NCBI GenBank assembly: GCA_028872875.1
Contig: JAGWOC010000011.1
Coordinates: forward strand, 1 to 61,122
Reading direction: 5' to 3'
From: Chloroflexota bacterium
Lineage (GTDB): Bacteria > Chloroflexota > Dehalococcoidia > DSTF01 > JACRBR01
DNA length: 61,122 nucleotides
The notes beneath the pieces were generated by a model that did no database searches, was not told the origin of the DNA, and was given only the letters and a program-made list of their open reading frames with translations. Below, piece by piece: positions 1 to 61,122 of this stretch. The number at the start of each line of letters is the position of its first letter. Position 1 is the stretch's first letter. A program made the translations under genes and the position numbers.

Positions 1-178
1 TATTCGGTGGATCCCGCCGTAGGCGCGCAAACCACACCAGAACGCAGAGGCGCGGTGCGCTCGAGCAGCATCGCGCCGCCGCCGGACCGGCTGTTCACCC
101 GCCAACGCCAGGAGCCGCCGGCGGGCGACGTGCTCAGGACGCTGCTCCGCGGCACGTCGCGAGCGCGCGGCGGTGGGG
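1..178. other. Left edge, no recognisable gene
   Basis: This stretch lies downstream of hisH on the minus strand and runs off the window. Short open frames exist on both strands, but none has a recognisable protein or ribosome-binding site. A next histidine gene (hisA or hisF) would be expected here in many genomes and is not visible in these bases. Confidence 0.4.
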
Positions 179-790
179 CTACACGGCCGCTAGGAAGTTC
201 TTGTACATCCGCAGCCCCAGCTCGCCGGACTTCTCGGGGTGGAACTGCGTGGCGACGATGTTGTCGCGCGCCAGGACGGACGCGAACGTCACGCCGTAAT
301 CGGTCTCGCCGATGACCACGGAGGGGTCGGCCGGCTCCGGCACGTAGCTGTGGACGAAGTAGAAGTAGCTGTCGTCGGGGATGCCCTCAAAGATGGGGTG
401 CGCGGCGCGCTGGCGCACCTGGTTCCAGCCCATGTGCGGCACCTTCTGCCCGGGCGGCAGCCGGCGCACGCGGCCCGGGATGACGCCGAGGCACGCGTGC
501 TCGCCGCCCTCCTCGCTGACGGAGAGCAGCGCTTGCTGGCCCATGCAGACGCCGAAGAACGGCCGGCCCGAGGCGATGTACGCCGTTACGGGCTCGACCA
601 TCCCGCGCTCGCGCAGGTTGCGCATGGTGTCGGCGGCGGCGCCCACGCCGGGCAGGATGAGCGCGTCGGCGTCGCGCAGGTCCGCGGGGTCGGCCGTGAC
701 CGACGGCTCGTGGCCAACGTGGGCGACGGCGCGCGAGACGCTGCGCAGGTTCCCCGCGCCGTAGTCGACGATGACGACCTTCGGCTTCAT
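179..790 (-). CDS. hisH: Imidazole glycerol phosphate synthase glutaminase subunit HisH
   Basis: HisH hydrolyses glutamine and passes ammonia to HisF, which makes imidazole glycerol phosphate and AICAR in histidine synthesis. The 203-residue product is a complete class-I glutamine amidotransferase. The oxyanion-loop motif LPGVGA is near residue 46, the nucleophile is C82 in GVCMGQ, and the other triad members are H184 and E186 in FHPEKS. The length is typical. The ATG at 790 follows a TAGACT box by 6 nt with no Shine-Dalgarno, so the mRNA is probably leaderless. It diverges from ligA. HisF is not in the window. Confidence 0.95.
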   Translation of the reverse strand: MKPKVVIVDYGAGNLRSVSRAVAHVGHEPSVTADPADLRDADALILPGVGAAADTMRNLRERGMVEPVTAYIASGRPFFGVCMGQQALLSVSEEGGEHACLGVIPGRVRRLPPGQKVPHMGWNQVRQRAAHPIFEGIPDDSYFYFVHSYVPEPADPSVVIGETDYGVTFASVLARDNIVATQFHPEKSGELGLRMYKNFLAAV

Positions 791-796
791 ACGGGA

Positions 797-802
797 AGTC
801 TA
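797..802 (-). promoter_or_regulatory. -10 box TAGACT of hisH (leaderless)
   Basis: TAGACT on the minus strand is followed by six bases (TCCCGT) and then the hisH ATG. A start site 6-7 nt after a -10 box would coincide with the A of the ATG. No clear -35 hexamer is seen. Confidence 0.55.
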
Positions 803-829
803 GCAGCCGGCGAGTCCGCCGGGCGATGA

Positions 830-2932
<2,103 letters not shown>

Positions 2933-2960
2933 TGTCCGCGCGCACAGCACGCCCCGGCGC

Positions 2961-2966
2961 TACACT
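2961..2966 (+). promoter_or_regulatory. -10 box TACACT upstream of the sulfatase-like gene
   Basis: TACACT lies 37 nt before the GTG at 3004, which also has a strong AGGAGG at 2989-2994. This would give a leader of about 30 nt. No convincing -35 is visible. Confidence 0.35.
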
Positions 2967-3003
2967 CCTCTCACCCGGCGCCAGACACAGGAGGAAGAAG
3001 ACC

Positions 3004-4308
3004 GTGCCGAACATCCGCGAGATCGCCGAGCAGTTGTGGACGGGCTCGCTCGAGTCCGCCGACGCGCACCCCGTGCACGCGCGCTTCCCGGAGGGCGACG
3101 AGATCCTCGACGGCGTGCTGTTCTACAAGGGGCTGGCCAGCGCGAACACCATCGACACCGGCGACGGGCTCGTGATGCTCGACACCGGCGCGGTCAACGA
3201 CACGAAGCCGCTGTACGATGCCGTGCGTCGCTGGCGGCCGGAGACACCGCTGGCGGGCGCGATCTTCTCGCACCACCACGTCGACCACATCTTCGGCGTG
3301 CGGCCGTTCGAGCACGAGGCGGACGAGCGCCGCTGGCCGCGGCCGGTGGTCTACGGGCACGCGCAGCTCGGGGCGAACTTCGACCGCTACAAGAAGACGA
3401 AGGGGTGGAACGGGGCGATCAACGTCCGCCAGTTCGCCCTGCCCATCGAGCGCTTCCGCTGGTTCGACGAGTACCGCTATCCGGACGTGACGTACCACGA
3501 CCGCATGAGCTTCCGCCGCGGCGGCGTGACGTTCGAGCTACACCACGCGCGCGGCGAGACCGACGACGCGACGTGGACGTGGCTGCCGGAGCGGCGGCTC
3601 CTGTTCCCCGGCGACCTGTTCATCTGGGCGGCGCCGAACGCCGGCAACCCTCAGAAGGTGCAGCGCTTCGCCGGCGACTGGGCCGCGGCGCTGCGCGAGA
3701 TGGCGGCGCTCGGGGCCGAGACGATGATCCCCGGCCACGGCATGCCGATCTTTGGCAGCGACCGCGTGCAACAGGCGCTCACCGACACGGCGGCCCTGCT
3801 GGACTCCCTGGAGTCGCAGGCGCTGGCGCTGATGAACGCCGGCGCCACGCTCGACCGCGTGCTGCACGAGGTCGAGATGCCCGAGCATCTGCTTGCGAAG
3901 CCGTACCTGCGGCCCATCTACGATCACCCGCAGTTCATCCTGCGCAACATCTGGCGGCTGTACGGGGGCTGGTACGACGGCGAGCCCGACAACCTGCTGC
4001 CGGCGCCGCGCGCGGAGCAGGCGCGCGAGTGGGTCGCGCTCGCGGGCGGGCTCGAGCGCGTGCTGGAGCGGGCGGCGGAACTACAGGCCGCGGGCGACCT
4101 GCGGTTGGCCTGCCACCTCGTCGAGTTCGCGGTGATCGCGGCGCCCGCGTCGCAGGAGGCGCACCGCCTGCGCGCCGCCATCTACGGCGCGCGGGCGGCG
4201 GGCGAGGAGTCGTCGATGTCGCGCAACATCCTCAACCACGCGGCGCTGGCCAGCGGAAAGGGCAAGCGCGACCTGGCCGGCGAGTACGGGGGCGTACCGG
4301 CGCGGTAG
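3004..4308 (+). CDS. Metallo-beta-lactamase-fold hydrolase, alkyl-sulfatase-like (cytoplasmic short form)
   Basis: The N-terminal half is a metallo-beta-lactamase fold with the zinc motif HHHVDH (HxHxDH) about 90 residues in, and a later GHG. The second half resembles the alkyl-sulfatase dimerisation domain of SdsA1/BDS1 enzymes, with the HPQFILRNIWRLYGGWYDG region and the SRNILNHA tail. That family hydrolyses alkyl sulfate esters. The 434-residue protein lacks the C-terminal SCP2-like sterol-carrier domain and any signal peptide, so it is a short, probably cytoplasmic relative and its substrate cannot be read from sequence. GTG 3004 was chosen because AGGAGG sits 9 nt upstream; an in-frame extension to 2932 has no such signal. 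Confidence 0.8.
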   Translation: MPNIREIAEQLWTGSLESADAHPVHARFPEGDEILDGVLFYKGLASANTIDTGDGLVMLDTGAVNDTKPLYDAVRRWRPETPLAGAIFSHHHVDHIFGVRPFEHEADERRWPRPVVYGHAQLGANFDRYKKTKGWNGAINVRQFALPIERFRWFDEYRYPDVTYHDRMSFRRGGVTFELHHARGETDDATWTWLPERRLLFPGDLFIWAAPNAGNPQKVQRFAGDWAAALREMAALGAETMIPGHGMPIFGSDRVQQALTDTAALLDSLESQALALMNAGATLDRVLHEVEMPEHLLAKPYLRPIYDHPQFILRNIWRLYGGWYDGEPDNLLPAPRAEQAREWVALAGGLERVLERAAELQAAGDLRLACHLVEFAVIAAPASQEAHRLRAAIYGARAAGEESSMSRNILNHAALASGKGKRDLAGEYGGVPAR

Positions 4309-4415
4309 GGCATCCAGCGCATCGCGCATGGCAGCGCATGGCACCGGCACCGCTGGGCCTCCCGTCAGCCTCCCGACAAACGACCTGGAGCGGAGCCGCC
4401 GCCGGCTGCACCTCT

Positions 4416-4448
4416 GCGGCGCCAAGCGGGCGCGCCCGAGGGCGCCGC
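4416..4448. terminator. GC-rich hairpin between convergent genes
   Basis: GCGGCGCC (4416-4423) is perfectly complementary to GGCGCCGC (4441-4448), with a further palindrome GGGCGCGCCC inside the loop. It lies in the 181-bp gap between the sulfatase-like gene and the convergent HD-GYP gene. It could end both transcripts, but no U-tract follows. Confidence 0.3.
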
Positions 4449-4489
4449 TCCACCCGACTTCCGACGTCCTCCCCGTCCGGCGCCCTGCG

Positions 4490-6235
4490 CTACGCCGCCG
4501 GCTGGGCTTCGTCCTCGGGCGCCAAGCCGGCGTCGTGGGCGATGTGGTCGCGCGAGATCGGGTGGGGTGCGCGCGCCTGCAGGTGCGGCTTCGACGCCAT
4601 GAGCTCCTCGAACGCGACGACGACGAGCGGGTCGAACTGGGTGCCGCTGTTGTCGCGGACCTCGTCCATTGCCTCTTCGTGGCTCATCGCCTTGCGGTAC
4701 GGCCGGTCCGAGGTCATGGCGTCGTAGGAATCGACGATCGAGAAGATGCGCGCGTCGAGCGGGATCTTGTCGCCGACCAGTCCGAACGGGTAGCCGGCGC
4801 CGTCGTAGCGCTCGTGGTGGTAGAGCAGGATCGGCAGCGCGCCTTCGAGGAAGCCGACCTTCCCGACCATGACGCCTGCCAGGAGCGGATGCTTCCGCAT
4901 CGCCTCCCATTCGAGCTCGTTGAGCTCCTTGGGCTTCTTCAGCACGGCATCGGGCACGCCGATCTTGCCAACGTCGTGCAGGAGCGCTCCGCGCTCCATA
5001 TCGACGAGCGCCGCTTCCGGGATCTCCATCTGGCGCGCGAGGTGGGCGGTGAGCTTCGCGACGCGCTCGCAGTGGCCTTCGGTCGCGTCGTCCTTCGTAT
5101 CGAGCGCGGCCATCAGCACCTTGAGGGTCGTGTCGTACGACATCTCCAGCTCGTCGGCGTACGAGCGCACCTTGGCAAAGAGGAGCGCCTGTTCGACGAC
5201 CATGACGGCCTGGTCCGCGAGCTCCTCGACGAGCCGGACGTCGGTGCTCGCGTAGCGTGTGCCCGCGGACGAGCGGATGAACGCCAGGGCGCCGATCACG
5301 CGGTCGCGGAGTGACATCGGCACGCAGAGGAGCATCGCGCGGCCATCGCTGCCCAGATCGACGCCAAAGGCCTGCGAGCAGGCTGCCAGCGGCTGGGCGC
5401 TGACGATCGTGGAGTTGGTGGCGACGCAGCGGCGCATGAACCACTCGTCGATCGCGCGCTGGTGCTGGTCCTCCTGGCCCTTCAGCGCGTCGTAGCTGGC
5501 ACGCAGGACCAGGTCGCCGGTGTCCGCGTCGAAGAGGGCGAGGAAGCCGTAGTCCGCCCGCGCCAGCAGCGCGCCGTCGTGCGTGATCTGCGCGGCGACC
5601 TCGTGGAAGTCGAGCGAGGCGCGCAGCTCCTGCCCGCGCGTGTACATGAAGGCGAGCCGCGAATGCTGGCGCGCCCAGCGGCGCAAGCTCAGCCAGAACA
5701 CCGCCTGCGTCAGCGCGAAGGTAAGCAGCGCCACGACGGCGGTAAACGTCATGACCTCGTCCTGCAGGGCGCCTGTTGCCTGGTCGATGGGCGCTGCCGC
5801 CCGGTCGATTTCGACCGCGTAGTTCGGACCGTCGAGGTAGGTGGCGAACACCGGCTGACCGTCGGCAGCGCTGAAGCGCGCGGAGGCGCGGCCACCGGGC
5901 GTAACGCCCGCGGGCATCGCCGCGCCGCGGTCCAGGACGAGGTTGCCGCCGGACCAGACGCGCACGGCGAGCACGTCACCGGCGATGAACGGCAGGACGG
6001 CGTCGGCGCTGGCGCGCAGGTCGGCAGCCGTCAGGTTGCCGGACTTGCCGCCATCGAGCGCCGCCTGCACCGGGGTGGCGACGAGCGAGCGCGTGGCGCG
6101 TGCGGCGCTGGCGGTCTCTGCCCTGGCAATGAGGGCGCGGGCCACCAGGATGTAGCCGGCCGCGATCACGACGACCAACAGCAGGCTCAGGATCGCAAAG
6201 CGCAGATGGGCCCTCGACGGTGATTCGGAGCGCAT
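4490..6235 (-). CDS. Membrane-anchored GAF/HD-GYP cyclic-di-GMP phosphodiesterase
   Basis: HD-GYP proteins hydrolyse the second messenger cyclic di-GMP. The 581-residue product has an N-terminal membrane helix (about residues 13-34), an extracytoplasmic sensor of about 120 residues and a second helix (about 150-175). A GAF-like domain precedes the C-terminal HD-GYP domain, which has H388, the HD pair 420-421 in HDVGKIG, HH 473-474 and a DGAGYP signature. All expected metal ligands seem present, so it should be active. ATG 6235 was chosen because the hydrophobic N-terminus begins there; the upstream open frame is only the shadow of larE. No partner regulator is adjacent. Confidence 0.88.
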   Translation of the reverse strand: MRSESPSRAHLRFAILSLLLVVVIAAGYILVARALIARAETASAARATRSLVATPVQAALDGGKSGNLTAADLRASADAVLPFIAGDVLAVRVWSGGNLVLDRGAAMPAGVTPGGRASARFSAADGQPVFATYLDGPNYAVEIDRAAAPIDQATGALQDEVMTFTAVVALLTFALTQAVFWLSLRRWARQHSRLAFMYTRGQELRASLDFHEVAAQITHDGALLARADYGFLALFDADTGDLVLRASYDALKGQEDQHQRAIDEWFMRRCVATNSTIVSAQPLAACSQAFGVDLGSDGRAMLLCVPMSLRDRVIGALAFIRSSAGTRYASTDVRLVEELADQAVMVVEQALLFAKVRSYADELEMSYDTTLKVLMAALDTKDDATEGHCERVAKLTAHLARQMEIPEAALVDMERGALLHDVGKIGVPDAVLKKPKELNELEWEAMRKHPLLAGVMVGKVGFLEGALPILLYHHERYDGAGYPFGLVGDKIPLDARIFSIVDSYDAMTSDRPYRKAMSHEEAMDEVRDNSGTQFDPLVVVAFEELMASKPHLQARAPHPISRDHIAHDAGLAPEDEAQPAA

Positions 6236-6415
6236 AGCCCTCGCTTCAGCAGGCGGCTGGCCTCTCGTTGTGTATCGGCCGCGCGGCGGGTGTGCTGTAG
6301 GATCTCCTGCTCGTTTCGCGGCTTTGGTTAGGGCTTGCGCGGCGGAGGCGACGTTGCTCGACCCCAGTGCGGCGCGGGGCGCCCGTGCGTCGGTGGCCGG
6401 CCGCGCGCGGGCTGG

Positions 6416-6421
6416 TATAGT
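6416..6421 (+). promoter_or_regulatory. -10 box TATAGT of larE (leaderless)
   Basis: TATAGT is followed by exactly six bases (GACCGC) and the larE ATG at 6428, with no Shine-Dalgarno. This gives an expected transcription start at the A of ATG. Confidence 0.55.
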
Positions 6422-6427
6422 GACCGC

Positions 6428-7270
6428 ATGCAACAGAAGCTGGACGCGCTGCACGGCATCCTGCGGGAGATGGGCTCGGTGATCGTGGCATTCTCGGCCG
6501 GCGTCGACAGCACGCTCGTAGCCGCCGCTGCTGCCGACGCGCTCGGCGCACGCGCCGTCGCCGTGACGGGCGTCTCGCCCTCCGTCCCGGAGACCGAGGT
6601 CGAAGAGGCGAAGGAGTTGGCGGCGCGGATCGGCATCCGCCACGTGCTGCTGGGCACGTCGGAGATGGATCGGCCCGGTTATGTCGAGAACACGCCGCTG
6701 CGCTGCTACCACTGCAAGACCGAGCTGTACTCGGTGCTCGAGGCGATGGCGCAGCGTGAGGGCTACGCCTGGGTCGCCGACGGCTGCAACGTGGACGACC
6801 TGGGGGATCACCGCCCGGGGCGGGTGGCAGCCCGCGAGCACCGGGTGCGCAGCCCGCTCATCGAAGCCGGGCTGACCAAGGCCGAGATCCGCGAGCTGTC
6901 GAAGGCGCGCGGCCTGCCGACGTGGGACAAGCCGGCGATGGCGTGCCTGTCCTCCCGCATCCCCTACGGCACCCCGGTGACGGTCGAGGCGCTCGACCGG
7001 ATCGGCGCGGCGGAGGCGTTCCTGCGCGGCCTCGGCCTGCGGCAACTCCGCGTGCGGCACCACAGCGAGGTCGCACGCATCGAGGTCGAACCGCAGGACC
7101 TGCCGGCGGTGGTCGCGCAGCGCGAGCGGATCGTCCGGCGGTTCAAGAACCTGGGCTACAAGTACGTGACGCTGGACCTCGCGGGCTTCCGCAGCGGCAG
7201 CATGAACGAGGGGCTGCTGACGGCTGCGCCGTCAGCACAGCAGACAACAAACAGCAGACAGCAGACGTAG
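6428..7270 (+). CDS. larE: ATP-dependent sacrificial sulfur transferase LarE
   Basis: LarE adenylates pyridinium-3,5-biscarboxylic acid mononucleotide and inserts sulfur for the nickel-pincer cofactor of lactate racemase and relatives. The 280-residue product has the PP-loop SAGVDS (residues 23-28). C173 in KPAMACLSSRIPYG is at the place of the cysteine that Lactobacillus LarE sacrifices. LarB, LarC and LarA are not nearby. The last codons (from about 7223, ending TNSRQQT) lie inside the first copy of a 132-bp tandem repeat, so the extreme C-terminus was probably altered by the duplication. The nickel transporter at 37.7 kb may be functionally related. Confidence 0.85.
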   Translation: MQQKLDALHGILREMGSVIVAFSAGVDSTLVAAAAADALGARAVAVTGVSPSVPETEVEEAKELAARIGIRHVLLGTSEMDRPGYVENTPLRCYHCKTELYSVLEAMAQREGYAWVADGCNVDDLGDHRPGRVAAREHRVRSPLIEAGLTKAEIRELSKARGLPTWDKPAMACLSSRIPYGTPVTVEALDRIGAAEAFLRGLGLRQLRVRHHSEVARIEVEPQDLPAVVAQRERIVRRFKNLGYKYVTLDLAGFRSGSMNEGLLTAAPSAQQTTNSRQQT

Positions 7271-7618
7271 CCGCGGCGCTTCAGCTCCGCCCGCGCCACA
7301 CACCCCTCAGCGCAGATCCTTCACCATCAGATGCACGCCCGCCGTGCCAGTCCGGCTGCGCCGTCAGCACAGCAGACAACAAACAGCAGACAGCAGACGT
7401 AGCGGCGGCGCTTCAGCTCCGCCCGCGCCACACACCCCTCAGCACAGATCCTTCGCCATCAGATGCACGCCCGCCGTGCCAGTCCGGCTGCGCCGTCAGC
7501 ACAGCAGACAACAAGCAGCAGACAGCAGGCGTAGTCGCGGCGCTTCAGCTCCGCCCGCGCCACAAACCCCTCAGCACAGATCCTTCGCCATCAGATGCAC
7601 GCCCGCCGTGCCAGTCCG
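7223..7618. repeat. Three tandem copies of a 132-bp unit
   Basis: Units start at 7223, 7355 and 7487, each 132 bp and differing at only a few bases. The unit begins inside the 3' end of larE with a CAG-rich stretch and ends with the 3' coding end of the convergent acetyltransferase. Each copy therefore carries the codons for its last residues (GVHLMAKDLC). The triplication fills the whole gap between the two genes. Near identity suggests recent amplification by slippage or unequal exchange. Confidence 0.9.
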
Positions 7619-8224
7619 GCGCTCTTCACGCGGGTCGGTACGGGTCGCGGCGATCCGGTAGCCTTCGCGCTCGTACAGCCGGCGCGCCGGGTTCGTGGTG
7701 ACCGTGTGCAACGCCATGCGCGTGAAGCCCCGCGCCCGCGCGGCGGCCTCCGCTTGCGCGAGGAGCGCGCGCCCGATGCCGCGATTGCGGAAGCGCGCGT
7801 CGACAGAGACCTCGGCCACGTAATACGCGTCCTTCGGCGCGGGCGCCCAGAGCCGCTGCATCCGGAAGGCGCGTATCGCCACCGGCAGCCAGCCCGCGGG
7901 CCCGAAGATCGTCATCGCCAGCAGAGGTGCCGCGGCGAGCGTGCGGAGCTGCACGATGCGCCGGCGGTGCTGCGTCCCGGCGCGCGCGACGAGCACGCCG
8001 GCCACCTGGCCATCGGCCTCGGCGACAAGCGTGTTCCGCCAGCGCCCGGGTTGCTCGCCCAGGATGAGCATGGCGGTGCTCCAGCGCCACGTCTGCTCGT
8101 CCGTGATCGGTGAGAATCCGTGGTCGGGCGAGCGCGTGAACAGCAGGTCGCTGATCCGGGCGAGATCGTCCACCCGCGCGCGGCGAATGACTAACTTGTC
8201 AGCCGATTCGCCCTGCTCGCCCAC
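7571..8224 (-). CDS. GNAT-family N-acetyltransferase
   Basis: The product (217 residues from GTG 8224) carries the GNAT core. The acetyl-CoA-binding motif A is FRNRGIGRALL, and NPARRLYEREGY is the usual C-terminal strand/helix. Before motif A there is an unusual hydrophobic insertion (LAAAPLLAMTIFGPAGWLP), possibly a membrane-associating segment. Substrate is unknown. GTG 8224 is favoured by a GGAG just upstream; the longer frame to 8317 has no support. Its 3' end lies within the third copy of the 132-bp repeat. Confidence 0.72.
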   Translation of the reverse strand: MGEQGESADKLVIRRARVDDLARISDLLFTRSPDHGFSPITDEQTWRWSTAMLILGEQPGRWRNTLVAEADGQVAGVLVARAGTQHRRRIVQLRTLAAAPLLAMTIFGPAGWLPVAIRAFRMQRLWAPAPKDAYYVAEVSVDARFRNRGIGRALLAQAEAAARARGFTRMALHTVTTNPARRLYEREGYRIAATRTDPREERRTGTAGVHLMAKDLC

Positions 8225-8332
8225 ACACTCTCCGTTCGCCGTGTCCACGCCCCTGCATCGCGAGCGCCGTGCCGCCGCAGATCCCGTCTCCCATCGCCAC
8301 GCGCCGGTCACCAACATCCAACATCCGAGCCT

Positions 8333-9778
8333 CTACCACGCCCCCCAGTAGATCGGGTTGGTGAGCGCGTGCACGACCTCGCCGCGGTCGGGGCGACCGC
8401 GGAAGCCGCGCACCTCCGCGCGGAGGTAGCCCTTGCCCTCGAGCCGCAGATCGAACTCGCTGTCGTGCTCCTCCGTCTCCGGCGTGATCTCGCGCACGAG
8501 GCCCTCGCGGCCGATGAGGCGGATGTGTTTGCCTTCAGGGCCGCGGTAGGTTACGTGGAAGCGCACCGCGCGGTCCGCGGGCGCATCGATGCGGTCGCCG
8601 GGCAGCGCCTCGAAGACGCCGTCGCCATCGGCATCGGCGCGCAGCTCGAGGAACGGCCCGGCCGGCGCCTCGGAGATGAAGACGTGGCCGGCGGCGACGG
8701 CGTCGAGCACCCCGCGCTCGCTGAGCGGACCCTCGACGTACACCCACGAGCACGGTTCGCCGGGGCCGTTCGGCTGCGTCATCTTCGCGGGCGGCACGCA
8801 GTGCGAATCGCTGCCGCCGACCGCGACCATGCGCTGGCCGCCGCGCAGGTGCGCCACCCAGCGCTCGAGCGCGGGCTCGTTGAACCAGCGCCAGGGAGCG
8901 TTCCAGACTTCGACCGCCTGGTAGCTCTGAACGGACGGGTGCAGCCAGGGGATCGGCGAGTCTGGATGGTTGATCGAGAACATCGAGCCGCGCCGGTTCG
9001 CGTCCTCGACGAGCCTCTGCACCTTCTCGCTGTCGCTGCCGCGGAAGTCGATCCATCCGTCGAGCCCCCAGACGTTGGCGTGACCGCCGTACATCGTGAT
9101 CTCTTCGCCGGCGATGAGCAGCGGCGCCGCGCCGGTGTTGAGGCGCGCCAGGTCGTCCCAGTGGCTGATCGTGTTGTGGTCGGTGAGGGCGAAGTAGTCG
9201 AGTCCGACGCGGCGGGTGTAGTCGATGATCTCGTCGACGGTGTTGGCACCGTCGCTGTGCTCGCTGTGCGCGTGGAGGTCGCCGCGATACCAGCGGCCGC
9301 CGGCGCCATCCGAGCCGCCGGCGACGACCGGGCGCTTCTCGCCGCCGGGCAGCGGGACGCCGCTGGTCTCCTGTGGGGGCGCGAGCACGTCGACCTCGAC
9401 CTCGATATTGACGCGCCAGCGCACGGTGGGGTCGTCGATCTTCGAACAGCCGAAGACGATCGTCCACTCGCCGGGTTGGAGCGGCCCGCGCAGGTAGCCC
9501 GGGGTCGCCGCGCGCGGCTCGACGAAGAAGGCGGTGCGGGCGCCGCCGCTCCAGCCGCGGAAGCCGCCCGTCAGGAAATCGGCGCCGCGCGCGTCGAAGA
9601 CGCCGATATCGATGTTGTTGCCGGGGTGCGTCTCCTGCGCGCCCTGCACCTGGTTTTCGTAGTGGTAGTTGACGTCGAGGCGGCGCGCGCCGGCAGGCAT
9701 CTCAAACGGCACGTAGACGTACTGTTCCCGCACGGCCTCCGGCGTCACGACGCCTTCGAGCCGGATCTTGTGCCGCAT
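8333..9778 (-). CDS. PHP-domain metallohydrolase (CehA/McbA-like)
   Basis: The 481-residue product has an N-terminal beta-rich region (about 1-160), then a PHP metal-dependent phosphoesterase domain starting at YRGDLHAHSEHSDG. Further ligand motifs are LTDHNT, AGEEI, NHPD and GGSDSH. This order is typical of CehA/McbA-family hydrolases, which act on carbamate or phosphoester substrates. No signal peptide is evident. ATG 9778 was preferred over an upstream in-frame extension because a GAAAGG-type ribosome-binding site and a -10 box lie just before it. The real substrate is unknown. Confidence 0.75.
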   Translation of the reverse strand: MRHKIRLEGVVTPEAVREQYVYVPFEMPAGARRLDVNYHYENQVQGAQETHPGNNIDIGVFDARGADFLTGGFRGWSGGARTAFFVEPRAATPGYLRGPLQPGEWTIVFGCSKIDDPTVRWRVNIEVEVDVLAPPQETSGVPLPGGEKRPVVAGGSDGAGGRWYRGDLHAHSEHSDGANTVDEIIDYTRRVGLDYFALTDHNTISHWDDLARLNTGAAPLLIAGEEITMYGGHANVWGLDGWIDFRGSDSEKVQRLVEDANRRGSMFSINHPDSPIPWLHPSVQSYQAVEVWNAPWRWFNEPALERWVAHLRGGQRMVAVGGSDSHCVPPAKMTQPNGPGEPCSWVYVEGPLSERGVLDAVAAGHVFISEAPAGPFLELRADADGDGVFEALPGDRIDAPADRAVRFHVTYRGPEGKHIRLIGREGLVREITPETEEHDSEFDLRLEGKGYLRAEVRGFRGRPDRGEVVHALTNPIYWGAW

Positions 9779-9818
9779 CTGGCTGGCCTTTCGTCCACGG
9801 CGACGGTGTACGCAGCGA

Positions 9819-9824
9819 AGTATA
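9819..9824 (-). promoter_or_regulatory. -10 box TATACT of the PHP-domain gene
   Basis: TATACT on the minus strand lies about 40 nt before the ATG at 9778, giving a leader of roughly 35 nt that contains the ribosome-binding site. It lies in the short region shared with the divergent PPOX-type gene. Confidence 0.4.
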
Positions 9825-9875
9825 GGCGCCGCCGGCCGTGGGACAACGGCGCACGGCGCCATACCCATGAGCCGC

Positions 9876-9881
9876 TACAAT
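9876..9881 (+). promoter_or_regulatory. -10 box TACAAT of the PPOX-type gene (leaderless)
   Basis: TACAAT is followed by six bases (CCCGGC) and ATG 9888. This argues that translation starts at 9888 rather than at the in-frame ATG 9867 that precedes the box. Confidence 0.5.
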
Positions 9882-9887
9882 CCCGGC

Positions 9888-10295
9888 ATGCGCCTCACCC
9901 GCGCGGAGATCGCGCAGTTCCTCGATGAGCCTCACACCCTGGTCCTCGCCACGCTGCGGCGGGACGGCTGGCCGCAGATGACCACGGTCTGGTACCGCTG
10001 GGACGGTGAGGCGTTCTGGATCTCGACCGACCGTAGCCGCGCGAAGTACCACAACATCGAGCGCGATCCGCGCGTCACCGCACTCGTCGACGCGCCGTCG
10101 CGCGAGGCTTCGGTGGTGGCCTATGGCCGCGCCGAGGTCGTCGCGCGCGGAGCCGCGGCTGACGAAGGCGCGCTGCAGATCGTCGCGCGGTACGTCGAAA
10201 ATCCGCGGGCGTACTTGGATGCACGAGGGGACGGCGCGCGTGTGCTCATTCGCATCAGGCCCGAGAAGCTCGTATCGTGGAAGCTCGAAGGATGA
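9888..10295 (+). CDS. PPOX-class split-barrel flavin/F420-dependent protein
   Basis: The 135-residue product is a single split beta-barrel domain of the pyridoxamine-5'-phosphate-oxidase-like superfamily, with LVLATLRRDGWPQMTTVWY near the N-terminus and an IRPEKLVSW C-terminal strand. Members bind FMN or F420 and reduce varied substrates; the exact cofactor and substrate cannot be assigned. The leaderless promoter supports the ATG at 9888, while the alternative ATG 9867 would add seven residues. The YqeK-like gene follows 46 bp downstream and may be cotranscribed. Confidence 0.7.
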   Translation: MRLTRAEIAQFLDEPHTLVLATLRRDGWPQMTTVWYRWDGEAFWISTDRSRAKYHNIERDPRVTALVDAPSREASVVAYGRAEVVARGAAADEGALQIVARYVENPRAYLDARGDGARVLIRIRPEKLVSWKLEG

Positions 10296-10341
10296 TGCAC
10301 ATCACACGGACGCCGTTGGCAGACCCCCCAAGACGCCCCCG

Positions 10342-10947
10342 ATGAACGACATCGAGGAGCGGCTGCGCGCCGCGCTCACGAAGGTGCCGGCCGGGCTCGC
10401 GGCGCACGTCCTGCGCGTCGTCGATGAGGCGGCGCGGCTCGCGCGGATCCACGGCATCGACGCGGAGGCGGCGAAGATCGCCGCGCTCGGCCACGACCTG
10501 CTGCGCGCGCACAGCGAGGGGCGGCTGCTGACGATCGCCGGCGAGCAGGGAGCCACGATCGACCCGGTGGACCGGCTGGAGCCGGTGCTGCTGCACGGCC
10601 CGCTGGCGGTGCCGATCCTGCGCGAGCAGTACGGAGTCATCGACGCCGACGTGCTCGGCGCGGTGGCCGCGCACACGACTGCCGCGCCACGCATGTCCCG
10701 CCTGCAGAAGCTACTCTTCGTCGCCGACAAGATCGAGCCGGACAAGGCCGACGGCCGCGCGCCTGTGCAGCGCGTCCGCGAGCTGGCGGACCGGGACCTC
10801 GACGCCGCGATGCGCGCCTACCTGGACTACCACGTGCTGGTCGCGCTCGACGAGCGCTGGCCGCTGCATCCGAACACGATCGCCGCGCGGAACGAGCTGG
10901 TGGCGGCGGAGCGCGCCGTCCGGCAGGACCGAGAGCCTGGGGTTTAG
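10342..10947 (+). CDS. HD-domain hydrolase, YqeK-like (Ap4A hydrolase family)
   Basis: The 201-residue product is an HD-superfamily hydrolase: the N-terminal HVLRVVDEAARLA helix, HD in LGHDLLR, HGPLAVPIL, AAHTT, and LFVADKIEPD near the end. This pattern matches YqeK, a symmetrical diadenosine tetraphosphate hydrolase. In many genomes yqeK sits beside nadD and rsfS, but not here. It ends only 10 bp before the convergent hemB stop codon. The long open frame upstream is a shadow of the PPOX gene. Confidence 0.7.
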   Translation: MNDIEERLRAALTKVPAGLAAHVLRVVDEAARLARIHGIDAEAAKIAALGHDLLRAHSEGRLLTIAGEQGATIDPVDRLEPVLLHGPLAVPILREQYGVIDADVLGAVAAHTTAAPRMSRLQKLLFVADKIEPDKADGRAPVQRVRELADRDLDAAMRAYLDYHVLVALDERWPLHPNTIAARNELVAAERAVRQDREPGV

Positions 10948-10957
10948 AATCAGGAGC

Positions 10958-11953
10958 TTATCGGGCGTCGCGCAGCCAGCGGGCGGCTTCCTTCGCGTGG
11001 TAGGTGATGATGATGTCGGCGCCGGCGCGCTTGATCGACGTCAGGATCTCGAGCGTCACGCGCTGCTCATCGACCCAGCCGGCGGCGCCGGCCGCCTTGA
11101 CCATGGCGTATTCGCCGCTGACGTTGTAGGCGGCGAGCGGCAGGTCAAACTCACGCCGCGCCTGCGACAGCACGTCGAGGTAGGAGAGCGCCGGCTTCAC
11201 CATCACGATGTCCGCGCCCTCGTCGATGTCGTCGGCGATCTCGCGCAGCGCCTCGCGGGCGTTCGGCGGGTCCATCTGGTAGCCGCGCCGGTCGCCGAAC
11301 TGTGGCGTGCTCTCCGCAGCCTCGCGGAAGGGGCCGTAGAACGCGGACGCGTACTTCGCGCTGTACGCCATGATCGGCGTCGCGACGTAGCCCGCGTCGT
11401 CGAGCGTCTCGCGGACCGCGGCGACGCGCCCGTCCATCATGTCGGATGGCGCGACGACATCGGCGCCGGCGCGCGCGTGCGACAGCGCGGTGCGGGCGAT
11501 CAACTCGATCGAGCGGTCGTTGTCGACTTCGCCGTCGGCGATGACGCCGCAGTGCCCGTGGCTGGTGTACTCACAGAGGCAGACGTCGGTAATGACGACC
11601 AGCTCGGGCGCGGCCTGCTTGAACGCGCGCACGGCGTCCTGGACGATGCCGCCGTCCGCGTACGCCTCGCTGCCTTCGTCGTCCTTGACCGCGGGCAGGC
11701 CGAAGAGCAGCACCGCGGGCACACCGAGCGTGCGCAGGTCGTCCGCCTCGCGCCCGACCTGGTCGAGGGAGATGCGGTACTGGCCGGGCATCGACGGGAT
11801 CTCGTCGCGGACGCCCTGCCCGTGGGTGACGAAGAGCGGATAGACGAAGTCCGCCGCGGACAGCCGCGTCTCCGCCACGAGGCGCCGCAGCCCCTCGGAC
11901 CGGCGCAGCCGGCGGTGGCGGGCGAAGTCGCCGTGCGTCAGCAGGTCGAGCAT
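10958..11953 (-). CDS. hemB: Delta-aminolevulinic acid dehydratase (porphobilinogen synthase)
   Basis: HemB condenses two 5-aminolevulinate molecules to porphobilinogen. The 331-residue product has the zinc-type cysteine cluster [14 protein letters not shown], and the two active-site lysines in [16 protein letters not shown] and [15 protein letters not shown] 11953 is supported by a TACAAT box ending six bases upstream and a GGAGG overlapping the gap; the open frame extending to 12031 crosses this promoter. It is divergent from the operon holding hemA, hemC and cobA-hemD, so the two sets share a 139-bp control region. Confidence 0.95.
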
Positions 11954-11959
11954 GCCTCC

Positions 11960-11965
11960 ATTGTA
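11960..11965 (-). promoter_or_regulatory. -10 box TACAAT of hemB (leaderless)
   Basis: TACAAT on the minus strand, then GGAGGC, then ATG 11953. The same six-base spacing is seen at hisH, larE and the PPOX gene. No good -35 is visible at 17 bp. Confidence 0.5.
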
Positions 11966-12024
11966 GACGAGGCGGGGCGCCAATCCCTCCGCTCGGGGAT
12001 GTTCAGCCCGCGGCTTTGTGACGG

Positions 12025-12053
12025 TTGACACTAGCCCCTCGCGCGTCTACAAT
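12025..12053 (+). promoter_or_regulatory. Strong sigma-70-type promoter of the hem operon
   Basis: TTGACA (12025-12030), a 17-bp spacer and TACAAT (12048-12053) form a near-consensus promoter, with transcription expected to start near 12060. This leaves a leader of about 33 nt before the first gene. It is the closest match to consensus in the window. Confidence 0.75.
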
Positions 12054-12092
12054 TCTCCCACTGGCAGGCCCGGTCTGGACAATTACTGAGAT

Positions 12093-12785
12093 TTGCCCAC
12101 ATTCGCTCCCCCCAATGGTCCCGGCGCCGACGGCGCGCCCCTCGCGGACGGCCGCTGGCTGACGCTCGGCCAGGCCTGCCGCGTGCTCAACGTCGACGAG
12201 TCGACCCTGCGCCGCTGGGCAGACGCCGGCCAGGTGCGCACCTTCCGCACGCCCGGGGGACATCGCCGGTTCGCCGAGGGCGATGTGCGCGAGATCGTGC
12301 TCGGCCGCTCCCAGCAGGCGAACTACCGCGACGTCGGCGACCTCGCGACGAAGCGCATCCGCCGCCAACTGACGCGCGGCCACGCCGACTGGTACGCACA
12401 CGTCGACGCCGCGCAGCGCGAGAAGCTGCGGCCGCTTGGCCGGCGGCTGATGGAGCTGGTGGCGGCGTACGTCGGCCGGCGCGGGCGCCGCGCATCGCTG
12501 CTCGATGAGGCGCGCGCGACGGGCGCGGAGTACGGCACAGAGCTGGCGCACGCCGGCATGACGCTCTCCCAGGCGGTGCACGCGTTTACGTTCTTCCGGC
12601 GCAGCCTCGACCAGTCGGCCAAGCAGGCGCTCGCGAAGACCGGGACACCCGCGAAGGAGTCGATCACTGTCGTCGAGCAGATCATGGTGCTCGCCGACGA
12701 GGTGTTGCTCGGCATCGCAAGCGCGTACGACGCGTCGGCGGCCGCCGCCGCCGCGAGCGGAGGGAACGGACGCCATGCAACGTGA
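12093..12785 (+). CDS. Two-domain regulator: MerR/BldC-type HTH plus RsbRD-like helical domain
   Basis: The N-terminus (about residues 21-75) is an excisionase/BldC-type winged HTH (LTLGQACRVLNVDESTLRRW, then RTPGGHRRF). Residues about 90-215 are all-helical and resemble the N-terminal sensor domain of RsbRD-type stress regulators (GTELAHAGMTLSQAVHAFTFFRRSL). It is the first gene of the hem operon and is divergent from hemB, so it is a plausible regulator of tetrapyrrole synthesis; the ligand is unknown. The TTG start is tentative, because the only nearby ATG is out of frame and no Shine-Dalgarno is seen. Its 3' end overlaps the next gene by 11 bp. Confidence 0.7.
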   Translation: MPTFAPPNGPGADGAPLADGRWLTLGQACRVLNVDESTLRRWADAGQVRTFRTPGGHRRFAEGDVREIVLGRSQQANYRDVGDLATKRIRRQLTRGHADWYAHVDAAQREKLRPLGRRLMELVAAYVGRRGRRASLLDEARATGAEYGTELAHAGMTLSQAVHAFTFFRRSLDQSAKQALAKTGTPAKESITVVEQIMVLADEVLLGIASAYDASAAAAAASGGNGRHAT

Positions 12786-13140
12786 CACGATCCGCGAGTA
12801 TCAGAAGGCGCTGGCGCGCCGTGGTGAGACCTGGACCCACACGGGGATCGAGTCGGCGCTGCCGCGCATCATCGCCGCACCAGCGGCGCCCGGCACGGGT
12901 GGCGTGTTGCGCGGTACCCGCGTGCTGGGCGTCAACGCCGATGCGCGCGAGGACTTCGCGACCGCGCTGCGGGTGCTGCAGCGGAACAACCGCCTGCTGC
13001 TGGCACGCTTCGGGCTCGGATGGGCGGACATCGCTGCCACCGTGTGCGGCGAGGCGCGGCGCCGTGGCTTTTCGACGGCGGTCGTCGCGCGCCTTCTGGT
13101 GGCCGCTCTGCGTAGCGAGAGCGGAGGGGCGGCGTCATGA
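12775..13140 (+). CDS. Unknown protein in hem operon (121 aa)
   Basis: I do not recognise this 121-residue protein. The N-terminal part is basic, the middle has RGTRVLGVNAD, and the C-terminal half is predicted helical (DFATALRVLQRNNRLLLARF, then an Ala/Val-rich helix). No signal peptide or cysteine motif is present. Translation is coupled: it overlaps the regulator upstream by 11 bp and the next gene by ATGA. Its position between a heme-operon regulator and precorrin-2 dehydrogenase suggests a linked role, but nothing in the sequence shows it. Confidence 0.6.
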   Translation: MQRDTIREYQKALARRGETWTHTGIESALPRIIAAPAAPGTGGVLRGTRVLGVNADAREDFATALRVLQRNNRLLLARFGLGWADIAATVCGEARRRGFSTAVVARLLVAALRSESGGAAS

Positions 13141-13406
13141 GCCGGCGCGCGGCGCACCAGGACAGACGCATCGGCCCATGGCGTCTGCTCGACATCTTTG
13201 CCGCGTCGATCTCGCTGCGCGGCGTGTTCCTCGGCGGCGGCACGCTGCTGCCGCGCGTCGGCGCCGCCGACCCGCCGGGCGTCGCGGGGGAGCCGACGGC
13301 CGAGCTGCCCGGCTCCTACCTGAGCGACACAGAGCAGCAGCAGGCGGTGGCCCAGGAGCGCGCGCGGCGCTTTGTGCGCGCGCGCCGGCCGCGGCCGCGG
13401 CCGTAG
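13137..13406 (+). CDS. Unknown small protein in hem operon (89 aa)
   Basis: This is an 89-residue protein of unknown function. It has a moderately hydrophobic segment (about residues 18-40, LLDIFAASISLRGVFLGGG), possibly a membrane or amphipathic helix, and a strongly basic Arg/Pro-rich tail ending RARRPRPRP. It starts in an ATGA overlap with the preceding gene, and precorrin-2 dehydrogenase begins 9 bp later, so all are cotranscribed. Confidence 0.5.
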   Translation: MSRRAAHQDRRIGPWRLLDIFAASISLRGVFLGGGTLLPRVGAADPPGVAGEPTAELPGSYLSDTEQQQAVAQERARRFVRARRPRPRP

Positions 13407-13415
13407 GAGCGGGCG

Positions 13416-14153
13416 ATGGCGCTGTATCCCATCTTCGTGGAAGCTGCGGGCCGGCGGGTGATCGTCATCGGCGGCGGCCACGTCGGCGCCGAGAAGGTGC
13501 GCGGGCTGCTCGCGGGCGGCGCCGACGTGACGGTCGTGAGCCCCGACCTGATCGCGGAGCTGCGGGAGCACCGCGACGCGGACCGAATCCGCCACATCGC
13601 ACGCGCGTACCGCGAGTCTGACCTCGACGATGGCTACGAGCTGATCATGGTCGCGACGGACGACGGCGCGATCAACGCGGAGGTCGCCGCGGCCGGCAAA
13701 CGGCGCGGCATCTGGGTGAACGCCGCGGACGACCCGAAGCACTGCGACTTCATCCTGCCGTCGGTGGTGCGCAAAGGGAAGATCACGCTGGCGGCATCCA
13801 CGTCGGGCTCGAGCCCGGCGCTCGCACGCCGCTTGCGCGAAGAGCTCGACGCCTACCTGACCGAGGACATGCCAGCGCTCGCGGACCTGCTGGCTGAGAT
13901 GCGGCAGGAGGTCCGCAAGCGGCACATCAAGGTTGCGAGCGACACCTGGCAGCGGGCCATCGACGGACAGCTCCGGGTGCTGCTGGCGCAGCGGCGCTAC
14001 GGACAGGCGCGGGCGCGGCTCATGGAGCGGCTCGGCATCGGCCTGACGCAGGCGGGCGCTCCCGATGGCGCTAGCGCCCCGCACGATGCCACGCCGCCGC
14101 TGGCCGTGTCCGCAGACGCAGGCGCGGCGCCGGGCGCGCCAGGGACGGAGTAG
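13416..14153 (+). CDS. Precorrin-2 dehydrogenase / sirohydrochlorin ferrochelatase family (CysG-N/Met8-like)
   Basis: The enzyme oxidises precorrin-2 to sirohydrochlorin with NAD+, and relatives also insert iron. The 245-residue product has a Rossmann fold with VIGGGHVGAEKV (residues about 16-30), an ATDDGAIN segment, WVNAADDPKHCDFILPS and the siroheme-synthase central motif TLAASTSGSSPALARRLREEL. A poorly conserved Ala/Pro/Gly-rich tail follows residue 215. The start ATG has GGAGCGGG upstream. With the CobA domain in the same operon this gives the full route from uroporphyrinogen III to sirohydrochlorin. Confidence 0.88.
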   Translation: MALYPIFVEAAGRRVIVIGGGHVGAEKVRGLLAGGADVTVVSPDLIAELREHRDADRIRHIARAYRESDLDDGYELIMVATDDGAINAEVAAAGKRRGIWVNAADDPKHCDFILPSVVRKGKITLAASTSGSSPALARRLREELDAYLTEDMPALADLLAEMRQEVRKRHIKVASDTWQRAIDGQLRVLLAQRRYGQARARLMERLGIGLTQAGAPDGASAPHDATPPLAVSADAGAAPGAPGTE

Positions 14154-14157
14154 CGCG

Positions 14158-15432
14158 GTGCAGGTATCGCTCGTCGGCATCTCGCACAAGACGGCGCCTG
14201 TGGCGGTGCGGGAGCACTTCGCGCTCGGCCCCGGCGAGCTACCCGAGGCGCTGGCGCGGCTCGGCGAGCGCTACGCGGGCGCGGCGGTGCTTTCGACGTG
14301 CAACCGGACCGAGGTCTACGCCGTGAGCCCGCGTGGCATCGGCGACCCGCGATCAATCGTCGCGCTGCTGAACGAGGTGAAGGGCGGGCCGCCCGTAGAA
14401 GGCGCACCATTCTTCGCGCTCTCGGGCAGGGAGGCGACGCGCCACCTCTTCCGGGTGGCCGCTGGCGTCGAGTCGATGGTGATCGGCGAGTCGGAGATCC
14501 TGGGCCAGGTGCGGGCGGCGTTCGCCGCGGCGACGGCGGCGCGCACACACTCCGTCGCGCTCTCGCGCCTGTTCCACAGCGCCATCCGCGTCGGGCGGCG
14601 GGCGCGGAGCCAGACACACATCGGCCGGTACGCCGTGTCGGTGAGCTCGACGGCTGTGGCGCTCGCGCGGAGCACGCTCGGGGACATCGCCGGCAGGACG
14701 GTACTCGTCGTCAGCGCCGGCGAGGCCGGCAAACTGACCGCGCGTACGCTGCGCGAGAGCGGCGTTGCGACGATGCTCGTGACCAACCGCAGCGCGGAAC
14801 GCGCCCGCGAGCTGGCGGCCGACCTGGGAGGCACCGCCGTGCCGTTCGAGCGGCTGGACGAGAGCCTGCACCGCGCGGACATCGTGATCACGTCGACGGC
14901 GTCGCCCGACTTCGTCCTGGGGCGGCCGCGGATCGAAGCCGTCATGGCCCTGCGCTCGAACCGGCCGCTGCTGCTCATCGATATCGCCGTGCCGCGTGAC
15001 ATCGACCCGGACGTGCGTGACGTGCCGGGCGCGCACCTGTACGACATCGACGGCCTGCAGGAGATCGCACAGGCCAACGTCAACCTGCGGCGCACGGAGC
15101 TGTCACGCGTCGAGGCGATCGTTGAGGAGGAGGTGAGCAGGTACAGCGACTGGCTGCGCTCGCTGGAGGTGGTGCCCACCGTGTCGTCGTTGCGTGCGCG
15201 CGCCGAAGCGGTGCGTCTGGCTGAGCTCGATCGCACGCTGCCCAGGATGAAGATCAGCACCGCCGACCGCCGGCGCCTCGAGGCGATGACCTCGGCGATC
15301 GTCAAGAAGCTGCTGCACGCGCCGATCGCCCGCCTGAAGACGCCCGGCGAGGGAGAGCGGTATGTCGAGCCGGTGCGGGCCCTGTTCGACCTCGATGCGC
15401 TATCCGACAACGACGCTCCGCCAATTCCTTGA
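14158..15432 (+). CDS. hemA: Glutamyl-tRNA reductase
   Basis: HemA reduces glutamyl-tRNA to glutamate-1-semialdehyde, the committed step of C5-pathway tetrapyrrole synthesis. The 424-residue product starts QVSLVGISHKTAPVAVRE. The catalytic cysteine is in LSTCNRTEVYA, the substrate/tRNA region has GVESMVIGESEILGQV, an NADPH-binding Rossmann domain follows, and a C-terminal helical dimerisation domain completes it. GTG 14158 is preferred because the family begins there and GGAG lies just upstream; the longer frame overlaps the previous gene. HemL is not in the window. Confidence 0.95.
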   Translation: MQVSLVGISHKTAPVAVREHFALGPGELPEALARLGERYAGAAVLSTCNRTEVYAVSPRGIGDPRSIVALLNEVKGGPPVEGAPFFALSGREATRHLFRVAAGVESMVIGESEILGQVRAAFAAATAARTHSVALSRLFHSAIRVGRRARSQTHIGRYAVSVSSTAVALARSTLGDIAGRTVLVVSAGEAGKLTARTLRESGVATMLVTNRSAERARELAADLGGTAVPFERLDESLHRADIVITSTASPDFVLGRPRIEAVMALRSNRPLLLIDIAVPRDIDPDVRDVPGAHLYDIDGLQEIAQANVNLRRTELSRVEAIVEEEVSRYSDWLRSLEVVPTVSSLRARAEAVRLAELDRTLPRMKISTADRRRLEAMTSAIVKKLLHAPIARLKTPGEGERYVEPVRALFDLDALSDNDAPPIP

Positions 15433-15562
15433 GCATCCGCGGATGCCCATGTCCATGGGCGCCACCTCGGACGAACACCACGCGCGCACTCGGATCGCGG
15501 GCCTTCAGCCCGCGCGAGGTTGAGCGCCGACCACCCGAAACGGCCCGTCCCAAGCGGGCCGT
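15433..15562. repeat. Cluster of perfect hairpins between hemA and hemC
   Basis: Four inverted repeats fall in 130 bp right after the hemA stop. They are GCATCCGCGGATGC (15433-15446), CCCATG/CATGGG (15446-15459), GCGGGC/GCCCGC around CTTCA (15497-15513) and ACGGCCCG/CGGGCCGT around a 7-nt loop (15540-15562). The last two look like GC hairpins of partial terminators or RNA-processing sites. None is followed by a U-tract. Confidence 0.5.
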
Positions 15563-15654
15563 CTAGCCGGGCAACGGCCCGACCCTCCGCCGTCTACCGA
15601 GCGCCGCCGCTGGCGCATCTCTGCTCCAACCTCTACGCTCCAGGCAGTGGGCAC

Positions 15655-16578
15655 ATGAGCCGCACGTTCGTCATCGGCACACGCGCCAGCCGGCTCGCCC
15701 TGCGACAGGTCGAGCTGGTGAGCGATGCGCTGCGCGCGTCCGCGCCTGGCGTCTCCCTGGAGGTGCGCGAGGTCCACACCGAGGGAGACCGGTCGGGCGC
15801 GCCCTTGCGTACGATCGGCGGCCTCGGCGTCTTCACCAAGGCGATTGAGGGTGCGCTGGCCGCGGGCGAGGTGGACATCGCGGTGCACAGCCTGAAGGAC
15901 CTGCCGACGGAGCTTGCAGCCGGGCTGACGATCGGCGCCGTACCGCCGCGCGAGGACGTGCGCGACGCACTCATCACGCGCGATGGGCGGCCGCTCGACG
16001 AGCTGCGGGCCGGCGCGCGCATCGGCACCGGCGCCCCGCGGCGCGCGGTGCAACTGCTCCGGATGCGGGCGGACGTCGAGCCGGCGGAGATCCGCGGCAA
16101 CGTCGAGACGCGCGTCCGCAAGGTCGACGACGGCGCATACGACGGCGCCGTGCTGGCGATGGCCGGGCTCGCACGCCTCGGCCTTATGGCGCAGGCCGCG
16201 CAGGTGTTCAGCGTCGAGGAGATGCTGCCAGCCGTCGGCCAGGGGGCGATCGCCGTCGAGGTCAGGGCCGGCGACAGCGAGGCCCTCGCCCTCGTGCGGG
16301 CGATCGACGACGCGCCGGCGCGCGCGGCGGTCGAGGCAGAGCGCGCGTTCCTGCGACGGCTCGGCGGTGGCTGCCGCCTGCCGGTCGCCGCGTACGCGCG
16401 CATCGAGGACGGCGAGCTGGTCTTGCGCGGCATGATCGCCGCCGAGGCTGCGCTCCCGGAGCATGGCTCCTTCCGAGGCGAGCGACGCGGGCACATCGGC
16501 GACGCGGACGCGCTCGGCACGCGACTGGCCGATGACCTGCTCGCGCAGGGCGCGGCGACGTTCGTGGACGCACTGTGA
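15655..16578 (+). CDS. hemC: Hydroxymethylbilane synthase (porphobilinogen deaminase)
   Basis: HemC polymerises four porphobilinogens to hydroxymethylbilane. The 307-residue product begins IGTRASRLALRQVE, contains VHSLKDLPTE and GTGAPRRAVQL, and has C240 in GGGCRLPVAAYA as the dipyrromethane cofactor attachment site. ATG 15655 matches the conserved N-terminus; the frame upstream to 15520 crosses the hairpin cluster. A TACGCT box about 15 nt before the ATG could give hemC its own start. It overlaps cobA-hemD by 4 bp (GTGA). Confidence 0.94.
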   Translation: MSRTFVIGTRASRLALRQVELVSDALRASAPGVSLEVREVHTEGDRSGAPLRTIGGLGVFTKAIEGALAAGEVDIAVHSLKDLPTELAAGLTIGAVPPREDVRDALITRDGRPLDELRAGARIGTGAPRRAVQLLRMRADVEPAEIRGNVETRVRKVDDGAYDGAVLAMAGLARLGLMAQAAQVFSVEEMLPAVGQGAIAVEVRAGDSEALALVRAIDDAPARAAVEAERAFLRRLGGGCRLPVAAYARIEDGELVLRGMIAAEAALPEHGSFRGERRGHIGDADALGTRLADDLLAQGAATFVDAL

Positions 16579-18113
16579 GCGGCGGCACGCGTGCCGGCTT
16601 CGTATCTCTCGTAGGCGCGGGGCCCGGCGACCCCGGCCTGATCACGGTCGGCGGCGCCGCGCGGCTCGCCGAGGCCGACGTCATCGTGTATGACCGGCTC
16701 GCCAACCCGCGGTTGCTGGCGCTGGCGCGCCCCGGGGCGGAGCTGATCGACGTCGGCAAGACGCCGGAACGGCACACCCTGTCGCAGGACGCGATCAACG
16801 CCCTGCTCGTCGAGCAGGCACGCGCGGGCAGGCGCGTCGTGCGGCTCAAGGGCGGCGACCCGTTCGTCTTCGGACGCGGCGGCGAGGAAGCCGAAGCGCT
16901 CGTGGCAGAGGGACTACCGTTCGAGGTGCTGCCCGGCGTCACGTCGGCGGTCGCGGCGCCCGCATACGCCGGCATCCCCGTGACGCACCGCGGGCTCGCG
17001 TCGTCGTTCGCCATCATCACGGGCCACGAGGATCCGGCGAAGGACGACAGCAGCATCGATTGGGCGAAACTCGCCACCGGCGTCGACACGCTCGTCTTCC
17101 TGATGGGCACCGGGCGTCTCGCCGAGATCGCGCGGCGCCTTATCGACAACGGCCGCGCGCCGGCAACGCCCGCGGCGGTCATCGAGTGGGGGACGCTGGC
17201 ACGTCAGCGCACGGCGATCGGCACGCTGGCGACGATCGACGTCGCGGTGCGCGACGCGGGCATCGCGCCGCCGGCGGTGACGGTCGTCGGCGAGGTCGTG
17301 CGGCTGCGCGAGCGCCTGCGCTGGTTCGACACGCGGCCGCTCTTCGGCAAGCGCGTGCTCGTCACGCGAACGCGGCAGCAGGCGAGCGACCTGTCACGCG
17401 CGCTGGCCGCGCGGGGCGCCGACCCGGTCGAGCTGCCGGCGATCGAGATCCTCCCGAACGCCGATCCGGCCCAGCTTGCCGCGGCGATCGACGGGCTGAA
17501 GACGTCGGCGTACGGCTGGTGCGTGTTTACGAGCGCGAACGCGGTGGGGACCTTCCTGGCGCACCTGCGCGATGCCGGGCTCGACGCACGCGCGTTCGGC
17601 CGCACACAGATCGCGGCCATCGGCCCGGGGACGGCGGAGGCGCTGGCGCGCGCTGGCCTGCGCGCCGACCTCGTGCCCGAGCGCTTCGTCGCCGAAGGGC
17701 TGCTCGACGGGTTCCGCGCGCGCGTGATGCGCGGCCAGCGCGTGCTGCTGCCTCATGCCGAGGGCGCGCGGGAGGCGCTCACCGACGGCCTCGCGGCGAT
17801 GGGGGCGCAGGTCGATGAGCTGACGCTGTACGTCTCGGCTGTGCCGCGCGATCCGGACGTCGAGGGGCTGCGCCGCCTGCGCGCGGGAGAGATCGACATC
17901 GCGACGTTTGCCAGCTCGTCGTCCGTTCGGAACCTCGTCGAGATGCTCGACGGCGACATCACGCCCCTGCGGCCCCTGCTCATCGCGGCGATCGGCCCCG
18001 TGACGGCGCAGGCCGTGCGCGACGCCGGCCTCGAGGCCGTCGTCGTGGCGGAGACCTACACCATCGACGGGCTGGTGGACGCGCTGGTCGCCCACGCCGG
18101 CACGCGAGCGTAG
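16575..18113 (+). CDS. Bifunctional uroporphyrinogen-III C-methyltransferase / uroporphyrinogen-III synthase
   Basis: This is a fusion of CobA/SUMT and HemD. Residues about 8-250 are a SAM-dependent methyltransferase (VGAGPGDPGLITVGG, then RLKGGDPFVFGRGGEE) that makes precorrin-2. Residues about 258-510 are uroporphyrinogen-III synthase (GKRVLVTRTRQQASDL; WCVFTSANAV; AIGPGTAEAL; ATFASSSSVRNL). The 512-residue length is normal for this fusion, which occurs in Gram-positive and related bacteria. Having both activities on one chain couples uroporphyrinogen III formation to diversion toward siroheme or cobalamin. It starts with GTG inside the hemC stop codon. Confidence 0.94.
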   Translation: MSGGTRAGFVSLVGAGPGDPGLITVGGAARLAEADVIVYDRLANPRLLALARPGAELIDVGKTPERHTLSQDAINALLVEQARAGRRVVRLKGGDPFVFGRGGEEAEALVAEGLPFEVLPGVTSAVAAPAYAGIPVTHRGLASSFAIITGHEDPAKDDSSIDWAKLATGVDTLVFLMGTGRLAEIARRLIDNGRAPATPAAVIEWGTLARQRTAIGTLATIDVAVRDAGIAPPAVTVVGEVVRLRERLRWFDTRPLFGKRVLVTRTRQQASDLSRALAARGADPVELPAIEILPNADPAQLAAAIDGLKTSAYGWCVFTSANAVGTFLAHLRDAGLDARAFGRTQIAAIGPGTAEALARAGLRADLVPERFVAEGLLDGFRARVMRGQRVLLPHAEGAREALTDGLAAMGAQVDELTLYVSAVPRDPDVEGLRRLRAGEIDIATFASSSSVRNLVEMLDGDITPLRPLLIAAIGPVTAQAVRDAGLEAVVVAETYTIDGLVDALVAHAGTRA

Positions 18114-18133
18114 GGCTCGGGCTTGACGGCGAC

Positions 18134-18147
18134 GGAGCGGAAGCTCC
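18134..18147 (+). terminator. Short hairpin after cobA-hemD
   Basis: GGAGC-GGAA-GCTCC is a 5-bp stem with a four-base loop, followed by TTCGCT, 21 bp after the stop codon. It is a weak intrinsic-terminator candidate ending the hem operon before the next promoter at 18224. Confidence 0.3.
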
Positions 18148-18223
18148 TTCGCTACGGATGGACAGCCAACTCGGCGTGCGCGAGCAGGCGGCTTCCCGCG
18201 TGGGGCAACCTCCACCCCCCCGA

Positions 18224-18229
18224 TATACT
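18224..18229 (+). promoter_or_regulatory. -10 box TATACT of the large VWA gene (leaderless)
   Basis: TATACT is followed by five bases (CAACC) and GTG 18235, with no Shine-Dalgarno, again giving an expected start at or next to the first codon. Confidence 0.5.
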
Positions 18230-18234
18230 CAACC

Positions 18235-21200
18235 GTGACCGACGAGCAGTTCCTTGCCGACGCCGAACGGAAGCTGGCCGTGCACTCGCCGCAACTCGCG
18301 GCAGAGTTCGCGACGGCGGCGGGCGAACTGCGGCCATCCCTCCCGTCGGCCGACTTCCGCGCCTGGGCCGAAGAGGGCCTCGCGCTAGCAACGCACTCGC
18401 TGCGGTCGTGGGAGGCCGCGGTCGACTACTTCCGCGTCTCCGGCGAGGTGATGCGGCTGCTGCCGACGCCGGCGTTCCGGCGCTGGGCGCACGCGGGCCG
18501 CGACCTCGCCGAGTACTCCTCGGTGGTGGCAGGCGCCTTCTTCCGCGCCAGCCCGGCCGCTGTGCCCTTCCTCGACGAGCACAGGATGACCGAGTGGGCG
18601 TCGCTGGGGCAGCGGCTGTACAAGGGGCACTGGAAATCGATCTCGCTCGCCACGGTGTACTTCAGCGCGGGGCCGCGCCTGCTGCCCTCGCTGACGCTGG
18701 GTGACCTGGCGCGGCTCGTCGCGCTCGTCGAGTCCGTCGCCGAACGCTCGTACGAGCTGGCGACGGCGTGCCTCGACGCGGCGCCGCGCCTCTTCGAGTC
18801 GCTGGCAACGTCCGACCGGGCGCCATTTCTGACGCTGGCGGCGGCCGTTGGCGAGGCATCGTGGGCCGACGTGCGCATCTGCTTCGAGCGGGCGCCGAAC
18901 CTGCTGGCGCCGATCGAGACGTCGGCACGGGGGCGCTTCCTCGCGCTGGCGGCGTCGGTGGCGCGGCGCAGCGGGCGGCACGCCTACGGGCTCTTCGCCG
19001 AGGGCGCCGCCGCCCTGGCGTCGGTGCCGCCCGCGAGCCATCACGACCTGCTGTCGCTGGCGGAGGAGCTCGCGGCGGCCTCGCCAACGGCGGCGATGGA
19101 GTTCCTGAAGTCGTCGCCGGAGGTGCTGAAGCGCATCCGCATCGCCGAGCTGGCGGACTGGCACGCCGCGGGGCACCGCATCCTGGAGCAGAGCGTGGAG
19201 GGCGGCGAGGCGTACTTCCGCCTCGAGTCCGGCAAGGGCGAGCAGGTGCTGGAGCAGTTGTCGTCGCGCGTCGACCTGACGCGCGTCGGCGAGGTGCTGC
19301 GCCTGTATTGCAAGGCGCTCACCGGCGCCAACGTGTCCATCCATCCCGTCTCCTACCTCGCGGAGAAGGGCATCGGCTGGGTGAGCGAGGACCGCCCGAG
19401 CACCGAGGGCACGACGGTGTACCTCCCGGAGTTCGTCGAGGAGTTCATCGACCGCGACCAGAACTTCTCCGTCTACAAGGTCTTCGCGACGCACCAGGCG
19501 GCGCACCTGGAGTTCGCGAGCTTCCTGTTCCGCTTCGGCCGCGACGGCACCGTGCTGCCGACGCGCCGCATCGCGCGCGAAGAGCAGCAGCGCGCCGAGG
19601 GCCGGCATGGGTCGCGGGCGAGCGGCCCGATGACCGACATGGAGCGCTTCTTTGACCTGTTCGACGACCGCCAGCTCGCCTCGGACCTCTTCGCCGTCGC
19701 CGAGGACACGCGCATCGACACGCTGGTGCGGCGCGAGTACGGCGGCATCCGCCGGGCGTGGACGCGCACGCAGGAGAACGAGCTCGAATCACGCCGGCCA
19801 CCGAGCGAGCTGCCGCTGCGCCAGGCGCTCGTCGAGAACCTCGTGCGCGCGAGCCTCGACGGCGCGCACACGATGGTCTGGCCGCTGCCATTGCAGCCGG
19901 TGCTGCGGCAGGCGCTCCAGGCGCTGTTCGCGACGCGGGAGAAGGGCGCCCGCGTCGAGGACGCCGCCGAGGCGGCGCTGACGCTGTACGACATCGTGAG
20001 CAAGGTGCCAAACATCGCGCCCGAGGACCTCGAGCAGCTCGACTGGGAGGCGATGAACGAGGAGACGATGCAGCTCATGATGTCGCAGCCGGGCGCCTCC
20101 GACGACGACGCGCCGGCGCCCATGCCGTCCGGGCAGGAGGTGGAGTACGAGAGCCCGGACGAGGTGGACTTCCGCGGCGACTTCAAGCCGGAGCTGGTGC
20201 AACTGCTGATGCGGCTGCGTCTGAAGGAGGGCGAGGTCGACCAGAACGGCGAGCTGTCGCCGCTGACGGCGGAGCAGCTCCGGGAGCTGCTGGAGAAGAG
20301 CGTCGAGATCACGGTGGGCGCGATGGCCGAAGGCGACCTGGCGTCGACGCTCGGCCTGTTCCTGTCGAACCTGGAGAAGGAGGCCGGGACGCCGATCGGC
20401 GACCAGAGCAACGAGCTCAAGGACGGTACGCCAGGCGTCGAGGAGGGCGAGGACGACAAAGAGCTGCCGGTCGAGGTCAAGTCGTTCTATTACGACGAGT
20501 GGGACTTCCGCGCGGCGGACTACAAGCCGCGCTGGTGCCGCGTGCAGGAGCGCCCCCTCGACGAGGGCGGCGACGCCTATTTCGACGACACGCTGCGCGA
20601 GCACGCGGCGCTGGTCAACGAGACGCGCAGACAGTTCGAGCTCCTGAAGCCGGAGCTGTTCCGCAAGATCAAGCGGCTGCTCGACGGCGAGGAGTTCGAC
20701 CTCGACGCCGTCATCGACTACGCCATCGAGCGCAAGGCGGGACACAGCTACACGGACAAGATCTACTGGCGCCGGAACAAGGTGGAACGCGACGTCGCGG
20801 TGGCCTTCCTCCTCGACATGAGCGCCTCGACCGATGAGGAGATCGAGAAGCGCAAGCAGAAGTACATGGACGACGAGGGGTTCGATGACGACCCGCGCAA
20901 GTACTTCCAGTGGCTCGCGCAGCGCCGCGCGCAGCAGTCGATCGCGCCGCCAAAGCGGATCATCGACCTCGAGAAGGAGAGCACGGTGCTCTTCATCAAG
21001 GCGCTGGAGACGATCGGCGACAGCTACGGGATCTATGGCTTTAGCGGCTACGGGCGCGACAACGTCGAGTTCTACGTGATCAAGGACCTGACGGAGCAGT
21101 TCAACGCCAAGGTGAAGAAGCGCATCGATAAGGTATCGCCGATCCGCTCGACGCGGATGGGCCCGGCGATCCGCCACGCGACGGCGAAGCTCGACGCGTA

Positions 21201-21480
21201 CGACGCAAAGGTGAAGATCCTGATGCTCGTGTCAGACGGGCGGCCGCAGGATCATGGCTACGGCCGCGACCGGACGGAAAAGGAGTACGCGATCCACGAC
21301 ACGAAGCAGGCGCTGCTCGAAGCGCGCCGCAAGGGCATCACGCCGTTCGCGCTGACGGTCGACAAGGAAGGCCACGATTACCTGGGCCAGATGTGCGCGG
21401 ACATGGGGTACGAGGTGGTCGCCGACATCGAGCAGCTCCCCCAGCGGCTGCCGACGCTCTACCGGCGGCTGACGGAGTAG
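18235..21480 (+). CDS. Large NorD/CbbO-like VWA-domain protein with N-terminal helical repeats (1081 aa)
   Basis: The first ~370 residues are helical repeats of about 35 residues with recurring LPSLT..LARL and ASVPPASHHDLLSLAEEL-type units. A middle region and an acidic linker (about 620-750, rich in Glu/Asp) follow. The C-terminus is a von Willebrand A domain with MIDAS DMSAS (861-865), an RSTRMGPAI segment supplying the conserved Thr, and SDGRPQD (from residue 1000). This layout resembles NorD/CbbO proteins, which work with a MoxR-type AAA+ partner to activate metalloenzymes. No AAA+ gene is adjacent; the nearest is at 45 kb. Target unknown. It is monocistronic. Confidence 0.75.
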   Translation: MTDEQFLADAERKLAVHSPQLAAEFATAAGELRPSLPSADFRAWAEEGLALATHSLRSWEAAVDYFRVSGEVMRLLPTPAFRRWAHAGRDLAEYSSVVAGAFFRASPAAVPFLDEHRMTEWASLGQRLYKGHWKSISLATVYFSAGPRLLPSLTLGDLARLVALVESVAERSYELATACLDAAPRLFESLATSDRAPFLTLAAAVGEASWADVRICFERAPNLLAPIETSARGRFLALAASVARRSGRHAYGLFAEGAAALASVPPASHHDLLSLAEELAAASPTAAMEFLKSSPEVLKRIRIAELADWHAAGHRILEQSVEGGEAYFRLESGKGEQVLEQLSSRVDLTRVGEVLRLYCKALTGANVSIHPVSYLAEKGIGWVSEDRPSTEGTTVYLPEFVEEFIDRDQNFSVYKVFATHQAAHLEFASFLFRFGRDGTVLPTRRIAREEQQRAEGRHGSRASGPMTDMERFFDLFDDRQLASDLFAVAEDTRIDTLVRREYGGIRRAWTRTQENELESRRPPSELPLRQALVENLVRASLDGAHTMVWPLPLQPVLRQALQALFATREKGARVEDAAEAALTLYDIVSKVPNIAPEDLEQLDWEAMNEETMQLMMSQPGASDDDAPAPMPSGQEVEYESPDEVDFRGDFKPELVQLLMRLRLKEGEVDQNGELSPLTAEQLRELLEKSVEITVGAMAEGDLASTLGLFLSNLEKEAGTPIGDQSNELKDGTPGVEEGEDDKELPVEVKSFYYDEWDFRAADYKPRWCRVQERPLDEGGDAYFDDTLREHAALVNETRRQFELLKPELFRKIKRLLDGEEFDLDAVIDYAIERKAGHSYTDKIYWRRNKVERDVAVAFLLDMSASTDEEIEKRKQKYMDDEGFDDDPRKYFQWLAQRRAQQSIAPPKRIIDLEKESTVLFIKALETIGDSYGIYGFSGYGRDNVEFYVIKDLTEQFNAKVKKRIDKVSPIRSTRMGPAIRHATAKLDAYDAKVKILMLVSDGRPQDHGYGRDRTEKEYAIHDTKQALLEARRKGITPFALTVDKEGHDYLGQMCADMGYEVVADIEQLPQRLPTLYRRLTE

Positions 21481-21481
21481 T

Positions 21482-21529
21482 GGCGGGCGGCCCGCGCGCG
21501 TTGCGCTAACCGCCCGCGAGCGGCCCGCC
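21482..21529. terminator. GC hairpin between convergent genes
   Basis: GGCGGGC (21482-21488) pairs perfectly with GCCCGCC (21523-21529), spanning the gap between the VWA stop and the convergent HicB-DinB stop. A candidate bidirectional terminator without a U-tract. Confidence 0.3.
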
Positions 21530-22231
21530 GCGGCGGCGCCCCAGCTCCGCGAGGTGCTCCCAATCGTGCTCCAGCATCCGTCGCAGCGCCTTGCGCAGCG
21601 TGCGCACGTCGTTCGGACGCCGCACGACGGCCGAGCGCTCCTCGCGCGTCGCCGCACGCACGCGCGCGGCCGCCATCGCGTCGATACGGCGCAGCGCGTC
21701 CGGCAGCGCGATCTCGCCGCGCGCGGCCGCGCTGGCGACGGCGGAGAAGCCCTTCGAGCCGCCGAGCGCGGCGGACAGGTAGCCGCCCGGGCCGCCCAGC
21801 ACGTGAAGCAGCACCGCCCGGCCGGTGCGCCCGCCATCCCTCGGCGCCGCGTCGAGCTGCGTTGCGGTGCGGCTCCCCGCCCACTCGGCGAGCGCCTCCC
21901 GCATCCAGTGGAAGCGCCGCAGGTGCGTCTTAAGTTCCTGCTCGCTTATCGGCTCGAGGTCGGGCGCGAACACGAGGTACGGCGAGCCTTGCCCGAGCCA
22001 CATGCCTTCGGTGACGTGCTCCGCGACGTGCATGCGGACGGGCGCATCAGGGTTGACGCGCTCGCCGTGACGGCGGAGGAACGCCAGGTACGCGCGGATC
22101 GCGTCGGGCGTGGCGTCGAGCGCCTCCTCGGTCGTCGCACCGGTGGCGACGCACCCGAGCAGGTCGAGCACGTGCACCATCGTCTTCTTCCGTCGCGGCC
22201 CCGACTCCAGGTACAGCGCGTAGTCGCCCAT
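21506..22231 (-). CDS. HicB-like domain fused to DinB-like domain
   Basis: The N-terminal ~70 residues (YALYLESG, then HVLDLLGCVATGATTEEALDA) match the HicB partially degraded RNase-H fold. The rest resembles a DinB four-helix bundle with candidate metal histidines in HLRRFHWMREALAEW, LLHVLGG and LEHDWEHLAEL. DinB proteins are often thiol transferases or of unknown role. HicB normally neutralises HicA toxin, but no hicA is adjacent, so the HicB fold probably serves another purpose here. The protein is 241 residues; ATG 22231 is preceded by AGGAGG. It follows the monooxygenase gene by 35 bp and may be the last gene of that transcript. Confidence 0.65.
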   Translation of the reverse strand: MGDYALYLESGPRRKKTMVHVLDLLGCVATGATTEEALDATPDAIRAYLAFLRRHGERVNPDAPVRMHVAEHVTEGMWLGQGSPYLVFAPDLEPISEQELKTHLRRFHWMREALAEWAGSRTATQLDAAPRDGGRTGRAVLLHVLGGPGGYLSAALGGSKGFSAVASAAARGEIALPDALRRIDAMAAARVRAATREERSAVVRRPNDVRTLRKALRRMLEHDWEHLAELGRRRGGPLAGG

Positions 22232-22266
22232 GGCTCCTCCTGCCCACCCGGCACCGGACCTGCCAT

Positions 22267-23241
22267 CTAACGCGGCAGCCTGAGCAGCACCGCCTCCGCC
22301 TCCGCGAGCACGTCGCGCATGATCCGCGCGGCCGGCCGCACGTCGCGCACCAGGCCGGCGGACTGGCCGGCGTAGGCGCTGTGCGCCCGCTCCGGCGCCT
22401 CGCCGGGGACGGCCGACTCCGCGACGATCGCGTCGCGCTGCGCGCGCAGCTCCGGCTCGCGGCCGTGCCACTCGGCGGCGAACGGGGTCCGCACGGAGCG
22501 CCCGTGGATCCACTCCGGCCACGGCCACGGGATGCGGTCGACGATGTCGAACACGTCGGTCCACACCGTATCGTCGGCGGTGGCGGCGAGGATGCGCTCG
22601 CGGTGCTGGTAGGCGTGCGACGCGGACTCTTCCGCCGCGACGAAGCGCGTGCCCATGACGATGCCCTGCGCGCCGAGCGCGAGCGCCGCGACGAGGCCGC
22701 GGCCATCGGCGATACCGCCCGCGGCCAGCACCGGGATGCCGCCCGCAACGTCGACGGCCTGCGGCACGAGCGCCATCGTGGCGACGCTGCCGGTATGGCC
22801 TCCGGCCTCGGCGCCCTGCGCGATGATCACGTCGACGCCCGCCGCTGCCGCGCGCTTCGCCCCGGCGACGCTCTGCACCTGGTGCAGCACCTTCACGCCG
22901 GCATCCTGCGCGCGGCGCGCGTGATCACCCGGATCGCCGAAGCTCAGCGTGACCGAGGGGACGCGCTCTTCGATGCAGACGTCGAGGAGCTGCGGGATGG
23001 CGTCGAGCACGTGCACCCAGAGGTTGACGCTGAACGGCTTCGCCGTGCGCCGGCGCGTCTCGACGATCCAGGCGCGCAGTTGCGGCGGGCCGCCGCGGCT
23101 GATGCCGCCGAGACAGCCGAGGCCGCCCGCTTCCGAAACGGCGGCCGCGAGCGCGGGGCCGGCCGTGCCGCCGCCCATGCCGGCGCTGCCGACCGGCACG
23201 TCGATGCCCAGCAGGTCGCAGACGGGTGTGCGCAGGCTCAC
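22267..23241 (-). CDS. Nitronate monooxygenase-like FMN enzyme (NPD family)
   Basis: The 324-residue product is an FMN TIM barrel of the 2-nitropropane dioxygenase/nitronate monooxygenase family. It has PVGSAGMGGGTAGPALAAAVS near the N-terminus, the family motif AQGAEAGGHTG, and the phosphate-binding AAGGIADGRG and GAQGIVMGTRFV. Members oxidise nitronates, and some relatives act in lipid or polyketide metabolism, so the substrate is open. GTG 23241 has AGGAGG 9 nt upstream. It starts 12 bp after the channel gene stop. Confidence 0.85.
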   Translation of the reverse strand: MSLRTPVCDLLGIDVPVGSAGMGGGTAGPALAAAVSEAGGLGCLGGISRGGPPQLRAWIVETRRRTAKPFSVNLWVHVLDAIPQLLDVCIEERVPSVTLSFGDPGDHARRAQDAGVKVLHQVQSVAGAKRAAAAGVDVIIAQGAEAGGHTGSVATMALVPQAVDVAGGIPVLAAGGIADGRGLVAALALGAQGIVMGTRFVAAEESASHAYQHRERILAATADDTVWTDVFDIVDRIPWPWPEWIHGRSVRTPFAAEWHGREPELRAQRDAIVAESAVPGEAPERAHSAYAGQSAGLVRDVRPAARIMRDVLAEAEAVLLRLPR

Positions 23242-23253
23242 GGACTTCTCCTC

Positions 23254-24288
23254 CTACCGTGCTGCGGGACGGGTGGCTTCCGACTTGCGGGAGATCGCCG
23301 TGATCTCGGCTTCAAGTCCGGCGACGATCAGCCGGTCCCCCGCCTCGAGCCGCACGTCCTCGCGCGGGCCGACGATCAACTCACCGCCGGCACGTCGCAG
23401 GCCGAGCACGGTGACGCGCGACGAGGCGAGCACGTGGCGCACGTCCCGGCCGAGCAGCGCCGAGTCCTCGCTGACCTCGACCTCCGCCAGGATCTGCTCG
23501 GCGTTCCGGACGGACAGCGTATCCATGAAGTCGACGATGTTCGGCTGGATCGCCGAGAGCGCCATGCGCCGGCCGCCGATGGCGTAGGGCGAGATGACGC
23601 GGTCGGCGCCGGCGCGCCGGGCGCGTGCCTCGCTCTCCGGCTTGCCGGCGCGCGCGACGACGAAGACGGCCGGGTTGAGCGCCTTCGCCGTGAGCGTGAT
23701 GTACGTATTGCCGGAGTCGGAGTCCGAGGCGGCCAGCAGGGTCTTCGCGCGCAGGACGCCAGCGCTGAGGAGCACGTCGTCCGACGCGGCGTCACCCTCG
23801 ACGACGAGGAAGCCCGCGGCGGTCGCGCGCGCCAGGGCCGCGCCGTTCGTCTCGACGACGACGAACGGCATGCCGCGCTCGTCGAACTCGCGCGCGATCT
23901 CCTCGCCGACGCGGCCGAAGCCGCAGAGGATGTGGTGGCCGCGCAGTTGCTCGATGCGTCCCTTCATGCGTGTCATCCCGAGCGCGGCGCCCAGGTCGCC
24001 CTCGATCACGAGCGCGACGAGCGTCGTCAGCAGGTAGAAGGCGGTGCCGACGCCGAAGAGTACCAGACCGATCGTGAACGCGCGGCCGGCCGTATCGAGC
24101 GGGTGCACCTCACGGTAGCCGACCGTGGTGACCGTGGTGACGGTCATGAACAGCGCGTCCATGAACGACCAGCGCTCGATGGCCATGTAGCCGGCGGTGC
24201 CCGCGGCGAGCAGCACGGCGAAGATGCCGAGACCGGTGAGCAGCCGCGCGCGCGGGTCGTGGCTGGAGCGGGGGAGGCGGCGATCCAT
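23254..24288 (-). CDS. Two-TM potassium channel with RCK (TrkA-N/TrkA-C) domains
   Basis: The protein (344 residues from ATG 24288) has two membrane helices (about 15-37 and 68-95) flanking a pore loop. The selectivity filter is TTVGYRE (TVGYRE at 55-60), with Arg in place of the usual Gly in TVGYGD. After it come a Rossmann RCK-N domain (HILCGFGRVGEEIAREF) and an RCK-C domain at the C-terminus (about residues 265-340), as in MthK-type ligand-gated K+ channels. A TTG at 24315 could add nine residues; ATG 24288 is preferred because a CACAAT box lies six bases before it. Confidence 0.82.
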   Translation of the reverse strand: MDRRLPRSSHDPRARLLTGLGIFAVLLAAGTAGYMAIERWSFMDALFMTVTTVTTVGYREVHPLDTAGRAFTIGLVLFGVGTAFYLLTTLVALVIEGDLGAALGMTRMKGRIEQLRGHHILCGFGRVGEEIAREFDERGMPFVVVETNGAALARATAAGFLVVEGDAASDDVLLSAGVLRAKTLLAASDSDSGNTYITLTAKALNPAVFVVARAGKPESEARARRAGADRVISPYAIGGRRMALSAIQPNIVDFMDTLSVRNAEQILAEVEVSEDSALLGRDVRHVLASSRVTVLGLRRAGGELIVGPREDVRLEAGDRLIVAGLEAEITAISRKSEATRPAAR

Positions 24289-24370
24289 ATGGGGATTGTG
24301 GTGGGAAACGCCCAACGGCGCCAGCGGCGCGGCGGCGGGTCGCGACGATGCGTTCGGTCTGCGGCATCGC

Positions 24371-25185
24371 CTACCAGACGTCCCGCACGTCGAATCTGGG
24401 GCCGTCCTTGCACACGAGCTTCATCGCACGCCCGCCGCGCACGCGCACCTCGACCGCGCAGCCGTAGCAGATGCCCGTCCCGCAGGCCATGCGCTCTTCG
24501 AGGAGCACCTGCACGGAGCGGCGCACCCTTGCCTTGCGCGCCGCCGTGGCCATCGCCCGCAACATGGCGTTGGGGCCGCAGGCGAAGGCCTGGTCGCACC
24601 ACTCGATCAGCTCGCCGAACGGCTCCGTGACGAAGCCGGCGCGTCCGGAGGAGCCGTCGTCCGTCGTCACGACGACCTCGACCTCCTTTGGCAGCAATGC
24701 CGGCGGGAAGACGTGCGCCGCCGACCGCGCGCCGACGATCATCGTGACGTTGAGCCCGCGCGCGACCGCGTCGTCGGCGAGCCAGACCAGCGGCGCGACG
24801 CCGATGCCGCCCGCGACGAGCAGCAGGTTCCGCGACGCGCGCCCGACGTGATACCCACGCCCGAGCGGCCCCCAGCCGTAGACGCGATCGCCGGGCCTGC
24901 GCGCGGCGAGCCACGCCGTGCCTCGCCCCACAACCTCGTACAGGATCGCCCACTCGCCGCCCTGCGCGCCCTGCCGGACGCGGTGATAGCTCATCGGCCG
25001 CGGCAGCAGCGGATCGTCCGCGTGGCCGGCACACGCTTCGCTACCATAGGCCGCGTCGTCGGCGCAGCGGAGCATCAGGAACTGACCCGGATAGGCGCCG
25101 CGGCCCAGCTCCGGCGCGTGGAACCAGGTGAGGTAGGTGTCGCCGTACACACGCGCGTTCTCGACGACCGTCGCGTAGCCGGCGT

Positions 25186-25189
<4 letters not shown>
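24371..25189 (-). CDS. pyrK: Dihydroorotate dehydrogenase electron-transfer subunit PyrK
   Basis: PyrK carries FAD and a [2Fe-2S] cluster and passes electrons from class 1B dihydroorotate dehydrogenase (PyrD) to NAD+. The 272-residue product has an FAD-binding barrel ([18 protein letters not shown]), an NAD-binding domain ([23 protein letters not shown]) and the cluster cysteines in [17 protein letters not shown] plus [10 protein letters not shown]. The GTG start overlaps the carB stop by 4 bp (GTGA). The catalytic pyrD subunit is not in the window. The long open frame upstream is a carB shadow. Confidence 0.92.
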
Positions 25190-28482
<3,293 letters not shown>

Positions 28483-28518
28483 GCGATCAGGAATCCCGGC
28501 CTGGCGGTGTGCGGCGCA

Positions 28519-29004
28519 TCAACGTCGCCTCGCAAGCGCACGCTGGCGCTGCTCCGGCAGCACCCGCGCTCCGCCCAGGTGCCCGGCCACGAGGAAGCCC
28601 AGCGCGAACGCGGCGCCGATCGCGAGCGAGAACGAGGCGGCGCCGGGCAGCGGCGTCGAGGTCAGCATGAAGGCGAGGGCGATGTTTGCCATCGCGGCGA
28701 GGGCGAACGCCACAGCGTAGCCGGGCCACTCGGTGATCCAGTCCCCCGACCAGCGCCAGGCGAACACACCGAGCGCGAGGCCGCCGGCCGCGACCGCGAC
28801 CGCGACCGCCCAGCCACCGAGCCAGAGCAGGATCGCCTCCTCGTGGCTGTCGCGCCAGACGGCGAACGGGAGCACGGCCGCCGTGACGAAGAGCAGCGGC
28901 GCCGCGATCAGCATCATCGCGGCCACGCACTGGGCACCGAACGCCAGGCGCCCGTAGACGTCGATGCGCTTCATCACCGAATCGAGCCGGAGGTCTCCGC
29001 TCAT
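28519..29004 (-). CDS. Unknown small membrane protein in pyr operon
   Basis: The product is 161 residues with about four hydrophobic helices (around residues 22-47, 60-85, 95-115 and 120-140) and a basic C-terminus (QRQRALARRR). I recognise no family. It sits between a GNAT acetyltransferase and carB, transcribed with the pyr genes. An alternative GTG at 29016 would add four residues. Membrane helices next to a pyrimidine pathway could suggest transport, but the sequence does not show this. Confidence 0.55.
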   Translation of the reverse strand: MSGDLRLDSVMKRIDVYGRLAFGAQCVAAMMLIAAPLLFVTAAVLPFAVWRDSHEEAILLWLGGWAVAVAVAAGGLALGVFAWRWSGDWITEWPGYAVAFALAAMANIALAFMLTSTPLPGAASFSLAIGAAFALGFLVAGHLGGARVLPEQRQRALARRR

Positions 29005-29019
29005 GGTCTCCCACACCGC

Positions 29020-29493
29020 TCACACCAGCGGCAGTTCGAAGCGCGCTTCCGGGTTGTAGATGGGCACCAGGGCGCCGATGCTGCTGAGGAAGCTCAGTGC
29101 GACCTGGTTGTCCTGCGGCAGCCGCCCGCGAATGCGCTTGTATCCCTTGTCGCGTGCGAAGCCCAGCGCGTACTCCGCGAGCGCGGTGCCGATGCCCCGG
29201 CGGCGCGCCTCCGGGAGCATCCAGACGCCGAGCACGACGGTGTCCGGCTCGAAGGTGTTGTAGTCGAGTGCGGCGAAGCCGGCGACCCGGCCATCGATCG
29301 TCGCGAGGAAGACGCCGCCCTCTCCGCCCAGGCGCGTCAGCCAGACGCGCACCTGGTCGGGCGTCATCGGCCCGTCGAAGGCGACGGGGTTCGGCTCCTT
29401 GACGACGGTGCCGATCACCGCCGCGATCGCCTCCGCGTCGTTGACGTTGGCCTGGCGGTACGTGGGCTCTGCCTGGACGTCTGCGCTGCTCAT
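29020..29493 (-). CDS. GNAT acetyltransferase in pyr operon
   Basis: This is a compact 157-residue GNAT protein with the acetyl-CoA motif LPEARRRGIGTALAEYAL, followed by GYKRIRGRLPQDN and a short C-terminal strand. It starts in an ATGA overlap with the carA stop, so it is a genuine member of the pyr operon although it has no known pyrimidine role. The membrane protein follows 15 bp downstream. The substrate is unknown. Confidence 0.75.
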   Translation of the reverse strand: MSSADVQAEPTYRQANVNDAEAIAAVIGTVVKEPNPVAFDGPMTPDQVRVWLTRLGGEGGVFLATIDGRVAGFAALDYNTFEPDTVVLGVWMLPEARRRGIGTALAEYALGFARDKGYKRIRGRLPQDNQVALSFLSSIGALVPIYNPEARFELPLV

Positions 29494-30608
29494 GTGCGCC
29501 TCCCGGACGCCGTCTGATCCTGCCGCATGCCTTCGCCCACCATCGCAAGGAAGCGCTCGAACAGGTACATGTTGTCGAGCGGGCCTGGCGATGCTTCCGA
29601 GTGGTACTGTATCGTCATCACCGGCTCGCGGCGATGGCGCAGCCCCTCGACGGTGCCGTCGTTGACGTTGCGATGGCTCACGGCCACATCGGCGATAAGG
29701 CCGGCGTCGTCGACAGCGTAGCCGTGGTTCTGCGCGGTGATGTAGACGCGGCCGGTCTCCTCATCGCGCACCGGATGATTCGCGCCGCGGTGGCCGAACT
29801 TCAGCTTGTACGTCTTCGCGCCAAACACCTCGCCGAGCACCTGGTGCCCCAGGCAGATGCCCATCAGCGGCGTCTTGCCGACGAGGCCGTTGGCCGTCTC
29901 GACGGCGTAGCCGAGCAGCGCCGGGTCGCCCGGCCCGGGCGAGAGGACCACGCCGTCGGGCCGCATCGCCAGGATCTCTTCGGCGCTGGTCTGGCACGGC
30001 ACGACGGTCACGCGGCAGCCGAGCCGGTGCAGGACGCGCAGGATATTGTACTTCACGCCGAGATCGAGGACGACGACGTGCCGCGCGCCCGCGGATTGGC
30101 CGTCGGGATACTCGTACGCCTTGCGGGCGCTCACCCACGGCACGAAGTCCGTCGCGCCGTACGGCGGCAGCTCGCGCAGGCGCGCCAGCGCCAGCGCCGC
30201 AGTCTCGTCGTGCGTCACGGCGCCCATCATCACGCCCGCTGTCCGCAGCTTGCGCGTCAGCGCGCGCGTGTCGATGCCGGCGATACCCGGGACGCCGTTC
30301 CCGAGCAGATACTCGTGCAGCGTACCCTGCGCGCGCCAGTGGACCGGCGTCTCGCAGCCCTCGCGGACGATGAACGCGCGCGCCTGGATCCGGCGCGATT
30401 CGACATCGAAGTCGTTGACGCCGTAGTTCCCCTGCAGCGGGTACGTCATCACCAGCACCTGGCCGGCGAACGATGGGTCGGTCAGCGCTTCCTGGTAGCC
30501 AGTCATCGCGGTGGTGAAGACGACTTCGCCGTGCGCGCGCACCGGCGCACCGATGGGCTCGCCCGCGAACACGGTGCCGTCCTCGAGCACGAGCAGCGCG
30601 TCAGACAA
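29490..30608 (-). CDS. carA: Carbamoyl-phosphate synthase small subunit
   Basis: CarA releases ammonia from glutamine for CarB. The 372-residue product has the N-terminal CPSase domain (DGTVFAGEPIG, GYQEALTDPSFAGQ, QGNYGVNDFD) and a class-I amidotransferase domain with the nucleophile in MGICLGHQ and the histidine/glutamate in QYHSEASPGPLDN. Serine replaces the usual proline after the catalytic histidine (HSE rather than HPE), probably harmless. The start is TTG, overlapping the pyrC stop by 8 bp. Confidence 0.95.
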   Translation of the reverse strand: MSDALLVLEDGTVFAGEPIGAPVRAHGEVVFTTAMTGYQEALTDPSFAGQVLVMTYPLQGNYGVNDFDVESRRIQARAFIVREGCETPVHWRAQGTLHEYLLGNGVPGIAGIDTRALTRKLRTAGVMMGAVTHDETAALALARLRELPPYGATDFVPWVSARKAYEYPDGQSAGARHVVVLDLGVKYNILRVLHRLGCRVTVVPCQTSAEEILAMRPDGVVLSPGPGDPALLGYAVETANGLVGKTPLMGICLGHQVLGEVFGAKTYKLKFGHRGANHPVRDEETGRVYITAQNHGYAVDDAGLIADVAVSHRNVNDGTVEGLRHRREPVMTIQYHSEASPGPLDNMYLFERFLAMVGEGMRQDQTASGRRT

Positions 30609-31935
30609 GCTCGGCCTCGCTCTCGAACACCAGCCGTCCGGCGGCGATCGTCGCGATCACCGCGCCGCGCAGTGTGACGCCGGCGAGCGGCGTGTTCTTC
30701 CCCTTCGACGCGAAGCGCTCCGGCTCGACGAGCCACTGCGCGTCGGGGTCGACCAGCACGACGTCGGCTGGCGCGCCGGTGGCGAGCGTGCCGATGCCCG
30801 GCACCGCGCGGTCGAGCCCCAGCGCGCGCACCGGCCCGATCGTCATGCGCTCGACGAGCGTCGCCAGGTCGAGGCGCCCCGCGTGCACGAGCCGCATGCA
30901 GAGGCCAAACGCCGTCTCCAGGCCGCTGATGCCGAACGCGGCCTCGTCGAACTCGCAGAGCTTCTCGATGAGCGCGTGCGGCGCGTGGTCCGTCGCTACG
31001 CAGTCGATCGTCCCGTCCGCAAGCCCGTCGATGCAGGCGTCGACGTCGTCCTGGGGGCGCAGCGGCGGGTTCACCTTCGCGTCCGTGTCGTAGAGGAGCG
31101 CATCGCCGCCGCGGGCGCCGAACGCGACGGTCTCGTCGGTCAGGGTCAGGTGATGCGGCGTCACTTCCGCCGTCACCTGGACGCCGCGCGCCTTCGCGCG
31201 GCGCACGGCGTCGACGGCGGCGCGCGTGCTGACGTGGGCGATGTGTACGTGGCCTCCCGTCGCCGCGGCCAGCGCGACATCGCGCTCAACCATCGACGAC
31301 TCGGCCGCGGCCGGCGCGCCGCGCAGGCCCAGGCGCGTCGCGACCCAGCCCTCGTGCATGACCGCGTCGTGCGACAGCGACGGCTCCTCGCAGTGGTCGA
31401 TGACCGGCAGGCCAAACGCGGACGCGTACTCGAGCGCACGCCGCATCAGCGTCGCATCTCCGACTGGCGCGCCGTCGTCGCTGAAGCCGATGCAGCCGGT
31501 TTCGGCGAGGTCGCCGAGTTCGGCGAGCGCCCTCCCGGCGCGGTCCTTGCTGACCGCGCCGATCGGCAGCACGCGTACGATGGCTTCGCCGGCGGCCTTC
31601 CGGAGCACGTACTCGACCGTCGCGCGGTTGTCCATCGCCGGCTGCGTATTCGGCATGGCGCAGACCGTCGTAAAGCCGCCGCGCGCCGCGGCCCGCGTGC
31701 CGGAGGCGATGTCTTCCTTGTACTCGAGCCCCGGGTCGCGCAGGTGCGTGTGCACGTCGACGAAGCCCGGCGCGACGACGAGCCCGCGGGCGTCGATCTC
31801 GCGCGCACCATCCCCCGCGACGCCCCGCGCAACCTCGACGATCTGGCCGTCCTCCACCAGCACATCGGCGATCTCGTCGAGCCGCCGTGCGGGGTCGATG
31901 ACGCGGCCGCCGCGGATGACCAGGCGCTCGCTCAT
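30601..31935 (-). CDS. pyrC: Dihydroorotase
   Basis: PyrC cyclises carbamoyl aspartate to dihydroorotate. The 444-residue product is a type-I amidohydrolase: FVDVHTHLRDPGLEYKEDI with the first zinc ligands, IDHCEE, HVHIAHVST, VTPHHL, and the catalytic aspartate in VATDHAPH. ATG 31935 sits in an ATGA overlap with the pyrB stop and has GGAGC upstream. The longer frame reaching 32361 is a pyrB shadow. All metal ligands are present, so it should be active rather than a PyrB-supporting pseudoenzyme. Confidence 0.95.
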   Translation of the reverse strand: MSERLVIRGGRVIDPARRLDEIADVLVEDGQIVEVARGVAGDGAREIDARGLVVAPGFVDVHTHLRDPGLEYKEDIASGTRAAARGGFTTVCAMPNTQPAMDNRATVEYVLRKAAGEAIVRVLPIGAVSKDRAGRALAELGDLAETGCIGFSDDGAPVGDATLMRRALEYASAFGLPVIDHCEEPSLSHDAVMHEGWVATRLGLRGAPAAAESSMVERDVALAAATGGHVHIAHVSTRAAVDAVRRAKARGVQVTAEVTPHHLTLTDETVAFGARGGDALLYDTDAKVNPPLRPQDDVDACIDGLADGTIDCVATDHAPHALIEKLCEFDEAAFGISGLETAFGLCMRLVHAGRLDLATLVERMTIGPVRALGLDRAVPGIGTLATGAPADVVLVDPDAQWLVEPERFASKGKNTPLAGVTLRGAVIATIAAGRLVFESEAELV

Positions 31936-32960
31936 GTCCTGCTCCTGCCGCCCACGCGCGTGATCAGCCAGAGCACGGCCATGCGCACGGCGACGCCGTT
32001 CGCGACCTGCTCCTCGACCTGCGACTGGAGGCCGTGCGCCACCTCGTGGCTGATCTCGATGCCCTCGTTCATCGGCCCCGGGTGCATCACAAAGGCGGCC
32101 GGCTTCGCGCGCGCCAGGCGCCCGGCGTTGACCTGGTAGAGGCGCGAGTACTCGCGTACGCCCGGGACGAAGCCGCCCGTCATGCGCTCGTTCTGCATGC
32201 GCAGCGCCATCACGACGTCCGCGTCGCGCACCGCCACATCGAGATCGGTCTCGACGCGGACGGGCGGGAGCTGCCCCTCGCCGGCGCCCGCCAGGCCCTG
32301 CGGGATGAGCGTCGGCGGCGCGCAGACCACAACCTCGGCCCCCAGCGACGTCAGTAGCCACATGTCCGAGCGGGCGACGCGGCTGTGCAGCACGTCGCCG
32401 ACGATCACCACCTTGCGCCCGCGCACGTCGCCCAGCCGCGCGCGCATCGTATAGAGGTCCAGCAGCGCTTGCGTCGGGTGGGCGTGCAGGCCATCGCCGG
32501 CATTAACAATGCTGCACACCGCGTGCCGGGCGGCGAGGTACGGCGCGCCGGAGCGGCCGTGGCGCATGATGATAACGTCGGCGCCGATCGCCTGGAGCGT
32601 CTTGACCGTATCGACCAGCGACTCGCCCTTGGTCACGCTGCTGCTCGACGCGGCGACGTTGATGACGTCGGCGCCCAGCACCTTGCCCGCCAGCTCGAAC
32701 GACGACCGCGTGCGGGTGCTGTTCTCATAGAAGAGCGTGATGATCGTCGAGCCGCGGAGCGCGGGCACACGCGGCACCTCGCGCGCGAGCACTTCCTTCA
32801 TCGCGTCCGTCGTCGTCATCAGCAGCTCGATCTCCTCGGCGCCGAAGTCGTCGAGGTCCAGCAGGTGCCGCCGGCGCCACGCCGTCTCGTCGGGAGACGG
32901 AGCGATGGCGGGCGCCGCCGGCTCGGCGGGACGTGGCTCCGGTGTCCGGATTGTCGTCAT
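31932..32960 (-). CDS. pyrB: Aspartate carbamoyltransferase catalytic subunit
   Basis: PyrB joins carbamoyl phosphate and aspartate in the first committed pyrimidine step. The 342-residue product has the carbamoyl-phosphate loop [17 protein letters not shown], the [11 protein letters not shown] motif and HPGPMNEG near the C-terminus. About 30 N-terminal residues (Pro/Ala-rich) precede the family start and look disordered. The ATG overlaps the pyrR stop by 4 bp. No pyrI regulatory chain is present, in keeping with control through PyrR. Confidence 0.96.
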
Positions 32961-33508
32961 GGCGCCACCTCCGCACCTTCCGCCGCCGCGACGTGCACGT
33001 ACTCGTCGCCGTCGGTCTCGTACAGCCGCACGCGCACATCATCGGCGGGGGAGGTCGGGATGTTCTTGCCGACGAAGTCGGCGCGGATCGGCAGCTCGCG
33101 GTGCCCGCGGTCGATCAGCACCGCAAGCTGGATCCGCCGCGGACGCCCGTAGTCGATGAGCGCGTCGAGCGCCGCGCGGACCGTGCGGCCCGTGTACAGC
33201 ACGTCATCGACGAGCACCACGCGCTTTCCGGCGATCTCTGGCAGGTCGCTGGGCTGGATGTTCACCGCCGGGCCGCGCTCGGTGAGGTCGTCGCGGTACA
33301 GGCCGACGTCGAGCGACCCGACCGGCACCTCCTCGCCCTCGAACCCCGCGATCGCCATCGCGATGCGCTGCGCGAGCGGCACGCCGCGCGTGCGCATGCC
33401 GACGAACACCAGGTCTTGCGTCCCGCGGTTGTGCTCGACGATCTCGTGCGCGATGCGCGTGACCGCCCGCCGGATGTCGTCTCGCGACATGGCAATGACC
33501 GGTGACAT
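32957..33508 (-). CDS. pyrR: Bifunctional pyr operon regulator / uracil phosphoribosyltransferase PyrR
   Basis: PyrR binds a hairpin in pyr leader RNA when UMP/UTP is high, and also salvages uracil using PRPP. The 183-residue product has the family motif [13 protein letters not shown] and the PRPP-binding [18 protein letters not shown]. It opens the operon. ATG 33508 is chosen because AGGAGG (33521-33516) lies 7 nt upstream; the adjacent TTG at 33511 would leave too little spacing. The leader carries both the PyrR-binding loop and a hairpin that buries this ribosome-binding site. Confidence 0.96.
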
Positions 33509-33513
33509 CAAAA

Positions 33514-33564
33514 CACCTCCTGCCCCGGGACCGGGTCGGAGGTGGTGTACGAGGATGTCGGGGC
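33514..33564 (-). promoter_or_regulatory. SD-sequestering hairpin with alternative pairing in pyrR leader
   Basis: On the minus strand CACCTCC (33544-33538) pairs perfectly with GGAGGTG (33520-33514), which is the pyrR Shine-Dalgarno. The loop contains a stacked inner stem CCCG/CGGG. An upstream GCCCCG (33564-33559) can instead pair with CGGGGC (33527-33522), disrupting the inner stem. These mutually exclusive folds suggest control of translation initiation. Confidence 0.6.
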
Positions 33565-33597
33565 GCCACGCGCCGAAGCGGAGAGGTACAACCTGCG

Positions 33598-33632
33598 CTC
33601 CTTCCCGGCCTCACCGGACCGGATTAAAGGAC
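33598..33632 (-). ncRNA. PyrR-binding RNA loop in the pyr leader
   Basis: On the minus strand a lower stem TCCTT/AAGGA, an internal bulge, an upper stem CCGG/CCGG and a terminal loop TCCGGTGAGG reproduce the PyrR-binding element, whose conserved feature is the GUGAGG/GAGAGG loop on a purine-bulged stem. It begins about 9 nt after the predicted transcription start and about 77 nt before the pyrR Shine-Dalgarno. Confidence 0.8.
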
Positions 33633-33647
33633 TCGAAGCGTCACGCC

Positions 33648-33676
33648 ACTATAGATCGCCCGTCCCGCCGCCGCAA
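33648..33676 (-). promoter_or_regulatory. Promoter of the pyr operon
   Basis: TTGCGG (33676-33671), a 17-bp spacer and TATAGT (33653-33648) lie immediately after the stop codon of the MprF-like gene. Transcription is expected to start near 33641, just before the PyrR element. Confidence 0.7.
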
Positions 33677-33680
33677 CGGC

Positions 33681-34937
33681 TCACGCGCGGGCGCGGCGCG
33701 TCCAGAGGCCGGCGCCGATGGCGAGCAGGACGATCGTCGAGATCAGCCGGTGGTCGGCGGCGGCATCGAAGACCAGCCCGCCACGCCGCGTCAGGAGGAC
33801 AGCGTCCAGCATCACCTTGACGGGCGCCTGCAACGCCGGGAACTCCCAGAACACGAACCCCGTGAGGGCGACGCCCGCGGCCGCGGCCGTCCAGAGGACC
33901 AGGCCGGGGACGAGGCGCAGCCACTGCAGCTTCTTGGGCAGGATCAGCGACGGGATGCCGTCGGGCGCGAACGCCGTGACGACGGCGAGTGCCGCCAGGA
34001 GCAGGCTCCCCTGGTACACGAAGAACGTGTCCTCCCAGAAGCTCGGTGCGAACTTCTTCTTGAAATGGTTCAGCGAGCGGAAGCTGTAGATGAAGTTCGC
34101 CTTCAGACAGATGGCGCGGAAGAGCAGCGTGACGGCTCGGAACCTGCCGTACGGCTGTGACGTCGCCCCTTGCAGCGGCGACGTGCCGAGGCTGAACAGC
34201 CGCCAGCCGTCCGCCCGCGCAGCCTCGCGCGCGGTTTCGATCAGCAGCTCGCTCGTGCCGTAGGGCGCGTCGTGATGCCGGATCACCTCTTCGACGTACA
34301 GGAGCCCGCGCGCCGGCGCCGGCGAGCAGGTAAGCGCACCGACGACGCGGCCCCGGTGCGTGGCGGTAAAGATGCGCTTGTGTTCGCGCTGGGCGAGCGG
34401 ACGGGAACGGAGGAGGAACCCCATGGGCGGTGCATGGCGCGTCCGCAGCCAGTCCTGCGCCGCCGCCTCGATCTCGGAGTCGATCGCGGGGCTCGGGCGC
34501 GTGTACTCCTCGACGACGATCCCGGTGCGGCGGGCGAGGTTCAGGGCGGAGCGCGCCTTCTTGGCGGCGCGCCCGCTGAGGCTGTGCTTCGCGAGGTCGA
34601 AGAAGGGCTCCTCGCCGACTTTGATCGCCTTCAGGCCCATGTCCGCGGCAGCCTTACCGACGCGCGCGCTGGCGCCCACGAATGTGAAGCGCCAGCCGCG
34701 CCCGCCGCAGTACTCCGCGAAGCGGCGGAGGAGCGCCGGCAGGTCCGCCTCTGCGCAGACGGGGTCGCCGCAGGCGACCGCGACGCCACGGTGCAGCTCG
34801 AACGCGACGAATCCGTCGATGTCCGAGGGCTCGAAGTAGCGCCAGCCGTCGTAGAGCGTCAGCAGCGCCAGCCCGTTGTAGCCATGGGCTTCGACGAGAT
34901 GGAGACGGTGGCCCGCGGAGAGTTCAGCGGTGGTCAT
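33681..34937 (-). CDS. MprF-like phosphatidylglycerol lysyltransferase-domain protein
   Basis: The first ~300 residues form the DUF2156/MprF catalytic fold (tandem GNAT-like halves). Examples are FVAFELHRGVAVACGDPVC, GRAAKKARSALNLARR, YVEEVIRHHDAPYGTSELLIE, LFSLGTSPLQG and FKKKFAPSFWEDTFFVYQ, which are characteristic of aminoacyl-tRNA-dependent lipid transferases. A C-terminal segment has about three membrane helices, the reverse of classical MprF where the flippase helices come first. It probably modifies a membrane lipid or related acceptor at the inner leaflet. The protein is 418 residues from ATG 34937; a GTG two codons upstream is possible. Confidence 0.78.
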   Translation of the reverse strand: MTTAELSAGHRLHLVEAHGYNGLALLTLYDGWRYFEPSDIDGFVAFELHRGVAVACGDPVCAEADLPALLRRFAEYCGGRGWRFTFVGASARVGKAAADMGLKAIKVGEEPFFDLAKHSLSGRAAKKARSALNLARRTGIVVEEYTRPSPAIDSEIEAAAQDWLRTRHAPPMGFLLRSRPLAQREHKRIFTATHRGRVVGALTCSPAPARGLLYVEEVIRHHDAPYGTSELLIETAREAARADGWRLFSLGTSPLQGATSQPYGRFRAVTLLFRAICLKANFIYSFRSLNHFKKKFAPSFWEDTFFVYQGSLLLAALAVVTAFAPDGIPSLILPKKLQWLRLVPGLVLWTAAAAGVALTGFVFWEFPALQAPVKVMLDAVLLTRRGGLVFDAAADHRLISTIVLLAIGAGLWTRRARA

Positions 34938-34968
34938 AGGCACCAGCCAGACGGTGAGCCATCGGCAC

Positions 34969-34974
34969 AGTATA
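34969..34974 (-). promoter_or_regulatory. -10 box TATACT of the MprF-like gene
   Basis: TATACT on the minus strand lies 31 nt before ATG 34937. On the opposite strand TTGACA (34980-34985) may be the -35 of the divergent MMPL gene with a weak -10 at 35003-35008. Confidence 0.4.
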
Positions 34975-35037
34975 CGCTATTGACACCTCCGCCAGCAGCT
35001 TCCACATTGAGCAGGAGCCACGCCGGGTAGGTGACGC

Positions 35038-37521
35038 ATGGTCCGCACGACATTGCTCAACGCCGCATCGCTCCTGAGGCGCCGCCCGGCGCTGGTCGTC
35101 GTCCTGGCCGTCGCCGCCGCGGCGGCGCTCTCGTTCGGCATCCCCAGGCTGAAGTTCCAGAGCTCGCAGGACGCCCTGCTCGACCCGTCGTCGAAGATCG
35201 CGCGCGACAACGCCCGTTACCAGCAGCAGTTCGGCGGCGACCCGATGCTCGTGCTGTTCGAGGCGCCCTCGGCCGGGCCGGACATCCGCCAGCTCTTCTC
35301 ACCAGCCAACCGGGCGGCGATGACCCGCATCGAGCAGCGGCTGCTCGCGACGGGCAAGTACCAGAGCGTCGTGACGCCACTGACCGTGCTCGAGTTCGCG
35401 AAGACCACGTTCGAGCAGCGTCTCGTCACGCAGCCCCAGAAGCTCCAGCGCGACCTCGCCGCCGCCGCCTCGCGCGCCCGTGCCGATGCCGCCGCTGCCG
35501 GCGAGACCGCCGCCCAGCAGGCCGCCGCCGCCGCTGCCGCCGAGCAGCAGGTGAGGGACGCGTTCAACGCGCGGTTCGGCGCGGACGCGCAGCGCTTCGC
35601 CGCTGCGGGGAGCGACCACACCTTCGACAACCCGAAGTTCCTCGACCTGATCCTGTTCGACGCGAGCGGCAGGGTGCGGCCCGAGCTCGCCGGCGTCTTC
35701 CCGGACGCGCGCCATGCGCTGATGGTCGTCCGCATGCTCGGCAACCTCTCGTTCGACGAGGGGTCCCAGGTCGCCGCCAACGTGGTGCGGCAGGTGCAGG
35801 CAGCGCACTTCGACGGCGTGACCGCGCGCGTGACGGGCCCGCCCCTGCTCGTCAAAGAGATCAACGACAAGATGAAGACCTCGCTCGTGCTGATGGCGAT
35901 CTTTGCCGTGGCGATCATGGTGGCGGTGCTGTTCGTCATCTTCCGCGCGCGCTGGCGCCTGCTGTCGCTGCCGGCGGTGCTCATCGGCTGCGTGTCGGCG
36001 TTCGGGCTGATGGGCGTTGTTGGCATCCCGCTGACCATCGTCACGATCTCCGGCCTGCCGATCCTGATTGGCCTCGGCGTCGACTTCGCGATCCAGATCC
36101 ACAGCCGGATCGAGGAGGAGACGAACCGGCTGCAGTCGGCCGAGCGGGGGATCGAGGCCGCGTTCGCAGGGGTCGGCCCGGCACTGCTGCTGGCTCTCGT
36201 TGCCGCCTGCATCGGCTTCCTGGTGCTGCACCTGGCCTCGGTGCCGATGGTACGCGACTTCGGGTCGATGCTGGCGGTGGGCGGCGTCATCGTCTTCCTC
36301 ATGAGCGTCGTGCTGGTCAGCGGCGTGCTGTACCTGCGCGAACGGAAGCGGCTGGGGCCGCGCGATGAGGGACGGGCGCGGTTCGAAGTCGAACGCCTGG
36401 TGGGCGGCCTGACGGCGCGCACCGTGGGGCGCCTGGCGCCGATCGCGCTGGTCGCCGTCATCGTCGCGCTCGGGGGACTGTACCTGGGCCGCAAGATCCC
36501 CACCCAGACCAACCCGGAGAAGTTCGTGCCCTCGGACAGCGCGGTGCTCAGGGACCTGCATGCTGTCCGCGACATCACCGGCTCAACCGACGAGCTGGAC
36601 CTGCTCGTCGAGGCGCACGGCACCACGCGCATCACCGATCAACGCGTGCTGGACTGGATGCTCCCGTTCGAGCAGCGGCAGATGCGTAATCACCCGGAGC
36701 TGCGCCAGTCGAACAGCCTTGCGTCGTTCACGCGCTCGGTGACGGACGAGGTGCCGACGACGGCCGCCGCCGAAGCTGTGCTGGCGTCCGCGCCACCGGC
36801 GCTGGGCGCGCAGGTGATCAGCGGCGACGCGCGCACGGGTGCCATCGTCTTCTCGATCGGCGGCAATAGCACGCTGGAGCAGCGCAAAGCCCTCACCCAG
36901 GCGATCGTCGGCGACGCGCACCCGCCGGCAGGCGTGACGATCGCGCCGGCCGGCATCGCCGTCGTCGGCACGGCGACGGTGGACGCGATCAGCCACAACC
37001 GCGATCTCATGTCGTTTGTCGCGTTGGGCGCCATCCTGCTGACGCTGCTGGTCGCCTTCCGCAACCCGGTGAAGGCGGTGGCGCCGATGCTCCCCGTGGT
37101 GCTGGCGCTTGGCGCTTCGGCGATGCTCCTCTACTTCACGGGTATCGCGTACAGTCCTCTGACGTCGATCTCCGGCCCGCTGATCATCGCGATGGGCACC
37201 GAGTTCAACGTGCTCCTGATGGCGCGCTACTTCGAGGAGCGCGCCAACGGGTTGCCGCCGCGCGAGGCGATGTCCAGGGCATCGGTGCGCATCGGCCGGG
37301 CGATCACGGCGTCGGGGCTCACGGTGATGGGGGGGTTCGCGGTGCTGGCGTTCAGCGACTTCCCGCTGCTCGACAACTTCGGCAAGGTGACGGCGCTGAA
37401 CATCGGGCTGAGCCTGCTCAGCACGCTGATCCTGCTGCCACCGCTGCTCGTCTGGGCGGACGAAGACCGCGGCATGGTCGGGGCGCCGTCGGCCGGCGCG
37501 GTGGAGCAGCCGCGCGGATAG
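35038..37521 (+). CDS. MMPL/RND-family transporter (827 aa)
   Basis: The 827-residue membrane protein has the MMPL/HAE2 pattern. There is one N-terminal helix (about 18-35), a large extracytoplasmic loop containing an Ala-rich coiled segment (about 140-180), a five-helix bundle (about 280-440), a second loop (about 490-650) and a second five-helix bundle (about 660-810). Motifs include GLGVDFAIQIHSR after helix 3 and, in the second half, AMGTEFNVLLMARYFEE, both carrying the acidic residue expected in the proton path. MmpL relatives export lipids or hydrophobic compounds. The neighbouring MprF-like gene, divergent, also points to envelope lipids. Substrate is unknown. Confidence 0.85.
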   Translation: MVRTTLLNAASLLRRRPALVVVLAVAAAAALSFGIPRLKFQSSQDALLDPSSKIARDNARYQQQFGGDPMLVLFEAPSAGPDIRQLFSPANRAAMTRIEQRLLATGKYQSVVTPLTVLEFAKTTFEQRLVTQPQKLQRDLAAAASRARADAAAAGETAAQQAAAAAAAEQQVRDAFNARFGADAQRFAAAGSDHTFDNPKFLDLILFDASGRVRPELAGVFPDARHALMVVRMLGNLSFDEGSQVAANVVRQVQAAHFDGVTARVTGPPLLVKEINDKMKTSLVLMAIFAVAIMVAVLFVIFRARWRLLSLPAVLIGCVSAFGLMGVVGIPLTIVTISGLPILIGLGVDFAIQIHSRIEEETNRLQSAERGIEAAFAGVGPALLLALVAACIGFLVLHLASVPMVRDFGSMLAVGGVIVFLMSVVLVSGVLYLRERKRLGPRDEGRARFEVERLVGGLTARTVGRLAPIALVAVIVALGGLYLGRKIPTQTNPEKFVPSDSAVLRDLHAVRDITGSTDELDLLVEAHGTTRITDQRVLDWMLPFEQRQMRNHPELRQSNSLASFTRSVTDEVPTTAAAEAVLASAPPALGAQVISGDARTGAIVFSIGGNSTLEQRKALTQAIVGDAHPPAGVTIAPAGIAVVGTATVDAISHNRDLMSFVALGAILLTLLVAFRNPVKAVAPMLPVVLALGASAMLLYFTGIAYSPLTSISGPLIIAMGTEFNVLLMARYFEERANGLPPREAMSRASVRIGRAITASGLTVMGGFAVLAFSDFPLLDNFGKVTALNIGLSLLSTLILLPPLLVWADEDRGMVGAPSAGAVEQPRG

Positions 37522-37545
37522 CGCCGCCACCGCGAACAGGACACC

Positions 37546-37587
37546 GCGCACGCGGCCGCGGCCTCGGAGCGCGACCCGGCCGTGCGC
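37546..37587. terminator. Imperfect GC hairpin between convergent genes
   Basis: GCGCACGCGGCC pairs with GGCCGTGCGC, with a two-base bulge, over a 20-nt loop. It lies in the 135-bp gap between the MMPL gene and the convergent nickel transporter gene. No U-tract. Confidence 0.25.
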
Positions 37588-37656
37588 CACCGGTCCTCCC
37601 GCCCCTGGCTCCGGAAGCAGGGACGCAGCCCGGCTATACGCCTGTCTGTCAGCCTG

Positions 37657-38682
37657 CTATCCGCCGCCGCCGATCCAGCGGAAGTAGTGCCCGAGGTCGG
37701 GCAGGATGTTCGCCTGGTGGAACAGGAAGAAGCTCCCCACGAACAGGCTGAAGATCGCGGCGGCCAGTCCCGCTACGACGTAGATGATCTGCCGCCGTTG
37801 CGAGGAGACGAACCCTGCGGTCGAGATCAGCGTCACGACCGAGTTCGACATCAGCAGCCCCACCACGAACGCGCCCAGCGCCGCGACCCCCATCGCGCGG
37901 CTGCCGGCACCGACGGCCGTGGCGATGACGAGCACCTGCGTCCCCGTCTCCGCGCCGATGCCATGGATCACCCCGACGGCGTACGCCGTTTTCAGGCCGT
38001 ACTGCTGCGCCTCGTGCACGTGCTCGTGCGGGCGGCCGAGGAGCTTCGAGCGGACGACCCCAACGCCGTTACGGACACTGGCGAAGACGAGCATCCAGCG
38101 GCTGCGCAGGCGGAACTCGTGGCCGCTGCGGAAGTACTGCGCAACGGAGTACAGGAGGTACACCGCGAGGAGGATCAGCGTGACGCCGACGACGCGTTCC
38201 ATGATCGGGTCGATCCACGAAGGCAGGAACTGCCGCGCCAGCAGCGCCAGCAGCCCGAGCGCGACGACCATCGTCCCGTGCCCGAGCGCGTACATCGTCC
38301 CGAGCACGAGCGCGGGCTTCTGGCGCCTCACAAACTTGTCGAACGCCGCGGGCGCGAAGCGCCCGTTGTGCCGGTGGCCCAGTTCCTCGACGGAGTGCGT
38401 GTGCGGCGCACCGACGCCGGCGGCGACCGCAGGCTGCAGGCGCGCGACGCTGGCGCCCATCCTCATGCCGTGGTGCGATTCGTCGGTGAGCATGAGCGCC
38501 GGTTCGTTGACCAGCCAGCCTTCATCGACCTCATCGCGCGAAGCCGCGGTGCTCGTGATGTCGGTGATCGCCGCGATGTGATCCCAGTCGATGCCGTGAC
38601 GGAAGCCGAGTGCCATGGCGGCGGCGAGGATGCCGATGCTTCCGCCGACGCCGATGGAGATGAATGCGGGTTCAGGGAACAC
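37657..38682 (-). CDS. NicO/NiCoT-type nickel-cobalt transporter
   Basis: This multi-helix membrane protein (341 residues) carries the nickel/cobalt permease signature HGIDWDH (HX4DH) in its first helix, GFRHGIDWDHIAAITD. A histidine-rich loop (SHHGMRMG and THSVEELGHRHNG) and later AYALGHGTMVV and HGIGAETGT motifs follow, the usual conserved His and Gly positions. GTG 38682 is chosen because GGGAGG lies 9 nt upstream and the membrane signature follows at once; the frame extending to 38760 overlaps fur. It is cotranscribed with the Fur-family gene, which probably controls it in response to metal. Confidence 0.85.
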   Translation of the reverse strand: MFPEPAFISIGVGGSIGILAAAMALGFRHGIDWDHIAAITDITSTAASRDEVDEGWLVNEPALMLTDESHHGMRMGASVARLQPAVAAGVGAPHTHSVEELGHRHNGRFAPAAFDKFVRRQKPALVLGTMYALGHGTMVVALGLLALLARQFLPSWIDPIMERVVGVTLILLAVYLLYSVAQYFRSGHEFRLRSRWMLVFASVRNGVGVVRSKLLGRPHEHVHEAQQYGLKTAYAVGVIHGIGAETGTQVLVIATAVGAGSRAMGVAALGAFVVGLLMSNSVVTLISTAGFVSSQRRQIIYVVAGLAAAIFSLFVGSFFLFHQANILPDLGHYFRWIGGGG

Positions 38683-38716
38683 GGGTTGGGCCCTCCCGGT
38701 GCGGAAACGCCTGTCT

Positions 38717-39154
38717 CTACGGGTCCGCCAGCTCGCGCTGACACGCCGCGCAGAGCCCAAAGATCGCGAAGTGGTCGAGGTCCGCGCGGAACCCCAGATC
38801 CTGCGCGATGCGGGAGCCGACCTCGACGAGATAGCGGTGGTCGAGCTGCGTGACGCTGTTGCACGTGCGGCAGATCAGGTGGTGGTGCCGCTCCGCCCCG
38901 ACCCACTCGAAGGTCGCGTCGCCCACCCCCATATCGGTCTCGGCGATGAGGTGCATGTCCTTGAGCACAGCGAGCGTCCGGTAGACGGTCGAAATGTCGA
39001 CGTATGGGTACGCCGCCTTCACCCGCTCGAAGATCGCCGCGGCGGTGAGGTGCCCGGGGGCATGGCGCAGGGACGTGAGGATCATCATCCGCTGCGGCGT
39101 CATCTTGTGCCCGGTTTCGCGGAGCAGTTCGATGGTCTCAGATTCGCAGCCCAT
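38717..39154 (-). CDS. Fur-family metal-dependent transcriptional repressor
   Basis: The 145-residue protein has a winged helix (KMTPQRMMILTSL, then DISTVYRTLAVLKDM). The dimerisation domain has HHHLICRTCNSV and a second CxxC (CAAC), giving the structural zinc site, and other metal ligands (HH, DHFAIFG). Fur-family members sense Fe, Zn, Mn or Ni. The adjacent NicO gene makes a nickel sensor (Nur-like) likely, but specificity cannot be read from these residues. It is the first gene of a two-gene operon with NicO 34 bp downstream, and a repeated operator candidate overlaps its promoter. Confidence 0.85.
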   Translation of the reverse strand: MGCESETIELLRETGHKMTPQRMMILTSLRHAPGHLTAAAIFERVKAAYPYVDISTVYRTLAVLKDMHLIAETDMGVGDATFEWVGAERHHHLICRTCNSVTQLDHRYLVEVGSRIAQDLGFRADLDHFAIFGLCAACQRELADP

Positions 39155-39168
39155 GGCCGGTATCCTTT

Positions 39169-39193
39169 GTTACATCCAGTTGCATCTACTCTA
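39169..39193 (-). promoter_or_regulatory. Candidate promoter and operator of the fur-nicO operon
   Basis: TAGAGT (39193-39188) is a -10 candidate on the minus strand. Directly downstream lies a direct repeat, GATGCAAC and GATGTAAC, at 10-bp spacing (39186-39179 and 39176-39169). Its position over the expected transcription start and 15 bp before the fur ATG suits autorepression. The repeat does not match a Fur box I can name. Confidence 0.35.
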
Positions 39194-39323
39194 CCCTCTA
39201 TCTATCGACCGCCGCAACTGCGGGGCACAGAGGGATACGGCGTAGACGCTGTGGGGAGGCGGGGGTGCCGCGCCCGCCCCAGGTGCGCCGTCACGCATGC
39301 GGCACCGCCCGGAATGGCGGCTG

Positions 39324-40826
39324 CTACAGCTCTTCGGCGACCGCGGACCGCGCGCCGCCACGGCGCGTGGCGGGTTTTGGCGGCGCGTCGCCGGGTGCGG
39401 GCTGTCCCGGCAGCACCAGGGTGAAGAGTACGTGGTGGTCGCCGTCGTTGCGGGCGGTGACCTCGCCGCGGTTGAGCTCGACGAGCTGGCGGCCGATCGC
39501 GAGCCCCAGGCCGCTGCCTGCGGCGGTGCGCCGGGCCCGGTCGCCACGGAAGAAGCGGTCGAAGAGCCGCGGCAGGTCCTCGGCTGCGATGGGTGTGCCC
39601 GAGTTGCGCACCGTGCAGAAGACGCGTGGCGCGGGCGCCTTCTCCCGCCATCCCCGCACCTCGATCGTGCCGCCTGGGGGAGCGAACTTCGTGGCGTTGT
39701 CCAGGATGTTCGTGAAGGCGCGTTCGAGCTTGTCCGGGTCAACGCCACCGAGCACGGCGTCGGGTGCGACATCGACCGACACAGCGATCTGTTTCGCCCG
39801 CGCCGAGGGTTCGATGCGGCGCACGCAGCGCGTCACGATGGCATCGAGCGGCACGTCCTCTTCGCGCGTGAGCACCTGTCCGGCGTCGATCTCGCCGAGG
39901 TACAGCAGGTCCGCGAGGAGCGTGTTGACGTGCTCCGCCTCCTCGCGGATCACGGTGCCGATGCGCGCGGCGTCGTCCGGCTCCGCCGTGCCGTCGGTGA
40001 GCGCCTGCGCGTACCCCGTGATCGACGTCATCGGCGTCTTCAGGTCGTGGGAGACGTTCGCCAGCAGGCGGCGCATCTGCGTGTCGCGCTGGCCGACGCG
40101 CTCGGCCATGACCGAGAACGAGCGGGCGAGGCGGCCCACCTCGTCGTCGCGCGCGACCTCAACGCGCTGGTCGAAGTCGCCGGCGGCCATCGCCTCAGAG
40201 GCCATATTGAGCTTCCTCAGCGGCTGCACGATCTGGCGGGCGAAGAGGAAGGCGGCGAGCGACGCGATCGCGATGGCGATGAGCGCGGCGAGCGCGAGGC
40301 CGGGCAGCAAGCCGAGCCAGGCGCTGGCGAGCGTGGCCGTGTTGACGACGAGGACGATGCGGAACGGCAGGCGGCTATCGCCGCTGAGAAAAGTATTGGC
40401 AGTGATCAGCGTCATGTTGTGACCGACGCCGGGGTCGCTGGACTGCCAGGCGACGTAGCCGCGAGGCGAACCGACCGGCTGGACGGGCAGGGCGATGCTC
40501 CTCCCCTGCGCCTCATTGCTCGTGTCGTGCAGGACGATGTTGCTCGTGGAGAGCAGCAGGATGCGGACGTCCTGCTGCCGCGACAGGCCATCGAGCGTGG
40601 CGTAGAAGCCGGTGAGGTCCGTGCGGACGGCGGCGACGACCGCCTGCTGGTAGATCGCCGGCGAGGCGGCGACCACGCGGTTGAGCGCCTGGTCGCGCCG
40701 CTCCTCGCGCGTGCGCGTCACGAAGACGGCGCCGGCGAGGAAGATCGCGAGCACGATGACGGCCGTCATCGCCAGCACGAGCTTCGTCTGGATGCTGAAG
40801 ACGAACGAGCGCAGCCGCGCGTTCAC
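39324..40826 (-). CDS. Sensor histidine kinase (HAMP, HisKA, HATPase)
   Basis: The 500-residue product has a membrane helix at about 14-35, an extracytoplasmic sensor of about 130 residues and a second helix (about 170-195). It then has a HAMP domain, a HisKA domain with the phospho-acceptor in NVSHDLKTPMTS, and an HATPase domain with the N box (DNATKFAP) and G box (AGSGLGLAIGRQL). It begins with GTG in a GTGA overlap with the response regulator, making a cognate pair. The signal is unknown. The neighbouring secreted repeat protein, upstream in the same orientation, could be a partner or target. Confidence 0.93.
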   Translation of the reverse strand: MNARLRSFVFSIQTKLVLAMTAVIVLAIFLAGAVFVTRTREERRDQALNRVVAASPAIYQQAVVAAVRTDLTGFYATLDGLSRQQDVRILLLSTSNIVLHDTSNEAQGRSIALPVQPVGSPRGYVAWQSSDPGVGHNMTLITANTFLSGDSRLPFRIVLVVNTATLASAWLGLLPGLALAALIAIAIASLAAFLFARQIVQPLRKLNMASEAMAAGDFDQRVEVARDDEVGRLARSFSVMAERVGQRDTQMRRLLANVSHDLKTPMTSITGYAQALTDGTAEPDDAARIGTVIREEAEHVNTLLADLLYLGEIDAGQVLTREEDVPLDAIVTRCVRRIEPSARAKQIAVSVDVAPDAVLGGVDPDKLERAFTNILDNATKFAPPGGTIEVRGWREKAPAPRVFCTVRNSGTPIAAEDLPRLFDRFFRGDRARRTAAGSGLGLAIGRQLVELNRGEVTARNDGDHHVLFTLVLPGQPAPGDAPPKPATRRGGARSAVAEEL

Positions 40827-41521
40827 GCCGGGACGGCCTCCACGAGGCGGTAGCCGCTGCCCCAGACCGTCTCAATCCGGACGCCCGCACCATCGAGCTT
40901 GCTGCGCAGGCGGACGACGTGCACATCGACCGTCCGCATGCTGTAGAACGACGTGCCCCAGACGAGATCGAGCAGCTTCTCGCGGTCCAGCGTCACGTTT
41001 GCGAAGCGGGCGAAGGTCGCGAGCAGGTCGAACTCCTTGGGCGTCAGCGCCAGCGGGGCGTCCTTGACGGTGGCGACGCGGTTCGGGACGTCCATGCGCA
41101 GTTCGCCGATCGCGATGCGCTCGCCGGCCGGCTCCGCGAGCGAGCGGCTACGGCGGAGGACGGACTGGACCCGCGCCACGAGCTCGGCGGGGTTGAACGG
41201 CTTCGTAACGTAGTCATCGCCCCCGAACTGGAGGCCGGCGACCTTATCGATGTCCGACGAGCGGGCGGAGAGAAAGATCACCGGCAGGTCGCTGCGCCGG
41301 CGCAGGCTGCGGACGATCTGGAGGCCGTCCGGGCCGGGCATCATGATGTCGAGCACGGCCAGGTCGAACTCGTAGGAGCGGAGCAGCCGCTGCGTCTCCT
41401 CGCCATCGCGCGCGGTCACCACCTCGTAGCCGGCCTTCTTCAGGTACATGCGGACGAGGTCGACGATGTGGGCATCGTCGTCGGCCACCAGGATGCGGGC
41501 GGGGTCGTGCTGTTCGTTCAT
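40823..41521 (-). CDS. OmpR/PhoB-family response regulator
   Basis: The 232-residue product has a receiver domain with the acidic pocket DDD (14-16), phospho-acceptor D58 in AVLDIMMPG and the conserved lysine in VTKPF. A winged-helix DNA-binding domain (LTPKEFDLLATFA; VDVHVVRLRSKL; GYRLV) follows. It is the first gene of the pair and overlaps the kinase by 4 bp. A -10 box and a GGAG lie just upstream. Confidence 0.95.
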   Translation of the reverse strand: MNEQHDPARILVADDDAHIVDLVRMYLKKAGYEVVTARDGEETQRLLRSYEFDLAVLDIMMPGPDGLQIVRSLRRRSDLPVIFLSARSSDIDKVAGLQFGGDDYVTKPFNPAELVARVQSVLRRSRSLAEPAGERIAIGELRMDVPNRVATVKDAPLALTPKEFDLLATFARFANVTLDREKLLDLVWGTSFYSMRTVDVHVVRLRSKLDGAGVRIETVWGSGYRLVEAVPA

Positions 41522-41536
41522 CTCTGTTACGGCTCC

Positions 41537-41542
41537 AGTGTA
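41537..41542 (-). promoter_or_regulatory. -10 box TACACT of the two-component operon
   Basis: TACACT on the minus strand sits 15 bp before the response-regulator ATG and 3 bp after the terminator U-tract of the upstream gene, so terminator and promoter are packed together. Confidence 0.45.
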
Positions 41543-41544
41543 GA

Positions 41545-41574
41545 GAAAACGGCAGGCCGCGCGCGGCCTGCCGT
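41545..41574 (-). terminator. Intrinsic terminator after the secreted repeat protein
   Basis: On the minus strand ACGGCAGGCCGC and GCGGCCTGCCGT form a 12-bp perfect stem around a 2-nt core, followed directly by TTTTCTC. It is a canonical rho-independent terminator and lies 19 bp past the gene's stop codon. Confidence 0.85.
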
Positions 41575-41592
41575 CAACTCGGCTCGCGGCGT

Positions 41593-42696
41593 CTAGCTCG
41601 ACTCGAGCACGCTCATCGCCGACCCGGCGGGAGCCGGAATGTCATAGCGCGCCCCGGTCCCGGGCGTTGCCGGTGTCCCCGGCGTCTCCGGCGTCTCCGG
41701 CTGCTCTGGCCCCTCCCGGCCGAAGAACGGCATGCCGGGCATCATCCCGCGGCCACCGGGGCCCCAGAGCGGCAGCTTGCCGTCGATCAGCGCGTCCAGG
41801 TTGGACGACAGCAGCGAGAGCATGCTGGTCTCCTGCTGCTGCGTCAGCTTCCCAGCCTTGACCGCCTGATCGAGCTGGGTCTTGGCCTCGCTGGTGATGA
41901 AGTTCTTCAGGTCCGTCCGGCTCTTGCCGTGCGCCTGGGCGACAGTGGCCAGCGTGGCGTTGCTCGCCTGAAGCTCCGTCCGCAACTGGCTCGTGCTGAT
42001 GCCCAGGAAGCTCGCCAGCTTGCCCATCTCCACGCCGGGGATCCCCGGGCCGAAGGCCCCGGGGCCCGAGAGGGGCAGCTTGCCGTCGATTATGGCGTCC
42101 ACGTTGGACGACAGCAGCGAGAGCATGCTGGTCTCCTGCTGCTGCGTCAGCTTCCCGTCCTTGACCGCCTCGTCGAGGCGCGTCTTGGCCTCGCTGGTGA
42201 TGAAGTTCTTGAGGTCCGTCCGGCTCTTGCCGTGCGCCTGGGCGACAGTGGCCAGCGTGGCGTTGCTCGCCTGAAGCTCCGTCCGCAACTGGCTCGCGCT
42301 GATGCCCAGGAAGCTCGCCAGCTTGCCCATCTCCGGGCCAAGGGGCCCCATGCCGAAACCCTTCGGTCCGTGCATGCCGGGGCCGAACCCGTGGTCAAAG
42401 AAGGGGCCGCCGAGCCCCGGGCCCCTGCCCTGGGCGATAGCCTGTTTCAGTTGGTCGGCCTGCTGCTGCGTCAGCTTGCCGCTCTTCACCATCGCATCGA
42501 TCTGGTCGTTCGCCGCGCTGTTGATGGCGCTCTGCAGCTTCGGCGTGGTAATGCCGAGCTTCTGCGCCACACGGTCGAGGAACGAGGTCGCCGTACCTGC
42601 GCCGGGCGTCGGCGTCTGCGCCATCACCACCCCTGCCCCGACGACCACCACAAGGGCCGCACCGCCGACCGCCGCGAGCCACCACCTTCGCTTCAC
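41593..42696 (-). CDS. Secreted repeat protein with a duplicated ~88-residue module
   Basis: The 367-residue product starts with a signal-like segment (KRRWWLAAVGGAALVVVVGAGVVMA). A first helical unit follows, then two near-identical modules of about 88 residues: MGKLASFLGISxSQLRTELQASNATLATVAQAHGKSRTDLKNFI, ending LTQQQETSMLSLLSSN. Gly/Pro-rich linkers separate them and the C-terminus is Pro/Thr-rich (TPETPGTPATPGT), probably exposed. Helical LTQQQ segments resemble small bacterial periplasmic helical proteins, but I cannot name a family. GTG 42696 follows GGAGG by 5 nt. It ends in a strong terminator before the two-component operon. Confidence 0.75.
   Translation of the reverse strand: MKRRWWLAAVGGAALVVVVGAGVVMAQTPTPGAGTATSFLDRVAQKLGITTPKLQSAINSAANDQIDAMVKSGKLTQQQADQLKQAIAQGRGPGLGGPFFDHGFGPGMHGPKGFGMGPLGPEMGKLASFLGISASQLRTELQASNATLATVAQAHGKSRTDLKNFITSEAKTRLDEAVKDGKLTQQQETSMLSLLSSNVDAIIDGKLPLSGPGAFGPGIPGVEMGKLASFLGISTSQLRTELQASNATLATVAQAHGKSRTDLKNFITSEAKTQLDQAVKAGKLTQQQETSMLSLLSSNLDALIDGKLPLWGPGGRGMMPGMPFFGREGPEQPETPETPGTPATPGTGARYDIPAPAGSAMSVLESS
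41771..42338. repeat. Internal direct repeat, period 303 bp
   Basis: The segments 41771-42035 and 42074-42338 (about 265 bp each) are nearly identical and offset by 303 bp (101 codons), inside the secreted repeat protein gene. Similarity extends to synonymous sites, indicating a recent in-frame duplication. Confidence 0.85.
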
Positions 42697-42894
42697 AAGG
42701 ACCTCCAGTCGCAACCATCGCCTGCGCTACCGCGTGCATGGTAACCGCCGGCGGCCCGTGAGAGTGTTTCGAAGCGATTAGGCGTCGCGCGGCCCCATAC
42801 GGCGCCCGCCGGCAACTTTCTCAGAAATCCGTGGCCGGGGCCAACAGATCGGCCGAGGCCCGACCGATGAGTACTGTGGACAACCGAATACCAG

Positions 42895-43006
42895 CTCCGA
42901 CAAAGGCAAACCCGCCGAAAGGCGGCGACGCAAAGCTACGGGCCTACCTCCCCCTTTGGGGACACGGTCGCCGGGCCACCGAAGGCGGGACGTCATTGGG
43001 TCGGAG
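42895..43006 (+). ncRNA. Cyclic-di-GMP-I (GEMM-I) riboswitch aptamer
   Basis: The segment 42901-42980 carries the GEMM-I hallmarks in order: AAAGGCAAACC, a P1b stem CGCC/GGCG capped by a GAAA tetraloop, GACGCAAAGC, CGGGCCTACC (tetraloop-receptor side), a third stem (CCCC/GGGG loop) and GCCGGGCCACC. CTCCGAC (42895-42901) pairs perfectly with GTCGGAG (43000-43006), closing the element. The element is upstream of a small ORF and the SRPBCC/AIRS/AAA+/VWA cluster on the same strand. An intrinsic terminator follows within 5 nt. Confidence 0.88.
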
Positions 43007-43010
43007 TCTG

Positions 43011-43043
43011 CAGCCCTCATCCGCTGCGGATGCAGGGCTTTTT
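43011..43043 (+). terminator. Intrinsic terminator of the riboswitch expression platform
   Basis: AGCCCT-CATCCGC (43012-43024) pairs with GCGGATG-C-AGGGCT (43026-43039) and runs straight into TTTTT (43039-43043), a canonical rho-independent terminator. It lies right after the aptamer and ahead of the ORF at 43088, so the riboswitch probably acts by attenuation. Confidence 0.88.
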
Positions 43044-43087
43044 CGTGCCCCCGGCTCGATGGCGCGAGGATCGAAGACGAGGGGACC

Positions 43088-43384
43088 ATGAAGGCAGCAA
43101 CAGGCACAGCGGACACGGCTCGACCCTCGCCGCCCGCCGCCCTCCGGCCCTCGCGGTGGTCCTACCTGATCAGCGCTCTGACGGACGGAGTCGGCCGAGG
43201 TCACGTTACCCCAACCCCAACCCCTGACCCTGACCCCTGTGGCCCCGGCTCACGCCTTGCGTGTGGACTGCGTCTGAGCGAATTGGCGTCGTGCAGGACC
43301 TCCGCGCGGACTCGTTCCGCCGGAGGTGCGACGCCGCCGGGCCGAGCCCTGGGCCTGCAAGCCGCGTTCCCTCCTCCCAGGTAA
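43088..43384 (+). pseudogene. Small riboswitch-linked ORF, possibly a broken gene
   Basis: An ATG with GAGGGG 4 nt upstream opens a 98-codon frame directly after the riboswitch terminator. The first ~37 residues (KAATGTADTARPSPPAALRPSRWSYLISALTDGVGR) could be a genuine N-terminus. From about 43200 the frame runs through a C-rich low-complexity tract (TPTPTPDPDP) and then arginine-rich sequence typical of out-of-frame GC-rich DNA. It may be the truncated start of the original riboswitch target, a short leader ORF, or chance. No family recognised. Confidence 0.4.
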
Positions 43385-43523
43385 CGCGATTCGCCCTCGG
43401 GCGAACCCAGGCTCGGCCCGGTCCCCTGCACCCGTGCCCCTTCCCATACAGCTTCGGCCCGGCCGCACGCGATCCGCAGCAAGCGCGCCGGGGCGGCCTC
43501 GCACGGTGTATGCTAGCCGGCAC
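43208..43523. other. Low-complexity tract and gene-poor gap
   Basis: CCCCAACCCC and CCCTGACCC type repeats fill 43208-43240, followed by about 280 bp in which I recognise no gene. Stop-free frames here are chance. A TATGCT -10 candidate at 43509-43514 lies nine bases before the SRPBCC start, so the cluster may have its own near-leaderless promoter besides riboswitch read-through. Confidence 0.5.
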
Positions 43524-43994
43524 ATGGCCGCGTATTACACCGCCCAGGCGTACGATGCGCCCGCGCACCTGATCTGGCCGATCCTGACGGATTTCGCATC
43601 CTGGCCGCACTGGTTTCCGCGCGTCTCGGCCGTGGAGTTCGACGGTGGCGCGCGGCCGGCCGCAGGCAGCGAGCTGCTCGCGCTTGGTGCTGAGCCGCAC
43701 ATCTGGACCCGCTGGCGCATCGGCGAGTGGCGGGAGCCGTCGCGCCTGCTCTGCGAGCACGTCGAGTCGAGCGCGCCGATGGCCGGGCACGTGCAGGCGG
43801 CGTATCTACAGTTCGAGCTCATCGACGACCCGGAGGGCTGCACGCTGGAAGTCGAGCTCGGCGCTGACGGCTACGGGCTGGTGGGCGACTTCTTCGTCGG
43901 CTTCACGCTCGGCTCGGAGGTGCGCCGGATACTGCCGCAGCTCGTCGATGCGTTCAGCGACTACGTCGTGCGGCGCACGGCGGCGGGCGCATGA
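43524..43994 (+). CDS. SRPBCC-family (START/Bet v1-like) protein
   Basis: The 156-residue product is a single SRPBCC domain: AYDAPAHLIWPILTDFASWPHWFPRVSAVEF at the N-terminus, the usual beta-sheet core, and a long C-terminal helix (ILPQLVDAFSDYV). These folds bind hydrophobic ligands or assist cofactor chemistry; CoxG in CO dehydrogenase clusters is one example. ATG 43524 matches the family start, and the longer frame upstream is low-complexity. Its stop overlaps the next gene's ATG (ATGA), linking it to the AIR-synthase-like gene. Confidence 0.75.
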   Translation: MAAYYTAQAYDAPAHLIWPILTDFASWPHWFPRVSAVEFDGGARPAAGSELLALGAEPHIWTRWRIGEWREPSRLLCEHVESSAPMAGHVQAAYLQFELIDDPEGCTLEVELGADGYGLVGDFFVGFTLGSEVRRILPQLVDAFSDYVVRRTAAGA

Positions 43995-45046
43995 CGCTCC
44001 GCGCCGGCAAGCTGCCCGCAGATGTGCTCGCCGGCCTCCTCGCACGGCTCCCGCGGCGCGACCCGCGCGTGCTCGTTGGCCCCGGAGTCGGCCGCGACGC
44101 CGCCGTGCTCGACCTGGGCGACCGGCTGCTCGTCGCGAAGAGTGACCCCGTCACCTTCGCGGCCGACGACATCGGCTGGTACGCCGTGCACGTCAACGCG
44201 AATGACGTCGCCTGCATGGGCGCACGGCCGGCGTGGTTCCTTGCGACGGCGCTCCTGCCAGCGGGCGCGCCGGAAACACTGCCGGGCGTGATCTTCGACC
44301 AGCTCGTTGCCGCCTGCGACGCGCTGGGCGTGGAGCTGATCGGCGGGCACACGGAGGTGACGCACGTCGACCACGCGATCGTCGCCGGCACGATGATCGG
44401 CGAGGCATCGCCTGACGAACTGATCCGCGGGGAGCATATCCGGCCGGGAGACCGCGTGCTCCTGACGAAGGGCATCGCGATCGAGGGCACGGCGCTGCTG
44501 GCGCGCGAGTCGGCCGCTCTGCTCCGCGAGCGCGGCGTGCCGGAAGCCGTGATCGCACGCGCGCGGGGGATGCTCTTCGATCCGGGGATCAGCGTCGTCC
44601 GAGACGCGCAGACGATCGCTGCGGCGGCGCGGCCGCGGCTCCTGCACGACCCGACGGAGGGCGGCGTCGCGACCGCGCTCGAGGAGATGGCACAGGCGGC
44701 GGGCGCCACGCTCGTGGTCGACCCGGCGGCGATCCCACTGCTACCCGAGACGCGTATCATCTGCGCGGCCCTCGCCCTCGACCCGCTGGGCCTGCTGGCG
44801 TCGGGGGCGCTGCTCGCCATCGTGGCCCCAGGCGACTTCGAGCGGATCGCGGCCGGGCTGGCAGATGTTACGATCACGTGCCAGGCGATCGGGCAGGTCG
44901 AACGCGGGCGGCCGCGGGTTATACTGGACGGCGTGGAGCCAGCGACGCCGCTGGCGTCGTTCTCCCGCGACGAGCTCGCACGGTTCTACGAGACGCAGCC
45001 GGACGATACTGGAGACAGAGCGACAACAGCGGAAGGACCGCGATAG
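43991..45046 (+). CDS. AIR synthase-superfamily protein, HypE-like
   Basis: The 351-residue protein has the PurM/HypE fold. The N-terminal ATP-binding half contains VGPGVGRDAAVLDLGDRLLVAKSDPVTFAADDIGWYAVHVNANDVACMGARP, ending in a typical GGHTEVTHVD. The C-terminal AIRS_C half contains LHDPTEGGVATALEEMAQAAG and ALALDPLGLLASGALL. Family members phosphorylate or dehydrate substrates (PurM, ThiL, SelD, HypE). The HypE terminal cysteine (PxxC) is absent: the C-terminus ends TTAEGPR. No other hyp genes are nearby, so a hydrogenase role is unlikely. The next gene begins immediately after its stop. Confidence 0.72.
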   Translation: MTLRAGKLPADVLAGLLARLPRRDPRVLVGPGVGRDAAVLDLGDRLLVAKSDPVTFAADDIGWYAVHVNANDVACMGARPAWFLATALLPAGAPETLPGVIFDQLVAACDALGVELIGGHTEVTHVDHAIVAGTMIGEASPDELIRGEHIRPGDRVLLTKGIAIEGTALLARESAALLRERGVPEAVIARARGMLFDPGISVVRDAQTIAAAARPRLLHDPTEGGVATALEEMAQAAGATLVVDPAAIPLLPETRIICAALALDPLGLLASGALLAIVAPGDFERIAAGLADVTITCQAIGQVERGRPRVILDGVEPATPLASFSRDELARFYETQPDDTGDRATTAEGPR

Positions 45047-46450
45047 ATGACGTCGGAATCCAGACCACGGACACTCGGTGCGCTGAAGCAGTCGGGCTAC
45101 AGGGTGCAGCCGGTCAAGGAAGAGTTGCGCCGGAACCTGATCGTGCGCCTGCGCGCCCGCCGGCCGCTCTTCGACGGCATTTTCGGGTACGAAGATTCGG
45201 TCGTGCCGCAGCTTGAGAACGCCATCCTCTCCGGGCAGGACATCATCTTCCTGGGCGAGCGCGGACAGGCGAAGTCCCGCATGATCCGCAGCCTCACCGG
45301 ACTGCTCGACGAGGCGATCCCGATCATCGCCGGCAGCGAGCTGAACGAGAACCCCTTCGAGCCGATCACGCACGCCAGCCGCATGCGGCTCGAGCAGGAA
45401 GGCGACAACCTGGAGATCGAGTGGATCGGCCCCGACCGCCGCTACGGCGAGAAGCTCGCGACGCCCGACATCACGATCGCCGACCTGATCGGCGAGGTGG
45501 ACCCGATCAAGGTCGCCGAGGGCCGCTACCTCTCTGACGAATTGACGATCCACTACGGGCTCATCGCCCGCACGAACCGCGGCATCTTCTGCATCAACGA
45601 GCTGCCGGATCTCGCCGAGCGCATCCAGGTCGGGCTGCTGAACATCATGGAAGAGCGCGACGTGCAGATCCGCGGCTACCGCATCCGCATGCCGCTCGAC
45701 GTGCTCGTCGTCGCGTCGGCCAACCCGGAGGACTACACGAACCGCGGGCGCATCATCACACCGCTGAAGGACCGCTACGGCGCGCAGATCCGCACGCACT
45801 ACCCTCGCAATGTCGAGCATGAGATCGGCATCATGGAGCAGGAGCGCTCGACGTTCGAGGACACGGACTACGAGGTGAGCGTCCCGCCGTACATGAAGGA
45901 GATCGTCGCCGAGATCACGCGGCTTGCCCGCCGCAGCCCGGACGTCAACCAGCGCTCTGGCGTGTCGGTGCGCGCGTCGATCGCCGACTACGAGAGCCTG
46001 CTTGCGAACGCGCTCCGGCGTGCGATCCGCCTCGGTGAGCGGGATGTCGTGCCCAGGATCAGTGACCTGCCGTATGTCATCCCGACGATCAGCGGCAAGG
46101 TCGAGTTCGAGACGGTCGAGGACGGCAAGGAAGAACAGATCATCGAGAAGCTGATCCAGGGCGCCGTCGTGGCAGTGTTCAATCGCTACTTCAACGTCGT
46201 CGACCTCGAGGACGTCGTCACGCGCTTCAAGGCCGGCCTCAACGCCGAGGTCAGCGACACGATGCCGTCGGAGAGCTACGTGCAACTGATGGAGTCGATC
46301 GAGGGCTTCGGCCGCTCGGTGGCGAAGCTCGACCCCGGCGAGAACCCGGCGCGCGTCGCGAGCGCGGTCGAGTTCATTCTCGAGGGGCTGCACCTCAACA
46401 AGCGCCTCAACAAGGACCGCATCGGCGCGAAGGCGCAGTACCGGGGGTAG
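45047..46450 (+). CDS. MoxR/ChlI-type AAA+ ATPase
   Basis: The 467-residue ATPase has Walker A GERGQAKS (residues 70-77). It also has a ChlI-like insertion (GPDRRYGEKLATPDITIADLIGEVDP), a Walker B region RGIFCINELPDLAERIQVGLLNIMEERDVQIRG, sensor I ASANPEDYTNRGRIITPLKDRYGAQI and a sensor-2 helical domain. In Mg-chelatase, CbbQO, NorQD and CoxDE systems such ATPases pair with a VWA protein to remodel or load metal into a target. The matching VWA gene lies 434 bp downstream. ATG 45047 begins directly after the AIRS stop. Confidence 0.85.
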   Translation: MTSESRPRTLGALKQSGYRVQPVKEELRRNLIVRLRARRPLFDGIFGYEDSVVPQLENAILSGQDIIFLGERGQAKSRMIRSLTGLLDEAIPIIAGSELNENPFEPITHASRMRLEQEGDNLEIEWIGPDRRYGEKLATPDITIADLIGEVDPIKVAEGRYLSDELTIHYGLIARTNRGIFCINELPDLAERIQVGLLNIMEERDVQIRGYRIRMPLDVLVVASANPEDYTNRGRIITPLKDRYGAQIRTHYPRNVEHEIGIMEQERSTFEDTDYEVSVPPYMKEIVAEITRLARRSPDVNQRSGVSVRASIADYESLLANALRRAIRLGERDVVPRISDLPYVIPTISGKVEFETVEDGKEEQIIEKLIQGAVVAVFNRYFNVVDLEDVVTRFKAGLNAEVSDTMPSESYVQLMESIEGFGRSVAKLDPGENPARVASAVEFILEGLHLNKRLNKDRIGAKAQYRG

Positions 46451-46514
46451 GACGCCGTGGGTCCGATGGATACGTACTACTCCCAAACGAAAGCCGGAGA
46501 TCATCAGCGGACCA

Positions 46515-46781
46515 GTGCAGGGGCGTGGCCGCGCGTGGGTCCGGGGTGCATACACGCCGCCGGATGTCCCGAGTCCGCTCAACGTGCGAGTCGGTAACGT
46601 GGGCACCAGGGCCTGGATGGTCATCGAATGGCTGCAACTCGCGGACAACGATGAAACGAAGGCCCTTGAGGGTTCCGGCCACATCATCGAGCGGAAAGAC
46701 GACGAGGCAGCGCGGTGGGTCTATCAGCAGTACGCGGACGAGATCGATCACCGCATCGCACAAGAGCTAGCGCCTGTGTGA
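46515..46781 (+). pseudogene. Antitoxin-like small protein, possibly broken
   Basis: An 88-codon frame whose middle (RVGNVGTRAWMVIEWLQLADNDE) resembles the GTR...V...L region of small antitoxin-like proteins such as DUF433. The frame stays open upstream of 46515 (KPEIISGP...) without a start codon, suggesting a lost N-terminus. Four bases after its stop comes a start codon for a truncated toxin-like peptide. Together they look like a decayed toxin-antitoxin pair inserted between the AAA+ and VWA genes. The family match is my visual judgement only. Confidence 0.4.
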
Positions 46782-46785
46782 CTTT

Positions 46786-46857
46786 ATGGCACGGCTCGAT
46801 CTCGACGAGGACCTCGGCGGCTTCGCCGGCGAACTGACAGGGAATGGCGCGGGGTAG
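46786..46857 (+). pseudogene. Truncated PIN-like toxin remnant (23 codons)
   Basis: The peptide MARLDLDEDLGGFAGELTGNGAG then stop resembles the first 22 residues of DUF5615-type PIN-like toxins, which typically begin MxxLLxDEDlp...LRxxGHDV. The stop codon falls where such proteins continue. Its ATG sits 4 bp after the preceding small frame, as in functional pairs. Confidence 0.35.
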
Positions 46858-46883
46858 AGCCGCGCCCGGAAGGGGACTAGCTC

Positions 46884-49082
46884 ATGGTCGCATTCCGCTA
46901 CAGCGAATGGGACGGCACGCAGGAGATCCCGCCGCTCGACCCCGACGAGCTGCTCGAGGCGCTGACCGATGACCTGATGAACTTCGGCGACCTCCAGCAC
47001 GCCATGCGCAACCTGCTGCAGCGCGGCACACGCGGGCCGATGGGTAACCGCCTGCAGGGCCTGCGCGACCTCCTGCAACAGCTCCGCCAGCAGCGCCGCA
47101 GCACCCTCGACCGCTACAACCTCTCGTCCGTCATGGACGACATCAAGAAGCGGCTCGACGAGCTGCTCGACATGGAGCGCAGCACCATCGACCGCCGGCT
47201 CGCGGAGGCGGGCGGCCAGCCCGAGCCACCAGCGTCGCCTCCCGATACCAGCGCCCAACCGCCGGACAGTGCGCAGCACGCGGGATCGGCGCCGGACGCG
47301 CAGGGGGCGCGGCCCCAGGCCGCCGCCGCGAATTCGGGCGCGCAGGCTCAGGGCGGCGGGCAGGGTGGAGAAGCGTCGCAGGGGAACGGCCAGGCAGCGC
47401 AGCCGCAGGGAGACGACGCCGGCCAGTTCGCCGAGATGCTGCGGAACATCGCGAACCGCAAGAAGAACTTCCTCTCGAACCTCCCGGAGGACGTACCCGG
47501 CGCGGTGAAGGAGCTGCAGAACTACGAGTTCATGGACCCGGAGGCGCAGCACAGGTTCACCGAGCTGATGGAGATGCTGAAGAAGGCGATGACGGAGACC
47601 TTCTTCAAGGACATGTACGACCAGATCGCCAACATGTCGCCCGAAGACATGGCCCGCATGAAGCAGATGGTCAAAGACCTCAACCAGATGCTCAGCGACC
47701 GGCTCGCCGGCGGCGAGCCGGACTTCGCGTCGTTCATGCAGCAGTACGGGGACCTGTTCGGGCCGAACCCCCCGCAGTCACTCGACGAGCTGATCGAGCA
47801 GATGCAGGGCCAGATCGCGCAGATGCAGAACCTGCTCGACAGCCTGCCCGGCGACATGCGTCAGCAGCTCCAGGAGCTGCTCTCCGACAAGGTGGGAGAC
47901 CCGGACCTGCAGGCGGAGCTCTCGGAGCTGGCCTCGAACCTCGAGTTCCTGTCGCCGATGCGCGACATGCGGAACCAGTACCCCTTCCGCGGCGACGAGG
48001 AGATCGACCTCAACGAGGCGATGGGGCTGATGGACCGCATGCAGTCGATGGACGACCTGGAGCGCCAGCTCGAACGCACGCAGTACGGCGGCGACATCGA
48101 AGACATCGACGAGCAAAAGCTGCGCGAGCTGCTCGGCGACGAGGCGGCGGAGACGCTCGACCAGCTCAAGAAGTTCCTCGAGATCCTGGAGGAGTCCGGG
48201 TACATCCGCCGCAAGGGCAACACCTGGGAGCTGACGCCGCGCGGCACGCGCAAGATCGGCCAGAAGGCGCTCGGTGAAATCTACTCGCAGCTCAAGCAGG
48301 ACTCCTTTGGCAAGCACGCGGTCCGCGACAACGGCCGCGGCGGCGAGCGCGCCGACGACACGAAGAAGTACGAGTTCGGCGACCCGTTCCACCTGGCGCT
48401 GGACAAGACGATCATGAACTCGCTTCAGCGCGAGGGCGCGTCCGTGCCGGTGAAGCTCGACAAGGACGACTTCGAGGTCTACCGCTCCGAGCAGCTCACG
48501 CGGACCGCGACCGTGATGATGGTCGACCTTTCGTGGTCGATGGCCCTGCGCGGCTCGTTCCAGGCGGCGAAGAAGGTCGCGCTCGCGCTCAACAACCTGA
48601 TCCGCAGCCAGTTCAGCCGCGACAGCCTGTACATCATCGGCTTCTCCGCCTACGCCCGCGAGCTGAAGGCGGAGCAACTGCCGTACGTACGCTGGGACGA
48701 GTCCGTGCTGGGCACAAACATGCACCACGCGCTGATGCTCGCGCAGAACCTGCTCGCCCGGCACAAGAACGCCACACGGCAGATCATCATGATCTCAGAC
48801 GGCGAGCCGACGGCGCACCTGGAGCGCGGACGGTCGTACTTCGCCTACCCGCCGAGCCCCATCACCATCCGCGAGACGCTGAAGGAAGTGAAGCGCGCGA
48901 CCCAGAAGGGCATCACGATCAACACCTTCATGCTGGATCGCAACTACTATCTGAAGGAGTTCGTGAACCAGGTCGCCAAGATCAACAAGGGCCGCGTGTT
49001 CTACACGACGCCGGACAAGCTCGGCCAGTACATCCTCGTCGACTACGTCCAGAACAAGCGCAAGAACATCCGCGGACAGTAG
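46884..49082 (+). CDS. VWA-domain protein paired with the MoxR-type ATPase
   Basis: The 732-residue product has an N-terminal helical region (about 1-110), a Pro/Gln/Ala/Gly-rich disordered linker (about 110-180) and a long helical, charged middle with Met/Gln repeats (about 180-500). The C-terminal VWA domain has MIDAS DLSWS (548-552), the conserved threonine in GTNMHHAL and SDGEPTA. It is the likely ChlD/CoxE-type partner of the AAA+ ATPase. The ATG is preceded by GGAAGGGG. The client complex is not identifiable from the neighbours. Confidence 0.82.
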   Translation: MVAFRYSEWDGTQEIPPLDPDELLEALTDDLMNFGDLQHAMRNLLQRGTRGPMGNRLQGLRDLLQQLRQQRRSTLDRYNLSSVMDDIKKRLDELLDMERSTIDRRLAEAGGQPEPPASPPDTSAQPPDSAQHAGSAPDAQGARPQAAAANSGAQAQGGGQGGEASQGNGQAAQPQGDDAGQFAEMLRNIANRKKNFLSNLPEDVPGAVKELQNYEFMDPEAQHRFTELMEMLKKAMTETFFKDMYDQIANMSPEDMARMKQMVKDLNQMLSDRLAGGEPDFASFMQQYGDLFGPNPPQSLDELIEQMQGQIAQMQNLLDSLPGDMRQQLQELLSDKVGDPDLQAELSELASNLEFLSPMRDMRNQYPFRGDEEIDLNEAMGLMDRMQSMDDLERQLERTQYGGDIEDIDEQKLRELLGDEAAETLDQLKKFLEILEESGYIRRKGNTWELTPRGTRKIGQKALGEIYSQLKQDSFGKHAVRDNGRGGERADDTKKYEFGDPFHLALDKTIMNSLQREGASVPVKLDKDDFEVYRSEQLTRTATVMMVDLSWSMALRGSFQAAKKVALALNNLIRSQFSRDSLYIIGFSAYARELKAEQLPYVRWDESVLGTNMHHALMLAQNLLARHKNATRQIIMISDGEPTAHLERGRSYFAYPPSPITIRETLKEVKRATQKGITINTFMLDRNYYLKEFVNQVAKINKGRVFYTTPDKLGQYILVDYVQNKRKNIRGQ

Positions 49083-49246
49083 GGGACAAGCTGCGCAATC
49101 CCACACCGCGGCCACGGCACCGCAGGCACCCGGCCCGCCGGCACGCGCCGGCGCGTCGAACCATCCATCCGTCTACCGGCCGCCACACGCATGCGCGGCG
49201 TTGTTTGGACGGCGCCGCAGGCTGCGCCGGCCCGGGGAGTTGACCG
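49083..49246. other. 164-bp gap without a gene
   Basis: I see no gene here. GGCGC...GCGCC at about 49211-49228 can form a small hairpin before the desaturase-like start. No clear promoter. Confidence 0.4.
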
Positions 49247-50254
49247 TTGTCGAAGCTGACCAGGGCCAGCGCGTATCCGTTCACCGGCGGTCAGCCGCCG
49301 CTCCCTCCATCCGGCCACCGCACGGTCCCGAGCCAGGACGACATCATCGAGTTCTATCGCACGCACGAGCGCGTCGGCTGGAGCCTGACGCAGTTCCTCG
49401 ACATTCCGTGGACGGAGATCGCGGTCGAGCGGCTATCACCCGCCGACGTGCAGGTGGTCGAGACGACGATGCTCGTCGAGAGCAACAATCCCGACTACGT
49501 CGCGAACCTCATCGCCTACTTCGCCGCCGACCAGGACGTCTGCGACTTCATCATGATGTGGGGGATCGAGGAGTGGAAGCACTACTACGCCCTGCGCGAC
49601 TACCTGACGAAGGTGCGCACCGCCCTCGCGGCGACGGGATCCCGCGCGCTCGACGCGGGCGAGCAGGGCCGCATGCGCACGATCGGAGCCTCCGTGCGGT
49701 CCGCGCTCGGAGAGGACGTGTCGGCGGTCCGCGACGCCAGCGTGGAGAACTGGGGGCTGCCGGCGCATTATCTGCCCGCGCAGATCGTGGCGAGCACGAC
49801 GGTCCAGGAGTTCGTCACCGCGGAGTTCTACCGCAACCACGCGCGCCACACGCGCGAGCCGGTGCTGGCGCGGCTCGAGACCCTGCTGGCGAAGGACGAG
49901 ACGCGCCACGAGATGTTCTATGAGCAAAAGATCAAAGACTGCCTCGCCGCCGACCCGGGGCTGATGCCGATGGTCATCGACTCGCTCAAGGAGTTCGGGA
50001 TGCCCGGCGCGTATCTGCTCGACGACTACGGCGCCCGCCGCGAGGCGATGGAGCAGGCCGCGTTCCCGACGCTCGCCGACAAGAAGCGCGCGTTCGTGCG
50101 GCTCTTCTCGAAGATGACGCGCGTCATCGGCCGCGCCAACGCGATGCGCGTGTTCACGGAAGGCAACTACCTCTCGGACGGCGTCGACGACCCTTCCGGC
50201 AGGAAGATGAAGCCGGAGCTGATCACGCGGCTGCTCACGCGGCGGCTGGGATAA
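49247..50254 (+). CDS. Acyl-ACP desaturase-like ferritin-fold diiron protein
   Basis: The 335-residue product has two diiron half-sites typical of soluble acyl-ACP desaturases: EEWKH (in GIEEWKHYYALRDYL) and DETRH (in AKDETRHEMFYE), about 120 residues apart, with additional Glu ligands in helices 1 and 3 (VVETTMLVE; VQEFVTAEFY). Desaturases insert a double bond into acyl-ACP. The TTG start has GGAG 8 nt upstream. It follows the VWA gene in the same direction. MoxR/VWA pairs load metal in other systems, so a link to this diiron enzyme is a testable idea, not shown. Confidence 0.72.
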   Translation: MSKLTRASAYPFTGGQPPLPPSGHRTVPSQDDIIEFYRTHERVGWSLTQFLDIPWTEIAVERLSPADVQVVETTMLVESNNPDYVANLIAYFAADQDVCDFIMMWGIEEWKHYYALRDYLTKVRTALAATGSRALDAGEQGRMRTIGASVRSALGEDVSAVRDASVENWGLPAHYLPAQIVASTTVQEFVTAEFYRNHARHTREPVLARLETLLAKDETRHEMFYEQKIKDCLAADPGLMPMVIDSLKEFGMPGAYLLDDYGARREAMEQAAFPTLADKKRAFVRLFSKMTRVIGRANAMRVFTEGNYLSDGVDDPSGRKMKPELITRLLTRRLG

Positions 50255-50255
50255 C

Positions 50256-50271
50256 GCGGGCTAACTCCCGC
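50256..50271. terminator. Hairpin spanning two convergent stop codons
   Basis: GCGGG-CTAACT-CCCGC spans the 6-bp gap between the desaturase-like gene and the convergent acyltransferase. It could act in both directions but has no U-tract. Confidence 0.3.
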
Positions 50272-51280
50272 CGCCGCCGCTGCCCGGCGCTGCCGCCAGC
50301 TCGCCCGCGGGCGCTTCGGCCTGGCGTGGCTGCGCGCCGGCGAGCGCGCGCATCGCGTCCTCCAGCAGCGCCGTGCCCTCGGGCACCGACGCCACGCCCT
50401 CGAGCCTGATAGGCGCGCCGATGCGCGCCCTCACCGCGGCCGGCCGCGGCTCGCGCTGGCCCTTCGGCATCACGTCCCGCAGGCCCTCGACGTACACAGG
50501 GATCACGGGCACCTTCGCCTGCATCGCCATGACCGCGACGCCGTGCCTGAAACGCTGCACCTGCCCGGACTTCGAGCGGCCGCCCTCGGGATAGATCAGG
50601 ATCGACCAGCCGCGCCGGAACAGCGACAGCGGGTAGTCGAGCTGCTTCGTGCCGCCGCCCCGCGAGACCGGAAACGTGCCGTGAAAGAGCGAGTACCACC
50701 ACGTGCGCTTCCTGCGGCTGCCGTAGAACTTGTCGGCGGCCGCCGCAATGACGATCTTGCCCCGGACGCGCTCCGGCAGCGCCGACAGCACGGCCGGCGT
50801 GTCGAAGTGGGAGGTGTGATTGGCGATGACGATCGCCGGACCGCCGAAGCCGCGCAGGTGATCGGCGCCCTCGACCACGAATGGCCGGCAGTAGCGCCGC
50901 ACGTGGCGCGTCGTCACCCAGTAGCGGCCGGCGCGCCGCACCGCCCGCGCCCAGAGCGCGGTCTGCCAGCGGTGCGGCTCGGTGCGATACGGCTGCATCC
51001 GCAGCAGCTCCGTGAAGCGATCGAGGCCGATTGCCGGGTACGCCGTGAGCACGGCAGTGCCGATGCTGCTGATCTCGGCCGAGATGCGCCCGACGGCGGC
51101 GTTGTCGGCGGCCTCGATGACGGTGACGAAATCGTAGGCGCCGAGCGTCGCGAACTGGTGCCGCACCTTCGCGCCGAGCCGCTCCGCCTGCCGCGTGACC
51201 TCGTCGAGCCGGTCGGGGTCGTTGCGGATCGACGTGCGCCCGGCGGCGGTGAGCTTCGTCAGGACGACGTACGCGGGCAT
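50261..51280 (-). CDS. GYD domain fused to PlsC-type acyltransferase
   Basis: Residues about 1-95 form a GYD domain (YVVLTKLTAAGRTSI; HQFATLGAYDFVTVIEA), a small ferredoxin-like fold of unknown function. From residue about 115 on, a 1-acyl-glycerol-3-phosphate acyltransferase domain has motif I NHTSHFD (H155, D160) and motif III YPEGGRSKSG (E232, G233, R235). This activity acylates lysophosphatidic acid in phospholipid synthesis. The C-terminus is Ala/Gly-rich. A lone GYD gene sits 5 bp upstream, so the same domain occurs twice in a row, once fused. Confidence 0.82.
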   Translation of the reverse strand: MPAYVVLTKLTAAGRTSIRNDPDRLDEVTRQAERLGAKVRHQFATLGAYDFVTVIEAADNAAVGRISAEISSIGTAVLTAYPAIGLDRFTELLRMQPYRTEPHRWQTALWARAVRRAGRYWVTTRHVRRYCRPFVVEGADHLRGFGGPAIVIANHTSHFDTPAVLSALPERVRGKIVIAAAADKFYGSRRKRTWWYSLFHGTFPVSRGGGTKQLDYPLSLFRRGWSILIYPEGGRSKSGQVQRFRHGVAVMAMQAKVPVIPVYVEGLRDVMPKGQREPRPAAVRARIGAPIRLEGVASVPEGTALLEDAMRALAGAQPRQAEAPAGELAAAPGSGGGGS

Positions 51281-51285
51281 GGGCG

Positions 51286-51579
51286 CTACGACCGCGACTT
51301 GAGCATCTGCGTGAACGCGTCGACGGGGATGGCGGCGAGCGTCGTGAGCTGCACCGTCCCGCGCGCGCCAAGCTCGACCGAGATGCGGGCGACCGTCTCG
51401 TTGTCGGGCGCCTCGATGATGTTCACGAAGTCGTAGCCGCCGAGCACGGCGTACTGTTGCGTGACGCGTGCGCCCATCGCCTCGATCTCGCGGTTCACCT
51501 CCTGCAGGCGCTCCGGCCGCTCCTTCAGCGTCTTGCGCCCCTCGTCCGTCAGTGTGCTGAGCATGATGTACGTGGCCAT
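51286..51579 (-). CDS. Stand-alone GYD-domain protein
   Basis: The 97-residue product (TYIMLSTLTDEGRKTL; QQYAVLGGYDFVNIIEAPDNETVARIS) is a complete GYD-family protein. It is closely similar in pattern to the N-terminal domain of the acyltransferase just downstream, so one probably arose from the other by duplication. ATG 51579 has GAGGAGG upstream. The domain function is not established. Confidence 0.85.
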   Translation of the reverse strand: MATYIMLSTLTDEGRKTLKERPERLQEVNREIEAMGARVTQQYAVLGGYDFVNIIEAPDNETVARISVELGARGTVQLTTLAAIPVDAFTQMLKSRS

Positions 51580-51706
51580 TCCCGCACCTCCTCGCGCTGA
51601 GTCTGGGCCATGATCGTACAGCAGCGTGTCAAGGGGTGTCGCCGGGTCGATAGCCGGGTGCCGGATCCCGGGCAAGAGCATCGCGAGCGCGCAGGCCTGG
51701 CGCCGG

Positions 51707-53056
51707 TCAGATCAGCGAGCAGAAGAGGCGCGCCAGCTCGGCGTCGAGCTGGGTGCCGGCGGCGCCGAGCAGGATCTGCTTCGCGTCGGCCGGCGAGACG
51801 GCGCGGCGGTGCGCGCGCTCGGCCGTCAGCGCCGAGTAGACATCGGCTACGGCGATGATCCGCGCCTCGAGCGGCAGCTCATCCCCGCTGAGCATATCCG
51901 GATAGCCCTTGCCGTCCGGCCGCTCGTGGTGGCGCGCCACCCAGAAGGCGATCTCCTCGAAGCCGTTCAGCCCCTGCAGGATCCGTTCGGAGTTCGACGG
52001 GTGCTGGCGCATCACCTGCATCTCCGTCACGGAGAGGATGTCGGGTTTCGACATGATGCGCGCCGGCACGCCGAGCAGCCCGACGTTGTGCAGCAGCGCG
52101 GCGATCCGGATCATCTCCACGTGCCCCTCGTCGAGCGAGCAGGCCAGTGCGAGCTTCTCCGCCGCCTCGGCGGTGCGGCGGGAGTGGCCGGCGGTGCGCC
52201 CGCCCTTCGCGTCGGCGATGTCCGCGAAGACCTCGGCGAAGCGCACCACGCGCTTGCGGCTCTTGCGCGGCTCGGTTGACGCGCGCAGCGCCTGCAGCGT
52301 CTCCGGCATGTCCTCGGCGTACAGGCCCAGCCAGAACTCGTCCGACCTCCCGAGCTCCAGCAGCCTGCCGACGATGCTCGGGTCGAGGGAGATGCCGGCG
52401 TAGCGGCCAATCGCGGGCGCCAGCCGCCGCCGCGCGGCGAGTGAGCTCGCCTCGGCGGCGATCAGCGATTCCGCGAGGTCCGCCACCGCCAGGATGCGCG
52501 CTTCGAGCGCGATCGCCTTGCCGGCGACGCCCTCCGGAAAGCCGAACCCGTCCCATCGTTCGTGGTGGGCCGCGATCGCCGCGCTCACCTCGTCGGGGAG
52601 GTCGAGCGAGCGCACCGCCTCGGCACCCAGCGCGGCGTGCTGCTCGACGGCATCGACGACGGCGGAGAGATCGGCAAAGCTCAGGTCGCCGCGGAGCTCC
52701 TCGACCGACTTCAGCGGCGCCGGGCCGAAGATGGCATCCTCGTCGATGCCCGCGACGCGGCAGATGTCGGACGCGGCCAGCGTGACGCCGATATCGTGCA
52801 GGAGCGCGCCGAAATACACGGCGGTGCGCGCCGGCGGCTCGAGGCCGAGCGCATCGGCCAGCAGCGTCGCGATGTAGCAGACGCGCTGGGCGTGCCCCAT
52901 CACCTTGCCTTCGGCGAGGTCCAGCCCCTGGCTGAACGCGATCGCCAGCTCCGACGCCGTGAGCGCGTGGAGCCGCTCAGGCCGATGGGTGAGCGGGCGG
53001 GCGAGATCGTCGAGCGTCAGGATCGGGCGGCCCGAAGGATTGCTGTCGCTGACCAC
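51707..53056 (-). CDS. Tandem HD-domain protein ending in an HD-GYP domain
   Basis: The 449-residue protein has two HD-type hydrolase units. Unit 1 (about 50-200) has H55, HD 87-88 in LLHDIG and HHERWDGFGFP (H164-165). Unit 2 (about 270-440) has HSRRTAEAAEKL, HH 376-377 and DGKGYP (GYP 384-386), but the usual HD is HN (323-324, LLHNVGLLGVP), removing a metal ligand. Unit 1 may therefore be the catalytic one, or the second a cyclic-di-GMP sensor. GTG 53056 has GGGAG upstream; an ATG at 53119 is possible. No membrane helix. Confidence 0.8.
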   Translation of the reverse strand: MVSDSNPSGRPILTLDDLARPLTHRPERLHALTASELAIAFSQGLDLAEGKVMGHAQRVCYIATLLADALGLEPPARTAVYFGALLHDIGVTLAASDICRVAGIDEDAIFGPAPLKSVEELRGDLSFADLSAVVDAVEQHAALGAEAVRSLDLPDEVSAAIAAHHERWDGFGFPEGVAGKAIALEARILAVADLAESLIAAEASSLAARRRLAPAIGRYAGISLDPSIVGRLLELGRSDEFWLGLYAEDMPETLQALRASTEPRKSRKRVVRFAEVFADIADAKGGRTAGHSRRTAEAAEKLALACSLDEGHVEMIRIAALLHNVGLLGVPARIMSKPDILSVTEMQVMRQHPSNSERILQGLNGFEEIAFWVARHHERPDGKGYPDMLSGDELPLEARIIAVADVYSALTAERAHRRAVSPADAKQILLGAAGTQLDAELARLFCSLI

Positions 53057-53241
53057 AGACACTCCCGTTTGCTGTGCAAGAAACCGACCGGCTGTGATGT
53101 CTATGGTCAATATCGGCATCCGACCGCGCATCCTTTCAGGTGCGGGCCCCCTGTCTGGCAGCCGGACACGGGCGCAGACTCGCTCACGCCTCATGGGGTG
53201 GAAGCTGGAACGTCGATGCCGGGCGTGCTGAAAGGCCGAGG
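53057..53241. other. Gap upstream of the tandem HD gene with an 8-bp inverted repeat
   Basis: CCTTTCAG (53132-53139) and CTGAAAGG (53228-53235) are perfect complements 88 bp apart, enclosing GC-rich sequence. I see no gene or clear promoter. It may be a long-range stem in the transcript, but chance is not excluded. Confidence 0.3.
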
Positions 53242-56200
53242 TCAGGGGCCAATCGGCTGGCCGCCGGCGAGGTCCGGTGCGCCGGGCGGGATGATGACCC
53301 TCAACCGGTACACCCGGGCGGTGATTGGGTCCACAGTGTAGATCTCGCCGCCGGGAGCGACGGCGATGCCGACCGGACGGGCGCCCGACCGGCTCGGCGG
53401 AAACGCAAAGGCGCCGCGCTGCTTGCCCCTCAGGTCGTACGCCACGATGCGCTGGTCCAGGGGATCCGTCACGAACACCAGGCGGCCGGACAGTGCCAGG
53501 TGCGGAAGCTGCTCGCCCGTGCCTCCCACCGAGCGCGTCTTCGTCGATGTGACACCGTCGGGCGTAATGACCAGTTGCTGCATCTGGAAGTCGATGATGT
53601 ACAACGTCCCGTCAGGCGCGGCGGCGACGTCGGACGGCTGCACCGCCTTGACCGCCGGCGCTTCCGTGGAGATCGGCACCTGCACGACGCTGCCGGTTGC
53701 CAGCGACACCTTGTAGATGATCCCCGCGTTCGGCGAGGCCACGTACGCGAAGTCACCTCCGACGCCGACGCCCGCGGCCGAAGCGAACGCGCCATCGACC
53801 CGCAGCAGCACGCGGCCCGATCGGTCGAGCACAAACAGCGACCTTGCGCCGCGGTCGAGCACCACGATCCGGCCATCGGCGGTCGTATCGAGATCACCGA
53901 TGTCGCGCACGGGCGTCGTGACGGTGCGCTGCGAGCCGTCGGGGGCGATCAGTGTGAGCCGGTCGCCCGACCCGGTGACGACCGTGCCATCGGGCAGCAC
54001 GGCAACGCCGGAGGGACGGCCGGGGACGGCGCGGCCAGCGCTGCCCCATGACGCGTCGAGCGCAAACGTGACAAGGGCGGGCTGCACGAACGGGCCGGCG
54101 GGCGGCGTGAACTCGCTGCCGTCCGCGAGCTGCCAGACACCGCCCGGGACGCGCAGCGAGAGCGCCCACGCGGACGGGCCGGGGTTCGCGTACTGCAGCG
54201 AGACTGTGTGCGGCCCCGCCGCGAGCATCACGGTCCCCTCGGCGCGCCGGGGTGGGTGGGCGCCGCCGTTGTCGACGACGAGCGCGCCATCGACGAACAA
54301 CTGCGCCGACGAGCCGCCCTCGATCGCGAAGCCGTACGAGCCCGCCGCCGCCGCGTCATAGACACCGCGATACTCCGCCGAACCCACCCCTTCCGGCAGC
54401 GCGCCTACGGCGAACGGCACGTGCGTGACCTGCACCGGCGGCGTGCCGAAGTCGCTCCCTGCGCGGAAAAGCACCTGGAACCCGCGCACACCGGTCGTCG
54501 TCGCGTACAGCACGTCGGCAGCGTTTGCGGTGTGGCCGGCGAGCGAGAGCGTCGCCGACGTCCGGCCGGGCCGCGCGACGCCGGCGATCAGGCGCACGCG
54601 GTGCTCGCCGAAGCTGAGCGGCATCGGCGGCGACGTGACGGTGCCGACGCCCGAGGCCACGCGCTGGCCGTCGATCTCGATCGCCACGTCACCCGGCGAG
54701 GAGAGGGTGACCGACGTTAGTCCGGGATACGAGGCCACCCAGACGTACCCGTCCCAGACGGCCGTGAACGGCCCGCCGCTGAGGTCGGCCTGCGTCCATG
54801 CGCGGTCCGGCGGACCGTGGCTGGTAGACACGGGCCTGGAAGCGACGTCGCTCCCACTGTGCAGCGCCAGCGGGAGCGCGTGCGCGGCGGCGATGTCGGA
54901 CGCAGGGATGGTGACGCTCGTGAAGTACGTGCGCCCGAAGGGGTCGACGTCATCGTGCTGGACCAGGTGCGGGTACAGCCGCTTCAGCGTCGGGATGATG
55001 CCAAAATCGCGCGTATCGATGATCAACAGCACGTCGCGCGTGCTGCGCGGGAACGCGATCTGCGCCGTCGGCACGTAGCGGTGCGTCGTCTTGCCGCGCG
55101 TCAGGACGCGCACCGCCGGGTGGTCGTAGAAGTCCCCGGCGATGTACACGTCCTTGCGCGCCGCCTCGCGCGTGGCCAGTTGACCCACGTCCGTGTAGAC
55201 GGGGGTGAAGGCGTCGTACACCGCCTCCGCGTGGGCCTGCTCGTCGAAGAGCTGGTGGTAGTTCAGCGCGGCGCTGCCGCCGACCAGCGCGACGGCGGCG
55301 GCGACGAAGAGCGCGGCACCCGCCCGCGTGGGCGTGAGCACACGATGGAGGAACGCGACAGCAAGGCCGGCAACGAGGAAGAGCGGCGGGATCGCGCCCA
55401 CCGCGCGGATGCCGCTCGGGTTCTCGACGCTGATCGTCAGCGCGCCGGGGACGAGCGCGAGCACGAGCCAGCCCGCCATCGACCCCTTACGCCAGTCACG
55501 TACCGACCACGCGCAGACGGCGAGTCCGAGCACGAGCAGCGCCGCCGAGACCTCATCGAGCATCGGATGGTAGGGCCAGTTGTGGCGGCCGTTGCCGTCG
55601 CCACGGACGTTCATCATCTCCACTGACGCGCGGATGTTGTGCCACAGCGGCTCATAACTGTGCGTGCGGTCGATCTCCTTGAAGATGTTGACGTCCCGCG
55701 TGCGCGCCAGCACCTGGTCCTGGTGCAGGATGCTGTACTGCGCGAGGGGCACGACGACGATCGCGAACGAGGCGGCGTAGATGGCCAGGCCGGGGACGTT
55801 GCGCAGCAGGAGGCGGCGCTCCGCGATCGCGATGTACAGCAGGAAGAAGGCGATCATCACGGGCACGAAGCGGAAGCCCAGGTAGGTGTAGAGGCCGGCC
55901 GCCAGCGAGCCTCCCGCCATGAAAAAGTAGAACCGGCTCTTCGTCTCCAGCGCGCGGATCAGGAAGTACACGGCCATGATCTCGAGGAGCGGCTGGAGCG
56001 ATGCCTCCCACGAGATGCGGCTGAACGTCACCGGGAAGCGCCCCACCGCGAGCAGCGCCGTGGCGACGAGCGCGGGCACCGGGCCGAGCAGCCTGCGGGC
56101 GAGGAAGTAGAACGCGACCACGGCTGCCAGCCCTGCCAGCGCCGGCACCATCCGGAACGCGAAGACGGTGTACCCGAAGGCCCTGAACGACGCGATCAGC

Positions 56201-56709
56201 AGGTAGAAGAAGATCGTCGAGTGGCCGAAGTTCGAGCTGCGCCAGACCGTCAGGTGATGGCGGTCGATGATCGCCAGGGCGTCCGTGCCGTTGATCGCCT
56301 CGTCGTACCAGAGGCCGGGCGGGAACTGCGAGAAGCGGAAGAAGCGAAAGAAGACCGCGAGACCGATGACCCCCGCCAGGAGCACCAGCTCCCAGCGCAG
56401 TGACAGCGTGGACGGCCTGCGCGCGGCCGGCGCCGCCACGGACGCCTCGGCGGCGCGCGCCGCCGGATGCGCAAGCGTCCACGCCGCCGCGGCGAAGAGC
56501 AGCACCGCCAGCACGAAGCCGTAGCCGGCGCCGGGTATCGGTGACCCCTGGGTGATCGCGAACTGCGTCGCCAGGGCGATGACGACGGCGGCGAGCGCGA
56601 GCACGGCCGGCGCGTACGCGCGAATGCGCTCGGCGGCGGGTGCCCGGCCCGCACCCGCCGGTGCCGGAGCGGGCGGCGGATCCGCCGGGTCTTCGCTGCT
56701 GGAATCCAT
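53242..56709 (-). CDS. Giant glycosyltransferase (GT39/ArnT-like) with PA14 and beta-propeller domains (1155 aa)
   Basis: Residues about 35-510 form a multi-helix membrane glycosyltransferase of the dolichyl-phosphate-mannose/ArnT type. It has the acidic catalytic motif in the first extracytoplasmic loop (GLWYDEAINGTDALAIIDR, D136/E137). An extracytoplasmic part then has two PA14-like beta domains (about 636-740 and 770-846). From about 887 to the end there are NHL/SMP-type beta-propeller repeats (GVAVLPDGTVV, DVAAAPDGTLYIID, GIAVAPGGEIYTVD). The N-terminal ~30 residues are Pro/Ala-rich. The enzyme likely transfers a sugar from a lipid carrier outside the membrane; acceptor unknown. ATG 56709 is preceded by GGAG and a TATACT box. 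Confidence 0.78.
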   Translation of the reverse strand: MDSSSEDPADPPPAPAPAGAGRAPAAERIRAYAPAVLALAAVVIALATQFAITQGSPIPGAGYGFVLAVLLFAAAAWTLAHPAARAAEASVAAPAARRPSTLSLRWELVLLAGVIGLAVFFRFFRFSQFPPGLWYDEAINGTDALAIIDRHHLTVWRSSNFGHSTIFFYLLIASFRAFGYTVFAFRMVPALAGLAAVVAFYFLARRLLGPVPALVATALLAVGRFPVTFSRISWEASLQPLLEIMAVYFLIRALETKSRFYFFMAGGSLAAGLYTYLGFRFVPVMIAFFLLYIAIAERRLLLRNVPGLAIYAASFAIVVVPLAQYSILHQDQVLARTRDVNIFKEIDRTHSYEPLWHNIRASVEMMNVRGDGNGRHNWPYHPMLDEVSAALLVLGLAVCAWSVRDWRKGSMAGWLVLALVPGALTISVENPSGIRAVGAIPPLFLVAGLAVAFLHRVLTPTRAGAALFVAAAVALVGGSAALNYHQLFDEQAHAEAVYDAFTPVYTDVGQLATREAARKDVYIAGDFYDHPAVRVLTRGKTTHRYVPTAQIAFPRSTRDVLLIIDTRDFGIIPTLKRLYPHLVQHDDVDPFGRTYFTSVTIPASDIAAAHALPLALHSGSDVASRPVSTSHGPPDRAWTQADLSGGPFTAVWDGYVWVASYPGLTSVTLSSPGDVAIEIDGQRVASGVGTVTSPPMPLSFGEHRVRLIAGVARPGRTSATLSLAGHTANAADVLYATTTGVRGFQVLFRAGSDFGTPPVQVTHVPFAVGALPEGVGSAEYRGVYDAAAAGSYGFAIEGGSSAQLFVDGALVVDNGGAHPPRRAEGTVMLAAGPHTVSLQYANPGPSAWALSLRVPGGVWQLADGSEFTPPAGPFVQPALVTFALDASWGSAGRAVPGRPSGVAVLPDGTVVTGSGDRLTLIAPDGSQRTVTTPVRDIGDLDTTADGRIVVLDRGARSLFVLDRSGRVLLRVDGAFASAAGVGVGGDFAYVASPNAGIIYKVSLATGSVVQVPISTEAPAVKAVQPSDVAAAPDGTLYIIDFQMQQLVITPDGVTSTKTRSVGGTGEQLPHLALSGRLVFVTDPLDQRIVAYDLRGKQRGAFAFPPSRSGARPVGIAVAPGGEIYTVDPITARVYRLRVIIPPGAPDLAGGQPIGP

Positions 56710-56738
56710 GCAACTCCGCTTCGTCGTACGCCGCGCGC

Positions 56739-56744
56739 AGTATA
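56739..56744 (-). promoter_or_regulatory. -10 box TATACT of the giant glycosyltransferase gene
   Basis: TATACT on the minus strand begins 2 bp after the ABC gene stop codon and 30 bp before the ATG. No clear -35. Confidence 0.4.
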
Positions 56745-56746
56745 CG

Positions 56747-58570
56747 TCAGCCGCCGGGCGTGGGCGGCGGCGCGACCGCGTCCGGTGGTGTCTCTCGCTG
56801 TTGGAGCAACCACAGGCGGAAGTAGCGCCCCCGCAGCGCCAGCAGCGCATCGTGCGTGCCCTGCTCGACGATCTCGCCGTGGTGCAGCACGATGATGCGG
56901 TCGGCGCCACGCACCGTCGCGAGCCGGTGCGCGATGATGATGCTCGTGCGGCGCGCGGTCAGCCGGTCGAGGCTCTCCTGGATCAGCGCCTCCGTCTCGG
57001 AGTCGATGCTGGCGGTCGCCTCGTCGAGCACCAGCATCACCTCCGGGTCGAAGGCGACCGAGCGCGCGAACGCGAGCAGTTGCTTCTGGCCGGTGCTGAG
57101 GTTGGCGCCCCGCTCGACGAGCTGGTGCTGGTAGCCCTGCGGGAAGGCGCTGATGAAGCGGTCGGCGCCGACCAGCCGCGCGGCGTCACGCACCTGCGCC
57201 ATCGAGATCGTCTCGTCGCGCAGGCGGATGTTCTCCTCAACCGTCCCGGTGAAGATGAACGGGTCTTGCAGGACGAGGCCGATGTGCTTGCGGACGTGTT
57301 GCTGCTTCGCCAAGGCGATGTCGATGCCATCGAGCAAGATGCGACCCTGCTGGACGTCGTAGAAGCGCAGGAGCAGGTTGATCAGGCTCGTCTTGCCGGC
57401 GCCCGTCGCCCCCACGAACGCGACGCGCTCGCCGGGCGCGATCCGGAAGCTCACGTCCTTGAGCACCCAGGTGCCGGGGACGTAGGCGAACGAGACGTGG
57501 CCAAACTCGACCGCGCCGGCGATCTTCGCCGGCAGCTCGGCAGCGTCCGGCGCGTCCTGCACGCCCTCGGGCTCGTCCATGAGCGTGAAGATGCGTTCCA
57601 GCGCGGCCATCGCCTGCTGGAGGATGTTGAAGCGGTCGGCGATCTCGCGCACGGGGTTGTAGTACATCGCGACCAGCAGCAGGAACGCGTACAGGTTGCC
57701 GATGCTGAGCGACGCGCCGAGCACGAGGCGGCCACCGGCGACGATGATGATGCCGGTCGTGATCGCGCTCACCATCGCGACGACGGGCTCGAAGAGCGCG
57801 AACGACCGCACGACTTCGAGGTTGGCTCCGAGGAGGCGGTCGTTGTGCGACTGGAACTCCTGCTGGTCCCTGCGCTGCCGCCCAAAGAGCTGGACGAGCA
57901 GCATGCCGCCGATGTGCTCGGCCGTGAACGCGTTGAGGCGCGCGACGTACAGGCGCTGCTTCCGGAACGAGTTCCGCATCACCACGGCGAACCAGCGCAT
58001 GATGACCGCGAGGAACGGCATGATCACGAAGGTGATCAGCGCGAGCCGCCACTCGACCCAGAGCAGGGCCGCGGCCACGCCGACGATCAGGAAGAGGTCG
58101 GCGATGATCGTGATGGCGCCGGCCGTCAGCAGGTCGTTGAGCGCCATGATGTCGTTGGTGAGCCGCGTGACGAGGCGCCCCACCGGGTTCGCATCGTAGA
58201 ACGCGATCGACATCCGCTGAAGGTGGCGGAACAGCTTCGTCCGGATGTCGTTCATCACCTTCTGCGACACGAGCACCATCAGCACCGACTGCGTGTAGCG
58301 GAAGACGAACATGAGCGCGAGCACGATGAGATAGAGACCGGCGATCCACCAGAGGTCGGTCGTCACGTGCCGGGAGATGTCGCGGTCGATCGCCTGCTGC
58401 ACGAGGAGCGGCTGCACGACTTGCAGGGCGGTCGTCGCGAGCAGGAGCGCGATGGCGAGGGCTACGCGCGACCGGTACGGGCGCATGTACGTCATCAGCC
58501 GCCCGACGAGGCGCGCATCGTAGGCCTTGCCGATGGCGCTGTCTTCCTCGTTGTAGCCGTGCATCGTCAT
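56747..58570 (-). CDS. ABC exporter subunit B (catalytic half of heterodimer)
   Basis: The 607-residue half-transporter has six membrane helices (about 30-320) and a nucleotide-binding domain with Walker A GATGAGKTS, signature LSTGQKQ and Walker B LVLDEATASID, with the catalytic Glu present. Its signature has Thr where LSGGQ has Gly. Its ATG overlaps the stop of the upstream subunit (ATGA). With that partner it forms a heterodimer resembling TM287/288- or BmrCD-type exporters. Substrate not known. Confidence 0.9.
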   Translation of the reverse strand: MTMHGYNEEDSAIGKAYDARLVGRLMTYMRPYRSRVALAIALLLATTALQVVQPLLVQQAIDRDISRHVTTDLWWIAGLYLIVLALMFVFRYTQSVLMVLVSQKVMNDIRTKLFRHLQRMSIAFYDANPVGRLVTRLTNDIMALNDLLTAGAITIIADLFLIVGVAAALLWVEWRLALITFVIMPFLAVIMRWFAVVMRNSFRKQRLYVARLNAFTAEHIGGMLLVQLFGRQRRDQQEFQSHNDRLLGANLEVVRSFALFEPVVAMVSAITTGIIIVAGGRLVLGASLSIGNLYAFLLLVAMYYNPVREIADRFNILQQAMAALERIFTLMDEPEGVQDAPDAAELPAKIAGAVEFGHVSFAYVPGTWVLKDVSFRIAPGERVAFVGATGAGKTSLINLLLRFYDVQQGRILLDGIDIALAKQQHVRKHIGLVLQDPFIFTGTVEENIRLRDETISMAQVRDAARLVGADRFISAFPQGYQHQLVERGANLSTGQKQLLAFARSVAFDPEVMLVLDEATASIDSETEALIQESLDRLTARRTSIIIAHRLATVRGADRIIVLHHGEIVEQGTHDALLALRGRYFRLWLLQQRETPPDAVAPPPTPGG

Positions 58571-60333
58571 GGCCGCGCCCCGGCCCCGTCCGGGTCCACG
58601 TCATCCTCAACGAGCTCCTGCTCCAGACGCTGGCGGCGGTCGAGCGTCGCGTAGGCGCCGCCGCGCGCCACCAGCTCATCGTGCGTGCCGCGCTCGACGA
58701 TGCGCCCGTCGTCGAGCACGATAATCTGGTCCGCCCACTTCACCGCCGACACGCGGTGGGCGATGATCACGGCCGTGCGGCCAGCGATGAAGTCCCGCAC
58801 GCCGGTCAGGATGCGCTCTTCGGTGTAGGCGTCGACGTGCGAGAGCGCGTCGTCGAGGACCAGGATGGGCGCCGTGCGCGCGAGGGCGCGGGCGATCGAG
58901 GCGCGCTGCTTCTGGCCGCCCGAGAGCGACACACCGCGCTCGCCGACCATCGTGCGCATGCCGTCGGCAAGCTGCGGCAGGTCATCGGTGAGCTGCGCCA
59001 GCCGCACCGCCTGATCGAGATGCTCCCGGTCGACGTCGCCGCCCCACGCCACGTTCTCTTCGAGCGTGGCGGAGAACAGGAACGACTCCTGCGGCACGAA
59101 CGCGATCGCATCGTGGAGCTGCGCGAGCGGGATGTCGCGCACGTCGTGGCCATCGATGGCGACGCGCCCCTCGCGCACGTCGTAGACGCGGGCGATCAAG
59201 TTGACGAGCGTGGTCTTACCGGAGCCGGTCGGGCCGACGATTGCGAGCGTCGTTCCCGCGGGCACGTCGATCGAGATGTCGTGGAGGACGGGGCGGCTGA
59301 AGTAGCCGAAGCTCACACGCTCGAACGCGATGCTGCCGCGGATCGGCGCGACCTCGCGGACGCCGGGGGCGTCGACGATGGCCGGCTTGCGCGCGAGCAC
59401 CTCCTCGACACGCGCCATCGAGGCCGCCGCCTGCTGGTACATGTTCAGCGTCCAGCCGAGGTTGACCATCGGCGCGGAGAGCAGGACGACGTAGCTGTTG
59501 AACTGCACGAACTCCCCGAGCGTGATGGCGCCGGAAGCTACTTCGTGCGCGCCCATCCAGATCACGATCACGGTGCTGAGGCCGATGAGCACCGCCAGCA
59601 TCGGCCAGAGGGCCATGGAGAGGCGCGCCCAGGCGACGTTCATGCGCTCGAACTCAAGCGCCTGCTTCTCGAAGGCGCGCGCCTCGTTGTCCTCCTGCAC
59701 GTACGCCTTGACCACGCGGGCGCCGGAGAAGTTCTCCTGGACGAACGTCGTCAGGTTGCCGAACTGCGTCTGGACGGCGTGGTAGCGCTTCTCGACGACC
59801 TGCCCCACCCAGACGAAGACCAGCGTGATCACCGGCAACGGGATGGCCGCGACCAGGCCGAGCTTCCAGTCGATCCAGACCATCACTGCCAGCCCGTACA
59901 CGAACAGCAGCAGCGAGCGGAAGAGGTCCATGAGCCCCGGCCCGAGGATCTCGCGCACGGTCGTGATGTCGTTGGAGACGCGCGCCATCAGGTCGCCGGT
60001 CTGGTTGTCGTGGAAGAATTTCTGGTCCAGCGACTGGATGTGTGCATACACGTCGGCCCGGAGGTCGTACTCAATACGGCGAGAGGAGCCGCTCACCCAG
60101 TGGCGCGTGACAAAGCGCAACGCGCTGTCGATGGCCTGCACGCCCACGGTCAGGCCGGCGAACAGCACCAGCTCGTGCCAGGGCCGGTGCCGGCGGATAG
60201 CATCGACCGCCAGGCCGAGAATGTACGGGGCGGTGATGCTGGCGGCCGACGCCACGGCGAGGGCGAGCAGCCCCACGGACATGCGGAAGCGGTAGCGGAG
60301 GACGTATGGAAGGAGGCGCGAGACGAAGACCAC
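58567..60333 (-). CDS. ABC exporter subunit A (degenerate-site half of heterodimer)
   Basis: This half-transporter has six membrane helices and a nucleotide-binding domain with Walker A GPTGSGKTT, signature LSGGQKQ and Walker B LVLDDALSHVD, where the catalytic Glu is Asp. This loss in one subunit, with a non-canonical LSTGQ in the other, is the pattern of asymmetric heterodimeric exporters with one degenerate ATP site. GTG 60333 (588 residues) has AAAGG upstream; GTG 60378 would add 15 residues and overlaps a TACACT box, so the shorter start is favoured. It diverges from the solute-binding protein gene. Confidence 0.88.
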   Translation of the reverse strand: MVFVSRLLPYVLRYRFRMSVGLLALAVASAASITAPYILGLAVDAIRRHRPWHELVLFAGLTVGVQAIDSALRFVTRHWVSGSSRRIEYDLRADVYAHIQSLDQKFFHDNQTGDLMARVSNDITTVREILGPGLMDLFRSLLLFVYGLAVMVWIDWKLGLVAAIPLPVITLVFVWVGQVVEKRYHAVQTQFGNLTTFVQENFSGARVVKAYVQEDNEARAFEKQALEFERMNVAWARLSMALWPMLAVLIGLSTVIVIWMGAHEVASGAITLGEFVQFNSYVVLLSAPMVNLGWTLNMYQQAAASMARVEEVLARKPAIVDAPGVREVAPIRGSIAFERVSFGYFSRPVLHDISIDVPAGTTLAIVGPTGSGKTTLVNLIARVYDVREGRVAIDGHDVRDIPLAQLHDAIAFVPQESFLFSATLEENVAWGGDVDREHLDQAVRLAQLTDDLPQLADGMRTMVGERGVSLSGGQKQRASIARALARTAPILVLDDALSHVDAYTEERILTGVRDFIAGRTAVIIAHRVSAVKWADQIIVLDDGRIVERGTHDELVARGGAYATLDRRQRLEQELVEDDVDPDGAGARP

Positions 60334-60456
60334 CGGGGAGCCTTTGACAATACCCTGCGACCCGGCAGTGTAGGACACGGCGAGCCGAGCGGGGTAGGAG
60401 AATCACCCCGACGGTTCACGCGAATCGTGACTCATGATGTCCAGTTCACCTATCGC

Positions 60457-60486
60457 TTGACACAGCGCGGCATTTGGTCGTATTTC
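60457..60486 (+). promoter_or_regulatory. Promoter of the solute-binding protein gene
   Basis: TTGACA (60457-60462), an 18-bp spacer and TATTTC (60481-60486) give a good -35 and weaker -10, about 57 nt before the ATG, with GGAGG 7 nt before the start. Confidence 0.55.
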
Positions 60487-60542
60487 AACTTCATCGCCAC
60501 GAACAGTTGGAAGGCAGCGTTCCTTTGAATGGAGGCGGTGGA

Positions 60543-61122
60543 ATGGCCGGAAGCTACTGGGACAGGGTGACGGCGCAGCGGGTCTCGCGACGGCGCGTGC
60601 TGCAGAGCGCCGGCGTCGCAGGAGCGGCCGCCGGCGCGGTCTGGCTCGTCGGCTGCGGCAAGGGCAGCAGCGGCACGACGACGCCGGCCGCCCCGGGCGC
60701 GACGGCGGCGCCGACGAAGGCGGCGGGGCTCACCTACCGGAACAGCAGCGGCACGCCCAAGGCCGGCGGCACCTATCACATCGGCACGTCGGTCGACTTC
60801 GACACCTTCGACCCACACATCTCGATCGCCGGCGGCGTTGCGTACTTCCCGCGCCTCTACAACGCCGTCATCAACCGCTCGCCGGTGGACGCCAGCTTCC
60901 GCTTCGATGACCTGGCGGACAAGCTCGAACAGCCGGACGCGCAGACGTACGTGTTCAGCATCCGGTCCGGCGTCAAGGTCGCACCGAACCAGCTCGGCGT
61001 GCCCGAGCGGGACATGGACGCGGGTGACATCAAGGCCACCTTCGACCGCATCAAGAACCTGCCGAAGTCGAACGCCTACGCCTTCGTCGGGACGTGGATC
61101 CAGTCGGTCGACGCCTCGGCCG
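60543..61122 (+). CDS. ABC transporter family-5 substrate-binding lipoprotein (partial, runs off window)
   Basis: The visible 193 residues begin with a twin-arginine motif (SRRRVLQ), a hydrophobic stretch and a lipobox ending VGC, predicting a Tat-exported lipoprotein. A Gly/Ser/Thr/Ala/Pro linker follows. The mature part (GGTYHIGTSVDFDTFDPHIS, then YFPRLYNAVINRSP) matches the start of SBP_bac_5 (peptide/nickel/oligopeptide-binding) proteins. The rest, and any permease genes, lie beyond the right edge. Confidence 0.85.
   Translation, partial: MAGSYWDRVTAQRVSRRRVLQSAGVAGAAAGAVWLVGCGKGSSGTTTPAAPGATAAPTKAAGLTYRNSSGTPKAGGTYHIGTSVDFDTFDPHISIAGGVAYFPRLYNAVINRSPVDASFRFDDLADKLEQPDAQTYVFSIRSGVKVAPNQLGVPERDMDAGDIKATFDRIKNLPKSNAYAFVGTWIQSVDASA

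Follow-up and report, generated by a model that had tools for sequence, protein, structure and literature searches.

Few riboswitches have a noncoding RNA as their output, the main examples named being merRNA and the AdoCbl riboswitch sRNAs Rli55 and EutX, in which a response regulator of the ANTAR type is bound by the effector hairpins. merRNA, which is restricted to one lineage, is a noncoding RNA of ~450 nt from Bdellovibrio bacteriovorus that contains a c-di-GMP riboswitch and has no conserved ORF downstream (PMC3627812). Bdellovibrio also has a prominent sigma-28 (FliA) programme, the -10 element of which is CCGATA (PMC3627812). Bc1, a c-di-GMP-I riboswitch found in the Bacillus cereus group, has two U-tract terminators and extends up to mcpE, which encodes a protein (PMC11218506).

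The locus described here is found in a Chloroflexota bacterium, Dehalococcoidia-like by its nearest named hits, of which a stretch of 61,122 nucleotides was analysed (the window, to which all positions refer), and is compared with the same locus in five relatives, G002, G003, G004, G005 and G006, all members of the family of the source genome. Its real point of interest is a probably new structured RNA that lies behind a confirmed riboswitch. Our preferred reading, to which a probability of roughly 0.55 is given, is that of a promoter, an aptamer and an attenuator, followed on read-through by a noncoding RNA with helices P1-P5 as the output. A sigma-28-like promoter would drive a leader in which a canonical c-di-GMP-I aptamer comes first, followed by an intrinsic terminator, and the occupancy of the aptamer by c-di-GMP would set how often transcription continues past the latter. 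Read-through would yield a structured noncoding RNA of ~250 nt with a fixed, C-rich loop exposed as a single strand; this RNA, rather than the SRPBCC/AIRS/AAA+/VWA gene cluster, would be the conserved output of the switch. The features of the locus are collected in Table 1.

Table 1. Features of the riboswitch locus and of the gene that follows it, in window positions
Feature	Position	Strand	Support
Promoter-like bipartite motif CAACAGATC-N12-ACCGATGA, sigma-28-like -10	42842..42870	+	conserved in six syntenic loci
c-di-GMP-I riboswitch aptamer, canonical core by derivation (G20, A47, C92)	42895..42984	+	RF03167, RF01051, syntenic copies in five relatives
P0 5' strand CUCCGAC, overlapping aptamer P1	42895..42901	+	invariant in 6/6 loci; paired in minimum-energy fold
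P0 3' strand GUCGGAG, just 5' of the terminator stem	43000..43006	+	invariant in 6/6 loci
Intrinsic terminator-like hairpin and U-tract (attenuator)	43012..43043	+	fold; hairpin recurs in relatives
Supposed short ORF, not protein-coding	43088..43384	+	codon-position substitutions
Structured RNA domain A, stems P1, P2 and P3	43177..43288	+	covariation; model R1, 108 bits
C-rich P2 loop holding ACCCCAACCCCAACCCCUGACCCUGACCCC	43205..43238	+	core kept while stem covaries
Structured RNA stem P4	43285..43335	+	consensus fold, changes on both sides; shortened in G004
Long hairpin P5 with conserved GGCCUGCA	43336..43423	+	~17-bp stem in 6/6 loci, compensatory changes
TATGCT, -10-like box, probable separate leaderless SRPBCC promoter	43509..43514	+	TATGCT or TATGAT in 4/5 loci
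SRPBCC gene (polyketide cyclase-like), opening what is probably a separate transcription unit	43524..43994	+	PF10604, E 1.7e-11

The aptamer, which has the canonical three-helix layout and a GAAA loop, had been recognized as c-di-GMP-I in a sequence-only reading of the same DNA from a series of motifs, all of which are present and in the right order. The identification is borne out by the covariance model of the class (RF01051), which matches the segment at 42895-42983 with 71.9 bits against a gathering score of 35 (E 5e-14). In a cmscan search of the whole window, c-di-GMP-I-GGC (RF03167) is matched at 42896-42984 (+) with 65.1 bits (gathering score 59, E 4e-13), and no second Rfam match above threshold, besides the c-di-GMP-I aptamer, is found in the 61 kb. 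RF03167 gives the best Rfam E-value, yet its consensus (GACGCGAAG) has G directly after the G21-C46 pair, where the window (GACGCAAAG) has A. The GGC variant, whose name is inferred from the RF03167 model to denote the three core bases, is therefore rejected for this aptamer, which passes the score threshold but has A instead of G at the diagnostic position 47. The ligand contacts of class I are named as G20, A47 and C92 in two reports (PMC9049102; PMC11218506). In the window aptamer these positions, derived from the G21-C46 pair and the cmscan alignment, are G, A and C, the remaining bases of the core being the G before the GC and the C in the 3' junction; A is also present at position 47 in the aptamers of those relatives whose alignments were inspected. 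The ligand core reads as the canonical c-di-GMP one, and the A at the diagnostic base, together with the G20/A47/C92 core, leads to a prediction of ordinary c-di-GMP binding. The source genome has three c-di-GMP-I riboswitches, and its 13 GGDEF domains make c-di-GMP synthesis by the organism plausible.

Two further observations concern aptamers of this class. The stretch GACAACYGAATA, at 42879-42890 in the window, precedes the aptamer by 4-9 nt in c-di-GMP-I loci throughout much of the order, and may mark where the transcript starts or form the loop of a small hairpin. In genome G008 (L049:7325-7487, minus strand), a c-di-GMP-I aptamer with a footprint of 163 nt has a P3 with a long insertion and a repeated AAGGGACGCATYGGGC stretch.

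The promoter-like motif, whose conserved form is C[AT][AT]CAGA[TC][CT]-N11/12-[GA][CAT]CGA, precedes the aptamer by 51-60 nt in each of the six syntenic loci; it is found again 79 nt 5' of another riboswitch of the source genome, the one that precedes a subtilase gene. Its -10 part, usually GCCGAT, resembles the sigma-28 -10 element, and a scan of 42700-43700 for sigma-70 consensus promoters returned none. In the form ACAGAT-N11/12-GCCGA, the bipartite motif recurs 5' of other c-di-GMP-I riboswitches, those at L034 (contig C140, source genome) and L028, so that these transcripts may share an alternative sigma factor. On contig C59 of the source genome (L035:6373-7095, minus strand), a c-di-GMP-I riboswitch is located 5' of a gene for a FliA/WhiG-type sigma factor, which scores 183.5 bits, just below the cutoff of 189.6, and similar sigma-factor ORFs are found 3' of c-di-GMP-I riboswitches in relatives from other families of the order. 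An appealing though unproven idea is a loop in which c-di-GMP controls the FliA/WhiG-type sigma factor and the latter in turn drives the transcripts of the other riboswitches.

The aptamer is followed by a linker, by the 3' strand of P0 and by the terminator-like hairpin, whose predicted stem (43012-43039) comprises 12 bp with one bulge and is succeeded by a T-run to 43043. The sequence-only reading placed a U-tract terminator within 5 nt of the aptamer; the terminator folds as it described, but the stem starts 28 nt past the aptamer. A simple terminator scan did not list the 43012-43043 hairpin. In the relatives, a U-rich tail stands behind the hairpin everywhere except in G004, the hairpin of which has no U-tract. 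In the predicted folds of four relatives, GUCGGAG pairs with sequence beyond the terminator instead of with CUCCGAC; P0 and the terminator are able to coexist, and the alternative pairings vary among relatives. The parts needed for a switch are present in the attenuator region, as far as predicted folds indicate. We infer a single transcription unit that runs from the sigma-28-like promoter and is gated by c-di-GMP; the structured RNA, lying behind the terminator, could also have its own promoter.

A conserved structured block, common to all six loci, fills part of the space from the terminator to the next gene (43177-43423 in the window) and consists of domain A, with three stems and a nearly invariant C-rich loop, and of two further stems. 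The stretch 43185-43430 folds with a z-score of -4.5, and none of 200 shuffles is as low. In domain A, as judged from an alignment of only six related sequences that was fitted to the model and leans towards structure, a bias guarded against by slid controls and a separate pairwise test, standard pairs occupy 87% of cells (at most 44% in the slid controls), both sides have changed in nine of 26 pairs (2.8 on average after shuffling), and covariation scores 0.351, against 0.208 +/- 0.029 for shuffled and at most 0.123 for slid alignments. The pairwise test takes its pairs from the window's own fold, and 91% of them are kept in the congener G002, against 31-42% when slid; between these two species five pairs are double-compensated, and the substitution rate is 0.14 at paired and 0.34 at unpaired positions. 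P4 and the 17-bp P5 hairpin likewise covary. The ratio of G-U to A-C cells in domain A, 18:3, favours the plus strand as the RNA strand; over the entire block the ratio is a weak 129:98, and in four of the six loci the predicted fold of the minus strand is at least equally stable, so that the strand assignment rests on domain A and on the linkage to the riboswitch.

This linkage is constant. With model R1, the structured RNA is detected in six genomes of the family, once per genome (E < 1e-16), and in each of them it lies ~280 nt behind the riboswitch start. It is absent from the remaining order and from 387 other genomes in the 393-genome class sample searched with the model; the two family genomes that lack it are 72% and 76% complete. 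Apart from the aptamer, Rfam 15 has no match in 42850-43620 at E up to 5, nor any above threshold in the loci of the five relatives, and the downstream structured RNA is probably new. A riboswitch-bearing noncoding layout with a sigma-28-like promoter recalls the setting of merRNA (PMC3627812), for which a role as a store or sponge of c-di-GMP has been proposed in Bdellovibrio. The same role for the RNA described here is extremely unlikely, as a sponge requires an aptamer and very high expression only, and accounts neither for the terminator nor for the separately conserved P1-P5.

Part of this region had been taken in the sequence-only reading for a short, possibly broken ORF. In 15 pairwise comparisons, however, substitutions in 43088-43384 fall on codon positions 1, 2 and 3 in the ratio 175:178:174, whereas the SRPBCC gene, used as control, gives 28:23:60 and 31:22:72 (window against G002 and G004, respectively). 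As the codon-position bias is absent, both a gene and a decayed gene are rejected: the region is non-coding and overlaps the conserved structured RNA. A fast-evolving leader peptide, in which an (X-Pro)n stretch stalls ribosomes and thereby alters the RNA fold, would have a possible start codon near +175 to +193 in all six loci, often after GGAG, and the chosen start opens a frame that reads TPTPDPDP, or nearly so, across the loop. Such a peptide is nevertheless barely credible, given the nil third-position bias, the near invariance of degenerate third bases within the loop, and the divergence of the reading frames past it; moreover, the start codons were selected with the frame already known.

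The core of the C-rich loop, ACCCCAACCCCUGACCCUGACCCC, is kept in five of the six loci despite the changing stem, and one added six-base unit is shared by the window and G002. C-rich, G-poor and with many YC steps, the loop is held unpaired by the covarying stem. This composition would also suit a Rho-loading site, in which case the RNA would add a Rho-dependent attenuator or terminator to the first one and shield the operon next to it, with the long, stable hairpin P5 downstream as a place where polymerase could pause. Yet rut sites need less strict conservation than is seen in the 24-nt loop core, which five of the six loci retain although their similarity elsewhere is about 70%, and two further conserved helices are left unexplained, making a Rho-dependent element decidedly unlikely.

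In the preferred reading, the loop would be the active part of the noncoding RNA, binding an RNA or a protein partner. More specifically, and tentatively, at somewhat less than even odds, the noncoding RNA may be specific to this lineage and gated by c-di-GMP, with a covarying stem that holds out the fixed C-rich loop, and may act in trans on mRNAs or a protein as part of a sigma-28-like programme. In a search of the family genomes for antisense targets, the only 16-nt complements with at most one mismatch came from the locus or from two C-rich tracts unrelated to it. Two other candidate roles for the loop are discarded: a dispersed repeat, as it is present in a single copy in the genome, and a tandem template for a reverse transcriptase, as in telomerase, as RVT_1 is over the cut-off in none of eight family genomes.

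The first gene after the switch varies among the relatives, being an SRPBCC gene, a gene for a TSP3-repeat surface protein or a DinB-like one. The SRPBCC gene is located ~640-670 nt downstream of the riboswitch in G002 and G004. In G003 it comes at +4.5 kb, after a TSP3-repeat secreted protein and a fumarase-like ORF, and in G006 at +3.1 kb, after a DinB-like and a fumarase-like ORF, DinB and fumarase being names read off the sequence without a family search. In G005, which has a TSP3 and dockerin protein, the SRPBCC cluster is not found within the 7 kb examined. A TATGCT or TATGAT box is placed at -15/-16 from the SRPBCC ATG in four of five loci, including that of G003.

These arrangements bear on the sequence-only reading, which, while right about the riboswitch class and the attenuator, had the switch control the SRPBCC/HypE-like/AAA+/VWA cluster by read-through. 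The cluster does lie on the same strand, 480 nt past the terminator in the window and at a similar distance in two relatives. Variable downstream genes and a conserved -10 box belonging to SRPBCC itself argue against such control, however, as does the structured RNA with its long hairpin in between, and it is very unlikely that the cluster is the target. The HypE-like gene (43991-45046, +) is a member of the AIR-synthase family that, with 106 bits against the HypE cutoff of 251.6, falls far too low for the name HypE to be used. Nor does the nearby HD-GYP gene (51707-53194) provide a link between c-di-GMP and the cluster, although two HD-GYP-family genes had led the sequence-only reading to call such control probable, the 13 GGDEF domains being elsewhere in the genome.

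Upstream of the riboswitch, a divergent response-regulator gene (40823-41521, minus strand) is recovered by tblastn in four of the five relatives, but not for G002 in the stretch examined. On the minus strand at 39324-42714 lie the divergent genes for a secreted protein resembling DUF2680, for a response regulator of the OmpR type and, probably, for a histidine kinase; the plus-strand ORFs at 39297-40853 and at 40919-41596 are likely their shadows. Further away, at 50261-51280 (minus strand), GYD and acyltransferase domains are joined in one ORF, an unfamiliar combination.

The TSP3-repeat proteins of G003 (787 aa) and G005 (about 800 aa, with a dockerin) are similar, and their genes begin 655-740 nt past the aptamer start. 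As both genomes keep this gene right after the RNA, the RNA could be a long mRNA leader there. Extended to the whole family, riboswitch and structured RNA would together be the long 5' leader of a secreted TSP3-repeat gene, which has been lost in the window's genus and has left a relic; the c-di-GMP switch of the source genome that precedes a subtilase would fit with this. Such an origin is unlikely, since pairing is still under selection between the window species and G002, both of which are without the gene, and this continued compensation counts against the relic form of the model. Furthermore, a TTGACA-N17-AAGATA between the structured RNA and the TSP3 gene of G003 suggests a separate promoter, and four genomes keep the RNA without a TSP3 gene.

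At this locus, the automatic call that a riboswitch controls the next gene is probably wrong, and an apparent broken ORF turned out to be a structured RNA. If the preferred reading is true, a second-messenger riboswitch would have an RNA, not a protein, as its conserved output, and c-di-GMP would have an RNA output of its own in Chloroflexota, a phylum in which signalling by this messenger seems to have received little study. The comparative evidence spans five genera and, combined with the conserved putative attenuator and the covarying effector-like domain, makes the proposal directly testable.

Among the known systems, merRNA comes nearest to the locus in layout, being a riboswitch-bearing noncoding RNA of a single lineage in a sigma-28 setting, and here too a conserved ORF is absent behind the aptamer, where no coding signal is seen and the next gene is variable. 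In contrast to merRNA, the window locus has a terminator-like attenuator between the aptamer and the covarying P1-P5 domain with its C-rich loop, and belongs to another phylum. Rli55 and EutX are alike in that full-length synthesis of a functional noncoding RNA depends on a riboswitch, although their ligand and aptamer are different. Bc1 shares the class I aptamer with a long expression platform and intrinsic terminators, but no conserved noncoding domain is seen in the description consulted (PMC11218506). Compared with the usual c-di-GMP-I riboswitch (RF01051), the locus would have a structured RNA in place of a directly downstream protein gene as its target.
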